DNA from: Amedibacterium intestinale
GTDB taxonomy: Bacteria > Bacillota_I > Bacilli_A > Erysipelotrichales > Erysipelotrichaceae
Direction: 5' to 3'
Assembly: GCF_010537335.1 (NCBI RefSeq)
Contig: NZ_AP019711.1
Coordinates: forward strand, 1,860,001-1,924,000
Length of the DNA stretch: 64,000 nt
The translations under genes were made by a program, and so were the position numbers. Under the pieces are notes generated by a model. It saw only the letters and a program-made list of their open reading frames with translations, was not told where the DNA came from and made no database searches. Of this stretch, positions 1 to 64,000 are shown piece by piece; positions within the stretch are counted from its first letter, which is position 1; each line of letters opens with the position of its first letter.

Positions 1-59
1 GAAAACTGATGAAGCTCTTGTTGAAAAATGAGCATTTGCTGCCAATCAATATTCTGCAT
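1..59 (-). CDS. Unidentified protein, N-terminal fragment
   Basis: The first 19 codons of a minus-strand gene that leaves the window. The ATG is at 59-57, a GGAGGG ribosome binding site lies at 65-70, and a consensus promoter sits just upstream. The visible peptide begins MQNIDWQQMLIFQQEL. That is too little to assign a family. The start is well supported by the promoter and Shine-Dalgarno site; the function is unknown. Confidence 0.6.
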   Translation of the reverse strand, partial: MQNIDWQQMLIFQQELHQF

Positions 60-92
60 AATAACCCTCCCGCCATTTATTTAACATTGTTA

Positions 93-121
93 ATTATATG
101 ACGATGCTTATCCCTTGTCAA
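93..121 (-). promoter_or_regulatory. Consensus SigA promoter of the left-edge gene
   Basis: On the minus strand a perfect -35 TTGACA (121-116) is followed after 17 bp by a perfect -10 TATAAT (98-93). It drives the gene starting at 59, so that gene is probably highly or constitutively expressed, or tightly repressed. Confidence 0.85.
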
Positions 122-136
122 TAAACTTTTCCCCAC

Positions 137-190
137 CTATAAAAGAAAAAAAAGACCAGTTTCTTTTCAAAGAAACCAGTCCTTCTAAAA
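137..190 (-). terminator. Terminator of the rubredoxin gene
   Basis: Downstream of the stop at 200 the minus strand forms a hairpin with arms GTTTCTT/AAGAAAC extended by outer GAC/GTC pairs across a two-base mismatch, followed by a run of eight T. The stem is imperfect but the T tract is good. Confidence 0.55.
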
Positions 191-199
191 ATTTGCTTT

Positions 200-823
200 T
201 TATATCTTTTCAAATACGGAAGCAGGTGCTCCACAGAGTGGACAAACAAAATCTTCTGGAAGTGGATCACCTTCATAAATATAACCGCAAATACTGCATC
301 TCCATCCACTCTTCTCTGTTTTTTCTTGGAAACTTGGTGCATTTTTCGGTGTTGTTCCATTCTTTACTTGATGATAATATGCATAGGTCATCACTTCTTT
401 TTCGGCCAGTACTTCTGCATCTTCTACTTCACCTATAAACATCACATGAGTGCCTAAATCCACTTTTTGTACAACTTTTACACTAAAGTAAGAAGCCACA
501 TTTTGTATAGGATATGCTATCCCATGCACATCACGTTTAAATTCTACCTTTTCAAATTTATCTGCATCTTTACTGGATTGAAAACCGAATGTTTTGATCA
601 TTTCCATATCTGTATCCTGTGTTAAAACAGCACCGCAAAAACGTCCAGATTTTTCAATTAACTGCTCTGTATAATTATCTTTATTTAAGGTTACTGCCAT
701 CTGCTGTGGAGAAGAAGTTACCTGTTGAAGCGTATTCGCAACACAGCCTGCATCTTTTCCATCATGACTTGTGGAAATAATATATAAACCATAACTTAAA
801 TTAAAAAACGCTTTTTGATTCAT
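200..823 (-). CDS. hrb: High-molecular-weight rubredoxin (flavin reductase-rubredoxin fusion)
   Basis: A 207-residue two-domain protein. Residues about 1-160 form a flavin-reductase-like FMN-binding domain. Residues about 170-207 form a short rubredoxin with two iron-binding pairs, CSICGY and CPLCGA. This architecture is that of Hrb from acetogenic clostridia, which passes electrons from reduced pyridine nucleotide through FMN to the rubredoxin iron and on to a flavodiiron protein for O2 or NO reduction. The start at 823 was chosen because AAGGAGGT lies just upstream; the same frame is open six codons further but only with a TTG that overlaps the Shine-Dalgarno. No flavodiiron gene is visible nearby. 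Cytoplasmic and probably part of oxidative-stress defence (inference from the family). Confidence 0.88.
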   Translation of the reverse strand: MNQKAFFNLSYGLYIISTSHDGKDAGCVANTLQQVTSSPQQMAVTLNKDNYTEQLIEKSGRFCGAVLTQDTDMEMIKTFGFQSSKDADKFEKVEFKRDVHGIAYPIQNVASYFSVKVVQKVDLGTHVMFIGEVEDAEVLAEKEVMTYAYYHQVKNGTTPKNAPSFQEKTEKSGWRCSICGYIYEGDPLPEDFVCPLCGAPASVFEKI

Positions 824-946
824 AAGTAATACCTCCTTCAATTTTATATTTACTTTCTCTTTTTAGTATGTACCCAAAAGATTGATTTGTAAATAGATAT
901 GCCTAACTTCACTAATACAAACAGCAGTCTTATGTTTTATGTTTTC

Positions 947-2917
947 TTAAAACATCATATCCTCTTTTAACACATCATGATCTTTTAATACTTTTTCAAT
1001 TACGGTTCCCTGTATTGTTTTAAGTAAAGGTTTTTTCAACATATTTAATGGTCCAGGCAAACGGATTTCCAATGGGGATTTTCCATCCATTAATTTTACA
1101 GAGCTATCTAAAAGTTCACGAATGTCATACACACTTCCCCAAACTTCAGGAACACCACGATCAACTCCTAATAAACCATAAACAGCTTCCATAGCAGTTC
1201 TTACGGAATATTCTGTTGTAAATACGGTATCTCTTGGAGTTTGCGCAAACTGTCCTAAGAAGGCAAAGTTCACTGCACCATCCACAATGACATCAGGGCG
1301 ATCTCCTTTGGCTCTTGGCATAAAGAAAGCAGTGATATATGGCATCATGGTAGGAACACAAACAGCAGAATGTTCTGCCAAATCTTCAATCTGCTCTACT
1401 GGTGCACCTATGTGGTACAACCATTCCATCGTAATTTCTTTTCCTGTACATTCTTTCATTGGTTTTTTTACATAATCACCAATCGCATCGGTAAATAATC
1501 CATATACCCAAACACAAACCTTATCTTTATCCTGTGCTTTAAATTGTCCCTGACGATTAATTGTCCAGCTTAACAGCCAGCTAGAATCCTGACAGCTTAC
1601 AATTCCTCCGGTAACGACTTTTCCTGTTCTAGGATCTCGTTTACAAATATTAGTAATATAAGGAATGATTTTATCATCTAACGTTGTAATTGTGGCGGAT
1701 TCCCAATTTGTTTTTGCGATATCGGAACAAAACTTTTCAGGATGTCCAAATGCTGGATCTTGTTTTGCGATGTTTTTCCACAAATTCCAGCAGCCACTTG
1801 TTCTTACCTCCGCATCTCCATTTGGCGCATGGTCCTGATCACCATAAATCGTTCCTTCCGTACAACTTCCATTTGTGATAAACACCAAATCATTTTCACT
1901 TAATACAATACCTTGTTCTACGCCATTTACCTTACATTCAATTGCCTGTGCAACTTTTTTGTTTTCATCACATTGAAACACAACATTGGTTACTTCTGTA
2001 TGAAACTGAAAATCAACACCTGCTTTTTCCAAATACTTCTGCATTGGTAAAATCAAGGATTCATATTGATTATAACGTGTAAACTTCAATGCACTAAAAT
2101 CAGGCAAACCGGAAATATGATGAATAAAACGCTGGAAATACAGTTTCATTTCCAATGCGCTATGCCAGTTTTCAAACGCAAACATTGTTCTCCAATATAG
2201 CCAGAACGTAGAGTTAAATACTTCCTCATCAAATACATCTTCAATTGTTTTATCATATAGATCTTCATCTTTTGTTAAAAAGAGCTTCATGATTTCCATA
2301 CACCCTTTTTGACTTAAATTAAACTTTCCATCGGTATGTGCATCTTCTCCACGATGAATGGTAGCTCTGCATAAAGAATAGTTTGGATCCTCTTTATTTA
2401 ACCAATAAAATTCATCTAGTACAGATGCATTTTCAACTTCCAAAGATGGAATACTTCGAAATAAATCCCATAAACATTCAAAGTGATTTTCCATCTCTCT
2501 TCCTCCACGCATAATATATCCTCGTGTAGAATCAAAAATACCATCACAAGCACCACCAGCAATATCCATTGCCTCTAAAATATGAATATGATCTCCTGGC
2601 ATTTGTCCATCACGAACAAGGAAACATGCCGCAGCTAAGCTTGCTAAACCACTTCCGATTAAATATGCATGCTTATCCTCTACTCCCTCTGGTTTTTTTG
2701 GACGTGCAAATGCTTCATAATTCCCATTTGTGTAATAAATACCTTTTTTATTTTTATCATGTTTCCCAAGTTCTGTGTTTCGATAATTTTTAATATCTTC
2801 TTCTTTTTTTGCCTTTTGTTCTTTGTTTTTTTGCTGTACTTTCTTTGCTGCCATTAAAACAGCTCCGGTAGATGCTGCTGTAGCCGCAGCAGCCATTGCT
2901 ATACTTTTCTTTTTCAT
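947..2917 (-). CDS. ohyA: Oleate hydratase with N-terminal hydrophobic extension
   Basis: A 656-residue flavoprotein of the myosin-cross-reactive antigen family, which adds water across the cis-9 double bond of oleic acid to give 10-hydroxystearate and detoxifies host or dietary unsaturated fatty acids. The FAD-binding motif GSGLASLAAA lies near residues 88-97, and sequence typical of the family's usual start (YYTNGNYEAFARP) begins at residue 61. The preceding 60 residues are extra: a hydrophobic Ala-rich stretch (about residues 5-24) and then a very Lys/Glu-rich linker, which looks like a membrane anchor plus spacer. The start has AAAGGTGG upstream. A TetR gene lies immediately upstream and is the obvious candidate regulator. 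The family call is secure; the localisation is inferred. Confidence 0.93.
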   Translation of the reverse strand: MKKKSIAMAAAATAASTGAVLMAAKKVQQKNKEQKAKKEEDIKNYRNTELGKHDKNKKGIYYTNGNYEAFARPKKPEGVEDKHAYLIGSGLASLAAACFLVRDGQMPGDHIHILEAMDIAGGACDGIFDSTRGYIMRGGREMENHFECLWDLFRSIPSLEVENASVLDEFYWLNKEDPNYSLCRATIHRGEDAHTDGKFNLSQKGCMEIMKLFLTKDEDLYDKTIEDVFDEEVFNSTFWLYWRTMFAFENWHSALEMKLYFQRFIHHISGLPDFSALKFTRYNQYESLILPMQKYLEKAGVDFQFHTEVTNVVFQCDENKKVAQAIECKVNGVEQGIVLSENDLVFITNGSCTEGTIYGDQDHAPNGDAEVRTSGCWNLWKNIAKQDPAFGHPEKFCSDIAKTNWESATITTLDDKIIPYITNICKRDPRTGKVVTGGIVSCQDSSWLLSWTINRQGQFKAQDKDKVCVWVYGLFTDAIGDYVKKPMKECTGKEITMEWLYHIGAPVEQIEDLAEHSAVCVPTMMPYITAFFMPRAKGDRPDVIVDGAVNFAFLGQFAQTPRDTVFTTEYSVRTAMEAVYGLLGVDRGVPEVWGSVYDIRELLDSSVKLMDGKSPLEIRLPGPLNMLKKPLLKTIQGTVIEKVLKDHDVLKEDMMF

Positions 2918-3023
2918 AGGATACGACCACCTTTCTTATCGACAGTCTTATCATACGCAAAATCATCACGCAAATACATTTACACTTATACAAGAATGAT
3001 AAATTTTTTATCAAACTTCCTTA

Positions 3024-3057
3024 TTTGTAAAGTTTTGATTGCTGTTGTAATTATATT
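3024..3057. repeat. Imperfect echo of the tetR 3' end
   Basis: This stretch matches the last codons of the tetR gene (3252-3286): 15 identical bases (TTTGTAAAGTTTTGA), then a second identical block TGTTGTAATT at nearly the same spacing, with a one-base gap between them. It lies between the ohyA start and the tetR terminator and is probably a remnant of a duplicated gene end. Confidence 0.5.
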
Positions 3058-3147
3058 TATAATGTTATTTCCATTACAATATAGTGATATCTTCCTTCAC
3101 CTCATTCCTAGAAAGTTTTTAGAAATCGTATCCTCACAGACAAAGTT

Positions 3148-3226
3148 TGTTATAATATATATGTCATAGAAGAGGTTGGTAATTCAACCAAAAGCAAAAA
3201 GAGGACGGCAATCCTCTCTTTTTTGT
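3148..3226 (+). ncRNA. Candidate small RNA / bidirectional terminator
   Basis: A plus-strand extended -10 (TG at 3148-3149, TATAAT at 3151-3156) would start a transcript of about 60 nt that folds into GGTTG/CAACC (3174-3189) and a 6-bp stem AGAGGA/TCCTCT (3200-3217) ending in a T run (3219-3224). No clear -35 is visible. On the minus strand the second hairpin is followed by TTTTTGCTTTT and can end tetR transcription. Whether it is more than a bidirectional terminator is not shown. Confidence 0.4.
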
Positions 3227-3244
3227 ATCAGAATATTTTTCATG

Positions 3245-3802
3245 CTAATTCTTTGTAAAGTTTTGAATGGATGTTGTAATTGTATTCTTTAACGCAATGC
3301 GCATATCTTCTACAATCAAATGATAATCTTCCTTCATTCCATCCGCTATCCAATCAAGCATGACTCCTACAAAACCATATTTATAAAAATTCGCTATAAA
3401 GTTTTTCTGTTCTTCGCTAATTTGGACGTCCTTCGCTTTTTCTTCAATAACCTGCATGATCAAATCATGTACCAGTTTAAATAGAAAATTTTCAATTTGT
3501 TCCCTGGAAATATTATAGTATGCATTCATTACAAATGGCTTGTTTTCATAAACAGCTTCAAATACATGAAGGAGTCCATCCTGCCAGTTTTCAGAATGTT
3601 TTTTATTTTGCAATGCCTGTTTTGCATCCTCTACACATACCCATTCCACCAAATCATGTAAATCTTTAAAATGATAATAAAAACTCATACGACTGATATG
3701 ACATGCATCCGTTAAATCCTGTATCGTTATTTTATGAAATGGTTTCTTTAACATACAGTCTTTTAAGGCAGCTTCTAAATCCAGTTTTGTTCGATTTGAC
3801 AT
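3245..3802 (-). CDS. TetR-family regulator next to oleate hydratase
   Basis: A 185-residue one-domain repressor. An N-terminal helix-turn-helix spans about residues 8-50 (ITIQDLTDACHISRMSFYYHF), and the C-terminal helical half resembles the TetR_C_8 type found with DhaS-like regulators. The start at 3802 has AGGTGAGGAT upstream. It lies directly upstream of ohyA in the same orientation but is separated by 327 bp containing a terminator, so ohyA likely has its own promoter that this protein may control. The ligand is unknown; a fatty acid is a reasonable guess from context only. Confidence 0.85.
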   Translation of the reverse strand: MSNRTKLDLEAALKDCMLKKPFHKITIQDLTDACHISRMSFYYHFKDLHDLVEWVCVEDAKQALQNKKHSENWQDGLLHVFEAVYENKPFVMNAYYNISREQIENFLFKLVHDLIMQVIEEKAKDVQISEEQKNFIANFYKYGFVGVMLDWIADGMKEDYHLIVEDMRIALKNTITTSIQNFTKN

Positions 3803-3894
3803 ATCCTCACCTGTTTCTTTATAAAAGCATTATAGATATAAACAGTAAAAAATGAAAGACTTTATTCATTCCATAATATCTGCATACTTTATTT

Positions 3895-4449
3895 TTAGAT
3901 TTTCTTTTTTATAAAGTTTTTAGGAAGTTTCTTTAATACAAGTAAAATCAAACCTATTTCTACTACACGATCTATATAATCTGTAAAAAACTGTACGATA
4001 AAACAGCTAAGCGTTAAACCAAGAGGTGTTTTTGATAAAAGCTGTACCAGATAGCTGGAACCAGAAGAAGTAATTCCACCAAATAGATATGCGCTAATTC
4101 CTGCACTTACAAAAGATGTAGGAACACTTACACATAAAGCTACAACAAAGATCCACCATGTTTTATCAACCTTCTTTTTCCATAGGATTCCCATCAATAA
4201 ACCAAACAGCATCCCTGCAGGTGCAAAGTATAAAGCATAACTATCTACGGTGATTCCAAGAATAATCCCGCTTAATAAGCTTGTCAACATACCATAGACA
4301 GGGCCATATAAAATAGAGGTCAAAATAGTTCCCATACTATCTAGATAAATAGGAAGTCTTAACATCAACGCAATTTGTCCACCAACGATATTCACCACAA
4401 TCGCAAAGGCAAGTATCGTAATATGGTAAGTTGTAAATTTTTGTTTCAT
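3895..4449 (-). CDS. ECF transporter S component (CD3073-like)
   Basis: A 184-residue integral membrane protein with five to six hydrophobic segments and the small size typical of substrate-binding S components of energy-coupling-factor importers, which share a common ATPase/EcfT module encoded elsewhere. It begins 18 bp after the nucleoside hydrolase stop, so the two are surely co-transcribed. By context the substrate is a nucleoside or a related base, possibly pyrimidine, purine or a queuosine-type nucleoside; sequence alone does not decide. No EcfA or EcfT gene is present in this window. Confidence 0.8.
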   Translation of the reverse strand: MKQKFTTYHITILAFAIVVNIVGGQIALMLRLPIYLDSMGTILTSILYGPVYGMLTSLLSGIILGITVDSYALYFAPAGMLFGLLMGILWKKKVDKTWWIFVVALCVSVPTSFVSAGISAYLFGGITSSGSSYLVQLLSKTPLGLTLSCFIVQFFTDYIDRVVEIGLILLVLKKLPKNFIKKKI

Positions 4450-4467
4450 GCGGATACCTCCTTTTGT

Positions 4468-5457
4468 TTACGCATATGTGTGTACAAGCAAACTTTCTAA
4501 CAAATCAAGCTCTTCTTTATGTTTATGAAGAATACACTCTAAAAACATATAGAAAAATTCCTGTACATCGACTTCTGTTAATACAACAGCATTTTTTTCT
4601 TTCTTATAAAAATCATAAGCATCTACCACACTTTGTCCTCTGCAAATGCCATCTGTTTCTATTTGTACATTGGATGAAAAGCCAGAACAAATAGCAGGAT
4701 TGATGAAATAAGCGATTGCTAGTGGATCATTGATTACACATCCAATGATATGTTCCCATTCCCAATGAAAATCAAAATAAAATTTTGTAATCTTACGAAT
4801 AAACTCTCCCTGAACAGGATCCAGTCTTTCTATATAAGATAATAAGGTAGGTGTTAACACGATGTTACGTGTAACATCTAATCCAATCATATGTATTTGT
4901 TTTCCAATCTTCGCCATTTCCTCATAAACAATTGCGGCAGCTTCTGGATCTTCCCAATAGTTATACTCCGCTACAGGAGAACAATTTCCATGCGATTTAT
5001 ACGTTCCTCCCATAGACACCAGCATAGCAATCTTAGAAAAAGCTTCTTTATCTTGTTGAATCAAATGTGCTAAGTTGGTAAGAGGTCCAATCGCAATAAG
5101 CGAACAATTTTCTTCTTTTCTTAATGTCTGAGATAAAAACTCTACAGCAGTAATAGAAGTTTCATATCCTTCTACTTCTTCTAAAAAGCTTTCTCCCAGT
5201 CCATCTTCCCCATGGGTATCCAAAGCACTAACATATTCCTTCTTTAATGGCTTATCTGCTCCCAGATAAACAGGTACATCCAATCGATTCATATGTTTTA
5301 ACACTTTTTTTATATTTTCAAATCCCATCTGTACAGGCGCATTTCCACATACGATCGTAATTCCTAAAACTTCTACCTCTTTTGATGTTAGTGCCATCAT
5401 GATCGCAAGACTATCATCAATGCCTGGATCACAATCGATAATAATTTTTCTTTTCAT
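4468..5457 (-). CDS. Inosine-uridine-type nucleoside hydrolase
   Basis: A 329-residue member of the IunH/Rih family, which splits the N-glycosidic bond of ribonucleosides to base and ribose. The calcium-binding signature DCDPGIDD is at residues 8-15, and the central NCSPVAEYNYWEDPEAA segment supplies further active-site residues. It is first in a two-gene operon with an ECF S component, suggesting import and cleavage of the same nucleoside. The leader upstream contains two hairpins followed by T runs. Family members differ widely in base preference, including queuosine hydrolases in clostridia, so the substrate is left open. Confidence 0.88.
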   Translation of the reverse strand: MKRKIIIDCDPGIDDSLAIMMALTSKEVEVLGITIVCGNAPVQMGFENIKKVLKHMNRLDVPVYLGADKPLKKEYVSALDTHGEDGLGESFLEEVEGYETSITAVEFLSQTLRKEENCSLIAIGPLTNLAHLIQQDKEAFSKIAMLVSMGGTYKSHGNCSPVAEYNYWEDPEAAAIVYEEMAKIGKQIHMIGLDVTRNIVLTPTLLSYIERLDPVQGEFIRKITKFYFDFHWEWEHIIGCVINDPLAIAYFINPAICSGFSSNVQIETDGICRGQSVVDAYDFYKKEKNAVVLTEVDVQEFFYMFLECILHKHKEELDLLESLLVHTYA

Positions 5458-5484
5458 ATATCTTCCTACTTTCTATATTTCAAT

Positions 5485-5576
5485 AAAAAAGACTTTACCT
5501 ATTTTTGATAATAAGCAAAGTCACGAAAAAAGTAAGATATCCTACATTTATAAATTTTCATTTGCCTATTATTATA
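5485..5576 (-). promoter_or_regulatory. Leader with attenuator-like hairpins ahead of the nucleoside hydrolase
   Basis: A minus-strand -10 TATAAT lies at 5576-5571, overlapped upstream by the palindrome GGTTTCAAACC. The transcript would then carry a short hairpin GTAGG-ATAT-CTTAC plus T run (5526-5545) and a longer stem GACTTT/AAAGTC with inner CTTATT/AATAGG (5491-5522) plus T run (5485-5490), only about 30 bp before the ATG. The second hairpin is too close to the gene to leave room for another promoter. It therefore either attenuates this operon or ends the permease transcript with read-through. No known riboswitch consensus was recognised. Confidence 0.5.
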
Positions 5577-5651
5577 CTGGGAGGTTTGAAACCAGTGTAT
5601 GTAATTATATACCATAGAAAAACAAAACTTGTAAATAAAAAGCTTAGAATT

Positions 5652-6989
5652 TTATGCTTTCTTTTTTTTGTATAAAAGAATCAAGTATCCACTAGCTAGC
5701 GACAAGATAGAAACAATTAGATACATTTTCCCATTTGAAGAAGATAATCCTCCATAAATAACGATCAATGCTCCTATACATGCTAGAACTGGACATACAT
5801 ATCCAAAAAATTTACTTTGTATACCACCCTTCCATGCATAGCGTAATACACCAATATATAAAAGGAAATAAAAGATATACATGATAACGATAGGAAGTCC
5901 AGATACATCCATTCCTAAGGCTTGAATCGCTGGATTTTCGACAGTTAAATAATGAATAAACAGCCATAAAAAGGAAAATATACAGCTTGTAAAATTAGAT
6001 AAAATAGAAACTTCATATCTTTCATGGAGTTTCGCTATTTTGTTACTAAATGGAATTTCATTTCGAATCGCAAGTGCATGTGGAATACGACAGCTTCCTA
6101 AAATAATACCATTGCATGTTCCAAGTACCGATATAACAACGGTTACAAGAAGAAGCTTTGCGGCAAATGGACCTGCCAGCATGGATGCAGCTGCTTCAAA
6201 TGCCCCATCTTTCAATTCCATAACTTTTTCTGGTCCTAATAAAAATGTAATTCCTAAAAAATATAACAAATAAACAAAAAGAATCATGATTGGCGCAATT
6301 GTTAAGGCAAGTGGAAGATTTCGTTTCGCATTCTTTATTTCATGGCAAATACTTGGTGCAACAGACCATCCATCATAAGAAAAGGCTGCCGCCACAATCG
6401 CACTGCTTCCCGCTACGATACCTGCCCCATCTACAGAATGAAGCTGTAAATAGGATGGATCTCCAAACAATAATCCGGCAATTCCAATCAAAAACAAAGG
6501 AATCATTTTTACCATCATGGAAGAAGTTTGTAAGTAACCTGCAATTTTTGGAGAAAATGTATTTACCAGATAAAGCAAGATGATATAGAAAATCGTAATT
6601 GTCCAGACATGAGATTGCAGCATAGGAAAATTTGAAAATAACTGTATCGTATAATTCGCACCTACCCAGCATATGACTGCTACCAGCGCAGGAAAATATA
6701 CAACCATCTGAAACCATCCGATTAAAAACGCAAATGTTTTATTATACGCTTTTTCCCCATAACTAATTAATCCTCCGGCATCATCGGTTAACTTTGCCCA
6801 TTCCGCAATGCTGATACCCCCAAAGATAATTCCTCCGGCACCAATGATCAAAACAAGACAGCCAATAGCTACATTTCCACCTGTTAAAACCAGAATATCA
6901 TCTGCTTTAAAAAAGATTCCTGAACCAATAACAATTCCAATGACCATCGCAATTGCCATCAGCAATCCATACTTTCTTGTCTCCTGCAT
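5652..6989 (-). CDS. APC-family amino acid permease
   Basis: A 445-residue membrane protein with about 12 hydrophobic helices. The first helix carries the broken-helix substrate motif GSGIFF (residues 22-27) of the amino acid-polyamine-organocation superfamily; the closest look is the LAT-type exchangers and permeases. It lies alone between the ROK kinase and the nucleoside hydrolase operon, all in one direction. The substrate cannot be told from sequence. Confidence 0.85.
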   Translation of the reverse strand: MQETRKYGLLMAIAMVIGIVIGSGIFFKADDILVLTGGNVAIGCLVLIIGAGGIIFGGISIAEWAKLTDDAGGLISYGEKAYNKTFAFLIGWFQMVVYFPALVAVICWVGANYTIQLFSNFPMLQSHVWTITIFYIILLYLVNTFSPKIAGYLQTSSMMVKMIPLFLIGIAGLLFGDPSYLQLHSVDGAGIVAGSSAIVAAAFSYDGWSVAPSICHEIKNAKRNLPLALTIAPIMILFVYLLYFLGITFLLGPEKVMELKDGAFEAAASMLAGPFAAKLLLVTVVISVLGTCNGIILGSCRIPHALAIRNEIPFSNKIAKLHERYEVSILSNFTSCIFSFLWLFIHYLTVENPAIQALGMDVSGLPIVIMYIFYFLLYIGVLRYAWKGGIQSKFFGYVCPVLACIGALIVIYGGLSSSNGKMYLIVSILSLASGYLILLYKKKKA

Positions 6990-7180
6990 ACATGATCCTC
7001 CTAAAATAGATAGAGATAGTATAGTATGTTTTCTTCTATATGTATAGTATAATCCTACTTCTTTATAAAATTTTACTTTTTATACCCCTCAATCATATTC
7101 CATCATTAAGAAAGCATGTTCCAACAATCTCAGCTTAACTCTGCTTTCTTGTTTCATATTCTTTGCCTAATCTGTATAAA

Positions 7181-7207
7181 AAACAGGATAAAAACGATAC
7201 CCTGTTT
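7181..7207 (-). terminator. Terminator of the ROK kinase gene
   Basis: Minus-strand stem AAACAGG/CCTGTTT with a T tract directly after it, located 30 bp past the kinase stop codon. Confidence 0.75.
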
Positions 7208-7237
7208 CTTTCTTCTATATTATCGTTGTTTTATGAA

Positions 7238-8134
7238 CTATGAAAGAGTTAAGAATGCTAAACAAGCTGCTCCAAGCAAACCGCTATCTTCATTTAAAGT
7301 AGATTTACGTACCTTTACATATGGTTTTACAACATCAAATACTCGCATTTTTACTAATTCTTCTACCTCTTCTACAAAACCATCAATTTTTAATGCGACA
7401 GAACCTCCTAAAATAAAAATCTCCGGATCAATATACGCCTGTATATTCGCAATAAAATTTGCCAGATAAATCTTAGCTTCCTGCATGATTTCTTTCGCAT
7501 CCACATTTCCATCTAATGCTAAATCATTTACTTCTCCCGCATGTGCAACATTTAATCCTTTTTTCTTTGCACGCTCGACAATTGCCGTTCCACTGGATAT
7601 AGCCTCAATGCCTCCTGGATAAATCATTCCATGACTTGGCCCTTCATGTTTCATACAGCTATTTGCGACTTCATTCGCAAAACCATGAGCCCCTGTGAAT
7701 ATTTTTTTATGCATGACAAGTCCTGCTCCTAATCCTGTTGATACAGTTAGATACTGAACATAATCATAGTCTTTTCCTTCTCCAATAACACTTTCTGCCA
7801 AAGCAGCTAAATTTGCATCATTTTCCAAATATACAGGAATTTGAATTCTTTTTTCTAACTCTTTGCTGACAGAAAAACCTGTCCATTTCCCATGTAAATT
7901 TGGAGTCTGGATAATTTTTCCATTGATTAAATCCAGAGGTCCTGGACAAGACATTCCTACTCCTACGATATCTGTTTCAAAAGATTGAATCGTTTCTGCT
8001 ATCTTATCCATTGTCTTATCTGGGTCATTCGCATCTGTTGAAAACTGGACTCTTTCCTTTATTTCATAGTTTTCATTGATTAGAGCTACTCTGGTATTTG
8101 TTCCTCCAATATCAATTCCGATTGCATATTTCAT
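7238..8134 (-). CDS. ROK-family sugar kinase lacking the zinc motif
   Basis: A 298-residue ROK kinase (the glucokinase, N-acetylmannosamine kinase and fructokinase superfamily). The N-terminal phosphate loop GIDIGGTNTRVAL (residues 5-17) and the second ATP-binding segment TGLGAGLV are clear. The family's usual CxCGxxGCxE zinc site is absent: the matching region reads ANSCMKHEGPSHGMIYPGGIEA, with only one cysteine. Zinc-free ROK kinases exist, so activity is not excluded. Substrate unassigned; no sugar transporter or isomerase neighbours. Confidence 0.85.
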   Translation of the reverse strand: MKYAIGIDIGGTNTRVALINENYEIKERVQFSTDANDPDKTMDKIAETIQSFETDIVGVGMSCPGPLDLINGKIIQTPNLHGKWTGFSVSKELEKRIQIPVYLENDANLAALAESVIGEGKDYDYVQYLTVSTGLGAGLVMHKKIFTGAHGFANEVANSCMKHEGPSHGMIYPGGIEAISSGTAIVERAKKKGLNVAHAGEVNDLALDGNVDAKEIMQEAKIYLANFIANIQAYIDPEIFILGGSVALKIDGFVEEVEELVKMRVFDVVKPYVKVRKSTLNEDSGLLGAACLAFLTLS

Positions 8135-8222
8135 TTCAATATCTCTCCTTTAAAATACATATAGCTTTATTATACCCTCTTCAAATATAGAAAACAGCTA
8201 TTGTTTTTATTTTTTCTTATAG

Positions 8223-8245
8223 AAAAAGAGCCCTGTAGACTCTTT
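8223..8245 (-). terminator. Terminator of the cobalamin operon
   Basis: Minus-strand stem AAAGAG/CTCTTT with a 9-nt loop and following T run, 10 bp past the last gene of the operon. Confidence 0.7.
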
Positions 8246-8255
8246 CACTCACCCT

Positions 8256-8513
8256 CTATTTATTCATGATGCTTACAATTTCCGGAAAACGCCCCATTAT
8301 CGCATCATAATTTTTTCTTTCATGTGGATACGTACATAAAGTGCAATCCTTACATCCATTGTCTAATATACGATATGCTCCACCACAATTTGTTCCTAAA
8401 ACATATAAAGGGCAAAAACAAAACAGGCAATTAAAATTTTCTTCCGAAATTCCTTTATGACAAGGAAAAAATTCACAGTCCCTGTTGGTAAAACATGCAT
8501 AATTCCTATTCAT
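8256..8513 (-). CDS. Cysteine-rich small domain protein
   Basis: An 85-residue protein with ten cysteines in pattern CEFFPC, CLFCFC, NCGG and CKDCTLC, followed by PHE. It matches the compact Cys-rich small-domain family (PF04071 type), often found beside corrinoid genes and presumed to bind metal. It is the third gene of a cobalamin-riboswitch operon, starting 13 bp after the lipoprotein gene. A metal or corrinoid handling role is inferred from context; no biochemical function is established for the domain. Confidence 0.75.
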   Translation of the reverse strand: MNRNYACFTNRDCEFFPCHKGISEENFNCLFCFCPLYVLGTNCGGAYRILDNGCKDCTLCTYPHERKNYDAIMGRFPEIVSIMNK

Positions 8514-8526
8514 GATAAACTAATTT

Positions 8527-8946
8527 CTACATATCCTTTGTATATAAGAATTTAAAAGAATCTCCATCTTGAATCTTTAATTCTTCTACAGCAGGACACA
8601 TCCCACTTTCTTTACATGTTTCGTTATTGTCACTTTCATACAGCCACCATGGTCCCTTGTTAAAGTCTTGTTTTAACCCACTCATTTCATCGATGTAGGC
8701 TCCATAGCTTCCATCTTTAAAAACGACATCCAATTCTTCACACTTTTCTAAAAAATCATACAAAGTATTGATTTGTCCTGTCTGTGTAATATCTTTATTC
8801 ACTAATTCTTTTCCATTTACCTTATCTTCTACCACAACATGAAGTGTCACTTCTTTTTCTTCACCTGCTGGTTCTTTTTTCTCACTGCATCCACTTAACA
8901 TAATACCCAATCCTAAAACCAGTGATAAAATAATTGTTTTTTTCAT
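8527..8946 (-). CDS. DUF4430 (transcobalamin-like) lipoprotein
   Basis: A 139-residue exported lipoprotein. The signal peptide ends in lipobox LSGC with the lipidated Cys at residue 20. The mature part contains a DUF4430-type domain, the fold shared with the C-terminal beta domain of animal transcobalamin and intrinsic factor, including the conserved GPWWLYESDNNE stretch near residues 98-109. It is the middle gene of an operon under a cobalamin riboswitch, so the likely role is capturing corrinoid at the outside of the membrane. No ECF or BtuF-type importer is in the operon; a partner must lie elsewhere. Domain call fairly sure, ligand inferred. Confidence 0.75.
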   Translation of the reverse strand: MKKTIILSLVLGLGIMLSGCSEKKEPAGEEKEVTLHVVVEDKVNGKELVNKDITQTGQINTLYDFLEKCEELDVVFKDGSYGAYIDEMSGLKQDFNKGPWWLYESDNNETCKESGMCPAVEELKIQDGDSFKFLYTKDM

Positions 8947-9015
8947 ACTCTGCTCTCTCCTATTTTATATTTTTTCTTTTCTGGAAGCTGCTGTTTTCAC
9001 AAAAGAACGTGTTTT

Positions 9016-9510
9016 TCAATTTCCATAAGACAAAGATTGAAATATCAATTCTTCTGTATTTTCATTTTTATTTTCATATAATGCCATAACAAAAAATAAA
9101 TTTGACAATAGGTTAAAAAGCTCATATATATTTTTATCTACTTCTTTTTCTTTTTGAATCTTTACGATCCATCGTACAATATTCTTGCATTCACTTCGTA
9201 ATACATGTAAATAAGAAGCCCCTATACATCCAACAGGAAGATAAAATTCTTTATATAGTACTTCATATTTTTTATAGAGTGCTTCTACTTTTTTAAAACG
9301 TTCTTCATCAATTGCATTCTTTCCACGAATAGAGCCATTTGCATGGTAAATCGTTTCACATAAAAACAACAAATCTTCTTTATCTATATGTTTTATATAA
9401 TGCATGGCTAATCCTAAAAAGCTTGCTAAACGATCGGTTGCGATTTCATAATCACATTGACTGGATACTTCATCTAAAAAACTATATGCACAATATCCCA
9501 TACTTCCCAT
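9016..9510 (-). CDS. PduO-type cobalamin adenosyltransferase-like protein, short N-terminus
   Basis: About 164 residues when started at 9510. The helical core matches PduO-type ATP:cob(I)alamin adenosyltransferases, especially the C-terminal signature LHVLRSECKNIVRW followed by NLLSNLFFVMALYEN. The usual N-terminal ATP loop (T-K-T-G-D-x-G) is missing. The frame runs on into the riboswitch (to 9591), but that part encodes no recognisable enzyme sequence, and the Shine-Dalgarno before either ATG (9510 or 9501) is weak. It is first gene after a B12 riboswitch. It may be a degenerate enzyme, a corrinoid-binding protein, or an enzyme of altered mechanism. Confidence 0.65.
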   Translation of the reverse strand: MGSMGYCAYSFLDEVSSQCDYEIATDRLASFLGLAMHYIKHIDKEDLLFLCETIYHANGSIRGKNAIDEERFKKVEALYKKYEVLYKEFYLPVGCIGASYLHVLRSECKNIVRWIVKIQKEKEVDKNIYELFNLLSNLFFVMALYENKNENTEELIFQSLSYGN

Positions 9511-9735
9511 CTTTTCTAAAAAAAAGTCTGTTTTTAGGCAGACAAAAAGGAATTCCTTTTTTCTTGAGCCCAGAAGAAAAAGTGTATACAAAAGGCAGGT
9601 CTACCGGCTTCGTTTCATCCTTTGATCACCTTCCCATATTTCTACAGTGGTATTCGATCATTGTCCACATCACGGTTGCTGGGGCAGCTAAAGCTTATCT
9701 TTATTCCCTATTAAGTATTACTACACCATTTTGTA
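9504..9735 (-). promoter_or_regulatory. Cobalamin riboswitch with expression platform
   Basis: On the minus strand the leader shows the cobalamin aptamer landmarks in order: GGGAA, AGCTGCCCCAGCAACCGTGA, CCACTG, GGGAAGG, GATGAAACGAAGCC and the B12 box GCCGGTAGACCTGCC ending near 9594. The aptamer covers about 9594-9735. It is followed by palindrome AAAAAGGAATTCCTTTTT and a short stem GTCTG/CAGAC plus a run of nine T (to about 9504), which could be anti-terminator and terminator. It controls the three-gene operon downstream; B12 would be expected to switch it off. Confidence 0.9.
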
Positions 9736-9804
9736 TGTATTTGATTGTATATTCTTTATCTTCATACGTAAACCTTATGAATCTATAAAACAGCCTCCCT
9801 ATAC

Positions 9805-9833
9805 ATAGTAGGGTATTTAGAGTAGATTTTCAA
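9805..9833 (-). promoter_or_regulatory. Promoter of the cobalamin operon
   Basis: Minus-strand -35 TTGAAA (9833-9828), 17-bp spacer, -10 TACTAT (9810-9805), placed about 70 bp ahead of the aptamer. The -10 is a weak match. Confidence 0.5.
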
Positions 9834-9940
9834 GAATTCCTTTTTTATTATGATAAAAATTATACTTCATCTTCAAATTCTTGAGCATAATACACATGAT
9901 TCGTCTTATTCCTAATATAAGAAGGTCAAACTGAAGTTTT

Positions 9941-10420
9941 TTACTTCGCAAGTTTATTTAATGTTTCACCAGCAATTCTATATACCGTCCAATCGGACAT
10001 AGGTTCTGCACCCAATGATAAGTAAAAATCAATACTTGACTTATTCCAATCAAGACACCACCATTCCAAGCGACCACATTTTCGTTCAACAGCAATAGCT
10101 GCAAGTTTCTTTAATATTGCTTTCCCATATCCATTTCCTCTATATTCTGGAGAAACATATAAATCTTCAAGATACAAGCCTGCTCTACCTAAAAAAGTAG
10201 AAAAGTTATGAAAAAATAGTGCAAAACCAATCTCTTTATCACCCAGACAAGCAAAAATCACTTCTGCTTTTTCTTTATCAAAAATCCACTCCTCAAGAGT
10301 TTCTTCATCGCAAACTACTTCATTTAACATTTTCTCATACTCTGCAAGTTCTTGAATAAATCTTAAAATCAAGGAAACATCTTTACGCTGTGCATATCTA
10401 AAATGTAAGTTCATATCCAT
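9941..10420 (-). CDS. GNAT acetyltransferase, diamine/spermidine acetyltransferase-like
   Basis: A 159-residue GNAT enzyme. The acetyl-CoA loop is YRGNGYGKAIL (about residues 93-103). The flanking LYLEDLYVSPE and CGRLEWWCLDWNKSSIDFY segments match the SSAT-like branch, which acetylates diamines and polyamines. The start at 10420 has AGAGGTTAAT upstream. It stands alone, in the same direction as its neighbours. Substrate by family resemblance only. Confidence 0.8.
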   Translation of the reverse strand: MDMNLHFRYAQRKDVSLILRFIQELAEYEKMLNEVVCDEETLEEWIFDKEKAEVIFACLGDKEIGFALFFHNFSTFLGRAGLYLEDLYVSPEYRGNGYGKAILKKLAAIAVERKCGRLEWWCLDWNKSSIDFYLSLGAEPMSDWTVYRIAGETLNKLAK

Positions 10421-10583
10421 ATCATTAACCTCTCAAACGCTAATTTATCTTTCTGTAACTTTAAATATAGCACTTTCTATTTTAGATGCAACTTTTTTTC
10501 TATCTCTTTACTACTTAAAAACCTCATATGTAAAAAAGACAAGGAAATCCTCAAATAAAGAATCTCATTGTCTTTCTTGATCA

Positions 10584-12272
10584 TTAGTTGAAATTGTATG
10601 CTGTAACGATAGGCTCACGATTTTGTACAACATCATTATAATATTCATACAGGCATATTCCTAAGAAACTTCCTGAAATATTATAGATATTCTGAAATCC
10701 ATGTCCCTGTAAAGCCAATGTGGCATTATAGCTTCTTTGTGCACTTCTACAATGAAGATACACTGGACGATCTGTTGGAATTTCATCCAAGCGATCTCTA
10801 ATTTGACTTAATGGAATATTCACAGCTGTTTTAAGATGTCCTTTTGCAAATTCATGTTCTTCTCTTACATCAATGATATATGCATTTGATTCTACCAGTC
10901 CTCTGACTTCGTCTACACGTACCTGACGATATGTCTTCTGCAACAAGTTTCCTGCAACTAAACCTGCATAGTTTCCGGCATCTTTAGCAGTTGAGAATGG
11001 AGGTGCATAACATAGTTCCAAATCTCTTAAATCATCCACAGTTCCTCCAAATTTCAGTAATGTCGCTACGATATCAATACGTTTTGCGGCATCTCCTTTG
11101 GAAATCGCCTGTGCTCCTAAAACTTTTCCGGTTGGCACTTCATAAATCAGTTTATAGTGAAGCGGATAACTTTCCGGCATAATTCCTACTTTATCCTGTG
11201 GAATCACATAGGCAATATCATAGGAAATCTCTTCTGCTTCACATTGTGCAGCTGTAAGTCCTGTGCTTGCCGCATTATAATCAAACACTTTGATACAGCT
11301 GGAACCAATATATCCGCTATTGCGTACAGGACGTCCATAAATATGATCTGCAGCTGCTCTTGCCTGTTTTTGTGCAGGCCCTGCCAATGCCAGCTGGAAA
11401 GGTTTATGCGTTAATGCATTGTATACTTCAATGGCATCTCCAACTGCATAAATATCTGGATCACTTGTACGATAATTTGCATCTACTTTAATTGCGCCAC
11501 GCGCATTTAGATCCAGGCCTGCCTGTTTTGCCAAGAAAGAATCCGGTGCAACACCAACAGCCATAACAACCGCTTCCCCTTCAACAACTTTTCCAGAGGC
11601 AAGTATCATATTAGAATCTTTAAATTCGACTGTCTTATCTCCAACAATCAGCTGTACTCCTTTATCCAGCATTTCTTTATGTAAAATTTGCACCATATCA
11701 TAATCATATGTACGCAAAATTTGAGGCATTGCCTCTACCAGAGAAACTTCATATCCGGCTTCAATCAGATTTTCCGCAACTTCTACACCGATGAATCCTC
11801 CACCAAGCACAGAAACTTTCTTTACATTATTTTCTTTTAAGAAATGATATAATTTTGCGATATCGACAACATTTTTCACAATAAACGTATTCGCATTTTC
11901 AATGCCTTTAATTGGTGGAACAATGGCATTTCCACCAGGAGATAAAATCAGCTTATCATAAGTTTCTTCATATTCCTGTCCATTCTCAAGATTTCTTACT
12001 TTTACTTTTTTTAAATCTCTATCAATCGATAAAACTTCACTGGATGTACGTGCCTGAATATTATACTGCTTTGCAAACTGTACTGGATTCATTAACACGA
12101 GTGATTCTGTTTTTCCAATCGTTTCACTTAAACGATAAGGCAAACAGCAATTGGAAAAAGATACATGAGGTCCTTTTTCAAACATGATTATTTCTGCTTT
12201 CTCATCAAGACGTCTTAAACGTGCAGCGCTGCTGGCACCTCCTGCAACGCCTCCTACAATTACATATTTCAT
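10584..12272 (-). CDS. CoA-disulfide reductase with C-terminal rhodanese domain
   Basis: A 562-residue fusion. Residues 1-445 are a pyridine nucleotide-disulfide oxidoreductase with N-terminal FAD motif (GGVAGGASSA), the active-site SNCCLPY with cysteines at 42-43, and a central NAD(P)H fold (VLGGGFIGVEVAE). Residues about 455-550 are a rhodanese domain with catalytic loop HCRSAQRS. CoADR-RHD proteins reduce CoA disulfides, persulfides or polysulfides and contribute to thiol balance and sulfur metabolism in anaerobes. The rhodanese cysteine is present, so sulfur transfer is plausible. It is a single gene upstream of the flavodoxin operon end. Confidence 0.9.
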   Translation of the reverse strand: MKYVIVGGVAGGASSAARLRRLDEKAEIIMFEKGPHVSFSNCCLPYRLSETIGKTESLVLMNPVQFAKQYNIQARTSSEVLSIDRDLKKVKVRNLENGQEYEETYDKLILSPGGNAIVPPIKGIENANTFIVKNVVDIAKLYHFLKENNVKKVSVLGGGFIGVEVAENLIEAGYEVSLVEAMPQILRTYDYDMVQILHKEMLDKGVQLIVGDKTVEFKDSNMILASGKVVEGEAVVMAVGVAPDSFLAKQAGLDLNARGAIKVDANYRTSDPDIYAVGDAIEVYNALTHKPFQLALAGPAQKQARAAADHIYGRPVRNSGYIGSSCIKVFDYNAASTGLTAAQCEAEEISYDIAYVIPQDKVGIMPESYPLHYKLIYEVPTGKVLGAQAISKGDAAKRIDIVATLLKFGGTVDDLRDLELCYAPPFSTAKDAGNYAGLVAGNLLQKTYRQVRVDEVRGLVESNAYIIDVREEHEFAKGHLKTAVNIPLSQIRDRLDEIPTDRPVYLHCRSAQRSYNATLALQGHGFQNIYNISGSFLGICLYEYYNDVVQNREPIVTAYNFN

Positions 12273-12400
12273 CTTAATTCCTCCTAAGTATATATCTATT
12301 TCTATCTTAATGATATCCAGGCAATGGTGTCAAGCATTTTACTTTCTAAGAAATATAAATCATAATATCCTGTTACTTGCTTTCTGCTATTTAATGTATA

Positions 12401-12445
12401 AAAAAAGCATAGCTTCACTTCTTATTTACAAAACTATGCTTTTTA
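12401..12445 (-). terminator. Strong bidirectional terminator after flavodoxin
   Basis: An 11-bp stem of AAAAAGCATAG pairing with CTATGCTTTTT, with A and T tracts on both sides, just past the flavodoxin stop. Confidence 0.8.
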
Positions 12446-12452
12446 CTCTTAT

Positions 12453-12935
12453 TTAAGATATATGCATGTTATCCAGCCATTTCTTTATTTTCTCTTTTGT
12501 AACATTTCCATTCAACATTGTAGTGGATTTCCAGTTTACTTCTTCACTGCAGCTTGCATGTAAATACATATCTGTTTTTCCTGCTCCACTTCCTCCCGAA
12601 GTCGCAAATGGAACAATTGTTTTTCCTTTAAAATCATAACTTTCTAAAAAAGTATTGATAATCGTTGGCGCAATATACCACCAAATTGGAAAACCAAGAT
12701 AAATAACATCATAGGCTTCCATGTTTTCTACTTTATTACCAATTGCAGGTCGAGAGGACTTATCCTTCATTTCTACACTGCTTCTTGAGGAGCTGTCCAT
12801 CCAGTTTAAATCTGCAGAAGTATAAGGTTCTTTCGGTTTAATTTCATATAAATCTGCATGTAGTGTATCCGCAATCAACTTTGCGGCTTTTTCTGTAGTT
12901 CCACTGCAGGAAAAATATGCAACTAAAGATTTCAT
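12453..12935 (-). CDS. Flavodoxin
   Basis: A 160-residue flavodoxin-like protein. The FMN phosphate loop SCSGTTEKAA is at residues 9-18, and flavin-ring loops follow at GFPIWWYIAP and TSGGSGAG. The shape resembles the flavodoxins found in clostridial and lactic stress operons with aldo/keto reductases. It is the last gene of a five-gene operon (MATE pump, CMD protein, aldo/keto reductase, cupin, flavodoxin), 15 bp after the cupin. Likely an electron donor to a partner reductase. Confidence 0.88.
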   Translation of the reverse strand: MKSLVAYFSCSGTTEKAAKLIADTLHADLYEIKPKEPYTSADLNWMDSSSRSSVEMKDKSSRPAIGNKVENMEAYDVIYLGFPIWWYIAPTIINTFLESYDFKGKTIVPFATSGGSGAGKTDMYLHASCSEEVNWKSTTMLNGNVTKEKIKKWLDNMHIS

Positions 12936-12950
12936 AAGACTTCTCCTTCC

Positions 12951-13349
12951 CTATAAAGCATTATATTCTTCATCACTTAGCGCTTCACACCATTCATTGG
13001 ATGCTCCATCTGCTGGAACTTCAATCGCAAGATGGCTAAACCAGCTATCTTTGGCAGCACCATGCCAATGTTTTACTTCAGGTGGAATATTTACAACATC
13101 TCCAGGATGAAGTTCCTGAGCAGGTTTTCCCCATTCCTGATAATATCCTTTTCCCGCAGTTACTAATAAAATCTGTCCACCTTTATGATGAATGTGCCAG
13201 TTGTTTCTACAAGAAGGTTCAAACGTAACATTTGCGACTCCAACAGGAGATGTTGTTAACATGTTTAAATAACTTTGCCCAACAAAATACTGTGCAAATG
13301 CATCGTTTTTCTCTCCACTTTCAAAAATCTGATCTTCTCTGTCTTTCAT
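12951..13349 (-). CDS. Cupin-domain protein
   Basis: A single-domain cupin of 132 residues from the ATG at 13349, which has AGGAGAAAACAAA upstream. The frame is open a further 18 codons, overlapping the preceding gene, but without a ribosome binding site. Metal ligands appear in HIHHKGGQ and in the second motif VKHWHGA. Such cupins accompany carboxymuconolactone-decarboxylase-like proteins and quinone or aldehyde detoxification genes, as here. Enzymatic activity unknown. Confidence 0.85.
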   Translation of the reverse strand: MKDREDQIFESGEKNDAFAQYFVGQSYLNMLTTSPVGVANVTFEPSCRNNWHIHHKGGQILLVTAGKGYYQEWGKPAQELHPGDVVNIPPEVKHWHGAAKDSWFSHLAIEVPADGASNEWCEALSDEEYNAL

Positions 13350-13371
13350 TTTGTTTTCTCCTTTCTCTTTT

Positions 13372-14409
13372 CTATATTTTCTGATTTCCTGTTGACCATA
13401 CATGTTTACTTTTAGAAGTTTCCTGTGTATTTTGTGCCATCACACCTACTAATGGATGAGGTACATAACATTCTTCCAAATACGCAATATCTTCTTCACT
13501 TAATTTCAAATCAACCGCTTTTGCAGCCCCTTCAATGTGTGATAATTTGGTGCTTCCTACAACTGGAGATTCTACTTTTGTAAGAAGCCATGCAAGAGAT
13601 ATTTCACTCATGCTTACCTTATATTTATCTGCCAATTCACTCACTCGATCGATTATGATTTGATCTTGTTTTGCACTGGCATCATATTTTAATTTCGCAT
13701 AGCTGTCTTCCACTAGACGTTTTGAAGTTTCCCCAGGATGTTTTGAAAGTCTTCCTCCAGCTAAAGCACTGTAAGGAGTCATGGCAATATTATCCTGCGC
13801 ACATATTTTTGCCATTTCTCTTTCTTCTTCACGAAATAACAAATTATAATGTCCCTGAATAGAAATAAACTTCGCAAATCCATATTTATCCGCAAGTGCA
13901 TTTGCCTGTGCAAGCTGATAAGCATAGCAGTTGGAAATTCCAATATAGCGTACTTTCCCTGCTTTTACCATTTCATTTAATCCTTCCATAATATCATAAA
14001 GCGGTGTTTGATAATCCCACATATGATAAATATATAAATCTACATAATCCATTCCTAAATTTTCAAGACTTTTGTTTAACATTCTTTCTATATGCTGCTG
14101 CCCTGTAATCCCCATATCAATTTCTTCCTGTGTTCTTGGAAGAAATTTTGTCGCAACAACGACATCTTCTCTTTTCGCAAAGTCACGAAGTGCACGTCCA
14201 AGGTAGCGCTCACTTGTACCACTTTGATAGGCAATGGCAGTATCAAAAAAGTTTACACCTAATTCTAATCCTCGCTTAATAATTTCACGAGAATGTGCTT
14301 CATCCAAGGTCCATGTATGCTGGCCGTTTTGCGCATCTCCAAATCCCATACATCCCATACAAATACGAGATACCATTAAATCTGAATTACCAAGTCTGAC
14401 ATATTGCAT
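13372..14409 (-). CDS. Aldo/keto reductase
   Basis: A 345-residue NADPH-dependent (beta/alpha)8 reductase. The catalytic tetrad is visible: Asp and Tyr in FFDTAIAYQSG, Lys in VVATKFLPR and His in LYIYHMWD. The NADP-phosphate binding end VVGSTKLSHIEGA is near the C-terminus. It lies third in the stress operon between the CMD-like gene and the cupin, and its 3' end runs close to the cupin start, suggesting coupled translation. Likely reduces reactive carbonyls. Confidence 0.9.
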   Translation of the reverse strand: MQYVRLGNSDLMVSRICMGCMGFGDAQNGQHTWTLDEAHSREIIKRGLELGVNFFDTAIAYQSGTSERYLGRALRDFAKREDVVVATKFLPRTQEEIDMGITGQQHIERMLNKSLENLGMDYVDLYIYHMWDYQTPLYDIMEGLNEMVKAGKVRYIGISNCYAYQLAQANALADKYGFAKFISIQGHYNLLFREEEREMAKICAQDNIAMTPYSALAGGRLSKHPGETSKRLVEDSYAKLKYDASAKQDQIIIDRVSELADKYKVSMSEISLAWLLTKVESPVVGSTKLSHIEGAAKAVDLKLSEEDIAYLEECYVPHPLVGVMAQNTQETSKSKHVWSTGNQKI

Positions 14410-14439
14410 TTTTATTCCCTGCCTTTCTTACGAAAATAA

Positions 14440-15123
14440 CTACTCTTTTGCTTTGTTTACACAGGAAAGAGCATTTAAACTTCTAGGATAACCAATATAA
14501 GGCAAACATTCCAATACGATATTTTCTAAAAACTGTGCATCATTTCCAAGATTCATATTCCCTTTCGCATGGGCAATGACCTGTGGTTCACATCCCCCTT
14601 GTGCCATCAAAATACAAAATGTAACAATTTCTCTTTGTTTTAGATTCAGTCCAGTTCTTGTATAATAATCCCCAAAACAATTGGAAGCTAAATAATAATT
14701 GATCGTGCTGCTTTTCCATGCATCCTTCATATGTGCCCCAAAGATTTCTACCTGTGCAGCTTCTCCTTTTTCTAAACGATTTTTAAGTGTTGTCGTACTT
14801 TGTATTTCTAATGGAAGTGCAATTTCTTTTTCCTGGAAAGCTTCATTCACCGCTTGTAAAAATGGATATACTTTCCCAAAACCTGCATAATCAACTGCCT
14901 GATAAACGAGTTCTTTTATTTCTACCGGTGTCAATGTTTCTGTAACATATTCTAAAACCTTTTCTTTAAATAACGCAAGCGACTGTGAACCTAACAAAGC
15001 CGCCAGGATTGCTAAACTTTTTGTTTTTTCATCTACATCCTTATCCAGCTTCTTTTCCACTTCCTCTTCTACAAAATATTGAAATCTCTCCATAAATTCT
15101 GCATCTGTTTCATAAAATTTCAT
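14440..15123 (-). CDS. Carboxymuconolactone decarboxylase-family protein
   Basis: About 227 residues with two AhpD/CMD-like repeats, the first with the LAALLGSQSLALFKEKV helix and the second with TRTGLNLKQREIVTFCIL. The start at 15123 is chosen because GGATGGAAG precedes it; an ATG four codons upstream overlaps that site. Proteins of this fold act as decarboxylases or peroxidatic antioxidants; the typical CxxC of AhpD is not seen, so the activity is open. Second gene of the stress operon. Confidence 0.82.
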   Translation of the reverse strand: MKFYETDAEFMERFQYFVEEEVEKKLDKDVDEKTKSLAILAALLGSQSLALFKEKVLEYVTETLTPVEIKELVYQAVDYAGFGKVYPFLQAVNEAFQEKEIALPLEIQSTTTLKNRLEKGEAAQVEIFGAHMKDAWKSSTINYYLASNCFGDYYTRTGLNLKQREIVTFCILMAQGGCEPQVIAHAKGNMNLGNDAQFLENIVLECLPYIGYPRSLNALSCVNKAKE

Positions 15124-15153
15124 GTTTTCTTCCATCCTTTCTGCTATTCTTAT

Positions 15154-16524
15154 TTAAATCAAGGTAAATTCTTTCCATTTACCTGATCGAAACCTTAGAT
15201 AAAATATAAGACCTCTGCTTATCCAGTCTAAACACATCGCATACGCAATTCCCATTACACCCATATGAAGCATGATTCCAAATAAATAAGAAAGAATCAA
15301 ACGTACACCGATGGTCGTTCCTAACGAGATATACATAGTATATTTTACATCACCCGCAGCTCTTAACCCTTTTCCAAATGGATCGGCAAAAGGGTAGGCA
15401 AGGGCATTGCATATATTATGTACAAGAACTAAAAGAATTACCAAATGTTTTGTCTCTTCACCGACAGAAAAGAAATTTATCATAAATGGTGTAATGGCAA
15501 AAACTAGTAAATTCCATACTATTGAAAAAACAACTGTAATCTTTGTTAGTTTTTTTAAAAAGTAAACTGCCTGCTGTATATCTTTTGAACCCATGCACTG
15601 TCCAATAACCGTAATATATACAGGTCCCATCGTAACACCAACCAAAGCCGCAACACTCCATATGCTTTGCGCAATTCCATTGGCGGCAATCTGATATGTA
15701 CCAAACAATGCAATCACGCTGCTAAGCGCTACTTTTACAAATTGAAAGATACCACTTTCTATGCCATTAGGAATCGCAACTCTTAAAATACGAGACAGCA
15801 TTTCTTTATCCCATTTAAAAATATATTTTTTATCATATCGTATTCCATCATGTTCTTTGAAACATAAAACGGTAATGACAACGGCAGAGAAACTGCGTGC
15901 AAGCAAAGAAGGATAAGCAACACCTGCAACTCCAGCACGAAGTACAAATACACCAATGATGTTTCCAATCACATTAATGATATTGGATAAAATAGAAATA
16001 TGCATCGTTGTCTTTGTTTTTCCAATGCTTCGATACAAGGTAGCCCCTGCATTATAAACAGCTAATGCAGGATAGGAAAATACCGATATTCGTAAATAGG
16101 TAATGCATGCATCCATAACACTGCTTTCTACACGACCAAACAATAGCTGTAACAATGACTTGCCAAAAGGCAAGATACATAAAGAAAGAAACAGCGAAAA
16201 TAAAACAGAAATCATAAGCAGCTGACTAATTCCTTCCTTTGCCTTTGTATGCCATTTTCTTCCTATATACTGACTAACAACAACGGCTCCTCCAGATGCC
16301 AGTGCTGTAAATAAATATATAAAAATCGTATTAAACGAATTTACCAGTGATACTCCAGATACTGCAGCTTCTCCTACAAAACTTACCACAAAAGTATCTG
16401 CCAGTCCTACCAGCATCACAAGAAGCTGTTCTAGAAACAATGGTATGATCATGGCACGCAGTGTTTCATTTGTAAAAAACATTCTCTTTTCTTTATTTTC
16501 TATTACTATACTATCACTTTTCAT
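15154..16524 (-). CDS. MATE-family efflux transporter 1
   Basis: A membrane protein of 456 residues with about 12 helices in two homologous halves, typical of Na+ or H+-coupled multidrug and toxin extrusion pumps. The start at 16524 follows AAGGAAAGTGATT. It is the promoter-proximal gene of the operon that continues into the CMD protein, aldo/keto reductase, cupin and flavodoxin. That suggests it exports a toxic compound whose presence induces the whole set. A promoter and palindromic operator lie upstream. Confidence 0.88.
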   Translation of the reverse strand: MKSDSIVIENKEKRMFFTNETLRAMIIPLFLEQLLVMLVGLADTFVVSFVGEAAVSGVSLVNSFNTIFIYLFTALASGGAVVVSQYIGRKWHTKAKEGISQLLMISVLFSLFLSLCILPFGKSLLQLLFGRVESSVMDACITYLRISVFSYPALAVYNAGATLYRSIGKTKTTMHISILSNIINVIGNIIGVFVLRAGVAGVAYPSLLARSFSAVVITVLCFKEHDGIRYDKKYIFKWDKEMLSRILRVAIPNGIESGIFQFVKVALSSVIALFGTYQIAANGIAQSIWSVAALVGVTMGPVYITVIGQCMGSKDIQQAVYFLKKLTKITVVFSIVWNLLVFAITPFMINFFSVGEETKHLVILLVLVHNICNALAYPFADPFGKGLRAAGDVKYTMYISLGTTIGVRLILSYLFGIMLHMGVMGIAYAMCLDWISRGLIFYLRFRSGKWKEFTLI

Positions 16525-16566
16525 AATCACTTTCCTTACTTCATTTCTAATCTTTAATTCACTTCT

Positions 16567-16595
16567 ATTATAAAAAGTAAGACACTGTATGTCTA
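16567..16595 (-). promoter_or_regulatory. Promoter and palindromic operator of the MATE/stress operon
   Basis: Minus-strand -35 TAGACA (16595-16590), 17-bp spacer, -10 TATAAT (16572-16567). The spacer contains the inverted repeat AGACA-N5-TGTCT (16580-16594) overlapping the -35, a classic repressor position. A second palindrome, ATGCTTATTAAGCAT, lies at 16619-16633. Confidence 0.65.
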
Positions 16596-16715
16596 ATACC
16601 TATTATTTATATAACCTTATGCTTATTAAGCATGAAGTCGATACATTCCATTTTTCTATCTAATTTGTATAAAATACATCATTTCTAATTCTCTGCATCT
16701 ATTATTACACATAAT

Positions 16716-16748
16716 AAAAAGGTGTATATTCTTTAAGTTACACCTTTT
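16716..16748 (-). terminator. Terminator of MATE transporter 2
   Basis: Minus-strand stem AAAAGGTGTA/TACACCTTTT with T tract, about 95 bp past the stop. It is nearly the same sequence as the terminator at 18340-18375. The remaining part of the 317-bp gap holds only the stress-operon promoter. Confidence 0.75.
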
Positions 16749-16841
16749 GTTGAATATCGATTTATATATCTCATTATCGCTATTTTTCGATAACTAAAAT
16801 AAAGTTCTATTATCTTCATTCGTTAATAAATCAAAGTATTA

Positions 16842-18218
16842 TTACCCCTTACTTTGTCTTTTATCAGGCTTGTTTAATAGTTTTTTACCAATTATTAGAA
16901 AACAAATCGTTGTCGTAGTTCCTGCCAAAATATCTGCTATTCCTTCTGCACAAAATACTCCATTTACCCCACTATTTGTTACTGCCGGTATTATATAGAT
17001 TAATGGAATAAGAAGAATCACTTTTCTTAACAAGGCAAGTACTAAAGAAACTTTTGCCTGTCCTAAAGATAAAAATGCATTTTGTAAAGATGACTGTGCT
17101 CCAAACATAAAAATTCCAAAATAATAAAGCGGCATGACCTGCGCTAAGATTGTTCTCAACTGTTCATCAGGTGTAAACCATGTATACAATAACTGAGGAA
17201 GAAATACGCAAAGCAAGCACATCAGAATCGTAAAACTCATATTAATCATAAAAGATGTTTTTACAGCCTGTCTTACTCTGCTGTATACCCCTGCACCATA
17301 GTTATAACTAATAATTGGCTGTGCTCCATTATTCAAACCATTTAAAGGCATTAAAATAAGCTGCATGACACTCGATAACACCACCATTGCCCCTACATAT
17401 AAATCTCCTCCCATGGTACTTAATTGAATATTGAACACAGTAGTTACCAAACTATCTGTTGAATTCATGATAAAAGGAGAAATTCCTAAAGAAATTACCA
17501 TCCAGAAAATTCTTTTATCAAACCTGAAATCTTCTCTTGTGATTCGCAACTTTGATTTTTCACTTGTTAAATAACGAATGACCCATAAAGCAGATACTCC
17601 TTGTGATATAACTGTTGCCAAGGCTGCTCCTCTTACACCCAAATGAAACACAAAGATAAAAAGAGGATCTAATAATAAATTTAGAATTGCACCGATTGCG
17701 ACTGTAGCCATCCCAATCTTTGTTTTTCCCTGTGCATTAATAAATGGATTTAATCCTAAAGAATACTGTACAAAAATTGTACCAATTAAGTATATATTTA
17801 AATAGCTTTGTGCATATCCTATCGTGTCATTACTAGCTCCAAATGCAAATAAAATCGGTTTGGAAAACATATAAAAGATAAGTGTTAACAGAATTGCACA
17901 GACTGTTAATGAAAAGAAACAATTTCCCACAATTTTTTGTGCCTCTTTTTCTTTTTTAGCACCCAATCGAATAGAAGCAAGAGGTGCTCCTCCCTGTCCA
18001 AGCAAAGCTGAAAATGCGCTAATCAGCATTAAAATGGGAAAGCAAATCCCAACACCTGTTAATGCGGTTGTACCAATATTAGGGATATAGGAAATATAGA
18101 TTCGATCAACAATGTTATACAAGGCATTTACCATTTGTGCCAATATCATTGGCAAAGCCAAAGAAATAAGCAGTTTTGGAACTTTCTCATGTAATAATTT
18201 TAAATCAGATTCTTGCAT
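16842..18218 (-). CDS. MATE-family efflux transporter 2
   Basis: A 458-residue, 12-helix transporter of the MATE family (DinF/NorM-like). It is only distantly related to the other MATE pump here, so it is not a recent duplication. It has its own terminator, and the gene before it (161-residue protein) ends in a nearly identical terminator. The TetR regulator at 19042-19647 is upstream and could control it. Substrate unknown. Confidence 0.88.
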   Translation of the reverse strand: MQESDLKLLHEKVPKLLISLALPMILAQMVNALYNIVDRIYISYIPNIGTTALTGVGICFPILMLISAFSALLGQGGAPLASIRLGAKKEKEAQKIVGNCFFSLTVCAILLTLIFYMFSKPILFAFGASNDTIGYAQSYLNIYLIGTIFVQYSLGLNPFINAQGKTKIGMATVAIGAILNLLLDPLFIFVFHLGVRGAALATVISQGVSALWVIRYLTSEKSKLRITREDFRFDKRIFWMVISLGISPFIMNSTDSLVTTVFNIQLSTMGGDLYVGAMVVLSSVMQLILMPLNGLNNGAQPIISYNYGAGVYSRVRQAVKTSFMINMSFTILMCLLCVFLPQLLYTWFTPDEQLRTILAQVMPLYYFGIFMFGAQSSLQNAFLSLGQAKVSLVLALLRKVILLIPLIYIIPAVTNSGVNGVFCAEGIADILAGTTTTICFLIIGKKLLNKPDKRQSKG

Positions 18219-18339
18219 AAAAATACCTCCACGAATCCATATTATAACACTTTATAAATATCAAAAAAATATTTTAAACAAACATCTTATTTCCATATAA
18301 ATTAACTGAAAACTATACTTCTATAAAAATTAAAGCATC

Positions 18340-18375
18340 AAAAAGGTGTAGCTTCTTTTTTAAGTTACACCTTTT
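18340..18375 (-). terminator. Terminator of the 161-residue protein gene
   Basis: Stem AAAAAGGTGTA/TACACCTTTTT with T tract. It shares both arms and the TTAAGTTACACC side with the terminator at 16716-16748, differing mainly in loop length. Confidence 0.75.
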
Positions 18376-18384
18376 TACATATAC

Positions 18385-18870
18385 TTATTTTGTAGAAAAT
18401 TTCTGTTTAAAGAAATCTGTAAATTCTTCCAACTCTTTCTCTTGAGAAACATAGACATATAATTTTTCATCATCTAGCCAGTCATAGGCATTAATTCCAA
18501 TATAACTTTTCTTATCTGGATAAATAATAAAAGCATCTGTTGGATATTTGTTTCTATATGCCTTCAGTATTTCATTTCTACGATAATACGTAGGTTCTCC
18601 ACATTCTGATAAATCAGGTATCGTTGGTACGACTACAATCGTTACATCTTCTTCTTTCCATCCAACAATTAAATTTCCTATTTTTGTTTTACTGCCATGC
18701 ACAAACCCATAATTAAAGCGACCTACATCCTCGCTATAACCAAAAATAATCTTATAGTCATCTCCATTTTCTACTCTAGAATTAAACAGTTCTCTCATTT
18801 TTCTTGCATTAGCATTACTTTTTTCCATATCTACTTGTGGACCTTTAAATAAATGATTAAATAAACCCAT
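18385..18870 (-). CDS. Unidentified 161-residue protein
   Basis: A soluble, acidic and mixed alpha/beta protein with no signal peptide or membrane segment. It contains a GYSEDVGRFNYGFVHGSKT segment and a hydrophobic strand DVTIVVVPTIP, and ends with a charged helix. No family was recognised. It is a single gene with its own terminator between the TetR gene and the MATE pump. Codon use and initiation context look like a genuine gene. Confidence 0.65.
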   Translation of the reverse strand: MGLFNHLFKGPQVDMEKSNANARKMRELFNSRVENGDDYKIIFGYSEDVGRFNYGFVHGSKTKIGNLIVGWKEEDVTIVVVPTIPDLSECGEPTYYRRNEILKAYRNKYPTDAFIIYPDKKSYIGINAYDWLDDEKLYVYVSQEKELEEFTDFFKQKFSTK

Positions 18871-19041
18871 ACATGACCTCCTAGTTTTTATTTCATACTA
18901 TATAAAAATGAATACTGTCATCAAAATCTTTCTTCATCTCCTTCCATTTATCTTTATTCATTTTCATATAAATAAAAACAAAATTTAAAATTTGTGCTTA
19001 TTAAATTTAAACTATATAATCTAACAAGTCTGCAGGCTATC

Positions 19042-19647
19042 TTATTGTTGTTTCATTGATTCTAGATAATTTACAATCGTCTTAATTTGAAAATCAACGG
19101 TTTCCTTCGCTGCTTCTGGAATAAGCAAAGGTAAAGATGTCGGTATTGCTTTTTGAAATATAATCAGCATTAAGCTAAGATTAATAAACAATTGAACTCT
19201 CTCTTTGCTTGGTTTTATCCCAAAATATCGAAGGATATCTTCAAAAAGATGTTCCTGTTTTCTTCTAAACAAAGCATAACTTTCAGAAGATAAACGCTTA
19301 AAGATCATCTGCTGTTCTTCAATCGTTAGAACAACGATTCCATTTCCATAACAACATGTTTCTAGAAAAGTTGTGAGTGCTTCTCTCCAACTAAGGGAAT
19401 TGTCATTTACCAAGGTTGTAATATATTCAAGAATTTTTGGTTGTTGAAAATATAAACTTTCTACCACTAAATCTTCTTTTGAAGAAAAGAAAGTATAAAA
19501 GAAAGTTCTAGAAATACCAACTTTTTTATATATTTGTTCGATTGTTGTATGCTGCACGCCCTGTTTTGCGATAAACTGCAGTCCTGTTTCCAGTAAGGAT
19601 TGTCGAATATATTCTCTTTCTTTATCTGAATAGGAAACTTTAGGCAT
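19042..19647 (-). CDS. TetR-family regulator
   Basis: A 201-residue repressor with an N-terminal helix-turn-helix (about residues 15-55; TTIEQIYKKVGISRTFFYTF) and a helical ligand domain. A plausible promoter (TTGTAA, 17 bp, TAAAAT) lies upstream. The neighbours on the same strand downstream are the unidentified protein and a MATE pump, so pump regulation is a reasonable guess. Upstream, the gene abuts the displaced lysS tail. If that model is right, this was the original neighbour of lysS. Confidence 0.85.
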   Translation of the reverse strand: MPKVSYSDKEREYIRQSLLETGLQFIAKQGVQHTTIEQIYKKVGISRTFFYTFFSSKEDLVVESLYFQQPKILEYITTLVNDNSLSWREALTTFLETCCYGNGIVVLTIEEQQMIFKRLSSESYALFRRKQEHLFEDILRYFGIKPSKERVQLFINLSLMLIIFQKAIPTSLPLLIPEAAKETVDFQIKTIVNYLESMKQQ

Positions 19648-19856
19648 AGCTAACCTCCAGCAATAAAAACATTTCTCTTTATTTATACTTATTTTAACAT
19701 TGATTATCTGCTGTTACAATATGTTGAATTCTACTTGTATCATAATCTTTTTTTAGTTTTATTTAATTATCTTTAAATAAATTTTTATTGTTTGAAATAA
19801 AGACATCACTACATCTTGTTCTTATTAAAAATTTAAACTGTTAAATCTTAAAACAA

Positions 19857-19944
19857 GCCCACTACAACGCATTATAATGAGCTTTTTTAAGTTTATCAAT
19901 ATAGTTTAGCACCTGTAGGAATACAATCATCAACCATCAATAGG
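19857..19944 (-). repeat. Displaced lysS 3' end and terminator (copy A)
   Basis: An 88-bp segment identical at 81 positions to the end of lysS plus its terminator (23756-23843). Read on the minus strand it still encodes the last residues LLMVDDCIPTGAKLY and a stop, with Arg to Cys and Ala to Thr changes against intact LysRS, then the terminator hairpin. It ends the ECF-sigma operon upstream of it. The rest of the 19648-20061 gap shows nothing else recognisable. Confidence 0.9.
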
Positions 19945-20061
19945 TGAAATTCCATATTCAAGAATCTCTTTTCTTTTTATTTATATTCTATGTGTATTTA
20001 AGAAAACATATTATTTTACGAATACAAAAGCTTTTTTAAATTCTATACATTTCAATATGAA

Positions 20062-20442
20062 TTAATCAACACATCCATATCCAATAACTTTGTATTCATC
20101 AGGTGTGACATAGACAATTCTATTGTTAGGTACTACTTTTTCATCCTTTATAGTAAATTCAACAATATATACTTCTTTTCCAATAAATGACTCATCAAAT
20201 ATATCACCCATATCTTCTTCTAAAACAATTTTATTAATTGTTGTTTTTCCATTAACAATGTTTATTTCTTCCTTCATTTCTTTATTAAGTTGATTATAGA
20301 CTATTTTCACAATATCATTATTCTCTTGCTTTTCTATCTGCGATTCTGAAGATATATTTCCCTCCATTTTATATTTTTCAGAACAACCAATTAAACTCAA
20401 TGAAACAACACATATAATCAGAACAGAAACTATTTTTTTCAT
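20062..20442 (-). CDS. Small lipoprotein of the ECF-sigma operon
   Basis: About 126 residues; signal peptide with lipobox LIGC, Cys at residue 20, followed by a Glu/Asn-rich spacer and a small beta-rich domain ending in ECF-operon position three. The start at 20442 is preceded by GAAAGGATGG; an ATG three codons earlier sits on the Shine-Dalgarno. No family recognised. It probably works at the outer membrane face with the sigma and anti-sigma pair upstream, from which it is 22 bp away. Confidence 0.7.
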   Translation of the reverse strand: MKKIVSVLIICVVSLSLIGCSEKYKMEGNISSESQIEKQENNDIVKIVYNQLNKEMKEEINIVNGKTTINKIVLEEDMGDIFDESFIGKEVYIVEFTIKDEKVVPNNRIVYVTPDEYKVIGYGCVD

Positions 20443-20464
20443 AATAACCATCCTTTCTTAGTTT

Positions 20465-21130
20465 TTATTTAATGATTGATTGTAATAAAGTAATAAGTTC
20501 ATTTTCAGTTATACCTTTTGTTTCTATATCAAAAAATATATTGTTATATTTGAATGTAGTTAAATAAGCATCGTCCCATTTAAATATTGTAAGGGGGGTA
20601 TTGTCGATCTTAGATTCTTTTGCATTATCATCAAAATAAACATCTCGTAACGGCTTTTCTAATTCTGAGAAAGTTAAAGTAATACGATGATTTTTATCTT
20701 TTTGATATACGAATACATAATCGTGTAATTGATCATAGATATTTGTTGCTGGATTCTTGACAAAGACGTTATAACTTTCAATATTTTGATATTCTTTTGG
20801 AACTTCGAGTTCTTTTAGAAATACAAATCTATCTACTATATCATCTAGTTTAACTGTTTCAATATCAGCATCAACCTTTGCAAGATCCATATTAGCATCA
20901 GTAACTGTAAGATTCGCTGTATCTTTTTCATTAATGTTAAGTTCAATGTTTGCAGTTTTTGAGATTTCTGCATCAGGCTTGAATCCATGCCACAAGCCAA
21001 AACATACAAGCAAGATCAGGCAACAACTCCCCGCAACTGTTAATGAATATTTCATACGTTTTTTCCTTTTATTATAATAAGCATCTCTTCTTTGTAGTAA
21101 ACTGCTTGCCATTTCTTCATAACTCTTCAT
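20465..21130 (-). CDS. Single-pass membrane protein, putative anti-sigma factor
   Basis: About 221 residues from the ATG at 21130, with AAAAGGAGGG upstream. A short basic cytoplasmic N-terminus (residues 1-27) is followed by one membrane helix (about 28-46, TVAGSCCLILLVCFGLW) and a long extracellular domain. The gene overlaps the end of the sigma factor gene by 14 bp, a sign of translational coupling. This arrangement is standard for anti-sigma factors, but no known anti-sigma motif was recognised, so the role rests on topology and position. Confidence 0.65.
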   Translation of the reverse strand: MKSYEEMASSLLQRRDAYYNKRKKRMKYSLTVAGSCCLILLVCFGLWHGFKPDAEISKTANIELNINEKDTANLTVTDANMDLAKVDADIETVKLDDIVDRFVFLKELEVPKEYQNIESYNVFVKNPATNIYDQLHDYVFVYQKDKNHRITLTFSELEKPLRDVYFDDNAKESKIDNTPLTIFKWDDAYLTTFKYNNIFFDIETKGITENELITLLQSIIK

Positions 21131-21674
21131 AAGTAAAACCCTCCTTTTCAAGTTTTGATTTAAGGGATTGCTTTGCACGATATACAAGCGTCTCTATTTG
21201 ATGCTTGTTTTTCTTTGTTATCTTTGCGGTTTCTTCATTTGTAAAACCTTCAAAATAAACCAGATATAAGACCTGTCTGTACTCTGGTTTCAACCTATCA
21301 ATGGTATGACGTACCAATATCTTTCTTTCCTCTTTAAAATATTCTTTTTCCAGATTAATTTCATCTTGAACATAATTGTAGTAATCATCTGCTGGTTTAT
21401 CTAAGATTCTTGAATTCTTTCGCAAATAATCTAATGAAACATTTCTTCCAATTGTATATAGCCATGCCTTAAAAGAATACTGGTATCTATATTTTGGTTT
21501 TTTCACTATCAGTTTGAAAAAAGTATCTTCCGTTAACTCTTCCGCGATATGAATATTATTTACATAACTATTTATATAGAAAATAAGACCATCTTTGTAA
21601 TCCCTAACGATTTCAACAATCCCGTCATCATCTCCATCAAGGAAACGGCGGTAGCTACCTGCACCATTATCCAC
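21117..21674 (-). CDS. ECF-type RNA polymerase sigma factor
   Basis: A 185-residue sigma-70 family protein with only regions 2 and 4. Region 2 includes AEELTEDTFFKLIVKKPKYR and FKAWLYTIGRNVSLDYLRK (about residues 43-85). Region 4 includes YRQVLYLVYFEGFTNEETAK and a terminal helix-turn-helix that recognises the -35. It heads an operon with an overlapping membrane protein and a lipoprotein. The three genes lie between lysS terminator copies A and C. Likely responds to an envelope signal. Confidence 0.9.
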   Translation of the reverse strand: MDNGAGSYRRFLDGDDDGIVEIVRDYKDGLIFYINSYVNNIHIAEELTEDTFFKLIVKKPKYRYQYSFKAWLYTIGRNVSLDYLRKNSRILDKPADDYYNYVQDEINLEKEYFKEERKILVRHTIDRLKPEYRQVLYLVYFEGFTNEETAKITKKNKHQIETLVYRAKQSLKSKLEKEGFTYEEL

Positions 21675-21832
21675 TGATATTTCCCCTTTCTGAAAGATTA
21701 TCTAAGTTCTTTCAATTATTAAACGAATTAGATTTATTTTTCTCACACCTGATTTAAATTTTTTTAATATAAGATATTAAATTGTATACTAATTATATTT
21801 ACAATAACATAGACATTGTAGAATTAGCGCAA

Positions 21833-21870
21833 AAAAAGCCCATTATAACGCATTATAATGAGCTTTTTTA
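21833..21870 (-). repeat. Terminator copy C (38 bp, identical to the lysS terminator)
   Basis: Thirty-eight bases, including the whole palindrome and A/T tracts, identical to 23751-23788 downstream of lysS. It terminates the AlbA_2 gene at 22016 and separates it from the ECF-sigma operon. No lysS codons follow here. The remainder of the 21675-22015 gap is AT-rich and presumably holds the sigma operon promoter, which I cannot define. Confidence 0.9.
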
Positions 21871-22015
21871 GGTTTGTTTTCAAATTAATTTCATATGTGG
21901 TTGAAAATGCTTAACCATTTAGAATTATAACTACATTTAATATATTTCCTATCTATCATATTTTTGTATACCTATTTTTAAACTACCTAGAAGATTGACA
22001 TATTTTTGACAGTTA

Positions 22016-23512
22016 TTATTTTATTTTTGTAAGCAAGTTATTTGATGCGTTGATATTTTCTTCAAGATACTTTATTTTAGAATCTAACACTAATTCTTCT
22101 ATACATTTTCTAAATGTTTTTGAAAGATTTCCTGAATATCCAAGTTTTCTATAAATGCTAGTAGCTGACAAATCCTTCTCCTCTAACACTTCCAATATTA
22201 GCACTTTTATTTCATTTTTTGTTCTTCTACCCTTTTTTTCTTGAATATTCATATTTCCATTCTGTTTAAAACTTTCATGAATTGGCATAATTACCGAAAA
22301 GAAAGTTCTCTCTTTATCCGTCAATAATTTCGGCATAGGAGATCCATTTCCTTTAATACTTTTGATTGCTGTAGGAATTCCCGTATTTCTTCCTTCAACT
22401 AAATGTAACTCTTTTAGAAAATCTCCAATTCTTCTGTTACGATATCTCCTTGTCCTCATATTATAATTCGAAATATCTCGATCACTAATTGACCTATCTG
22501 GACCTGGAATACTTGTTATTTCTATTTGCTCTTTCTCAATTCGAATCGTGATTGGCTCATATAGCTGATACGACTTATGATAAATTGCATTTGAAATAAA
22601 TTCTTCAAGTGCTTCATAACTGTAGTTTTTTACTCGAATTGCTTCAGCTTGACCATTAAGTTTAAATATTTTTTCTGCGATCACATTATTCTTTAAATAA
22701 CTTAATACATCTCTTAATTGTTGATCTATTGGACCAGTAAAAATACGTTCCTCCATCCCTTGACCTGTTGGATCAGGGATATTGACTAACTCTATTCTAC
22801 TGTATGGAAAAAAAGTCTCTGGATTATCATTGAAAAATAACAGTCCTACATTTAAAGGTTTAAAATATTCTTTAGGTCCATCAGCAATTCTTAAATCTTT
22901 TGCTAAATCTTCAAGTCTCTTATGTTCTAAAGTATTCAATAAGTTACTGTTTACTGTTTCTAAATAGTTCCTAATAATAGGATATTTTAAGTCCGTTAGT
23001 TCAGATTTAATATTTACACGATCATCAAAAGGGATATTATGAGTCAAAGCTATTAATTCTTTAACATCTAAATCTGTCGCTTCAATTGTGCTTGATAACT
23101 TTCTTATATAATATGCTTTTTCAGAGTTTTTAGATGTTGGTCTCTTAGGACATTGATAAGGTCTTTCATACCCTCCAGGACACCATATCAGTAACACCAT
23201 TTTCCCTTCATAATATACCGGTTCACTTTGAGGTACATAATTTGGTTTTAAATACTTGCAATACTTAAGGATTTCTTTTTGAATATGATCAACTGATTCT
23301 TCATTTAATCCAGTAATTGGTTTTAGTATTTTACCATTTTCCTCTTTTACACCAATTACTATATATCCTCCACCCCAATTATCTATATCATTTGCAAACG
23401 CACTAATAGTTTTAAGTGTACTGTCTGGATTCCATCCTTCTTTAAATTCGATTCTTGCCCATTCAACAATGTTTTCATTTAACAATTTTTCAATAGAAAC
23501 CGGTATGGCCAT
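22016..23512 (-). CDS. AlbA_2-domain ATP-binding protein
   Basis: A 498-residue protein. The N-terminal AlbA_2/Schlafen-AAA-type domain (about residues 10-150, starting EFKEGWNPDS and with GGGYIVIGVKEENG) is followed by a helical linker and a GHKL-type ATPase-like region (YSYEALEEFISNAIYHKSY around 300-318). The C-terminal part carries a winged-helix (KGRRTKNEIKVLILEVLEEK onward). Proteins of this shape are usually described as putative transcriptional regulators and recur in defence and mobile islands. Tandem 11-bp repeats lie at its promoter. It is a single gene between two lysS terminator copies. Confidence 0.8.
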   Translation of the reverse strand: MAIPVSIEKLLNENIVEWARIEFKEGWNPDSTLKTISAFANDIDNWGGGYIVIGVKEENGKILKPITGLNEESVDHIQKEILKYCKYLKPNYVPQSEPVYYEGKMVLLIWCPGGYERPYQCPKRPTSKNSEKAYYIRKLSSTIEATDLDVKELIALTHNIPFDDRVNIKSELTDLKYPIIRNYLETVNSNLLNTLEHKRLEDLAKDLRIADGPKEYFKPLNVGLLFFNDNPETFFPYSRIELVNIPDPTGQGMEERIFTGPIDQQLRDVLSYLKNNVIAEKIFKLNGQAEAIRVKNYSYEALEEFISNAIYHKSYQLYEPITIRIEKEQIEITSIPGPDRSISDRDISNYNMRTRRYRNRRIGDFLKELHLVEGRNTGIPTAIKSIKGNGSPMPKLLTDKERTFFSVIMPIHESFKQNGNMNIQEKKGRRTKNEIKVLILEVLEEKDLSATSIYRKLGYSGNLSKTFRKCIEELVLDSKIKYLEENINASNNLLTKIK

Positions 23513-23528
23513 ATAAAATCCTCCTTTT

Positions 23529-23561
23529 CTAACTCACGACTAACTCACGACTAACTCACGA
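23529..23561 (-). repeat. Three tandem 11-bp repeats at the AlbA_2 promoter
   Basis: The unit CTAACTCACGA (plus strand) occurs three times without gaps. The array begins 4 bp after the -10 and runs over the transcription start to near the ribosome binding site. Eleven bases is about one helical turn, so all copies face the same side of the DNA, as expected for a cooperative operator. Confidence 0.85.
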
Positions 23562-23565
23562 CTTC

Positions 23566-23594
23566 ATTATACTAATTAGCTATTAATAAATCAA
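23566..23594 (-). promoter_or_regulatory. Promoter of the AlbA_2 gene
   Basis: Minus-strand -35 TTGATT (23594-23589), 17-bp spacer, -10 TATAAT (23571-23566). The tandem repeats follow at once. Confidence 0.7.
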
Positions 23595-23750
23595 ATATGT
23601 ATTCAGCTTTTATTCAACATTCATATTTTAATATGAGCATTTTGTCACCGCTTGTATTAAATTTACCAACATTTATTATCATTCAATTATCTTTTTTATT
23701 TTCCTTTAACAACAAAATATAAATTTAAAATACGTATTTCTAAAACTGTT

Positions 23751-23793
23751 AAAAAGCCCATTATAACGCATTATAATGAGCTTTTTTAAGTGT
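23751..23793 (-). terminator. lysS terminator (copy B)
   Basis: Minus-strand hairpin AAGCTCATTATAA-TGCG-TTATAATGGGCTT with T run right after the lysS stop. The same palindrome appears at 19857-19892 and 21833-21870. Confidence 0.9.
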
Positions 23794-23794
23794 A

Positions 23795-25735
<1,941 letters not shown>

Positions 25736-25741
25736 TTATAC

Positions 25742-25992
25742 AAAAATAAAAGCCCTCCTCCATATAGGGACGAGAGCTTGAGCATCGTGGTACCACCCTA
25801 ATTCGCTAACAGATTGCTCTGTTAACCTTAGTGACTTTTTCCAAGTCGATTCGTAACGTGAATCTTACGTCCTGTTGGAAAGCTCCAAGTCTTTATTTCC
25901 ATAAGGTCCTCATCATCTTTTCCCAGCTTATACAAGACTCTCTTCGCATGCTTACCTTATGTACTTTCTCTTCATAGCCATATTACCTCATA
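25742..25992 (-). promoter_or_regulatory. T-box leader of lysS (Lys specifier)
   Basis: The minus strand carries the T-box sequence AGGGTGGTACCACG followed by the terminator stem GCTCTCGTCCC...GGAGGAGGGC and a T-rich run just before the gene. The long stem I lies at about 25860-25970. In its specifier region AAA (25894-25892) is followed by GAC, which fits a lysine codon. Uncharged tRNA-Lys would stabilise the antiterminator and switch lysS on. The specifier assignment is from pattern only. Confidence 0.9.
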
Positions 25993-25993
25993 G

Positions 25994-26023
25994 ATTATAG
26001 TATAAGCGAAAAACATTTGTCAA
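25994..26023 (-). promoter_or_regulatory. Consensus promoter of lysS
   Basis: Minus-strand TTGACA (26023-26018), 18-bp spacer, TATAAT (25999-25994), immediately ahead of the T-box leader. Confidence 0.85.
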
Positions 26024-26116
26024 TTTATAATTACTTTTCAAACAAAAATTATGCTATAAGTGAAGATAAACAATATCTTTAACTGTATCTTTCTCTTAAG
26101 TAAAGATTATTTTTCC

Positions 26117-28150
26117 TTATTTCACTAAAATTTTTCTGCGCAAAGCCATTTGTAAGATAATGTGATAGATAGCAAACGCTGTGATTACAAACAAACAGCA
26201 CAATACAAGAATACGCATAGAGAAACTTCCTTCTCCAAAATCAAAGATAGCTGCGAACTCATGGAAAGAAGGATATGCAAACAGACAATGAACAACTGCC
26301 AAAATAGGCGGCATTAAAATAATGATACGCTGTTCTCGTGAAAATTCTCTGGCAATTTCTCTTTTTGTCAATCCCATTCGATACAAAATAGAAAATTGTC
26401 TTTTATTTTCGTACAAATCTTCCTGCATACGATAATAAAGAATTAGGAAAATGGAGAAGATAAAAATGATACAGAATAAGATTCCTAAGAATAAGAAGCT
26501 TCCATACATTGCTAAGGTTATATTAAAAGTAGTATAGTAATCTTCACACTCCAGATAATACTTATCACTTTGTAATTCTTTTCCAAGCGCCAGTTTATCA
26601 GCCTTACTTCCTGATAAAGACATATAATAATAACTGCTCGGTGTATTTAAGATTTCATCATCATATACTCCATATAAATATTGACTAAACAAAGCAGCTT
26701 TCTCATCAGGTACGATCATAATCACATCTTTTGTAGAACTGTCTTGTTTTAATGGCTTTCTTTTTACTTTAAATTGAATGATCTCTTCACTTCCATCATC
26801 TTTCAACATACGTACCTTAACATCTTTAATGGGCTGATTTGTTAAAAGGAGAATTTCATCATCCTTTAAAGTTTCTTTCTTTGATGCAAGTTCATTATAT
26901 CCATCTAATCCAAAAGCATTAATTCCTAAAACTTTATCTGTAGTTTCTTGATAGATTCCTGCATCATCTCCACTTGCAAACACAGCTCCCATGAACATCG
27001 TATTCTCACGTAAAGCAACTGTATTTGATGTTTGTACAATACGCAGTTTTGTATCTTTTTCTACCGTTAAATGATGTTTTTTAATCAATGAAGAAAGCTT
27101 CTGCTCATTTAAAGTCCTAGCATTGTTATATTCATCATCTTCTCTACCTTCATTCCCATCCAATAAACCATATAGTTTAAATTCATAATCCATAAAGTCT
27201 TTTCTTACAGTATCTTCTACTCCGCTATATAAAGAAGTGCACATAGAAAAAGTTAAAATTAACATGGATAATAAAATGGTAATAGAAGCCATAGATGTCG
27301 CATAGCTTCTTAAGCGAAACAACAAATTAGAAATAGATAACATATGTTTAGAACGATAATATATTTTCTCTTTGCTTTGCAGTTTTCTTAATAAATAAAT
27401 TACTGCACCATTATATAAAAAATACGTACCTATGATAACCATGATAACAGCCCACATTAATACATTTAGCGCTGTATACAAATAATCTACACGTAAAGAA
27501 ATAATATATGCAGCTGCAAGTAACACGATTCCAGAAACTGTATAAAACAAATTTGCTTTGGGAAGTTCCTGTGTTTTTTCTTTTCTTAACATCTTTAATG
27601 GATTATGCTTTGTAATAAAGATAGAATCTCTTATCATAATCAGAAGATGAGTACCTATATAAAAAATCCATAATTCTAACAATAAAAATGTATCTATGCC
27701 AAATCCATCTACCAGCTGCTGCTGGGCAAAGCGTCCTGCAATCATAAATAAAAGCTGTCCGAATACAGCACATAATATACTTCCAAATAACAAAGAAATA
27801 ATACACAACCCAAAAGTTTCTACTATATTTAAGATCAAAAGATTTTTTCTAGTTAATCCAAGGATTCGATATAAACCCTGTCTTCTGGTCTGCTGTCTAC
27901 GTAAAGTTATAGAAAATGTCCACAATAATACTGCAACAAAAATAACAAAAATAGTATTACTCATTCCTAAAATAAACGGAGTTAACGTTTTCCCCATTTT
28001 TAATACTTCATAATTAGAATGTATATTCATGTAACCTGCAATATATTGAAAACATAAACAAATAGAAATCATCAATGCATAAGGAAGATAAATTCCCGGC
28101 TGCGTTTTAATATCTTTCCATGCCAGCTTTATATAATATTTAATCCTCAT
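26117..28150 (-). CDS. BceB-like ABC transporter permease
   Basis: A 677-residue FtsX-type permease with about ten membrane helices. One helix opens the protein, a first group of four follows, and a large extracellular domain of about 200 residues separates these from the C-terminal group. This is the architecture of BceB/VraG permeases, which recognise cell-wall-active peptide antibiotics and free lipid II cycle intermediates. The start overlaps the ATPase gene by 11 bp. It is last in a four-gene operon with response regulator, kinase and ATPase. Confidence 0.88.
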   Translation of the reverse strand: MRIKYYIKLAWKDIKTQPGIYLPYALMISICLCFQYIAGYMNIHSNYEVLKMGKTLTPFILGMSNTIFVIFVAVLLWTFSITLRRQQTRRQGLYRILGLTRKNLLILNIVETFGLCIISLLFGSILCAVFGQLLFMIAGRFAQQQLVDGFGIDTFLLLELWIFYIGTHLLIMIRDSIFITKHNPLKMLRKEKTQELPKANLFYTVSGIVLLAAAYIISLRVDYLYTALNVLMWAVIMVIIGTYFLYNGAVIYLLRKLQSKEKIYYRSKHMLSISNLLFRLRSYATSMASITILLSMLILTFSMCTSLYSGVEDTVRKDFMDYEFKLYGLLDGNEGREDDEYNNARTLNEQKLSSLIKKHHLTVEKDTKLRIVQTSNTVALRENTMFMGAVFASGDDAGIYQETTDKVLGINAFGLDGYNELASKKETLKDDEILLLTNQPIKDVKVRMLKDDGSEEIIQFKVKRKPLKQDSSTKDVIMIVPDEKAALFSQYLYGVYDDEILNTPSSYYYMSLSGSKADKLALGKELQSDKYYLECEDYYTTFNITLAMYGSFLFLGILFCIIFIFSIFLILYYRMQEDLYENKRQFSILYRMGLTKREIAREFSREQRIIILMPPILAVVHCLFAYPSFHEFAAIFDFGEGSFSMRILVLCCLFVITAFAIYHIILQMALRRKILVK

Positions 28151-28907
28151 GCAGATCCCTGCTTTCTACCACACTCAACATGTGAACAAGTCGATTATAA
28201 AATTCTTGACGAGAATCTTCTCCTTTGTAGATTTCATTTACGATTTTTCCATCTTTCAAAAAGACAACACGATCTCCATAGGATGCCGCCATAGGGCTAT
28301 GGGTTACCATTAAGATGGACTGTCCTTTTTTCTGCAATTCACAAAACTGTTCTAACAGCTGCATACTACTTTTCGAATCTAATGCTCCACTTGGCTCATC
28401 TGCCAATAAAATTTCCGGCTGATTGATAAGTGCTCGTGCGATTGCGACGCGCTGCTGCTGTCCTCCACTTAATTCATAAGGGAAACGTTTTTGAAGTCCA
28501 TCAATATGCAGCAATGTGCACAATTCATTCATATAGTCTTTTTTCTCTTTTATATTTTTTTCAGACAAGACACAAGGAAGTAAAATATTATCTTCTACTG
28601 ATAAGGAATCCAGCAAAGAAAAATCCTGAAACACAAATCCGATATGATCTCTTCGATACATTGCCTTCTCTTCTTCTTTCATAGATACTAGACTTTTCCC
28701 CTGCAGCTTAATATCCCCTTCACTGACATCATCAAAACAGGCCAAAAGATTTAAAAGGGTACTTTTTCCTGCGCCACTTTCTCCCATAATAACTACAAAC
28801 TCATTTTCTTCTACCTGCATAGATACATCTTCAAGTGCGACGGTATGTCCGCCTTTCCATTTTGAAGTATATTGTTTTCCAACATGTTCCAACGTTAAAA
28901 TTGCCAT
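28140..28907 (-). CDS. BceA-like ABC transporter ATP-binding protein
   Basis: A 255-residue ATPase: Walker A GESGAGKSTLL (about residues 40-50), signature LSGGQQQRVAIARAL, Walker B ILLADEPSGALD and the H-loop in VTHSP. The start at 28907 has TGGAGGTGGAAGT upstream; the open frame extends a further 34 codons without a ribosome binding site. It pairs with the BceB-like permease, overlapping its start, and is adjacent to the kinase-regulator pair, so the complex both exports or detaches the peptide and signals its presence. Confidence 0.92.
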   Translation of the reverse strand: MAILTLEHVGKQYTSKWKGGHTVALEDVSMQVEENEFVVIMGESGAGKSTLLNLLACFDDVSEGDIKLQGKSLVSMKEEEKAMYRRDHIGFVFQDFSLLDSLSVEDNILLPCVLSEKNIKEKKDYMNELCTLLHIDGLQKRFPYELSGGQQQRVAIARALINQPEILLADEPSGALDSKSSMQLLEQFCELQKKGQSILMVTHSPMAASYGDRVVFLKDGKIVNEIYKGEDSRQEFYNRLVHMLSVVESRDLHED

Positions 28908-28986
28908 ACTTCCACCTCCACTACCAGTATAAAAAAATCTTTTCGATTTTGCCTTAACTTTAGATGACATCCATCTTACATTTATG

Positions 28987-29940
28987 TCATCTATCAAAAA
29001 GTTCTTCATTTACAGGCTTTAAAACAACTTCCAGTCCCTTTTCATGAGAAATAAAAGATAGTTTTACATGCAATCGTTCACATATTTCTTTCACAAAATA
29101 AAGTCCCATGCCACTTGCCTGTTTGCTGTTTCTTCCTGTTTCTCCTGTATAGCCTTTTTTCAAGATTTGTTTCAAATCTTTCTCTTTAATTCCACAGCCT
29201 TCATCTCGAATAGAAATCTTATTATTGTCACAGTGTATGTGAATCGTTCCTTCTTTTGTATATTTGATCGCATTATCTAAAAGCTGTTCCAAAACAAAAA
29301 CAAACCATTTTTTATCTGTAAACACAACAAAATCATCACATACAAAATCTAAAAGCAAACCCTTTTCCACAAACATCAAAGTATAAGTACGTATTGCTTC
29401 CTGTACCAGTTTTTCTATCGAACATTTTTCAATAATATAATCTTCATCCATTTTAAATACATTTAATGCCATTTGCGTATAACGTTCAATCTTAAAAAGT
29501 TCCTGACGCATTTGCTTTTTTCTTTTTTCATCTTCTATATATTCCAGCAGCATCTTCATTGCGAAAATCGGTGTTTTTATCTGATGAATCCAAACCTCAA
29601 AACAACGTTCTCTATCCTGATTTTCTTTTTGGTATTTTTGTTTGCTTTTTGTATAGTTTTCTAATACTTCACGCATCATGCGATTTACTTCTTCCTGCAT
29701 CAGTGATTTACTTTCTATCTGCACAAATTGTTTCGCATCCATTTCACAAAGTTGTTTATACTGTGCTTTTTTATATATGTAAAAACAAAGAAAATAACAT
29801 GCTGTTAAAAATATCTGCATATAAAAAATATAGGATATGATAGAAGATTCTATTTGAAAAGACCAAAGGGCTAGCCATTCCACACATAAAAAGATAAAGA
29901 TGATGATGCTTTGACTAAACAAATCTTTTAAAAATTTCAT
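28987..29940 (-). CDS. BceS-like intramembrane-sensing histidine kinase
   Basis: A 317-residue kinase with two closely spaced membrane helices (about 10-28 and 34-54), almost no extracellular loop, then a dimerisation domain with phospho-acceptor His119 in VWIHQIKTPIF and a HATPase with GMGLYFVKE. Kinases of this type take their signal from the associated BceAB-like transporter rather than sensing the peptide directly. It overlaps the response regulator gene by 4 bp. Confidence 0.9.
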   Translation of the reverse strand: MKFLKDLFSQSIIIFIFLCVEWLALWSFQIESSIISYIFYMQIFLTACYFLCFYIYKKAQYKQLCEMDAKQFVQIESKSLMQEEVNRMMREVLENYTKSKQKYQKENQDRERCFEVWIHQIKTPIFAMKMLLEYIEDEKRKKQMRQELFKIERYTQMALNVFKMDEDYIIEKCSIEKLVQEAIRTYTLMFVEKGLLLDFVCDDFVVFTDKKWFVFVLEQLLDNAIKYTKEGTIHIHCDNNKISIRDEGCGIKEKDLKQILKKGYTGETGRNSKQASGMGLYFVKEICERLHVKLSFISHEKGLEVVLKPVNEELFDR

Positions 29941-30605
29941 ATATAGTACCCCATCCCTTTCTTTGTATGAATAAAATCATCCAGCTGAAAGATATCCTCC
30001 AATTTTTTTCTTAATCTTCCTATATTTACACTTAATGTATTATCATCAACATAGCAATCACTATTCCATAAGGCCATCATCAAATCACTGCGTGATACAA
30101 TAACACCTGGATTTGACATTAATACTTCTAAAATCTTTAATTCATTTCGTGTAATTTCCATTTCTTTTCCCTGATAGGTTAACTGGCATGTACGCAAATG
30201 TAGTTCTACCCCTTGGCAGCATAAAACATCTCCCCCTGTTTTTTGTTTCATTCTACGTACCAATGCGTTTAGTTTCGCAATCAATACCATTTTATCAAAG
30301 GGTTTTACGATATAATCGTCTCCGCCATATTCATAGGCACTTACCATCTGCATTCGATCTGCGTCACTGGAAATAAATAGAATGGGGGTATCTAGCTGCT
30401 GACGAAGCTGTCTGCATAAACTGATACCATTCACTCCCGGCAAATGTACATCCAGCAAAATAATATCGGCTTTTTCCTGTACTAGCTGTTTTATCAAATC
30501 TTTTTCTATATCCATACATACTGCAGAAAAATTCCACTCTTTTAAATAATTGCATAACTCTTCCGCAATAACCTTATCATCTTCTACAATTGCGACTTTC
30601 ACCAT
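29937..30605 (-). CDS. OmpR-family response regulator (BceR-like)
   Basis: A 222-residue regulator. The receiver domain shows acidic pocket EDD (residues 8-10), phosphorylation site Asp52 (LLDVHLPG) and conserved Lys in DDYIVKPFDK. The C-terminal winged helix includes LKILEVLMSNPGVIVSRSDL and DDNTLSVNIGRLRKKL. It is the first gene of the operon and should activate the transporter genes, as in BceRS/VraDE systems. Confidence 0.92.
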   Translation of the reverse strand: MVKVAIVEDDKVIAEELCNYLKEWNFSAVCMDIEKDLIKQLVQEKADIILLDVHLPGVNGISLCRQLRQQLDTPILFISSDADRMQMVSAYEYGGDDYIVKPFDKMVLIAKLNALVRRMKQKTGGDVLCCQGVELHLRTCQLTYQGKEMEITRNELKILEVLMSNPGVIVSRSDLMMALWNSDCYVDDNTLSVNIGRLRKKLEDIFQLDDFIHTKKGMGYYI

Positions 30606-30703
30606 ATTCTCCCTACTCTCTTTTCGTTTATTATACTATAAGAATGATAAGAATAGATGGATTCTAACATAGATGTCACTTTTTATTTCCTAGGAAATGA
30701 TAT

Positions 30704-30741
30704 GTAAACAAGGAGATGAAATGTATCATCTCCTTGTTTAC
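30704..30741. repeat. Perfect 16-bp inverted repeat after rloB
   Basis: GTAAACAAGGAGATGA (30704-30719) is exactly complementary to 30726-30741 with a 6-base loop. It starts 2 bp after the rloB stop but has no T tract, so it is not a usual intrinsic terminator. A second palindrome, ATTTCCTAGGAAAT, lies at 30685-30698. Confidence 0.85.
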
Positions 30742-30743
30742 AT

Positions 30744-31427
30744 TTATTCATCCAAATACGATAAAAGACATTCTACCAATTTATAAACTTGTGTTCCTGG
30801 ATCAAATTGTGATGGTTTAATTCTTTCACTGTTAAATCCAGACATTCTTCGCTTCGCATTTTTTATTGCCGTCTTTACACCATCATACATATTTACAAGT
30901 TCATAGATATTCTCGTAATTTTTTCTATAACATCCATCTCCCAGCTGGTATTCTTTAAATATTTTATCTAGCTTTTCTACCCAGTCATGACGATGTAAAG
31001 CAACATCAGAATAGTAAAAATGTAAATATAACCAGTATTCAAATGACTGATTACTCCAAGCTATAAAATAACCTTTCTTTTTTCCTTCTTCTATTGCATC
31101 ATCAAAATCAGTAAAATCATCTTTATCAAATACAATCCATATATTTTGATACAAAACTTTCGCATCTTTTACAATTTGGTCTGTAATTTCTATTAGTTTT
31201 CCTGTTGAACTTCCTTGCCCTTGTATATCAATGAATGGTATTTCTACAACATCAACCATCCCACCTATTTTTTCTGAAATCAATTTTTTTATCCCTTCAA
31301 AATATAAAGGTTCTGTCCTCTCTCCTTCTGTTACAATCAAAAATGAATTAGCTTTTGGTATTTTGTATTCATGTTTTCTCTGTTTTCTTGCTGCTCTTCT
31401 CTTCTTAAACAAGTCATCCGTTCCCAT
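30744..31427 (-). CDS. rloB: RloB-family protein
   Basis: A 227-residue RloB-domain protein (also seen in AbiLii). After a basic N-terminus comes the TOPRIM-like core: ANSFLIVTEGERTEPLYFEG near residues 25-45 supplies the catalytic Glu, and WIVFDKDDFTDF near 95 supplies the DxD. The conserved NQSFEYWLYLHF segment follows. Its ATG directly follows the TAA of the ATPase gene, so the two are made together. Such ATPase-TOPRIM pairs act in abortive infection against phages; the nuclease role is inferred from the fold. Confidence 0.85.
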   Translation of the reverse strand: MGTDDLFKKRRAARKQRKHEYKIPKANSFLIVTEGERTEPLYFEGIKKLISEKIGGMVDVVEIPFIDIQGQGSSTGKLIEITDQIVKDAKVLYQNIWIVFDKDDFTDFDDAIEEGKKKGYFIAWSNQSFEYWLYLHFYYSDVALHRHDWVEKLDKIFKEYQLGDGCYRKNYENIYELVNMYDGVKTAIKNAKRRMSGFNSERIKPSQFDPGTQVYKLVECLLSYLDE

Positions 31428-32621
31428 TTACTTATCCTCTTTTATTTCAAAATCTTTAAGAAGTGGAATACCTCCATACACACCAGCTAAATAATCTTTT
31501 TCAAAAGATGCATCAGATCTTACTTTGAAATCAGATAAAGAAGATAGTTCAGAGTATCCAAATTCATCTTTTTGAACAAACCAGATCTGATCTCTCCTAA
31601 AAAATTTTTTATCCATTAAAGTTGTATCGTGTGTTGTATAAATCAGCTGTGCAGTTGAATCTTCATCATAAAACAAATCGATAATAAATTTTAAAAGTAA
31701 AGGATGCAACTTAACATTAAGTTCATCTACAAACATGGATTTATTCGTTAATATAGCTGTTTTTGCGTTAATATAAATCAAAATACTTCGGATTGTACCT
31801 TCTGATTCATTAAACAATGCTAGCGGATATTCTTCTCTGTCTTTTCCTACATGTTTTGTATAGAAAAAGACATCATCATCTTTTTTCTTATAACCAATGT
31901 CTACAATGCCTGTATCTATTGCTCTTAAGAACTCTAACAATTTTCCTTTTTCTTCATCAATGATTTTTGGTAAAACAGGCTTTAATAAACTACTATCATC
32001 ATATAAATCGGTAGGAACAATTAAGGTATCCATAATTGCAGAATACACTGTACTAAAAACATCTGTTTTTAATATTAATTTATTAAAAAAGGAAAGTGCC
32101 AAGGTATCTTGAGGAATTTGTTCTTTATACAACTCACATTCTTTTCTGATGGATGGTCCTAAATGAATTTCATCTATACTTCTTTCAAAAATAATTATGT
32201 TTCTATTTGTAGTTAAGCTTTTCCTATACATCCATTCACTTACAATCGATGTATCATTATATTCAAATCCATATTTATATTCAAATCCATCAACGATTTC
32301 CACAATTTCAAATTCTGTGTTCTTTTTCTCTTTTACAAAAGAAAAAGGAAAATAAAATTCATCAATTGCCTTTTTTCCGTTCCTATCTATATTATTAAAT
32401 GAATTCGCAATAATTCTTTGAAAATAAAGCATTGCTAAATATAAATTTGATTTACCACTTGCATTTGCTCCATAAATTGCCGCTACTCGCAGGAACTTTT
32501 CCTTTGTTCCAATATCAATCAAGTTACTTTCATGCTCTTTATATGCATGAATTGCTGTCATATCTATAGTTGTTTCATTTTTGAAAGAAAGAAAATTTTT
32601 TAAAGTAAATTGAACCAACAT
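31428..32621 (-). CDS. rloA: RloA-like AAA15-family ATPase
   Basis: A 397-residue ABC/SMC-like ATPase. Walker A is AIYGANASGKSNLYLAM (about residues 48-64); late Walker B and following His lie in SMFVDELNVKLHPLL and YTTHDTTLMD. The same family provides the sensor subunit of AbiL and PARIS-type defence systems. It is encoded directly ahead of rloB. The pair stands alone on the same strand as the Bce-like operon but with its own spacing, and is probably an anti-phage module. Confidence 0.87.
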   Translation of the reverse strand: MLVQFTLKNFLSFKNETTIDMTAIHAYKEHESNLIDIGTKEKFLRVAAIYGANASGKSNLYLAMLYFQRIIANSFNNIDRNGKKAIDEFYFPFSFVKEKKNTEFEIVEIVDGFEYKYGFEYNDTSIVSEWMYRKSLTTNRNIIIFERSIDEIHLGPSIRKECELYKEQIPQDTLALSFFNKLILKTDVFSTVYSAIMDTLIVPTDLYDDSSLLKPVLPKIIDEEKGKLLEFLRAIDTGIVDIGYKKKDDDVFFYTKHVGKDREEYPLALFNESEGTIRSILIYINAKTAILTNKSMFVDELNVKLHPLLLKFIIDLFYDEDSTAQLIYTTHDTTLMDKKFFRRDQIWFVQKDEFGYSELSSLSDFKVRSDASFEKDYLAGVYGGIPLLKDFEIKEDK

Positions 32622-32900
32622 ATATCAACACCTCCCATATATAATATACTCAGATTTTGATTATTATGTCAATTTTTTTGTGATAATTTCACAATTTTAT
32701 TTATTTTATCAATAAAATATAATTATCCAATCATAATAATTGATTTATGTTGGCTATTACAGAAATAAAATTAGATTTAGAGATTTCATTTATAAGAACT
32801 TATTTTAGTGATACAAGCTTTAATAAATTCAACTGAAGATAGATAAAACTTACATTTTATATAACATTTATATACTTTTCTCATTCTTTATAAAGAAAAA

Positions 32901-32928
32901 GACTTCGACAAAAAATCATTGTCAAAGC
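32901..32928 (-). terminator. Terminator of the purine permease gene
   Basis: Minus-strand stem CTTTGACA/TGTCGAAG followed by TCTTTTTCTTT, 24 bp past the stop. The other 270 bp between it and rloA are AT-rich with nothing further recognised. Confidence 0.75.
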
Positions 32929-32951
32929 CCAAATAAATTTATAAGTATATA

Positions 32952-34307
32952 TTAAATCAGCCAACCGAAATATAATACGAAAATCAATACAAGAACCCAA
33001 ATAATTGGGCTAATTTCTTTAATTTTTCCTGCCGCAATCATCGCAACAGCATAAGTAATAAATCCTAACGCAATTCCATTTGAAATAGAATAAGATAAAA
33101 TCATAACTAAGATTGTCACAAATCCAGCTGACGTAAATACCATGTCATTCCAGTCTACTCCACCTAGCTGCTGTACCATCATAATACCAACAACAACCAA
33201 TGCCGGAGCAGTAACGGCACTTACCGCTGTACTTAAAACAACTGGAGAAATAAAGATTGATAGAAGGAATAATACCCCTGCAGTAACCGCAGTTAATCCT
33301 GTTCTTCCTCCAACACCAACACCACTTGAACTTTCGACAAAAGAAGTAACGGTAGAAGTACCTAAAACAGCACCAGCTACTGTACCAATAGAATCCGCAA
33401 CTAATGCCTGTTCTGCATTTTCAAGTTCTCCTTTTTCGTTAACTAAACCAATTTTATTCCCAATCGCAACTAGCGTTCCTGCTGTATCAAAGAAATCAAC
33501 AAACAAGAAAGAGAAGATAATTACGAATGCTTTTCCTGGATTCGCAAACAATTCACCAAACCCTGATGCAAATGCGCCAAGTGTAGACATATCAAAATTT
33601 GTAGTAATTGCATTTCCTGGTAAAGCAGGCATAAGTTCCGCTTTTGTTACTGAATCCAATACGCTTACTCCAAATGCTTCATGAGCAATCAATCCTACAA
33701 TTGCGGTAATGACCATACCTACAAAGACACCAGCAGGCACTTTTTTGATAACCAGGAAAATTGTTATCAAAATTCCAAAGGTTGCAAGCAAGACCGTTGG
33801 TGTAGAAAATTTACCTAAAGCAACAAATGTAGAACTGCTTGCGACAATAATACCTGCATTTTTTAAACCAACAAAAGCAATAAAGAAGCCAATACCAGCA
33901 CCAATTGCCAGTTTTAACTGTACAGGAATTGCATTGATAATCATTTTACGAATTCCTGTAACAGAAATAATCAAAAAGACAATACCGGATACAAATACCG
34001 CAGCTAATGCAGCCTGCCAGGAATACCCCATCTCTGATACAACTGTATAAGCAAATAATGCATTTACTCCCATACCTGGAGCTAATGCGACTGGATAATT
34101 TGCGACAAGCCCCATAACAACAGAAGCAAATGCCGCAGAAATTGCAGTTGCCATGAATACAGAGTGTGTATCCATTCCTGCATCTCCTAAAATTGCAGGG
34201 TTAACACCTAAAATATAGGCCATGGCAAGAAATGTCGTTAAACCGGCAATCAGTTCCGTTTTAACATTTGTATTCTTTTCTTTTAATTTAAATATTTTTT
34301 CTAACAT
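32952..34307 (-). CDS. NCS2-family purine permease
   Basis: A 451-residue transporter with about 13 hydrophobic segments, of the AzgA/PbuG-like branch of nucleobase:cation symporters. Characteristic stretches are GLTTFLAMAYILGVNPAIL near the N-terminus, FVDFFDTAGTLVAIGNKIG in the middle, and SSSGVGVGGRTGLTAVTAG. It imports hypoxanthine, guanine or adenine in relatives. No purine riboswitch was seen in the short leader. Confidence 0.9.
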   Translation of the reverse strand: MLEKIFKLKEKNTNVKTELIAGLTTFLAMAYILGVNPAILGDAGMDTHSVFMATAISAAFASVVMGLVANYPVALAPGMGVNALFAYTVVSEMGYSWQAALAAVFVSGIVFLIISVTGIRKMIINAIPVQLKLAIGAGIGFFIAFVGLKNAGIIVASSSTFVALGKFSTPTVLLATFGILITIFLVIKKVPAGVFVGMVITAIVGLIAHEAFGVSVLDSVTKAELMPALPGNAITTNFDMSTLGAFASGFGELFANPGKAFVIIFSFLFVDFFDTAGTLVAIGNKIGLVNEKGELENAEQALVADSIGTVAGAVLGTSTVTSFVESSSGVGVGGRTGLTAVTAGVLFLLSIFISPVVLSTAVSAVTAPALVVVGIMMVQQLGGVDWNDMVFTSAGFVTILVMILSYSISNGIALGFITYAVAMIAAGKIKEISPIIWVLVLIFVLYFGWLI

Positions 34308-34431
34308 ACAATACCTTCCTTTTTGTTGAAAAACAACGGTGTAATTATACCATTATTATTGTATTCTTCAAAATAATATTTAAAAAATGTATAAAATATT
34401 ACATAAAAACATTTTATATTAAATCTAGCTT

Positions 34432-34638
34432 TTACTCTTCTTTCTGAAAGATCAAGGACATAGTTTCTATATCCCCTGTTCCTCTTGTTTCAATGGGAAT
34501 ATAACCTTCAAAGCTCCACCCGTTTTCCACTCTCTTTTTGATAATCTCCTCCACACCATCAAAAGAATACTTTGTACCTTTTCCTAATCCATAACCACAC
34601 AATTCTGATTTTACTCTGACAAATCCAACCTTTGTCAT
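34432..34638 (-). CDS. DUF4177-like small protein
   Basis: A 68-residue cytoplasmic protein started at the ATG 34638 (GAGGTGAAAGAT upstream; a GTG three codons earlier is part of the Shine-Dalgarno). The IIKKRVENGWSFEGYIPIETRGTG segment matches small DUF4177 proteins, whose role is unknown. Single gene between the purine permease and the DXS-like enzyme. Confidence 0.65.
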   Translation of the reverse strand: MTKVGFVRVKSELCGYGLGKGTKYSFDGVEEIIKKRVENGWSFEGYIPIETRGTGDIETMSLIFQKEE

Positions 34639-34708
34639 ATCTTTCACCTCACATTATAGTAACTTCTCTATATACTATATCAAAAAAACGGACAGGAGAA
34701 AAAGTTTT

Positions 34709-34823
34709 TATCCCAACAATTTTATATAGCTTTCTTTATGAAATGTAAAATACTTAATACCAATAACAAAGAATAACTCTACACTGGTATAAACAAAAGA
34801 TGCTGTTTTATCCCAACAACACC
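34709..34823. repeat. Direct repeat TTTTATCCCAACAA
   Basis: The 14-mer occurs near 34708-34721 and again near 34808-34821, about 100 bp apart, in the non-coding gap after the DXS-like gene. Meaning unknown. Confidence 0.5.
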
Positions 34824-34856
34824 TTTTTTCTATTCATATGTATTCTTATACACAAG

Positions 34857-36617
34857 TTATAAAACGCTTTTTATATATTCCAGTATCGATTGCGTATCCA
34901 TCTTCTCCTGTTTTAATAATTCTTCTGGATCATAGCGATCATAGAAATGTTTCTGTAAACCATAGTTTTTTACTTTGATATTGCTATCACCATAGTAAGA
35001 AGCTATTATTTGACCAAATCCTCCATCTAAAATACCATCTTCCAGCGTTATCATCAGTTCATGATTTTCTTTTAACTGTTCTAATAGTTTAATATCCATT
35101 CCAGAAGCAAATCTTGGATTGATCAAAGTTGGCTGAATGTGGAAAGTTTCTTTCATTTTCTGTGCAAGTTCTTCTCCTCTTTGATAAAAATCTCCCAGGG
35201 CAAGAATTGCCACTTTTTCTCCTTCTTGTTCTACCTTAAATGTATGAATCGCATCATAAGAAGTATCTGCATTTCTACTTGTTACTTTATTCCCCGGCAA
35301 CATGATCATTACTGGATGTTCTTTTTGATCAACAGACCAGGAAAGCATAGATACAAGCTCCTCTTTTGAAGAAGGACAAAGCACTACTAAGTTTGGTATA
35401 TTGGAGAATGCGGATAACCCAAAGATACCCAAGTGTGTTACATCTGTCAAACCGTCAAAAGAAGTATAATTCAAAAGAATGGTAACTGGACTATTATTGA
35501 TACATACATCATGACTGATTTGATCATAACATCTCTGCATAAAGGTTGTATTTGTTACAACTAATGGTTTTGCTCCCTGTTTTGCAGCTCCTGCAGCCAT
35601 CGCTACAGCCTGCTCCTCTGCAATCCCTACATCTACAAACTGCATTCCTAAAGCTTCTCGATCTTTTTGACTCAAACCTACACTTGCCGGCATATTTGGT
35701 GTTATCACCATAAACGCTTTATCTTCTTTTGCCTTGTTCATGATATATTCTCTTGCGATTGATGTATAATCTTCGCTTCCATCGAAAGAAATCGTTGTTT
35801 TTCCTGTTTCTTTATCAAAAGGAAGAACCCAATGCCAGTTTTCCTTATCTTCTATAGCTTTCTGATACCCTTTTCCTTTTAAAGTATTGATATGTACCAC
35901 AATTGGATGATCAATATCTTTTACTTTTTCAAATACACGAATCATCGCTTCTATATCATTTCCATTCTCTTCATATATATAATCCAATCCCATTGCCTTA
36001 AACATATTGTTGTCGGCATTTCCTTTGGTATCTCTTAACTCTTTTAAATTCTTATAAATGCCTCCATGTGTTTCAGATATAGACTGCTGATTATCATTCA
36101 CAACAATGATCAAATTAGAATTCAATTCAGAACCGGCAACATTCAAACCTTCCAAAGCTTCTCCTCCTGATAAGGAACCATCTCCAATCAAGGCAATTAC
36201 ATTTTCTTTTTTTCCAAGCAAATCTCTAGCTTTCGCAAGGCCAGTTGCTAAAGAAATGGAAGTTGAAGTATGTCCAACATTAAATAAGTCATGCTCACTT
36301 TCTTCTGGATTTGTATATCCGGAATCCTCTTTAAAATGCGCATCATCTATATATCCTAACTTTCTTCCCGTCAACATCTTATGTGGATAACTTTGATGTG
36401 AAACATCAAATACAAATTTATCTTTAGGAGAATCAAACACATAATGCATCGCAATTTCTGTTTCCACGATTCCAAAGTTAGGTCCAAAATGTCCTCCAAT
36501 TTTTGTCAAACGATGAAAAAGACCTTCTCGAATATCTTCAGCCAGTTCATTTAGTTCCTCTAAACTTAATTTTTTAACATCCTCGGGTCCATTTATTTTG
36601 TTTAATACGTTATACAT
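34857..36617 (-). CDS. 1-deoxy-D-xylulose-5-phosphate synthase-like enzyme
   Basis: A 586-residue thiamine diphosphate enzyme, slightly shorter than standard DXS (about 620). The family landmarks are present: GGHFGPNFGIVETEIAMHYV, VSHQSYPHKMLTGR, the ThDP motif GDGSLSGGEALEGLN...NDNQ, the pyrimidine-domain Glu in VGIAEEQAVAMAAG, and a transketolase C-terminal domain. DXS makes the precursor of isoprenoids, thiamin and pyridoxal. The divergence from the canonical form and the divergently transcribed MerR regulator suggest a conditional paralogue rather than the housekeeping enzyme. Confidence 0.82.
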   Translation of the reverse strand: MYNVLNKINGPEDVKKLSLEELNELAEDIREGLFHRLTKIGGHFGPNFGIVETEIAMHYVFDSPKDKFVFDVSHQSYPHKMLTGRKLGYIDDAHFKEDSGYTNPEESEHDLFNVGHTSTSISLATGLAKARDLLGKKENVIALIGDGSLSGGEALEGLNVAGSELNSNLIIVVNDNQQSISETHGGIYKNLKELRDTKGNADNNMFKAMGLDYIYEENGNDIEAMIRVFEKVKDIDHPIVVHINTLKGKGYQKAIEDKENWHWVLPFDKETGKTTISFDGSEDYTSIAREYIMNKAKEDKAFMVITPNMPASVGLSQKDREALGMQFVDVGIAEEQAVAMAAGAAKQGAKPLVVTNTTFMQRCYDQISHDVCINNSPVTILLNYTSFDGLTDVTHLGIFGLSAFSNIPNLVVLCPSSKEELVSMLSWSVDQKEHPVMIMLPGNKVTSRNADTSYDAIHTFKVEQEGEKVAILALGDFYQRGEELAQKMKETFHIQPTLINPRFASGMDIKLLEQLKENHELMITLEDGILDGGFGQIIASYYGDSNIKVKNYGLQKHFYDRYDPEELLKQEKMDTQSILEYIKSVL

Positions 36618-36664
36618 AGTATATCCTTCCTTTCTTGACCAATAAAAAACTTAATGGTAGACTT

Positions 36665-36695
36665 ATTGTAATATCTAAACCTAACTTTAGGTCAA
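36665..36695 (-). promoter_or_regulatory. MerR-type promoter of the DXS-like gene
   Basis: Minus-strand -35 TTGACC (36695-36690) and -10 TACAAT (36670-36665) are separated by 19 bp, the overlong spacer typical of MerR-activated promoters. The inverted repeat CCTAA-CT-TTAGG (36680-36691) lies in the spacer. The merR gene starts 22 bp to the right on the other strand. Confidence 0.8.
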
Positions 36696-36716
36696 GTATA
36701 ATTTAAGGAGGATTTT

Positions 36717-37157
36717 ATGCAAATTGGAGAAATCTCAAAAAGAACAGGAGTATCTATTTCTACATTACGTTACTATGATAAACATGGACTCTTAAAAAAT
36801 GTAAATCGAACAAAAGGCGGCATACGTGTATTTACAGATGCAGATATCGAAGCCCTTCAAATGATTCATTGTCTAAAAAGTTCAGGATTAACCATCCAAG
36901 ATATCAAACAGTTTATGGATTGGTGTGCTCTAGGCGATGAAACGATTGATACAAGATTGAATTTTATGTATAAACAGGAAGAAAACATTAAAAATCAAAT
37001 AAATTTATTAACGAAATCTTTAAAGCTCATTGAATTTAAACAGTGGTATTATGAAACTGCAAAAAAAGAAGGAACCGAACAACATGTAAAAAACATGAAA
37101 GTATCTGAGTATCCTTCTCATATACAAAAATTATATAAAGAAACACATGAAAGATAA
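36717..37157 (+). CDS. MerR-family regulator divergent from the DXS-like gene
   Basis: A 146-residue MerR protein: winged helix at residues 1-70 (IGEISKRTGVSISTLRYYDK, KGGIRVFTDADIEAL) and a coiled-coil dimer helix after it. It has no obvious metal cluster of cysteines, unlike metal sensors; its only cysteines are two near residues 54 and 71. It resembles the AdhR/NmlR branch that responds to aldehydes or electrophiles. It begins after AAGGAGGATTTT. It most likely activates the facing gene through the 19-bp-spaced promoter. Confidence 0.87.
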   Translation: MQIGEISKRTGVSISTLRYYDKHGLLKNVNRTKGGIRVFTDADIEALQMIHCLKSSGLTIQDIKQFMDWCALGDETIDTRLNFMYKQEENIKNQINLLTKSLKLIEFKQWYYETAKKEGTEQHVKNMKVSEYPSHIQKLYKETHER

Positions 37158-37174
37158 TATTACAATAACATCTT

Positions 37175-38281
37175 TTATATAAATGTACTGACTCCTAGCA
37201 GCAATATCAAAAACAAGAGATTCCATGCCGTAAAAATAAGAAGATACTTCTTTTTCTGTTTTGGATATTGAACTGCAATCTGTTTATAAGATATTAAGCT
37301 TGCCATAGATGCAATCAATGTCCCAAGTCCACCAAGGTTGGTTCCAATAATAAGCTGTGCATAATTTTCTGTATAGGCTGAAAGCAGCATTGCGCAAGGA
37401 ACATTACTAATAAATTGGCTGCATATGATCGCAAATATTTTTTCATGATGCAACAGCCACTGTGATAAAATTTCATGCAGTTCCTCCAAGGTATTTATAT
37501 TCCCTATAAAGATAAAAAAGAAAAGAAAAATAAGCAGTAACGAATAATCTACTTTTGAAAATAGGGAAACATCTAACAGAAGAATTACCGCTACAACGAT
37601 ACAAACTAAGATCCAATCAGATAATATATTTCCTACACACAGCAAACATAAAATAAACAACAATATATAGATACTTATGTTTTTATACTTCAACTTTTTA
37701 TCTTGATATACAGATACTTTAATTTCCTTGTTTTTATAAAACACAACAATAAATAGTATGAATAAGACAGCAGAAATCAGTGTATACGGAAACATGAGTG
37801 ATAAAAATTCCGTTAATTTCATCTGTGATAAGGAAAATAAATATAAATTTTGTGGATTTCCAATCGGTGTAAACATACTTCCAAGATTTGCCGCAATGCT
37901 CATAAATACAACTGTAAGACAAATTTTTGAATCCATTCCTGCTGCGTTTAAAAGCAAGATACCAAAGGGTACAAAAGTAATCAAGGCAACATCATTTGTT
38001 ATAAACATACTGCTGATAAAACAAAGAAAAACCAAAGAAAAAACAAGTCCCTTTGCAGAATGTATTTTCTTTAAAAGAATATCCGCAACATAGGAGAAAA
38101 AATACTGTTCCCTTAATCCTTCTACAATTAACATTAAACAGAATAGAAGAATAAGAGTATGAAAATCTATATATCCTATATATGCTTTACTTGGCGGAAT
38201 CATAAAGCACGATAAGAAACACAGTATAAAAGATATGCTTAATACTGCATCTTTTTTACAAAAGCCGATTATTTTTTTCAT
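37175..38281 (-). CDS. SLC13/ArsB-type anion permease
   Basis: A 368-residue membrane protein with about 10 helices of the ion-transporter superfamily (ArsB/NhaD/CitM). The hairpin motif FITNDVALITFVPFGILLL and the downstream IGNPQNLYLF and FISNVPCAMLL segments are typical. Smaller than usual (400-450), but start and end look natural. The substrate may be a dicarboxylate, citrate or arsenite-like anion; not decidable. It converges with the merR gene. Confidence 0.8.
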   Translation of the reverse strand: MKKIIGFCKKDAVLSISFILCFLSCFMIPPSKAYIGYIDFHTLILLFCLMLIVEGLREQYFFSYVADILLKKIHSAKGLVFSLVFLCFISSMFITNDVALITFVPFGILLLNAAGMDSKICLTVVFMSIAANLGSMFTPIGNPQNLYLFSLSQMKLTEFLSLMFPYTLISAVLFILFIVVFYKNKEIKVSVYQDKKLKYKNISIYILLFILCLLCVGNILSDWILVCIVVAVILLLDVSLFSKVDYSLLLIFLFFFIFIGNINTLEELHEILSQWLLHHEKIFAIICSQFISNVPCAMLLSAYTENYAQLIIGTNLGGLGTLIASMASLISYKQIAVQYPKQKKKYLLIFTAWNLLFLILLLGVSTFI

Positions 38282-38313
38282 TCGAATATCCCCTTAACTT
38301 TATTTCTCCATAC

Positions 38314-38340
38314 AAAAACCTTGGAAGCTCCAAGGTTTTT
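38314..38340 (-). terminator. Bidirectional terminator after metK
   Basis: Perfect stem AAAAACCTTGGA/TCCAAGGTTTTT with a 3-base loop, placed directly at the metK stop. Confidence 0.85.
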
Positions 38341-38342
38341 TC

Positions 38343-39521
38343 TTATTTCAAATATTTTTTCAAGTTTTCTGCAGGTGTTGTATCTTCCCACTTCACACCT
38401 AAATCTTCTCTACCCATGTGTCCATAAGCAGCTAACTGACGATAAATTGGTTTTCTTAAATCCAATGTCTTGATAATGCTTGTTGGTCGAAGGTCGAATT
38501 CTTTTCTTACGATATCTGCAATTTCTTCATCAGCCAGTTTTCCTGTACCAAACGTATCGACAAGAATACTTACTGGATGAGCAACACCAATCGCATAAGC
38601 TAACTGAATTTCACATTTACTTGCAAGTCCTGCCGCAACAATATTTTTCGCAACATAACGAGCTGCATACGCTGCACTTCTATCAACTTTTGTAGGATCT
38701 TTACCTGAGAATGCTCCCCCACCATGACGAGCAACCCCACCATAAGTATCAACGATAATTTTACGTCCTGTTAAACCACTATCTCCCTGAGGACCACCGA
38801 TAACAAAACGTCCTGTTGGATTGATATAAATTTTTGTATCTTCATCCATCAAATCTTTATCAATAATTACATCAATTACGTGTTTCTTCAAATCTTCACG
38901 AATGGTTTCTAATGATACACTGTCTGAATGCTGTGTAGAAATAACGATCGTATCTACACGTTTTGGACGATCGTTTTCATATTCGATTGTTACCTGTGTT
39001 TTTCCATCAGGTCTTAAATATGTAAGAGTTCCATCTTTTCTTACTTTTGTTAACTGTTTTGCTAAACGATGTGCCAAAGAAATCGATAATGGCATTAATT
39101 CTGGAGTTTCATCGCAGGCATAACCAAACATCATACCCTGATCTCCTGCACCATTGTTATCTTCTTCTTTTCCTTCTTTTGTTTCCAAAGAGTGATCTAC
39201 ACCCATCGCAATATCACTGGACTGTTCATCAATTGATGTTAAAACAGAACATGTTGTTCCATCAAATCCATATTTTGCACGATCATAACCGATACCTAAT
39301 ACAACATCACGCGCAATGGAAGGAATATCCACATAGCAATTTGTAGAGATTTCTCCCATGATCATAACCATACCTGTTGTACAGCAAGTTTCACACGCTA
39401 CACGGGCATTTGGATCTTTTTCTAAAATCGCATCTAAGACTGCATCACTAATCTGGTCACAAATTTTATCTGGATGACCTTCTGTTACAGACTCAGAAGT
39501 AAAAAACTGTTTATTTAACAT
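38343..39521 (-). CDS. metK: S-adenosylmethionine synthetase
   Basis: A 392-residue enzyme that makes SAM from methionine and ATP. Hallmarks are [20 protein letters not shown] near the N-terminus, [12 protein letters not shown] (the nucleotide loop) and [19 protein letters not shown]. The start at 39521 follows GAGGGATGTAT; the ATG two codons earlier falls on the Shine-Dalgarno. No SAM riboswitch was recognised. An IS element sits just upstream, ending about 100 bp from the start. Confidence 0.96.
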
Positions 39522-39620
39522 ATACATCCCTCTTTTCTTTTCTATTTATAATACTAAATTTGAGCATTACTATTTTACAGCTTTTCCTATTTCTAAACAA
39601 GTAAAAAAACAAAAGATTTT

Positions 39621-40754
39621 CGCTTAATTTAACAAAAAGGTACCTAGATAACAAATGAACCTTTAAATATAAAGCAAATTATATGTTTTTAAAGATTTTC
39701 TTGTTATGGTAAAATTTAAATCTTTCAATCTTCGTAAGATGATAGGCAGTTTTTCATTATCATCCATTTCCTGAAATCTACGAACAAATACAAACAAGCT
39801 CATGTATCGATTCATGTATTTTGTTGCGATACCCCTGTATGCAATCAATTGACCTTTTATTAGCAAATGTATACTGTTCACTGTGTTGATATGTTCTACG
39901 GTGTTGTATGACAAATGTGATTTTAATTGTACAAGACTGCAGTTTGCCTTTTTGGCCAGTTCATCATAACAAAATGCTCCATCGGAATAAATAATTGATT
40001 TTGGGTCTAGATTTTTTAGGAAGTTTTCTAGTATACTGTTCTTGGTTGGTTTTCCATAACCGACTGCTTTGAATATCTCATGACCATTTCTATCTGTTGT
40101 GGTAACGATACAGACTTGTTCATGAGATAATCCTCTATAAGATGATGGCCCGCCTCGTTTGCGGGCTTTTCTTTGTATCTTCCTGCACCCTTTTTGGCTT
40201 TCAAGTTCAAAAGTTTCATCAATCTCTATGGTTCCGCTTAATTTCATATTTTCGCTGTCCAGCAATACTTCCAGTGCACAAAGGATTTTATGGCGATTTT
40301 CAAATATACAAGGGACAGAGAGATCCAAGTCGGCTGCTGTCTTTTTAACGGAAACAAAACTTAATGTATCTAATACGATTTTTTTAAACATGCTTCTTTC
40401 AATTTTGGAGTACATTGTAATTGTGTGTGAATTGTAAGTGAAGATATGACTACAATCTTTACACATATAACGCTGTTTCCCGTTTTTAAACCCTTTCTTG
40501 ATCATTCTGGATTCCTTGCCACAATATGGACAGCGTTTTGGCTTCAAATCCCTGTCTTCTTCATTAAGGTTCAAAGCATCAATAACATAGATTTCTAATT
40601 TTCTCTTTTGGTATGGTGTTAAAGCAGCAATAGATTTTAATAATTCTGATTGTTTCATGGATTGTTCCTCCTGTTTCTGAAATAATCATATATCTATTTG
40701 TTACATTATTTATGTAAGAAGTCATATTTAGGTACCCATTGGTTAAATTAAGCG
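39621..40754 (-). mobile_element. IS1595-family insertion sequence, intact
   Basis: A 1,134-bp element. Both ends begin CGCTTAATTTAAC and share GGTACCTA five bases further in, giving terminal inverted repeats of about 30 bp with four mismatches. The sequence AAGATTTT flanks it on both sides (39613-39620, 40755-40762), an 8-bp target duplication as expected for this family. The single transposase gene appears complete. It separates metK from the lipoprotein at 40947 without breaking a gene. Confidence 0.93.
39663..40658 (-). CDS. IS1595-family transposase (ISXO2-like)
   Basis: A 331-residue transposase. An N-terminal zinc ribbon (CPYCGKE...YMCKDC, residues about 43-69) and a helix-turn-helix precede the ISXO2-like DDE catalytic domain, with first acids in IEIDETFELE, second Asp in IIYSDGAF, and the late HINTVNSIHLLIKG and KYMNRYMSLFVFVRRF segments. 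Full length and without interruptions, so probably functional. Confidence 0.92.
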   Translation of the reverse strand: MKQSELLKSIAALTPYQKRKLEIYVIDALNLNEEDRDLKPKRCPYCGKESRMIKKGFKNGKQRYMCKDCSHIFTYNSHTITMYSKIERSMFKKIVLDTLSFVSVKKTAADLDLSVPCIFENRHKILCALEVLLDSENMKLSGTIEIDETFELESQKGCRKIQRKARKRGGPSSYRGLSHEQVCIVTTTDRNGHEIFKAVGYGKPTKNSILENFLKNLDPKSIIYSDGAFCYDELAKKANCSLVQLKSHLSYNTVEHINTVNSIHLLIKGQLIAYRGIATKYMNRYMSLFVFVRRFQEMDDNEKLPIILRRLKDLNFTITRKSLKTYNLLYI

Positions 40755-40878
40755 AAGATTTTATCTTTCCACTTTTTATTTCACAATAATCTTATAATTC
40801 TATTCCGATTATTATATAGTTTCAGATAAAACATCATCAAAATTACAAACATTCCCATAAAACGTTAATTGTAAAGGG

Positions 40879-40906
40879 TTTCAAACCTCAGTTTATATGT
40901 TATACT
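40879..40906 (+). promoter_or_regulatory. Extended -10 promoter of the lipoprotein gene
   Basis: Plus-strand TTTCAA (40879-40884), 16-bp spacer, TGTTATACT with the -10 at 40901-40906. Confidence 0.6.
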
Positions 40907-40946
40907 TTAAATATAAGAAGCTGTACAACAGCAGGGAGGAAAACAT

Positions 40947-41399
40947 ATGAAAAAACTTTTAGTCGCTGCCGCTACAGTTATCATACTGGCAGGGTGTACA
41001 CAAAACGCTGACAAGAAAGAATCCAAAACATGCTCCATTGATATGTCTGGAATTACCATGGATATCAAGATGGATGCCACAAATGAAGTTGTAGATAATC
41101 TTGGCATGAATATTAAAATCCCTGGTTCCTTGCTTGGAGGAGATGCCTCTGTTTTAACAGAAGATAATTTAAAAACTATGGGAGATGCTGCACTTAAACA
41201 AATGAATATTGAAAAGGGAACCGGTGTTGAAACAAACTTCACCATTGAAGGAAAAGATTTAAACGCTGAAGTTACATTTGATTTAAAGAAAGCAGATGCC
41301 AATACCTTAAAGGCCATTGGTATTACAGAAGAAATGAAAGAATTGAAATTAACAGATGCAGTAAAAAACTTTGAGGCAGCTGGTGCTACCTGCAAATAA
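40947..41399 (+). CDS. Lipoprotein, possibly DUF1307/YehR-like
   Basis: A 150-residue exported lipoprotein; lipobox LAGC with Cys at residue 17. The mature domain contains repeating beta strands (TMDIKMDATNEVV) and a late NFTIEGKDLNAEVTFDL segment that resembles YehR-type DUF1307 lipoproteins. A good AGGGAGGAAAACAT site precedes the ATG. Single gene with its own promoter. Role unknown. Confidence 0.7.
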   Translation: MKKLLVAAATVIILAGCTQNADKKESKTCSIDMSGITMDIKMDATNEVVDNLGMNIKIPGSLLGGDASVLTEDNLKTMGDAALKQMNIEKGTGVETNFTIEGKDLNAEVTFDLKKADANTLKAIGITEEMKELKLTDAVKNFEAAGATCK

Positions 41400-41409
41400 C
41401 AAATGCAAT

Positions 41410-41612
41410 TATACCACCTATAAAACAGGTGGTATAAACTTGCCATATAAGTTCCTATTGTTTTGCATAATTTTTCGAGCATTGAGGCCTAGCAGCCTCA
41501 ATGCTTAGCTACGCCCTCCTATGCTTTTGTATTGACTACCTCACCTATTTCATTATATTACATAGGAGATTTTTACACTAAAATTCTATTACCACGCGCA
41601 CAGCACGTGGTA
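41410..41612 (+). ncRNA. Cluster of three hairpins, candidate structured RNA
   Basis: Between the lipoprotein and PAP2 genes three clean inverted repeats occur: 10-bp TATACCACCT (41410-41436), 11-bp AGCATTGAGGC (41478-41505) and 7-bp TACCACG (41590-41612). None is followed by a T run. A plus-strand promoter-like TTGACT-16-TATATT (41532-41559) lies before the third. No coding frame of merit is present. Confidence 0.4.
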
Positions 41613-41625
41613 TTTGCTTTGTAAT

Positions 41626-41654
41626 AAAAAAGCACAGCTTATTCACTATGCTTT
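41626..41654 (-). terminator. Terminator of the PAP2 gene
   Basis: Minus-strand stem AAAGCATAG/CTGTGCTTT followed by a T run, shortly after the stop codon. Confidence 0.7.
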
Positions 41655-41681
41655 CCTTATTCTCTCTATAGATTCTTCAAT

Positions 41682-42521
41682 CTATATTTTTTTATGATAC
41701 CAGCCTGTTATATGCCACATCACAAAATAAGTTATGATTGTCATTGTAGCTCCAAACAACACATCTGTTGCGAAGTGCATTCCCAAAACCATTCGTGAAA
41801 TCATAACACAGAGTGTAAATACCGATGCAAAAACAATGGCAATTCTTTTATAAATTAACGTATCAAATTTTTTCGCAAAAGTAGGTACAAACATCAAGAA
41901 AAAACTAACTGCTGCTTGTGCTGAATGTCCTGACGGAAAACTTGCATCTTGTATTTTTACAGATTGAATTTCAAACCAATAAGTAAAATCTTTTAGCGGA
42001 TCTGCTAATCTATAAAATCTTTCTCTAGAAACAAATGATTTAATATACGAAACCCCAAACACCGCAACCGCACAACCTACTACACCAACAATTGCAGCAC
42101 GATTTAATTCTTCTCTTTTTCCATTTCGTACTATGCGTAAACAAAGCAAGATTGAAACGATCAACCAAATAAGCATAAATAAAACCATAGGAATCAATGA
42201 TTCTTTTACTTGATACACTATACAAATAGTCCCTACAAGAAGGTTATATCCCAATAATATTACACCAAAAATCCAAGAGATAATCGTTTTTAAACAAAAC
42301 TTACATTCACTACTTATAATAAGGGCAACACATGCAAAAACGCCAACAATTGGTAGTGGCAATGTTCCAATAATTTCAAATACTCTTCCAAAAATACTAT
42401 TCGGATTATATATCCACATCGCAATTTTTAAATCTGTAAATGTAAATATCCCCATTAAAATAATAAAGATGCAGATTCCTATTAAGAAGAATTTTTTCTG
42501 ATTAAAACTATTTTTTTCCAT
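41682..42521 (-). CDS. PAP2-family membrane phosphatase
   Basis: A 279-residue protein with six membrane helices. It has the phosphatase motifs PSGHSAQ (catalytic His) and SRMVLGMHFATDV; the first lysine-arginine motif is weak (the region reads RFYRLADPLKDF). Relatives dephosphorylate undecaprenyl pyrophosphate or phosphatidic/phosphatidylglycerol phosphate. Single gene. Confidence 0.85.
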   Translation of the reverse strand: MEKNSFNQKKFFLIGICIFIILMGIFTFTDLKIAMWIYNPNSIFGRVFEIIGTLPLPIVGVFACVALIISSECKFCLKTIISWIFGVILLGYNLLVGTICIVYQVKESLIPMVLFMLIWLIVSILLCLRIVRNGKREELNRAAIVGVVGCAVAVFGVSYIKSFVSRERFYRLADPLKDFTYWFEIQSVKIQDASFPSGHSAQAAVSFFLMFVPTFAKKFDTLIYKRIAIVFASVFTLCVMISRMVLGMHFATDVLFGATMTIITYFVMWHITGWYHKKI

Positions 42522-42695
42522 TCACTTTCTCCTTCATATTATGACTTCGTAAGTTTAACACAATAGTTATCTTCCCTTTATCTTTATACAATCAAGATTC
42601 TGTTAAATTATCGTAAACTAAAAAATAACTATCTAATATGATAAAAAAAGATTTTTTATCTATAATATGTAAATAAAATAATCCAAAAGAAAAGG

Positions 42696-42748
42696 CCGTA
42701 TAGTCTACGTGATACTTTTAAAATCACTTAACTGTTACGTCCCTTTTT
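42696..42748 (-). terminator. Terminator after mfd
   Basis: Minus-strand nested stem AAAAGG...CGTA...AGT around an inner GTGAT/ATCAC hairpin, closed by ACT...TACG...CCTTTT, then CTTTT. Position just past the mfd stop. Confidence 0.5.
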
Positions 42749-42756
42749 CTATATCT

Positions 42757-45700
42757 TTATTCTTCTTTTAACTCCATGCGTTCACAGCTTTCCAATATTT
42801 CAATGACTTTAAACAGCCAGTCTTTGCTTTTTGGAAAGAAGACAGAAATCTTTTTATCCACAAAACGCATTTGAATGTTTTTAGAAATCGTTGTCATACG
42901 TTCAAAGAATTTAACCCCATCAATACGATTTGACCAGTTTTCTGAAAAGCTGATACGAATTCTTTTTGGCTCTTCCATAAATGTATCTACTATTGGTTCA
43001 TTAATTAAAATATCCAGTCGTTTTTTCTCAAACAGCATTTGTACTGATTTTGGAAGTTTTCCATAATTATCTTTAATTTCTTCCATCATATCACGAAGCT
43101 GTTCCTTTGTCTGAATTGCTTCAATCCTTTGATATAATGTAATTTTTTCATAATCTTCATTCGCAAATTTTCCCGGTATATAGGCATCTACCGCAACATT
43201 TGCTTTTTTCATTACCGGTTTTTCTTCTTTTTTGATACCTTTTCTTTCCATAATGGCTTCATTTAACATTTCAATATACATGTCAATACCTACGGTATCA
43301 ATAAAACCAGCCTGCTGTGGTCCCAGCATATCTCCTGCCCCGCGAATCGTTAAATCTCGCATGGCAATCTTATATCCGCTTCCAAGCTGAGTAAATTCCT
43401 TAATGGATTTTAATCGTTTCCCCGCCACTTCGCTTAACTGTTTTTGTGGAGAATACATCAAATACGCATATGCTAAACGATCACTTCTACCCACTCGTCC
43501 TTTGATCTGATACAGCTGACTTAATCCAAAATGATCGGCATCTTCAATAAGGATCGTATTGGCATTTGGAATATCAATTCCTGTTTCAATGATTGTTGTA
43601 CAGACAAGCACCTGATAATGATTATCGGTAAACTGCAACATCACATCTTCGATTTCTTCTCGACTCATTTTTCCATGTGCCACACCAACTTCAATATCTG
43701 GTAAAGCTTCTCTTAATTTACGTGCCACATTATAAATCTCTTTTACATTATTGAAAAGATAGAATACCTGCCCATTTCGTGCTAATTCTCGCTGTATCAC
43801 TTCTTTGATCATCGAAAAGTTTTTCTCTATTACATATGTTTGTACCGGCATACGATTGGATGGCGGAGTATCGAGCTGTGATAAGGAACGAATCCCAATC
43901 AAAGACATCTGTAAGGTTCTTGGAATTGGTGTTGCACTTAAGGAAAGTACATCAACACTGTTTTTTAATTCTTTTATTTTTTCTTTATGTTCCACGCCAA
44001 AACGTTGTTCCTCATCGATAACCAATAATCCCAAATCAGAGAATTCCACATCTTTAGATAGTAGGCGATGTGTTCCAATTAAAATATCAATATTGCCTTC
44101 TTTTACATCGTGTAAAAGTTTCTTTTGTTCTTTCAAAGGCACAAAACGATTGATCACCGCAATTTGTACAGGGAAATTTTGGAATCGTTTTACAAAGGTT
44201 TTATAATGCTGCAAAGATAAAATGGTTGTAGGACATAAAAATGCAACCTGTTTATTATCCGCAACGGCTTTAAATGCTGCACGTGCTGCCACTTCTGTTT
44301 TCCCAAAACCAACATCCCCACATAATAAACGATCCATCGGTTTGCTGGATTCCATATCCCGTTTGATTTCTTTTACCGCTTTTGCCTGATCTCGTGTTAA
44401 TTCATAAGGAAAATCTTTTTCAAAATCAGCCTGTAAAGGTGTATCTGGTGCAAACGCATAACCAATATTTTCATCACGCTGTGCATATAGATGCAGCAAA
44501 CGATCCGCAAGTTCCGCAATTTTTTCACTGACCTTGCGTTTTGTTTTTTCCCATTCCTTGCTTCCAAGTGTATTCAGTTTTGGTGAAGCACCTTCTTTAG
44601 AAATAAACTTGCGAATTAAATGAAACTGTTCCAATGGTATATATAAGGAAGCATCTCCCTTATAGACTACATGCAAATAATCTTTATGCATACCATCATT
44701 GTTTCGTGTTACGATACCTAAATATTTTCCTACACCATGCTGATTATGTACAACATAATCTCCTACACTTAATTCTTCATAATTATGTAATACTTCCGCT
44801 TCTTTAAACTTATTCGCAAAACGAGAAGTCTTTTGTGTTTTATGGAAAAGTTCTTTGCTGGTATAAACTGCGATATTTTCATTTACACAAGTAAAACCTT
44901 CCACCATAGCATGTTGAAGAAGTGAAATCCCTTCTTCCAGTACATCCTCTTCTTCCACAAGATGATAACTTACATTCTCTTCCTGTAAAATACGTTTTAT
45001 TTGCACAATTTCTTTTTCATCAAGACACAATAAAACACGTCTATTTTTCGCCTGTGACAAAACTTCCTGCATCGTTCTTTCTAAGTTCACATCGCCTAAC
45101 GACATGGATAGAATATTGGAAGATACCGGTTTTTTATAATCTACAAACATACCAAATTCCAATACTTCATGTCCCTGCAGTACATGATTCATATCTTCAA
45201 ATACAGAGAATTTACATAAAGCTCTTCCCTCTTCAAACAGCTCCTGTAAATAAGAAACTGTTTCTTCCTGTATATGTTTGATGGATTCTTTTACTTCTTC
45301 CTTACTGGAAACAAGAATCCAGGCATCCTTTCGATAATCACAAAGCGTGCTTTTATCTTGCTGGAAAGCATAATAGCGATACAGCTTACCTTCCACTTCT
45401 CTTCGCTGCAGCATATCAAGATCTTCTAAAATCGTATCATATAAAGTTTCTTGCATATCTTCTGGTAAATGTTTTTTCTGTTTTTCAAATTCATTGATTG
45501 CATTTTGTCGAATTTCTTCCAGTTGTTTTTCTTCAAACAAAAAGGTGCTGGCAGGTAAAATCTTTATTTCCTGTATGACTTCTATTGTTCTTTGTGTAGA
45601 AATATCAAAAAAACGAATACTATCAATAATATTATCAAAAAACTCAATACGAATCGGGTGCTCATAATTCATTGAAAAGACATCAATAATCCCCCCGCGT

Positions 45701-46206
45701 GCTGCATAGCATAAAGGCTGATCCACACGATTCACATGGGTATAACCTGCTTCCTGCAACAACCGTTTCAAGTCATCATATGCAATCTCTTCATCTTGTT
45801 TCAAAGATAAGGTATGCTTTTCAAATTGTTCTTTTGATGGCTGAAAACGAATGGCACCAGCCGTGTTCATAACGCAGATATAAGGGCGATCCTCCAATAG
45901 TTTGCCCATTACTTCCATCTGGTTTGCTCTTGTCTCAGGAGAAGAGGCAACAGCTTCCACACGCAAAGATTCTTCCATCGTAAATAACAGCACATCTTCT
46001 TTTAATAAAGCAGATAAACGATCGTATAATTTCTGTGCAGAATATGCATTGTTTTTCACAATAAACATACTCTGCGGCTGCATACGATATGCACTGGCAA
46101 TTAACAATGCTTCTTCACTTAAAGAAAGATTTCCTAATACACTTTCTTTTTTTAGAATACTTTTGACACCGGCATTTTCTGCCAGTTCTCTTAAAAGAAT
46201 ATCCAC
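42757..46206 (-). CDS. mfd: Transcription-repair coupling factor
   Basis: A 1,149-residue Mfd. UvrB-like domains 1-2 lie at the N-terminus, the RNA-polymerase-interacting CarD-like domain near residues 470-540 (VGDYVVHNQHGVGKYLGI), and the SF2 translocase after that with Walker A GDVGFGKTEVA, DEEQ box VIDEEQRFG, motif III LSATPIPRTL and a late GRVGRSDR motif VI. A C-terminal TRCF domain ends the protein. It removes stalled polymerase and recruits UvrA. It starts 9 bp after pth, so the two form an operon. Confidence 0.97.
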   Translation of the reverse strand: MDILLRELAENAGVKSILKKESVLGNLSLSEEALLIASAYRMQPQSMFIVKNNAYSAQKLYDRLSALLKEDVLLFTMEESLRVEAVASSPETRANQMEVMGKLLEDRPYICVMNTAGAIRFQPSKEQFEKHTLSLKQDEEIAYDDLKRLLQEAGYTHVNRVDQPLCYAARGGIIDVFSMNYEHPIRIEFFDNIIDSIRFFDISTQRTIEVIQEIKILPASTFLFEEKQLEEIRQNAINEFEKQKKHLPEDMQETLYDTILEDLDMLQRREVEGKLYRYYAFQQDKSTLCDYRKDAWILVSSKEEVKESIKHIQEETVSYLQELFEEGRALCKFSVFEDMNHVLQGHEVLEFGMFVDYKKPVSSNILSMSLGDVNLERTMQEVLSQAKNRRVLLCLDEKEIVQIKRILQEENVSYHLVEEEDVLEEGISLLQHAMVEGFTCVNENIAVYTSKELFHKTQKTSRFANKFKEAEVLHNYEELSVGDYVVHNQHGVGKYLGIVTRNNDGMHKDYLHVVYKGDASLYIPLEQFHLIRKFISKEGASPKLNTLGSKEWEKTKRKVSEKIAELADRLLHLYAQRDENIGYAFAPDTPLQADFEKDFPYELTRDQAKAVKEIKRDMESSKPMDRLLCGDVGFGKTEVAARAAFKAVADNKQVAFLCPTTILSLQHYKTFVKRFQNFPVQIAVINRFVPLKEQKKLLHDVKEGNIDILIGTHRLLSKDVEFSDLGLLVIDEEQRFGVEHKEKIKELKNSVDVLSLSATPIPRTLQMSLIGIRSLSQLDTPPSNRMPVQTYVIEKNFSMIKEVIQRELARNGQVFYLFNNVKEIYNVARKLREALPDIEVGVAHGKMSREEIEDVMLQFTDNHYQVLVCTTIIETGIDIPNANTILIEDADHFGLSQLYQIKGRVGRSDRLAYAYLMYSPQKQLSEVAGKRLKSIKEFTQLGSGYKIAMRDLTIRGAGDMLGPQQAGFIDTVGIDMYIEMLNEAIMERKGIKKEEKPVMKKANVAVDAYIPGKFANEDYEKITLYQRIEAIQTKEQLRDMMEEIKDNYGKLPKSVQMLFEKKRLDILINEPIVDTFMEEPKRIRISFSENWSNRIDGVKFFERMTTISKNIQMRFVDKKISVFFPKSKDWLFKVIEILESCERMELKEE

Positions 46207-46215
46207 AATATCACC

Positions 46216-46776
46216 CTACTTTTTATTATATCGGCTCATGGTATCAATAAACGTATGCGTTAAAGAAAAAATAGCCGCATCTCTTGCCTGTTCCACTGCC
46301 TTTTTAAAATCTTCCTGTTCTTCTTTGCGTATTTTTCCCAGCACCCAGTTTACTACCGGTACTCGTGCATCTTTTCCAATCCCTACACGAATACGATTAA
46401 ATTCCTGTGTATGCAAATGGGCAATGATATTTTTCATTCCATTCTGTCCACCAGCACTTCCTTTTTCACGAAGACGAATCTTTCCAACCGGCATATCCAT
46501 ATCATCATAAATTACCAGAATATCTTTTGCCTGTAAACGATAAAACTTCATAGCTTCCACCACTGCTTCCCCAGATAAATTCATATACGTCTGCGGCTTC
46601 ATCAACAACACCTGTTCTCCATCAATACGTGTCAGTGCAATCAGTGCTTTAAACTTTTTCTGTGTAACTTCTACATGGCAATACTCTGCGATTGCATCAA
46701 GCACACTGAAGCCCGCATTATGTCTTGTATTTTCATATTCTTTACCCGGATTTCCTAAACCAACGATCAGTTTCAT
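46216..46776 (-). CDS. pth: Peptidyl-tRNA hydrolase
   Basis: A 186-residue Pth with active-site Asn9 (VGLGNPG), His19 (NTRHNAGF) and the Asp in YDDMDMPVGKIRLR; GSAGGQNGMKNI is the other landmark. It recycles peptidyl-tRNA released during translation. The pth-mfd order is typical of Gram-positive chromosomes. A long hairpin precedes its ribosome binding site. Confidence 0.97.
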   Translation of the reverse strand: MKLIVGLGNPGKEYENTRHNAGFSVLDAIAEYCHVEVTQKKFKALIALTRIDGEQVLLMKPQTYMNLSGEAVVEAMKFYRLQAKDILVIYDDMDMPVGKIRLREKGSAGGQNGMKNIIAHLHTQEFNRIRVGIGKDARVPVVNWVLGKIRKEEQEDFKKAVEQARDAAIFSLTHTFIDTMSRYNKK

Positions 46777-46791
46777 ATATTCACCTCATAC

Positions 46792-46829
46792 CACGACAAA
46801 ATCTCATACATAAAGTGTATGAGATCGTG
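46792..46829 (-). promoter_or_regulatory. Hairpin in the pth leader
   Basis: A 10-bp perfect stem ATCTCATACA/TGTATGAGAT (46801-46825) with an outer CACGA/TCGTG pair, ending about 15 bp before the pth start. It might terminate upstream transcription weakly or shape the pth leader. Confidence 0.5.
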
Positions 46830-46926
46830 TTTCTTTCTTTGTGGATACATTATACAACGAGACATATGGTTATGCAAATCAAATTATTTCTATCATACTC
46901 CATCTACAATCACCTAATTCTTTTCA

Positions 46927-47168
46927 TCAATTATCACCAAGTCCAAATCCTTTTTTCATACTCTTTAATAAGATTTGCAACTCATATTCTAAATTGAACT
47001 CCTCGTTTTGATTTCCCATAATAACATCAAAATTACAATACACTATATCATTTCACTTATTAACACAGGAGTGAATAATAGCCATACTGTTTCAGAACCT
47101 AATTCATCATATAAAAAGGACATCCCTAAAACAAACTGTCTAAGAATGCCCTGTTCTACATAAAATTT
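46927..47168 (-). pseudogene. Frameshifted gene fragment behind the SNF2 gene
   Basis: Just after the SNF2 stop the minus strand reads FYVEQGILRQFVLGMSFLYD and onward to VLISEM, then hits a stop. One frame over it continues IVYCNFDVIMGNQNEEFN, ending in KGFGLGDN before a stop at 46927. The break lies in an ATATAG stretch near 47045 and would be explained by a 2-bp slip. The protein is unidentified and lacks a start, so this looks like the tail of a decayed gene. The remainder of the 46777-47175 gap holds only the pth leader. Confidence 0.5.
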
Positions 47169-47175
47169 TATTAAC

Positions 47176-50100
47176 TTATTCTTTATGTGCAAATAAATCC
47201 AAAATATCTGCTTTGGACATTGTAGAAAGAGAACCATCGTTTCCTTCCACAAAATTATCCGCAAGATCTTTTTTCTGCTGTTGCAGCTTTTCAATCTTTT
47301 CCTCAATAGAATCTTTCATAATCATACGATACACCTGCACATTTGCATTTTGTCCAATACGATGTGCACGATCGGTTGCCTGATTTTGTGCTGATACATT
47401 CCACCATGGGTCAATGTGAATAACTGCTTCTGCTGCCGTAAGGTTCAAACCAGTTCCCCCTGCCTTTAAAGAAATCAAGAATATTGGTGTATCATCCTTT
47501 TGGAATGCCTCTACCATTTCTCTTCGTTTTTCCTTGTTTGTACTTCCTGTTAGCATATAATAAGGAAGCTTCTGCTTATCTAACTCCTGTGCAAGTAGAT
47601 CCATTAAGGAAGTAAAGGAAGAAAAAATCAATATTTTCTTATTATTTTCATGAAGTGTATTTACCAAATCTATACAAGCCTGTAGTTTACTGGAAGGAGT
47701 TGTAATGCCTTCAAAAACTAATCGCGGATCGCAGCAAATCTGACGAAGCCTTGTCAGCATCGCTAAGATTTCAATTTTTCCAATACTGTTTTGATCTAGT
47801 TTCTGTTTTAACTCTTTATTTACCTGCATAGCATTCGCAAAATACAGTTTCTTTTCTTCTTCGCTAAAATCAATCAAATACTGATGATCCACTTTATCAG
47901 GAAGTTCTGTTAATACATCCTTTTTCGTTCTTCGTAAAATAAATGGAGATACCAGTCGTTTCAATGTCTTATTTGCCTTTTCATCCTGCTTGGATACAAT
48001 TGGTATTTCATAATGTTTTCTAAAGTGTGCATAACTAAATAAATAACCTGGCATTAAGAAATCAAAAATGCTCCAAAGTTCCGACAATGCATTTTCAATC
48101 GGTGTTCCACTTAACGCAAAACGATGCGCCGCCTGCAGCTGTTTCACACATTCTGCATTTTTTGTTTTCTGATTTTTAATATTCTGTGCTTCATCTAGTA
48201 TAACCGTATCAAACATTATATCTTTATACTCTTCAATATCATTACGTAAATAATCATAAGAAGTAATATAGACATCAACATGTTCTTTATGAATCAAATT
48301 CTTTCGATTTGTTTTATTTCCAGTAATGATACAGCTAGACAGTGTTTTAGAAAACTTTTGAATTTCATCCTGCCAATTGTAAATCAAAGATGCGGGTGCT
48401 ACTACAAGGAATTGTTTTCCCTCATCCTTTACACTATCTAACATACAAATTACCTGCAAGGTTTTCCCTAGCCCCATCTCATCTGCCAAAATCCCATTGA
48501 ATTTATACTGGTACATGGTCAACAGCCATTTCACACCGATTTTTTGATAATCACGAAGAATATCCATATAATCTTCATTTACCGTATAACGAATTTTATT
48601 GTTTTGGAAATTTTCAATATATTGTTTCAATGCCTCATCACGATTGATTTTTAAACTGCTGTTTTCTTTTAAACGCTCATCTAAGGAAAGGGAATGAAAA
48701 GCATCCAGTTTTAAAGTCCCATTCTTAATATTTTTCTCTGATAAATCATAATCTTCCAAAAGACTTTCAATATCTTCTAACTGTTCACTCTCTAAATGCA
48801 AAATCTGTCCTGATTTTAAACGTGTATAACGTTTTTTCTTTTTCATGGCTTTTAAAATGGCACCAATTTCTTTCATATCAAAATCTTCGGTATGAAAACT
48901 GATTTCCAGCAAATTATTATTTAAATGTACTCCTGTTGTAATTGTATAATTGGTTTTTTTACCAATTTTCTTTAATGCGTCACTAACATAAACATCACAG
49001 ATTTTTTGTAATGCCGGCACATTGTTTTGTAGAAAAGATAATGTATCATCTTCATCGATATTCATAAAGAATGCATTTTCTTCCTTATCTTTATAAACAC
49101 TTTTTTCATCTAATACCGATAATAATATTTCTATATTTGCGTTTGTTTCATAATTCTGATTTGTTAGTAACGCTACTTTTTGTTCCTGTTCATCATATGC
49201 TACTGGTTTGAAAGATATTGTATCTGCATCATATACATCTCCATATAATTCCGGCTTATGTACAATACAGTTTTCTGTTTTTATCTGTGGAAGAAGATCT
49301 TCTCCTTCTACAATATTTAAATTGGCTTGTATATGACGGAATATTTTATCATAAAATTCAGGATAATCATCAAGTGAAACAAATAAACGTTCTTGTGTCT
49401 GTATGATAAACAATTCTAAAAGTTCAAAAAATGATGTATGAAAACGGACCAGTTCTCCATCTTTAAACTTATAAAAATAGTTTTCTCCTCCTATGATAAA
49501 CTCTGTATTTCTTGTCTCAAAACAAAGCAAATCTTCTTCCTTTGTTACACCAACACAAAATTTCATTTCTTCCGCTGGTTTTTTTGGATACATGATATCG
49601 TAAAATGTATCCGTCATTTCATAAGAATTTAATGGATACAAATAACGTCCAGATAAAAATTCTCTATCCATCATGATACATTTCTCCATAAAGTGAATAA
49701 TTTTTTTAGAATGCTCATCAAATTTTTCAATATCATGTACAAAGGCTAAGTTTTTACCATATTTTACATATTGTTTTCGTTCTACTGCCTGAACAAAATT
49801 TGGAATATCTTTAATTACATATTTCTTCTCACATCCAACTTTAAATCCTACACGAAAGTCTTGAAAGCCACTTCCCTCCTTATTTATTTCAATCGAATAT
49901 ATTTTTGTATCCAAACAAGAATTTATGGTTTTTTCATGTACCTGCTGCTTTTTCTTATAAAGTTTATCCAGTGCATGTTTTGACTGCATACGAAATAATT
50001 CCAGTTCCTTCTTTCGTTTATATGCAAGATAACCTTCCATTTCATACACATCTTCCCATGTATAATCGACTGCTTCTTTACCTTCTAAAAAATCACAGAC

Positions 50101-50376
50101 AGCTAATATATGAGGACAGTATTTTCGTAAAGAATAAGGATTAAATTCTTTACAATTACATTCAGAGTAATAATGTTCCACCCGATTATACTCTACCCTA
50201 AGAGATACATCGTAAAAAGCATCCCCCTGCTTGCATACAGCATCAATATGATAGGAATCCCATCCCTCATCACTTATCTCTAACTTAATTACTTGAATAT
50301 CATTAAGGATTTTCTGTAAATCTCTTCTGTCTGTTTTTGTTGTAATATTAAAGCTTTTTAATAATTTAAATTTCAT
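47176..50376 (-). CDS. SNF2-family DNA helicase/ATPase with SWIM domain
   Basis: A 1,066-residue Swi2/Snf2 protein. An N-terminal SWIM zinc finger has ligands C73, C75, C87 and H89 (SECNCKEF...YCPHI). A long middle region (SNF2_assoc-like) leads into the two-lobed translocase at about residues 600-1050: Walker A LADEMGLGKTLQ, DEAQ box VILDEAQNIKN, LSGTPIENAL, and motif VI QATDRAHRIGQ. Bacterial members are implicated in nucleoprotein remodelling, and some belong to defence islands; this one stands alone, so I would not assign a pathway. Confidence 0.93.
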   Translation of the reverse strand: MKFKLLKSFNITTKTDRRDLQKILNDIQVIKLEISDEGWDSYHIDAVCKQGDAFYDVSLRVEYNRVEHYYSECNCKEFNPYSLRKYCPHILAVCDFLEGKEAVDYTWEDVYEMEGYLAYKRKKELELFRMQSKHALDKLYKKKQQVHEKTINSCLDTKIYSIEINKEGSGFQDFRVGFKVGCEKKYVIKDIPNFVQAVERKQYVKYGKNLAFVHDIEKFDEHSKKIIHFMEKCIMMDREFLSGRYLYPLNSYEMTDTFYDIMYPKKPAEEMKFCVGVTKEEDLLCFETRNTEFIIGGENYFYKFKDGELVRFHTSFFELLELFIIQTQERLFVSLDDYPEFYDKIFRHIQANLNIVEGEDLLPQIKTENCIVHKPELYGDVYDADTISFKPVAYDEQEQKVALLTNQNYETNANIEILLSVLDEKSVYKDKEENAFFMNIDEDDTLSFLQNNVPALQKICDVYVSDALKKIGKKTNYTITTGVHLNNNLLEISFHTEDFDMKEIGAILKAMKKKKRYTRLKSGQILHLESEQLEDIESLLEDYDLSEKNIKNGTLKLDAFHSLSLDERLKENSSLKINRDEALKQYIENFQNNKIRYTVNEDYMDILRDYQKIGVKWLLTMYQYKFNGILADEMGLGKTLQVICMLDSVKDEGKQFLVVAPASLIYNWQDEIQKFSKTLSSCIITGNKTNRKNLIHKEHVDVYITSYDYLRNDIEEYKDIMFDTVILDEAQNIKNQKTKNAECVKQLQAAHRFALSGTPIENALSELWSIFDFLMPGYLFSYAHFRKHYEIPIVSKQDEKANKTLKRLVSPFILRRTKKDVLTELPDKVDHQYLIDFSEEEKKLYFANAMQVNKELKQKLDQNSIGKIEILAMLTRLRQICCDPRLVFEGITTPSSKLQACIDLVNTLHENNKKILIFSSFTSLMDLLAQELDKQKLPYYMLTGSTNKEKRREMVEAFQKDDTPIFLISLKAGGTGLNLTAAEAVIHIDPWWNVSAQNQATDRAHRIGQNANVQVYRMIMKDSIEEKIEKLQQQKKDLADNFVEGNDGSLSTMSKADILDLFAHKE

Positions 50377-50530
50377 TCCGATCCCTCTTTTTATTTATAT
50401 TTATTTTACCATATTTTCTAGAAACACATTGTGTCAATTTCCATGTGCTGTCACTTTTGCATTTCGTTTTTGAAAGCTTATTGTATCTTTTAACTCAATA
50501 TTATAAAATATAAAAAAAGGAGGAATCCCT

Positions 50531-51388
50531 ATGGCAACAAAGAAAAAACATAAGAAAAAAAAGAATATATCTTCTAAACCATCCTTTTATGATACATTTT
50601 ATAAAACTAAAGAATCCAGTATAGAGGAATACATTCAGCAATTAAAAGATGCAGGATTTCAAACTTCTAAAGAAGAAATCTTAAAACAATATGAAACACT
50701 AACTTCTGTTGAAGATTTAGTATTAAGCGTTTCTCCGACACATCGAACTGTATATCAAAAATTATTACTTAAACTCATTCCTGAACAATATGATCTACAC
50801 ACTTTATGTGATCCCTATTATATTTATGCAGATGCGCTTTCTTTATCAAATACAGAAATGGAAATACAGGAAGAAATTACTGAAATTTATAAACTGATGA
50901 AACGTATTGAAAACATGTATACACAGCAGAAAAAAGATTTAATGTATTTTCATCATGTTTATGATTTCGATATTACTACTTTTTTAGTAACTGCCTTTAT
51001 ACGATATGCCAGCATTTGTCCAAATGATGAACAGATGCAGGAAGCAGAAAATCAGGCGAATAACCTTCTTTCCATTTATAAGAAAAACCAAAGCTTTTTT
51101 GCGGATATGAAAGCTGCTCTGTTATGTGGATATGCGGCATCTGGTAATATAGAAATTGCGAACAAGAAAAAAGAAGAATTGTTAAACATGTATCCAAAAG
51201 AGCCTTACTTTGTATATTACAGTTTACTGCATGGTATCGCATCATCAAAAAATATTGACAAGTTTGAAGATTTCTATAAAGAAGCAATGAAATATATGGT
51301 ATTCTCAGCAGAGGAACAAACATTCAAAGATCAAATCACACTTTTATATAAAGCCTATGAAGAATATCTGAAAGGAGCCAAGGCATGA
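50531..51388 (+). CDS. Unidentified protein with lysine-rich N-terminus
   Basis: A 285-residue, mostly helical protein starting with a basic tail (MATKKKHKKKKN). The C-terminal half has short paired-helix units with YAASGNIEIANKKKEELLN that look TPR-like. No enzyme motif. It overlaps the next gene by 4 bp (ATGA), so the two are translationally coupled. It is divergent from the SNF2 gene, with about 150 bp between them that must hold both promoters. Function unknown. Confidence 0.7.
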   Translation: MATKKKHKKKKNISSKPSFYDTFYKTKESSIEEYIQQLKDAGFQTSKEEILKQYETLTSVEDLVLSVSPTHRTVYQKLLLKLIPEQYDLHTLCDPYYIYADALSLSNTEMEIQEEITEIYKLMKRIENMYTQQKKDLMYFHHVYDFDITTFLVTAFIRYASICPNDEQMQEAENQANNLLSIYKKNQSFFADMKAALLCGYAASGNIEIANKKKEELLNMYPKEPYFVYYSLLHGIASSKNIDKFEDFYKEAMKYMVFSAEEQTFKDQITLLYKAYEEYLKGAKA

Positions 51389-51696
51389 GAGTTCAAGAGC
51401 TAGCTTCCTATCGAAATGAAAAAAACTTTTCATCTCCTTTTTATGCAGAATTGTTTTGTGACGATATATGGGGAGATAATGGAGAAGACTGTGCAAGTGT
51501 AACGATTCACCCTACAAAAGAAGGATGGCATCTTCATTACATACGTACACAAAGTGGAATTCCTTATCCTTTTGCCCCACATACCAGCAAGATCGTTGAT
51601 GAATATGAAAAAGATGTAAACGATGAACAATTTTATGACTACCTACTGCTTCATAATTTACAAGAAGCTTTTATGGACTATATCACCACAGTGTAA
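51385..51696 (+). CDS. Unidentified 103-residue partner protein
   Basis: A small acidic protein containing FCDDIWGDNGEDCASVTIHP and ending in a helix. It overlaps the gene upstream by 4 bp. No family recognised. A terminator overlaps its stop codon, so the two-gene operon ends here. Confidence 0.7.
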   Translation: MRVQELASYRNEKNFSSPFYAELFCDDIWGDNGEDCASVTIHPTKEGWHLHYIRTQSGIPYPFAPHTSKIVDEYEKDVNDEQFYDYLLLHNLQEAFMDYITTV

Positions 51697-51713
51697 TATC
51701 TGTGGTTTTTTTA
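51685..51713 (+). terminator. Terminator of the two-gene operon
   Basis: Plus-strand stem ACCACAG/CTGTGGT followed by seven T; the left arm lies within the last codons of the preceding gene. Confidence 0.85.
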
Positions 51714-51820
51714 TGAAGAATAAAAACTTAACTATAAAAGACAGTGAATAAGCTAACTCTACCATTCGTAGATTGTCTCTTAAGGTAAAAACCATTACAA
51801 TACCAATAGGAGGGAATACT

Positions 51821-51952
51821 ATGAAGCAAATAAGTAATGAAAAATTTGGGCAGTTTCTTGTTGAACTGCGAAAAGAAAAAGAAATGACACAAAAAGAACT
51901 GGCTGAAAAACTATTTGTATCGGATAAAACAGTAAGTAAGTGGGAATGTGGA
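51821..51952 (+). pseudogene. XRE-family regulator, 5' part (split by the element)
   Basis: The first 44 codons of a helix-turn-helix regulator from ATG 51821 (GGAGGGAATACT upstream): EMTQKELAEKLFVSDKTVSK is a standard XRE HTH, ending at WECG. After the junction the frame runs VSQTKGY and stops at 51976 inside the mobile element. The missing remainder begins at 60130. Joining 51952 to 60130 gives WECGNGMPNIALL, the usual sequence after an XRE HTH. Confidence 0.9.
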
Positions 51953-52040
51953 GTTTCCCAAACAAAAGGATATTAAGAAATAACCTGTGTTTACCTGCTT
52001 GCAAATTATTGTATTTGGATAAACGAGAAAAAAACTTTTT

Positions 52041-52069
52041 ATTGACAGATATAATATCAGATATTATAA
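52041..52069 (+). promoter_or_regulatory. Consensus promoter of the rib operon
   Basis: Perfect TTGACA (52041-52046), 17-bp spacer, perfect TATAAT (52064-52069), just ahead of the FMN aptamer. Confidence 0.9.
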
Positions 52070-52089
52070 TTGTCCGTAATTGAATAACT

Positions 52090-52262
52090 ATCTTCAGGGC
52101 AGGGTGTAATTCCCTACCGGTGGTATAGCCCACGAGCCGAAAGGCATGATTTGGTGAAATTCCAAAGCCGACAGTATAGTCTGGATGAAAGAAGATGAAA
52201 GTAAGTTTATGCTTTTTTTGCGTGCTCTGGAATGATTTTATATTGTTTCAGAGCATTTTCTT
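52090..52262 (+). promoter_or_regulatory. FMN riboswitch with terminator
   Basis: The RFN consensus is clear: TTCAGGGCAGGGTG, TTCCCTACCGGTGGT, AGCCCACGAGCCG, TGGTGAAATTCCAAAGCCGA and CAGTATAGTCTGGATG, spanning about 52090-52196. A long hairpin with arms TGCTCTG/CAGAGCA (52223-52255) and a T-rich tail follows and should stop transcription when FMN binds. Confidence 0.95.
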
Positions 52263-52336
52263 TAATCGCATAAATCCTCTTTTGCATGTCTTGGATAGAT
52301 TTTATTCAAGGCATGTATTTTTTTGGAGGTGTAAAA

Positions 52337-53437
52337 ATGAGCGATACAGAATACATGAAATTAGCAATAAAACTGGCAAAAAAAGGTGCTGGCTATGTCA
52401 ATCCTAATCCTATGGTTGGGGCAGTAATTGTAAAAGATAATCGAATTATAGGACAGGGATACCATGAAATCTTTGGTGGATTGCATGCAGAGAGAAATGC
52501 ATTAAAAAATTGTAGGGAGTCACCTGTAGGAGCAACACTTTATGTAACACTTGAACCATGCTGTCACTATGGTAAGACACCACCTTGCACAGAAGCAATT
52601 ATTAAAAGTGGCATTACAAGAGTAGTCGTCGGAACTTTAGACTGTAATCCTATTGTGTCTGGAAAAGGTGTAAAGGTACTTGAGGAAAACAACATTCAAG
52701 TTGTGATAGGAATTTTAGAAATGGAGTGTCAACAGTTAATCAAAGTTTTTAGAAAATATGTTACAAGGCATATTCCTTATGTTTTTATGAAATATGCAAT
52801 GACAATGGACGGGAAAATAGCAACTTATACAAATCAATCAAAATGGATAAGTGGCGAAAAAGCGAGAAAACAAGTACATCAATTCAGGCATAAGGTTACT
52901 GCGATCATGGTAGGAGTGAATACCGTTATTCAAGATGACCCTTTACTGACATGCCGATTAGAAAACGGGGAAAATCCTATTCGTATCGTATGTGATACAG
53001 ATTTAAGAACACCCATTACATCAAAAATTATCAAAACAGCGAATGACATTAAAACATATATCGCTACTTCTTCTATTGATGAAAGTAAGATTGCTCTTTA
53101 CAGAAAATGTGGTTGTGAAATTATTTATACGAAGAAAAAAGGTAATCATATTGACTTAATGAATTTAATGCAATGTTTAGGAAATATGCAGATAGACAGT
53201 CTACTTTTAGAGGGTGGAAGTGCAATGAATTGGAGTGCTCTTGAGCAACAGATTGTTGATGAGGTGCAAATTTATATAGCACCTAAAATATTTGGTGGGA
53301 GTGCAAAAAGCCCTGTAAGTGGTCAAGGTGTTGCTTTTCCTAATGACGCCATTATGCTTAAACCATATGCTTTTTCTCAAGTGGGAAATGATTATTTCAT
53401 AGAAAGCGAAGTGATTTATCCATGTTTACAGGAATAA
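52337..53437 (+). CDS. ribD: Bifunctional riboflavin biosynthesis deaminase/reductase
   Basis: A 366-residue RibD. The N-terminal zinc deaminase shows HAERNAL and PCCHYGKTPPC (zinc ligands); the C-terminal NADPH reductase shows KYAMTMDGKIA and LLLEGGSAMNW. It converts the 2,5-diaminopyrimidine product of GTP cyclohydrolase II to the 5-amino-6-ribitylamino form. The start at 52337 follows TTGGAGGTGTAAAA; the open frame begins earlier, inside the terminator region. It overlaps ribE by 16 bp. Confidence 0.95.
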   Translation: MSDTEYMKLAIKLAKKGAGYVNPNPMVGAVIVKDNRIIGQGYHEIFGGLHAERNALKNCRESPVGATLYVTLEPCCHYGKTPPCTEAIIKSGITRVVVGTLDCNPIVSGKGVKVLEENNIQVVIGILEMECQQLIKVFRKYVTRHIPYVFMKYAMTMDGKIATYTNQSKWISGEKARKQVHQFRHKVTAIMVGVNTVIQDDPLLTCRLENGENPIRIVCDTDLRTPITSKIIKTANDIKTYIATSSIDESKIALYRKCGCEIIYTKKKGNHIDLMNLMQCLGNMQIDSLLLEGGSAMNWSALEQQIVDEVQIYIAPKIFGGSAKSPVSGQGVAFPNDAIMLKPYAFSQVGNDYFIESEVIYPCLQE

Positions 53438-54057
53438 TAGAAGAAATCGGTAAAGTAGAAAGAATACAGAAAGATACTTGTAACTGTAAACTATCCATTA
53501 AAGCTTCAAAAATATTAGAGGATATACATTTAGGCGACAGCATAGCAGTCAATGGTATCTGCCTTACAGTTACTTGTTTCACTCGACAATCTTTTACAGT
53601 TGATGTGATGAATGAAACATGGAACAGAACGGCTCTTAGCCTGTTAAGACATGGAAGCCTTGTGAATTTAGAAAGAGCTATGCCTATGAATGGCAGGTTG
53701 GGCGGTCACATTGTTACGGGGCATATTGATGGGACAGGCAGAATATCGTCTGTGCGTAGAGACAAAAATGCGGTGTGGTATCAAATCAATACGCAAAGAG
53801 AAATCTTAAATCTAATTGTTGAAAAAGGTTCGATTGCTATTGACGGTATTAGTCTTACTGTCGCAAAAGTATCGAAAGCAGATTTTTCGGTATCCGTTAT
53901 CCCTCATACTTTGGAGCAAACAATTCTCAAGAATAAACAAGTCGGGGATATGGTAAACCTTGAAAATGATATATTAGGGAAATATGTGCAGAAACTCATA
54001 GACAACAGCAATGAAACAGAGTTGTCGAAAGAGTTGTTATGCCGATACGGATTTTAG
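53422..54057 (+). CDS. ribE: Riboflavin synthase alpha chain
   Basis: A 211-residue trimeric riboflavin synthase with two lumazine-binding repeats. It starts [13 protein letters not shown], with [12 protein letters not shown] in repeat one and [14 protein letters not shown] in repeat two. It dismutates two 6,7-dimethyl-8-ribityllumazine molecules to riboflavin. The start lies within the end of ribD, and its stop is about 20 bp before ribBA. Confidence 0.95.
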
Positions 54058-54076
54058 CAGAAAGGATAAAGGAATT

Positions 54077-55282
54077 ATGAAATATCAAAAAATAAAAGAG
54101 GCATTGCAGGCGTTACAAGAGGGAAAACTTGTTTTGGTTATGGACGATAAAGAGAGAGAAAATGAGGGGGATTTAATTTGTTCGGCACAATTTGCGACAA
54201 CAGAAAATGTTAATTTTATGGCGACTTATGCAAAAGGCTTAATCTGTATGCCTATGAGTGAAAGTCTGGCTAACAGGCTCATGCTTTCCCCTATGGTTGA
54301 AGATAATACAGATAACCATGAAACTGCCTTTACAGTTTCTATTGATTATAAGGATACTACAACAGGTATTTCTGCCGAAGAAAGAGGATTAACGGCTCGT
54401 ATGTGTGTGACTGAGAATGTAAATCCCTTTGACTTTCGTAGACCGGGGCACATGTTTCCTCTGATTGCAAAGAACGGAGGTGCTTTGGAAAGAAATGGAC
54501 ATACAGAAGCAACGGTTGACCTATTGAGGTTGGCTGGCTTAAAAGAATGTGGCTTATGTTGCGAAATTATGAATGAAAACGGGAAAATGATGAGAACACC
54601 TGATTTAATTCAGTTTTCTCAAACACACCATATACCTACCCTCACAATTAAAGAATTACAGGAATACAGAAAAGTATATGATTTGCTTGTAGAATGTGTT
54701 TCGGTTGTAGAAATGCCTACAAAATATGGGAATTTCAAAGCACATTGTTATATCAATAAATTGAATGGAGAACATCATGTTGCATTGGTTATGGGAGATT
54801 TGAATAATGGAAACGATGTGCTATGTCGTGTCCACTCAGAGTGCTTAACAGGAGATGCCTTTGGCTCTTTACGCTGTGATTGTGGACAGCAGTTAGATAA
54901 AGCAATGAAAATGATTGCAGAAAATGGTTCTGGTGTATTGCTTTATATGCGACAAGAGGGACGAGGTATCGGGCTTGTCAATAAACTAAAAGCCTATCAT
55001 TTACAGGATAACGGTATGGATACACTTGACGCCAACCTTGCATTAGGATTTCAAGGCGATTTAAGAGAATATTATATCGGTGCACAGATTTTAAGAGATT
55101 TGGGAATAAAATCATTGCATTTACTTACAAATAATCCTGATAAAGTTTATCAGTTAGAAGATTATGGAATGAAAATTTCAAGCAGAGTACCGATTGAAAT
55201 AGAAGCAAATCCTTATGATAGTTTTTATCTAAAGACAAAGAAAGACCGAATGGGACACATTTTGAATATGGAGGAAAAATAA
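54077..55282 (+). CDS. ribBA: Bifunctional DHBP synthase/GTP cyclohydrolase II
   Basis: A 401-residue fusion. The RibB half (residues about 1-200) includes [13 protein letters not shown] and the acidic active site. The RibA half (about 205-401) has zinc cysteines in [18 protein letters not shown] and the GTP site [12 protein letters not shown]. It supplies both the four-carbon unit and the pyrimidine for riboflavin. The start at 54077 has AAAGGATAAAGGAATT upstream; the open frame begins earlier, inside ribE. Its TAA directly abuts the ribH ATG. Confidence 0.95.
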
Positions 55283-55750
55283 ATGAACACTTTTGAAGGA
55301 AATTTAGTAGCAGAAAATATAAAAATCGGTATTGTTGTAGCAAGATTTAATGAGTTTATAACTTCTAAGCTATTAGCAGGTGCATTAGATAATTTGAAAA
55401 GAGAAAATGTTGGTGAAAAGGACATAGAGGTAGCTTGGGTTCCGGGAGCATTTGAAATACCTTTGATAGCGTCTAAAATGGCAAAAAGTAAAAAATATGA
55501 TGCGATTATTTGTTTGGGAGCAGTTATTCGAGGTAGTACAAGCCATTATGATTATGTGTGTAGTGAGGTATCAAAAGGAATTGCTCAAATCAGTTTAAAT
55601 ACCGAAACACCAGTTATGTTTGGTGTTCTTACGACAGATACGATTGAACAGGCGATAGAACGAGCTGGTAGCAAAGCAGGAAATAAAGGCTCTGAATGTG
55701 CACAGGGAGCTATTGAAATGGTAAATCTAATTCGTGCATTAGAGGTATAA
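55283..55750 (+). CDS. ribH: 6,7-dimethyl-8-ribityllumazine synthase
   Basis: A 155-residue lumazine synthase subunit. Key stretches: [10 protein letters not shown] near the N-terminus, [10 protein letters not shown] for the phosphate site, and [15 protein letters not shown] with catalytic His near residue 89. It condenses the RibB and RibD products; together with RibE it completes the pathway. Last gene of the operon, ended by a strong terminator. Confidence 0.95.
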
Positions 55751-55810
55751 TATGATTGGGGATTAAAAGGTAAAGCGAAAAAGCATAATAGGCGGAGTGA
55801 TCCAGACACG

Positions 55811-55848
55811 GCGGTGGGAAAATCTCTTAGATTTTTCCACCGTTTTTA
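55811..55848 (+). terminator. Terminator of the rib operon
   Basis: Stem CGGTGGGAAAATCT/AGATTTTTCCACCG with a short loop and T run. Confidence 0.9.
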
Positions 55849-55896
55849 GTGGCTGGTTCACTCCGGCAGTTGAGCGAGCTTGCGAGCGAACAGTAA

Positions 55897-55921
55897 GCCC
55901 CCGTTATCTAACAAGGGGGGC
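55897..55921 (+). other. oriT-like palindrome of the MobT type
   Basis: GCCCCC-GTTATCTAACAA-GGGGGGC lies about 240 bp ahead of the relaxase gene. Its C-tract/G-tract arms around a CTAACA core match the inverted repeat described at oriT of Tn916 and ICEBs1, which use the same relaxase family. The rest of the 55849-56158 gap holds the short palindrome CGAGCTTGCGAGCG (55875-55888) and the relaxase leader, with nothing else recognised. Confidence 0.75.
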
Positions 55922-56158
55922 ACAAAAAACAAGAAACAATATACACTACTAAGCGGAAAACGCTGTATTTACAAGGTAAAATCGCTTTTAATAGGGTGTT
56001 AACTAAAAAGCACTCATTTAATACATAAAAATTGAATAAGACATAGGAAAGACAGTTGATTTCAAACGAGAAATTGATTGTCTTTTCTTTTGCGGAAATT
56101 TAAGTATAGGCAATTATCAAATATGGTAGTTGCCTTTTTTGATTGGAGGAATTGAAGA

Positions 56159-57373
56159 ATGAATGATAAAAACTTTATAGAAGAATTAAGACAAAAGCGT
56201 GAAGAATATGGAGTAACACAAAGAAAACTTGCTGTTGCCTGTGGTATCAGTCGTACATATTTTAACCAGATAGAGAATGGGACTGTTGTTCCCTCTGCTG
56301 AACTAAAACAAACGATAGAAAAACAGATTGAGCGTTTCAATCCGCAAGAACCACTATTTCTGTTGATTGATTACTTCCGTGTCCGCTTTCCTACGACAGA
56401 CGCATTAAAGATTATTCGTGAAGTATTACAACTAAAAGCCGATTATATGCTTTATGAAGATTTTGGAAAATACGGATATGAAAGCAAATATGTTTTAGGC
56501 GACATCAACATCATGTGTTCCATGCAAGAGCATTTAGGTGTTTTATTAGAACTAAAAGGCAGAGGGTGTCGGCAAATGGAAAGTTATCTATTGGCACAGG
56601 AACGCTCATGGTATGACTTTATGCTGGATTGTTTAACGGCAGGTGGTAAGATGAAACGACTTGACTTGGCAATCAATGATAAAGCAGGAATATTAGATAT
56701 TCCAAAGTTAAAGGAAAAATACAAGGCTGGCGAATGTATCTCCTACTTTCGTATGCAGAAAGATTACAGCGGTACGGAAAAATGTGGTAGCGATTTACCA
56801 AAGAATACAGGAGAAACCTTATATCTCGGTTCAACCAGTAGTGAGTTATATATGTGTGCCTATCAGAAAAATTACGAGCAGTATGTCAAAAATGGCATAG
56901 AAGTTGAAGATACAGAAATCAAGAACCGTTTTGAAATACGCATGAAGAATGAACGAGCCTATTATGCGGTTGTAGATTTACTGACCTATCGGGACGCTGA
57001 ACGCACCGCTTTTTCTATCATCAATCATTATGTCCGCTTTGTTGATAGAGAAGATGATAAACCGAAAAGTCAATGGAAAACAAATGATGATTGGGCATGG
57101 TTTATAGGGGAAAATAGAGAGCCGATACGATTAACGACTAAACCAGAACCTTATACTTTACAAAAGGCATTACATTGGTTACAAAGACAGGTTGCACCAA
57201 CCATAAAAATGGTACAAGCATTAGACAGAGAAAATCATACAACGATACTGAAAGATATGATTGAGCAGGCAGAACTCAAAGATAAGCATAAACACTTATT
57301 ACAATTAGAAAAATCAACCATAGAAGAACGCATAGATACCGCTGTCCCACAAGAGAATGACGGTATTTTTTAA
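56159..57373 (+). CDS. mobT: MobT-family relaxase
   Basis: A 404-residue protein with an N-terminal XRE helix-turn-helix (about residues 8-55, VTQRKLAVACGISRTYFNQI) and a Rep_trans-type catalytic domain (LLIDYFRVRFPTTDA; later KMKRLDLAINDKAGILDI). This is the organisation of Tn916 Orf20 and its relatives, relaxases derived from rolling-circle replication initiators, which nick oriT and start transfer of one strand. It has good spacing to GGAGGAATTGAAG. Being present with an oriT but no mating-pore genes marks the element as mobilizable rather than self-transmissible. Confidence 0.9.
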   Translation: MNDKNFIEELRQKREEYGVTQRKLAVACGISRTYFNQIENGTVVPSAELKQTIEKQIERFNPQEPLFLLIDYFRVRFPTTDALKIIREVLQLKADYMLYEDFGKYGYESKYVLGDINIMCSMQEHLGVLLELKGRGCRQMESYLLAQERSWYDFMLDCLTAGGKMKRLDLAINDKAGILDIPKLKEKYKAGECISYFRMQKDYSGTEKCGSDLPKNTGETLYLGSTSSELYMCAYQKNYEQYVKNGIEVEDTEIKNRFEIRMKNERAYYAVVDLLTYRDAERTAFSIINHYVRFVDREDDKPKSQWKTNDDWAWFIGENREPIRLTTKPEPYTLQKALHWLQRQVAPTIKMVQALDRENHTTILKDMIEQAELKDKHKHLLQLEKSTIEERIDTAVPQENDGIF

Positions 57374-57409
57374 TTTCTTCAAAATATCTGCAACAAAACA
57401 TCAACTTGT

Positions 57410-57800
57410 GTACAGATATGGTACGAGAAAAGGAAATCTAACTTTTTTTGAAAATAGGTCATCAAATCAAGGTTTCCATTCCCTATATGGAGTGAAAGAA
57501 GAAAAGTTTTGAAAAAATGTCGGAAATTCAAGATGAGTGGACAGTGTTATGTGAAAGAAGACAAAGTATCTTCAATTTGTATTCAAACAGGTATTAGCAG
57601 TTGAGTGTTGATGTGAAAAGAAGAAAATATTTTCATTCTCAACTTAACATTTGGTAGTTGTCGTTCCCTATATGGAGCAAACAAAATCTTTCATTTCATA
57701 GTTGGCAGTAACGGTATTGCATAGGTAGTTAGGGTGTGAAAAGAAATCTTTTCATCATCAACTTAGCAGAATGACAATTTCTTTCCCTATATGGTACAAG
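57410..57800. repeat. Non-coding repeat array with TTCCCTATATGG
   Basis: The 12-mer TTCCCTATATGG occurs at 57479-57490, 57664-57675 and 57783-57794, with a partial copy ATATGG at 57416-57421. The last two units share a longer pattern: GTGAAAAGAA, a short hairpin ending TTTTCAT, TCAACTTA, and the 12-mer. In one unit the hairpin is TGAAAAGA/TCTTTTCA. No coding frame is present. It may be protein-binding sites, a single-strand origin, or structured RNA. Confidence 0.8.
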
Positions 57801-57839
57801 AAAAGAAAAAAGTTTTGAATATTGGTTACGCTTTTACTC

Positions 57840-58157
57840 TTTTCCAACGCGATATATAGGAAAGATGATTTTCTTCTTTCAATCGCTCTTTGACAACTGA
57901 ATAAAGCAATTCAATACCTTTGACAGACAGCGAGCCGTTGAAACAGATACGCCATGACCTTTCTCCTGCAAAAGTGAGCGACAACCTATCTGTGTTCTTG
58001 TAAAAGATTTGTCCTCTTTTATCGCCATGACCTGTGCTGTCAGATAATGATACTCCCGTACAGCCACAGCTTGAGCGTTAAAAGCGTCGCACGCAATGGG
58101 TACGGCTACATAAGAACTATGCAGAGGTGGAAGTCCTGTGGGCTATGACAAAAGCCG
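57840..58157. other. Segment with a possible gene remnant
   Basis: On the plus strand, after a stop near 58080, the frame reads KRRTQWVRLHKNYAEVEVLW and continues to a TGA at about 58203; this looks like the C-terminal end of a lost gene. On the minus strand a 62-codon frame (57879-58067) exists but has no ribosome binding site. I cannot choose between them, and neither was assigned to a family. Confidence 0.35.
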
Positions 58158-58367
58158 TTGAATTGCTTAGAAAGATTTTACAGAAAGGGGGTATGTGTTA
58201 TTGATAATGCTGTAAAAACAATTCAAAAGAAAAATAACAAGTGTGGCATTGGCAACAGAGGAAAGACAAAGATTGTTGTAAAAGAGCATTTCTCCGAAAA
58301 GGGAAAGACAATGGAAGAACTTCTAACTGATGTCATGTTGGAAAAAGCAAAGCAGACAATCGCATAA
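58158..58367 (+). CDS. Small basic protein upstream of the recombinase
   Basis: Up to 69 residues, with a KTKIVVKEHFSEKGKTMEEL segment recalling the small proteins that often precede transposon recombinases (TnpW-like), but the match is loose. The start is uncertain: the frame opens with TTG at 58158, while GAAAGGGGGT near 58180 would favour a start around 58195 for which only a rare codon is in frame. Could be an excision accessory factor. Confidence 0.45.
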   Translation: MNCLERFYRKGVCVIDNAVKTIQKKNNKCGIGNRGKTKIVVKEHFSEKGKTMEELLTDVMLEKAKQTIA

Positions 58368-58392
58368 AATCGGTGCAGTTGTAAGAAATAGA

Positions 58393-58422
58393 TTGAATGA
58401 CAAAAAGTACCCGTGTTATACT
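58393..58422 (+). promoter_or_regulatory. Promoter of the recombinase gene with overlapping palindrome
   Basis: TTGAAT (58393-58398), 18-bp spacer, TATACT (58417-58422). The 9-bp inverted repeat ACCCGTGTT (58409-58417) / AACACGGGT (58445-58453) overlaps the -10 and could be an operator or leader hairpin. Confidence 0.6.
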
Positions 58423-58478
58423 TTACTTGCAAGCAGGTATTGTAAACACGGGTTAGTTATAAAGGAGGATAACTGACA

Positions 58479-60092
58479 ATGAAACAACAGATTTACAATA
58501 CTGCACTTTATCTTAGGTTAAGCCGAGATGATGAATTACAGGGCGAAAGTTCCAGCATTACCACACAAAGAAGTATGTTGCGTCTATATGCAAAAGAACA
58601 TCATTTGAATGTGATTGATGAATATATTGATGACGGCTGGTCGGGAACAAATTTTGACAGACCGAGTTTTCAAAGAATGATTGAGGATATAGAGGCAGGA
58701 AAAATCAACTGTGTTGTAACAAAAGACTTATCACGACTTGGTAGAAATTATATTATGACAGGACAATATACAGAATTGTATTTTCCCAGCCATAATGTCC
58801 GTTACATAGCGATTGACGACGGTGTGGACAGCGAAAAAGGCGAAAGTGAGATTGCACCATTTAAGAACATCATCAATGAATGGGTGGCAAGAGATACGAG
58901 CCGTAAAGTGAAATCAGCCTTTAAGACGAAATTTGCAGAGGGTGCGTATTATGGGGCTTATGCTCCGTTAGGATATAAGAAACACCCCGACATCAAAGGG
59001 AAACTGTTGGTTGATGAGGAAACAAAATGGATTGTTGAAAAAATCTTCTCTCTAGCCTATCAAGGTTACGGTAGTGCCAAAATCACAAAAATACTGCGAG
59101 AAGAAAAAGTCCCGACAGCGTCTTGGTTGAATTTTACAAGGTACGGTACTTTTGCTCATATCTTTGAGGGAAAGCCCGAAAGCAAGCGTTATGAGTGGAC
59201 GATTGCTCATGTAAAGGCGATATTGAAAAGTGAAGTCTATATCGGAAACAGCGTTCATAATCGACAATCAACCGTTTCTTTCAAAAGCAAGAAGAAAGTA
59301 CGAAAGCCCGAAAGCGAATGGTTTCGAGTAGAAAACACGCACGAACCGATTATTGACAAGGAAGTGTTCTATCGTGTGCAGGAGCAGATAAAATCAAGGC
59401 GTAGACAGACAAAGGAAAAGGCAACGCCGATATTTGCAGGGCTTGTCAAGTGTGCGGATTGTGGCTGGTCTATGAGGTTTGCGACAAATAAGGCAAATAA
59501 AACACCGTATAGTTATTATTCTTGTAGTTTCTACGGACAGTTTGGCAAAGGTTATTGTTCTATGCACTATATCCGCTATGATGTGCTGTATCAAGCTGTA
59601 TTGGAACGATTGCAGTATTGGGCTAAGGCAGTACAGCAGGACGAAGAAAAGGTATTGAACAAAATACAGAAAGTCGGCAATGCAGAGCGAATACGGGAAA
59701 AGAAGAAAAAGGCAAGTGCCTTGAAGAAAGCCGAGAACCGACAAAATGAGATTGACCGTTTATTTGCAAAAATGTATGAAGATAGAGCCTGTGAGAAGAT
59801 AACGGAACGAAACTTCATCATGCTGTCGGGGAAATATCAAAAAGAGCAGATAGAACTTGAACAGCAGATAACCAACCTAAGAGAAGAATTAAGTAAAATG
59901 GAACAGGATATGATAGGTGCTGAAAAGTGGATTGAGTTAATCAAGGAGTATTCCGTACCAAAGGAACTGACAGCACCGTTATTAAATGCAATGATAGAAA
60001 AAATCCTTATTCACGAAGCAACAACGAATGAGGAGAACGAAAGAATACAGGAAATAGAGATATACTACCGATTTATTGGAAAAGTAGACTGA
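58479..60092 (+). CDS. Large serine recombinase
   Basis: A 537-residue site-specific recombinase. The catalytic domain opens with ALYLRLSRDDELQGESSSI (nucleophile Ser15) and includes KDLSRLGRNYIMTGQYTELY; then the recombinase domain, a zinc ribbon (CADCGWSM...YSCSFYGQFGKGYC), a long coiled coil and a C-terminal DUF4368-like segment. It is related to TnpX of clostridial mobilizable transposons. It ends 34 bp before the right TGGA junction, as expected for the integrase of the element, and should both insert and excise it. Confidence 0.94.
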   Translation: MKQQIYNTALYLRLSRDDELQGESSSITTQRSMLRLYAKEHHLNVIDEYIDDGWSGTNFDRPSFQRMIEDIEAGKINCVVTKDLSRLGRNYIMTGQYTELYFPSHNVRYIAIDDGVDSEKGESEIAPFKNIINEWVARDTSRKVKSAFKTKFAEGAYYGAYAPLGYKKHPDIKGKLLVDEETKWIVEKIFSLAYQGYGSAKITKILREEKVPTASWLNFTRYGTFAHIFEGKPESKRYEWTIAHVKAILKSEVYIGNSVHNRQSTVSFKSKKKVRKPESEWFRVENTHEPIIDKEVFYRVQEQIKSRRRQTKEKATPIFAGLVKCADCGWSMRFATNKANKTPYSYYSCSFYGQFGKGYCSMHYIRYDVLYQAVLERLQYWAKAVQQDEEKVLNKIQKVGNAERIREKKKKASALKKAENRQNEIDRLFAKMYEDRACEKITERNFIMLSGKYQKEQIELEQQITNLREELSKMEQDMIGAEKWIELIKEYSVPKELTAPLLNAMIEKILIHEATTNEENERIQEIEIYYRFIGKVD

Positions 60093-60129
60093 TAAAGAGG
60101 GTTCATATCTTTAACTAAGGGAAACTGGA

Positions 60130-60739
60130 AATGGTATGCCAAACATTGCGCTTCTTGCCCCTATTGCGGATGTATTTGATATTAGTGTAGCCGAATTATT
60201 ACAAGGAGAAAAAATAGAAAGTAATGAAAATCTAACTACATCTTCAGCAGAATCCTTAGATGTATCTTTACAAAATGCGATTCATAAAAGAAAAAAGAAA
60301 TGGATACTTGCATTTCTTATTACATTGATTATCAATGGTATAGAAATAATCTTATTATATACTTCTAAGATTCCTATCAAACAAATAGAAAATAGTTTCT
60401 ATATCACTTCTTTCATGCTTTTCTTTGCGCTTTGGTCTTGTGTCTTTGCGAAAGAGTTACTACCTATATATTACGATCAGAATAAGATTAATTTTGTTTC
60501 CCAGGGAATATTTAGAATTCATATGACAGGTTTATCATTCAACAACAATAACTGGATACATGTATTAACTGTTTTACGAGTATTTACTTTATGTTGCCAT
60601 TTTATTTCCATTCCTTTGTTATCTTAGCTTTCTTCTTGGATATGCTGCTTTATGGAAAGATATAACCAAACCATTTCTTCTTATTTTATCCATAGGCTTA
60701 TGTGTTATAACTTACATTGTTGGGAAAAAATATGAATAA
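60130..60739 (+). pseudogene. XRE-family regulator, 3' part with a further frameshift
   Basis: Continues the gene interrupted at 51952: NGMPNIALLAPIADVFDISV, AELLQGEKIESNEN, then a basic linker and membrane helices (WILAFLITLIINGIEIILLY; FYITSFMLFFALWSCVFA). This frame ends at 60627, but the +1 frame continues YLSFLLGYAALWKDITKPFL to a stop at 60739, so a single-base indel lies near 60570-60625. The membrane tail after an XRE domain is a known layout for regulators of this type. Disrupted twice, hence probably dead. Confidence 0.8.
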
Positions 60740-60902
60740 ATGTATTTCATTGGCAGGTTAGAAATAATCTGCTTTTTTATTAGTAACAACACAAATTCAT
60801 AATGTTTATCGTTTTAGAATTAACATATTTTTCTCTTTTCAACCATCAAATTTATTATAGATTGTATGTTTAAACAAAGGAAAATACTTCTATAACAATA
60901 AC

Positions 60903-60951
60903 ATATCCAAAAATCGCAGTTCGTTTAATATCAATATATCCAAAAATCGCA
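60903..60951. repeat. 16-bp direct repeat ATATCCAAAAATCGCA
   Basis: Copies at 60903-60918 and 60936-60951, 33 bp apart, in the non-coding gap between the split regulator and the PBP terminator. The gap (60740-61036) shows nothing else. Confidence 0.8.
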
Positions 60952-60986
60952 ATTTAAAGATTTTCTTAACTTTTACATAAGAATAT

Positions 60987-61032
60987 AAAAAAAGCGCAAG
61001 TATGCATTTTAAGCACAGCTTCACGCTTTTTC
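60987..61032 (-). terminator. Terminator of the PBP gene
   Basis: Minus-strand stem AAAAGCG...CGCTTTTTTT with a long loop, next to the stop at 61037. Confidence 0.65.
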
Positions 61033-61036
61033 TTTT

Positions 61037-62998
61037 TTATTTAACTTCTGTCAAAATCTTTTGTACTTTTGGAAGAACATACTGGCTATACCCTTTATCT
61101 TTTGTTTTATCTACCATCATTGTAATTGCGATATTTTCATTTACTGCACTTACCCATCCGATAGTTTCTTTTCCATTATCAATTTCAGCTGTTCCTGTTT
61201 TTCCGGCTGCATTGGTTGGATTACTTCCATAATGATTCATCGTTGCCTGCAAGTCTTTGTATACGATATTTGCCGCTTCTTTACTGTAGGCATTCTTTAC
61301 CATTGTTTTTGTTTCGTTATTACTATATACCAAATATGGCTGAAGAATGGTTCCATCATTTACAAGAGAAGTGTAGATACTTGTTAGATGAAGAGGAGAA
61401 ATCTGCAAATCTCCTTGTCCATATCCTGTTGCACATAATTTCTGTATATCTTCCATCTTATCCCCATAAGTAGATTGCTGGACACCAAGTTCAAAGTTTA
61501 ATTTTTTATTAAAACCGAATGTATCCAAATAGGAAATATAAGTTTTACTTCCAATCTTATCAGCCAGCTGTGCAAAATAAATATTATCAGAATAAATCAA
61601 AGCATTTTTTAAATTGCTTGGTTCCGTATATTGTTCTGTAGTTGTTACATAATTATTTCCCCAGCTTTTGTCTTTTTGCCATTTCTCTACTTTTTCAATG
61701 GCTGTATTTTCATCAATTGTTTTACTATCTAGACCTATAGCTGCACTTATCATTTTAAATGTAGAACCTGGTGTATATACAGAAGTTATACGATTCATTA
61801 AAGGATGATCTTTATTTTCATTTAATGCATTCCATGTTTTTGTATCCATACCTAATGCAAAATCTTGCGGGTCATAGGAAGGAGTACTTACAAGTGCTAA
61901 TACTTCCCCTGTTTTTGAATTCATGACAACACTGCTTCCTGCATCTTTTTTTAATTGTTCGTATACAAGTTTCTGTGTATTCAAATCAATGGTTGTACGA
62001 ATATTTTGCCCATTTTTAGCTTCTTTTTTTGCGATTTCCTTTTTTACATTTCCATTTTGATCATAAATGAAAATCACAGCACCATCGTTTGCTTTTAACT
62101 TATCTTCATAAACAGCTTCTAAACCGCTTTTCCCAATTACACTACTTGAAGTATAGCCTTTTCCTTTATGTTTCTCTAAATCTTCTGCAGTTACATTTTG
62201 GACATATCCTGTAACATGCGCCAGCATTTCTCCATATGGATATATACGTCCTGTACTTTCCTGAACAGAAACACCTTCTAAGTTACCTAATTCTTGAGAA
62301 ATCGCGTTTTTATCTTTTTCAGAAATTGTTTTTACAGGAACAAACATTCCTTCCTGTACCCAACCTGCATCCATTGCCTGTTTAATAGAATCTTCATCAA
62401 TTGAAACAATCTCTGCCAGTTTTTTCTGTGTACCTTGCGTAGCCTTAGGTCCGGCTACCATACCAACAGAATACACAGTTCCCTCCGTTGCCAAAGCTGT
62501 TCCATTTCGATCTTCAATCGTTCCACGTTTTCCTTTTTCTGTCTGTACACTTACATAGTCACTATCCGCAAGTTCTGGAAATACATAAGTACTGTTCCAA
62601 TCTACCTTATAACTACTAGTATCATCTTTTTCTTCTACTAAATTAGCTTCATGTGTAAAAGAAATTTTTCCTGCCATTGTCTGTATAGATTCTTCATACG
62701 TTACAATACCATCTTTCTCATCTGTTACGTTAATTTCTATATTGTTTGCCTCAATTCCACGAAAGATATTATTATAACGTTTTACAAAATCATCTTTTGC
62801 CCAATTTGCTTTTGCATCTTTACTTAAATATGTATACATTTCTTCATATTTTCCCTCTTCTAGTAAGCCAGCAAATTCTTCAAATGTTTTCTTTGGACTT
62901 GGTTTATTTGTTAAAAAGAAGAATGCACTTCCTGCAATAACAAGCAAAGCAATGACAATACCAGCAATCACTATCCCTTTTTTTCGATTATTTTCCAT
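61037..62998 (-). CDS. Penicillin-binding protein with MecA_N domain (PBP2a/PBP3-like)
   Basis: A 653-residue class B transpeptidase. A membrane anchor (about residues 8-30) is followed by an NTF2-like MecA_N domain (FAGLLEEGKYEEMYTYLS), a dimerisation region, and a C-terminal transpeptidase with GSTFK (nucleophile Ser), SDN and KTGTAE. The same domain order is found in staphylococcal PBP2a, B. subtilis PbpC and enterococcal PBP5, several of which bind beta-lactams poorly. It cross-links peptidoglycan outside the membrane. Resistance cannot be inferred from sequence alone. Confidence 0.93.
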   Translation of the reverse strand: MENNRKKGIVIAGIVIALLVIAGSAFFFLTNKPSPKKTFEEFAGLLEEGKYEEMYTYLSKDAKANWAKDDFVKRYNNIFRGIEANNIEINVTDEKDGIVTYEESIQTMAGKISFTHEANLVEEKDDTSSYKVDWNSTYVFPELADSDYVSVQTEKGKRGTIEDRNGTALATEGTVYSVGMVAGPKATQGTQKKLAEIVSIDEDSIKQAMDAGWVQEGMFVPVKTISEKDKNAISQELGNLEGVSVQESTGRIYPYGEMLAHVTGYVQNVTAEDLEKHKGKGYTSSSVIGKSGLEAVYEDKLKANDGAVIFIYDQNGNVKKEIAKKEAKNGQNIRTTIDLNTQKLVYEQLKKDAGSSVVMNSKTGEVLALVSTPSYDPQDFALGMDTKTWNALNENKDHPLMNRITSVYTPGSTFKMISAAIGLDSKTIDENTAIEKVEKWQKDKSWGNNYVTTTEQYTEPSNLKNALIYSDNIYFAQLADKIGSKTYISYLDTFGFNKKLNFELGVQQSTYGDKMEDIQKLCATGYGQGDLQISPLHLTSIYTSLVNDGTILQPYLVYSNNETKTMVKNAYSKEAANIVYKDLQATMNHYGSNPTNAAGKTGTAEIDNGKETIGWVSAVNENIAITMMVDKTKDKGYSQYVLPKVQKILTEVK

Positions 62999-63181
62999 AC
63001 TCTCACTCCCTACTATCTTTCTATTGTAAGAATACCATTATTTTCTAATTCCAACAATAACTTCTACATATATAGACAAGATCTTTTACTTAAGGTTTGT
63101 TAATAAATGTTATGTTATATTTTTATACCAAACACAACTTCATTGGTTATTTGAGAAATAACAATATCAACAGCAGAAAAG

Positions 63182-63208
63182 AAGGCGCAGTATAAAAACA
63201 TGCACCTT
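63182..63208 (-). terminator. Terminator of the glycosyltransferase gene
   Basis: Minus-strand stem AAGGTGC/GCGCCTT then CTTTTC, close to the stop. Confidence 0.6.
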
Positions 63209-63210
63209 TT

Positions 63211-64000
63211 TTACTGAAATATCTTTTCATTATATAAAACAGCAGGATGTTTAGGGCGATAAATTTTAGATAATGTATGATAATAGGAGGATTTTTCTTT
63301 ATCATGTAACATCCAGTAACAAACGCATAACTGTATTGAAGGTAAGAATCCATAACAATCTTCTCTAATAAAAGCACCTTCTCTATCTTTACGATTTCTT
63401 TTTAAAGCGAGCTGATACCAGAAAACAGCTTTCTTATATTCCTCATAATGCATGAAACATTCGCCAATACAGCAGCATATTTCTGCCCTTGGTTCATCAT
63501 ATAGAAAACTTTGAAAATACATCAAAAGTGCATTTTCTTTATCTTTTAATATTTGATAAATCATCCCTAATATTTCACAGGTACCAATCTTATATTCTAT
63601 CCATGTATCTTTTTCAAGTACCTGTTTTAATACAGATAGAGCTTTTTGATATTCTTTATGTTCATAAAGCTCTCTGCCATAATAATATAAATCTCTTGCG
63701 CTAAACGTAATATTCTTTTCTTTTTGCTTTTCATATAAAGCAAGATTACGTGATACATCTTTTTTCTTTTTAGGATCATGAAAGATTTTAATAGGGCTAT
63801 ATACAATATTTCCTTTTATATTTAAACATTCATGTACAATTCCTAGCCATTCCAATCCATTTTCTCTTTTTACCATCCTTTCCCGATAAAAATAAGATAA
63901 AGGACGATTGTTTTCATCTACGGATACCACATATTTCATCATTACTGCAGCTACATCATGATGCAGTTCTTTTTTTAAACTAAGGATTTTTTCACAGTCT
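63211..64000 (-). CDS. TPR-containing family 2 glycosyltransferase, C-terminal part
   Basis: The frame is open from the window edge to the stop at 63211, so the gene begins outside. The first visible part, MMKYVVSVDENNRPLSYFYR and GLEWLGIVHECL, is the end of a GT2 catalytic domain as in SunS-like and other glycosyltransferases fused to tetratricopeptide repeats. About four TPR-like helical pairs follow (ARDLYYYGRELYEHKEYQKA onward). The acceptor (peptide, protein or polysaccharide) is not known. Confidence 0.82.
   Translation of the reverse strand, partial: DCEKILSLKKELHHDVAAVMMKYVVSVDENNRPLSYFYRERMVKRENGLEWLGIVHECLNIKGNIVYSPIKIFHDPKKKKDVSRNLALYEKQKEKNITFSARDLYYYGRELYEHKEYQKALSVLKQVLEKDTWIEYKIGTCEILGMIYQILKDKENALLMYFQSFLYDEPRAEICCCIGECFMHYEEYKKAVFWYQLALKRNRKDREGAFIREDCYGFLPSIQLCVCYWMLHDKEKSSYYHTLSKIYRPKHPAVLYNEKIFQ

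Follow-up and report, generated by a model that had tools for sequence, protein, structure and literature searches.

A riboswitch-controlled operon of Amedibacterium intestinale with a loop-less PduO-like protein and a transcobalamin-like lipoprotein: a probable module for B12 uptake and handling

CbrT was reportedly defined by Rodionov in 2009. In L. delbrueckii, the genes for B12 uptake, an adenosyltransferase and NrdJ lie together in the cluster nrdJ-cbrS-cbrT-pduO (PMC5997447). The isolated beta domain of human transcobalamin has been crystallised with cyanocobalamin (5np4; PMC5599065), and Burroughs et al. assigned bacterial proteins of this type to a transcobalamin-like SLBB clade in 2007, proposing a role for them, together with CbiO/CbiQ-type transporters, in B12 scavenging by low-GC Gram-positives (PMC1796856). 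In Bacteroides, the surface lipoprotein BtuG captures B12 for the outer-membrane protein BtuB (PMC6143338, PMC10404256).

The locus analysed here lies in a window of 64,000 nucleotides from Amedibacterium intestinale (contig NZ_AP019711.1, positions 1,860,001 to 1,924,000) and recalls each of these systems in part. Compared with the L. delbrueckii cluster, its operon family adds a riboswitch, a DUF4430 lipoprotein and a PduO-like protein without the N-terminal ATP loop, and in the window genome CbrT is unlinked. The lipoprotein shares its fold with the beta domains of transcobalamin, intrinsic factor and haptocorrin, and both kinds of protein are secreted or surface-anchored; the bacterial one, however, is free-standing, has no alpha/alpha toroid and is a putative cobalamin binder. 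The likeness to BtuG is a functional analogy alone, with no homology claimed, and the BtuB partnership of BtuG sets it apart from the window lipoprotein.

The riboswitch-led locus

A covariance model placed a cobalamin riboswitch (RF00174) ahead of three minus-strand genes encoding the PduO-like protein, the lipoprotein and a cysteine-rich protein (Table 1). The match scored 75.9 bits against a gathering threshold of 31.5 (E = 6.6e-17 for the window), covered model positions 1-189 and was the sole copy in the 2.49 Mb genome, bearing out the B12 riboswitch of the initial annotation; its end lies 11 bases past position 9735, the limit given in that annotation. Full-length aptamers of this family usually bind adenosylcobalamin (AdoCbl). 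The gaps between the genes are 69 bases (first to second) and 13 bases (second to third), and the flanking genes, a GNAT gene upstream and a ROK kinase gene downstream, look unrelated. Promoter scans of the region gave nothing better than shuffled sequences did.

Between the aptamer and the first gene lies a hairpin resembling an intrinsic terminator, and the region contained two terminator-like sites against a mean of 0.5 in shuffles. When folded alone, this stretch preferred a different hairpin, and for this reason we only infer that the riboswitch switches. The hairpin 3' of the third gene had a folding energy of -11.9 kcal/mol, with a modest z of -1.7 against shuffles.

The third product, for which ten cysteines had been correctly noted in the initial annotation, matched PF04071 with 88.5 bits (cut-off 27). 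Its gene was found at just two loci, the window and its closest sister locus (L071), whose homologue has eight of the ten cysteines in common, and a search of the PDB returned no useful match for it. In methanogen CobD, a related terminal cysteine-rich domain carries a metal centre needed for activity, which offers a lead only.

Elsewhere in the window we observed an ECF S component related to the CD3073 family, adjoining a nucleoside hydrolase gene (3895-5457, minus strand); the same pair lies beside the B12 operon at locus L034. The plus strand carries an FMN riboswitch (52086-52200, 118.7 bits) and a pemK RNA motif (RF02913; 58044-58141, 55.2 bits).

Table 1. Features of the operon, with positions in the window
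Feature	Positions	Strand	Evidence or remark
Cobalamin riboswitch aptamer (RF00174)	9577..9746	-	Covariance model, full length
Terminator-like hairpin with U8, probable riboswitch expression platform	9526..9543	-	GTCTGCCTAAAAACAGAC TTTTTTTT
Loop-less PduO-like protein, 164 aa	9016..9510	-	PF01923; PduO fold; loop-less clade
Lipoprotein, DUF4430 / transcobalamin beta-domain fold, 139 aa	8527..8946	-	Lipobox LSGC; AF2 fold; homologues adjoin CbrT
Cysteine-rich small protein, 85 aa, 10 Cys	8256..8513	-	PF04071; equal position in L071
Terminator-like hairpin closing the operon	8221..8249	-	RNA fold and U run

PduO-like proteins without the ATP loop

The first product matched PF01923 with 48.8 bits (cut-off 24), and because the match begins only at model position 32, the N-terminal ATP loop is absent, in agreement with the initial annotation. 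The loop (TKTGD; T/S-K-x-G-D-x-G) was absent from all close homologues and from the whole clade. The reading frame starts at the ATG at 9510 or at one at 9501; a longer, TTG-started frame reaches inside the riboswitch and is unlikely. Loss of the loop through a wrong start codon or a frameshift was rejected, because the ATG at 9510 follows the riboswitch by only 66 nt and because no close homologue has the loop. A match to the EutT model was also sought and none was obtained, so membership of that family was rejected. In a tree of 29 sequences, 23 loop-less proteins fell on one side of a branch with a support of 100/100, and they came from four phyla, namely Bacillota, Pseudomonadota, Bacteroidota and Verrucomicrobiota.

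The predicted structure has the five-helix fold common to PduO-type adenosyltransferases such as human MMAB and L. reuteri PduO (Z 18-21.6 to PduO structures), whereas the score against the NCBI equivalog TIGR00636 (64.5 bits) fell short of its cut-off of 108.45. When the clade was aligned with MMAB, for which residue roles have been described (PMC9262797), R190 was replaced by Lys and E193 by a hydrophobic residue, and S217 was not retained, its position being variable. The CRRAER and NRLSD motifs are degenerate, although the N of NRLSD and the Phe of FVLP are kept, and the loop-less proteins have conserved motifs of their own (CDYEI-TD, NGS-RG and S-SY). The Erysipelotrichaceae clade, to which the window protein belongs, retains the FVLP Phe (F89), the TDEL Asp (Asp26) and Arg105, the equivalent of MMAB R186.

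The two kinds of gene also differ in their surroundings. In Bacillota, the loop-less genes adjoin those for CbrT and the lipoprotein. Among 98 related genomes, loop-containing adenosyltransferases occurred in ten, in all ten within about 0.5 kb of an NrdJ match, whereas loop-less proteins occurred in nine (ten copies), none beside NrdJ; three genomes had both kinds, at separate places. In Endozoicomonas, a riboswitch, a canonical adenosyltransferase, btuF, btuB and a loop-less protein form a single gene run. Among Gram-negative loci, 34 of 63 had btuB or btuF no more than 3.5 kb from the loop-less gene, which was often flanked by trmA and btuB; the loci farther from btuB and btuF were mostly from Aeromonas, near trmA. 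Cobalamin riboswitches were present at most of the sampled loci outside Aeromonas, several of them upstream of btuB or btuF rather than of the loop-less gene. Two further arrangements were seen: a DUF71 (Diphthami_syn_2) gene in the btuB region with the loop-less gene in several Vibrionaceae (L085, L086, L088, L091, L101, L128 and L138), a placement that fits the proposed DUF71-B12 group (PMC3541065), and tandem loop-less genes, the second diverged, starting near position 6001 of a Verrucomicrobiota MAG locus (L145).

In the window genome, the operon's first gene is the sole adenosyltransferase-like gene, and there is no loop-containing one. Searches of this genome for CobA/BtuR, NrdJ and QueG found none, and no AdoCbl-dependent enzyme was detected; the only B12-binding domain detected is that of a DUF4080-containing radical SAM protein. 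A candidate B12-dependent ribonucleotide reductase was rejected: it matched TIGR02504 only below the cut-off and is an alpha subunit of class I.

The protein could still be an adenosyltransferase with a different ATP site. EutT and CobA show that the TKTGD loop is not the sole solution for ATP, and a working enzyme of this sort would be a source of AdoCbl in a genome that has no other, the AdoCbl-type riboswitch implying that the cell contains AdoCbl; the fold and the three residues retained in the Erysipelotrichaceae clade agree with such a role. We nevertheless consider it unlikely, because the loop is missing clade-wide together with the active-site residues above, canonical enzymes stand alongside in the three family genomes and in the Endozoicomonas operons, the genes never adjoin the AdoCbl user NrdJ, searches of the window genome turned up no AdoCbl-dependent enzyme, and the equivalog score is low. 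The clade, with its full branch support and its co-existence with canonical enzymes, is more plausibly a separate relative of the adenosyltransferases that handles corrinoids than a crippled member of them, which replaces the initial reading of the protein as an adenosyltransferase lacking the loop. Judged from sequence and gene context, it is probably a corrinoid handler and not the adenosyltransferase of these cells. It appears to follow uptake and not coenzyme synthesis, and it probably receives or processes imported corrinoid.

The lipoprotein and its association with CbrT

The lipoprotein scored 18.5 bits against Pfam DUF4430 (PF14478), under the cut-off of 23.8, and a profile of 26 of its relatives matched the solved DUF4430 protein 3U7Z (E = 2.7e-16). 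Its AF2 model had a pLDDT of 96-98 from about residue 31 onward, and in structural comparison it came closest to 3U7Z (Z 12.6), followed by the intrinsic factor, transcobalamin and haptocorrin beta domains (Z 11-12); the next fold stood at Z 6.4. The kinship with the transcobalamin beta domain that had been proposed initially, with a structural comparison to intrinsic factor as its check, was thus upheld; the fold is the same over about 100 residues, at an identity of only 11-16%. Members linked to riboswitches share a conserved NNxxCxxxGxC stretch, which is missing from the lipoproteins of three loci of the near family (L061-L063) that also have no riboswitch or adenosyltransferase gene. Since B12 scavenging was already proposed in 2007 (PMC1796856), the role of the lipoprotein is a known prediction that is strengthened here.

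Within the 98 related genomes, the lipoprotein had 36 matches in 34 genomes, and the gene beside it usually encoded a membrane protein of 160-190 aa. The only PDB match of a broad profile of these neighbours was 6FNP, the CbrT of L. delbrueckii ECF-CbrT (E = 8.9e-18), which marks these neighbours as S components homologous to CbrT. The NrdJ-linked subset matched 6FNP with E = 6.6e-17, and the set linked to loop-less proteins, which includes the copy of the window genome, with E = 0.0021. A phmmer search of the PDB with the window genome's CbrT alone found no match, so its link to 6FNP rests on the profiles.

We then compared 17 named Erysipelotrichaceae loci, found through the PduO-like protein, in Faecalitalea, Faecalicoccus, Longicatena, Holdemania, Anaerorhabdus and others. 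The possibility, raised in the initial annotation, that the genes of this set never co-occur under cobalamin riboswitches did not hold: a DUF4430 lipoprotein gene stood beside the PduO-like gene at all 17 loci, mostly under a cobalamin riboswitch where tested. At 16 of the 17, CbrT lay within about 1 kb, between the two, giving the order riboswitch, loop-less PduO, CbrT, DUF4430. The exception was the sister locus L071, which has the order of the window, that is, cobalamin riboswitch, PduO-like protein, lipoprotein and cysteine-rich protein. In the window genome, a probable CbrT gene stands alone at C1:1548038-1548526 (E = 1.3e-62, a score as high as those of operon copies), and an ecfA-ecfA-ecfT-truA group lies near C1:1459180-1461636; the transporter has therefore probably been separated from the operon in this lineage and is not absent. 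The initial statement that no transporter is included is correct for this locus but not for the module. That the operon is decaying in this lineage, with CbrT gone and the remaining genes as relics, is suggested by the lack of CbrT at the window and at L071 but is very improbable, given that the three genes and the riboswitch are intact, CbrT survives elsewhere and the sister locus retains the same gene order.

In a survey of 395 genomes drawn evenly from the class, 117 had DUF4430; a CbrT-like S component lay on the same strand within 300 bp in 65 of these and within 4 kb in 92. Of 20 DUF4430 loci sampled, only six had a cobalamin-type riboswitch, so members of the family need not all be B12 proteins; among 20 sampled S-component loci, ten had one. 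Because the S-component profile is broad, some of the pairs may carry other substrates. Several arrangements were recorded in passing. Six loci (L049, L051, L052, L053, L057 and L058) unite a riboswitch, DUF4430, CbrT, a loop-containing adenosyltransferase and class II NrdJ in one operon, and there a transmembrane anchor replaces the lipobox of the DUF4430 protein. At L040, L041, L044, L054 and L060, which have no adenosyltransferase gene, CbrT and DUF4430 have as their neighbour a radical SAM gene of the YgiQ type (about 610 aa), pointing to a connection of YgiQ with B12. Two CbrT-like genes of class-level genomes (L219 and L225, in G217 and G286) contain in-frame TGA, evidently read as an amino acid, and follow strong cobalamin riboswitches (107 and 114 bits).

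These data also bear on whether the ligand of the lipoprotein is a corrinoid at all. It might instead be a metal, a peptide or a wall component, with B12 control serving some other reason: 3U7Z is labelled as putatively metal-binding, many DUF4430 proteins are encoded away from any cobalamin riboswitch, and the identity to transcobalamin is low. We regard this as improbable, since the beta-domain fold is well separated from other folds, the pairing with CbrT and cobalamin riboswitches recurs, and B12 scavenging had been predicted independently.

A proposed route for imported corrinoid

Because relatives place these genes around a known B12 transporter, the operon most likely serves as a module for taking up and handling B12. 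The surface capture and intracellular handling proposed in the initial annotation is thus retained, on the strength of the riboswitch and the gene association, without its transporter-free and adenosyltransferase aspects. We favour, with reasonable though not high confidence, a fuller model in which the operon serves corrinoid capture and handling under B12 starvation. When intracellular corrinoid is high, its binding to the riboswitch would let the hairpin at 9543-9526 stop transcription, as the RNA family and the terminator suggest; when it is low, all three proteins would be produced. The lipoprotein, on the outer face of the membrane, would take cobalamin through its transcobalamin-type beta-grasp domain, binding being predicted from the observed fold, and would hand it to ECF-CbrT, whose S component is encoded elsewhere, a transfer to which the observed gene association points. 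The loop-less PduO-like protein would hold the incoming corrinoid in a pocket of the adenosyltransferase type, make no AdoCbl and pass its cargo onward, the radical SAM/DUF4080 protein being a candidate recipient as the bearer of the only B12-binding domain detected. The cysteine-rich protein may be a partner in metal or Fe-S redox chemistry or in ligand exchange.

Several observations sit uneasily with this model. An AdoCbl-sensing aptamer is awkward for it if the cell is unable to make AdoCbl. The DUF4430 family is broad and the window lipoprotein falls under its cut-off, and about half of the Gram-negative loop-less loci lie more than 3.5 kb from btuB or btuF. In addition, ECF-CbrT needs no capture protein for its activity in proteoliposomes (PMC5997447).

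A wider proposal is more tentative, and we hold it at somewhat less than even chances: the loop-less PduO proteins may form an unrecognised family of cytosolic B12 acceptors that kept the adenosyltransferase pocket and lost the ATP chemistry, serving at least two unrelated import systems, ECF-CbrT with its lipoprotein and BtuB/BtuF, and the lipoprotein may be the first known extracellular capture subunit of an ECF transporter. Among open papers, we found none that treats CbrT and DUF4430 together, and against the open papers checked the partnership with CbrT and the link to the riboswitch appear to be new, as does, most notably, the association of a loop-less clade with two unrelated systems of B12 import.

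Surface scavenging of B12 is well studied in Bacteroides and poorly known in Gram-positive gut bacteria, for which this operon provides a testable candidate, in which a bacterial version of human transcobalamin's vitamin-binding domain would work with a characterised B12 transporter. Furthermore, the genes annotated as cobalamin adenosyltransferase are probably of two functional kinds, separable by the ATP loop, and this bears on any prediction of which organisms produce coenzyme B12.
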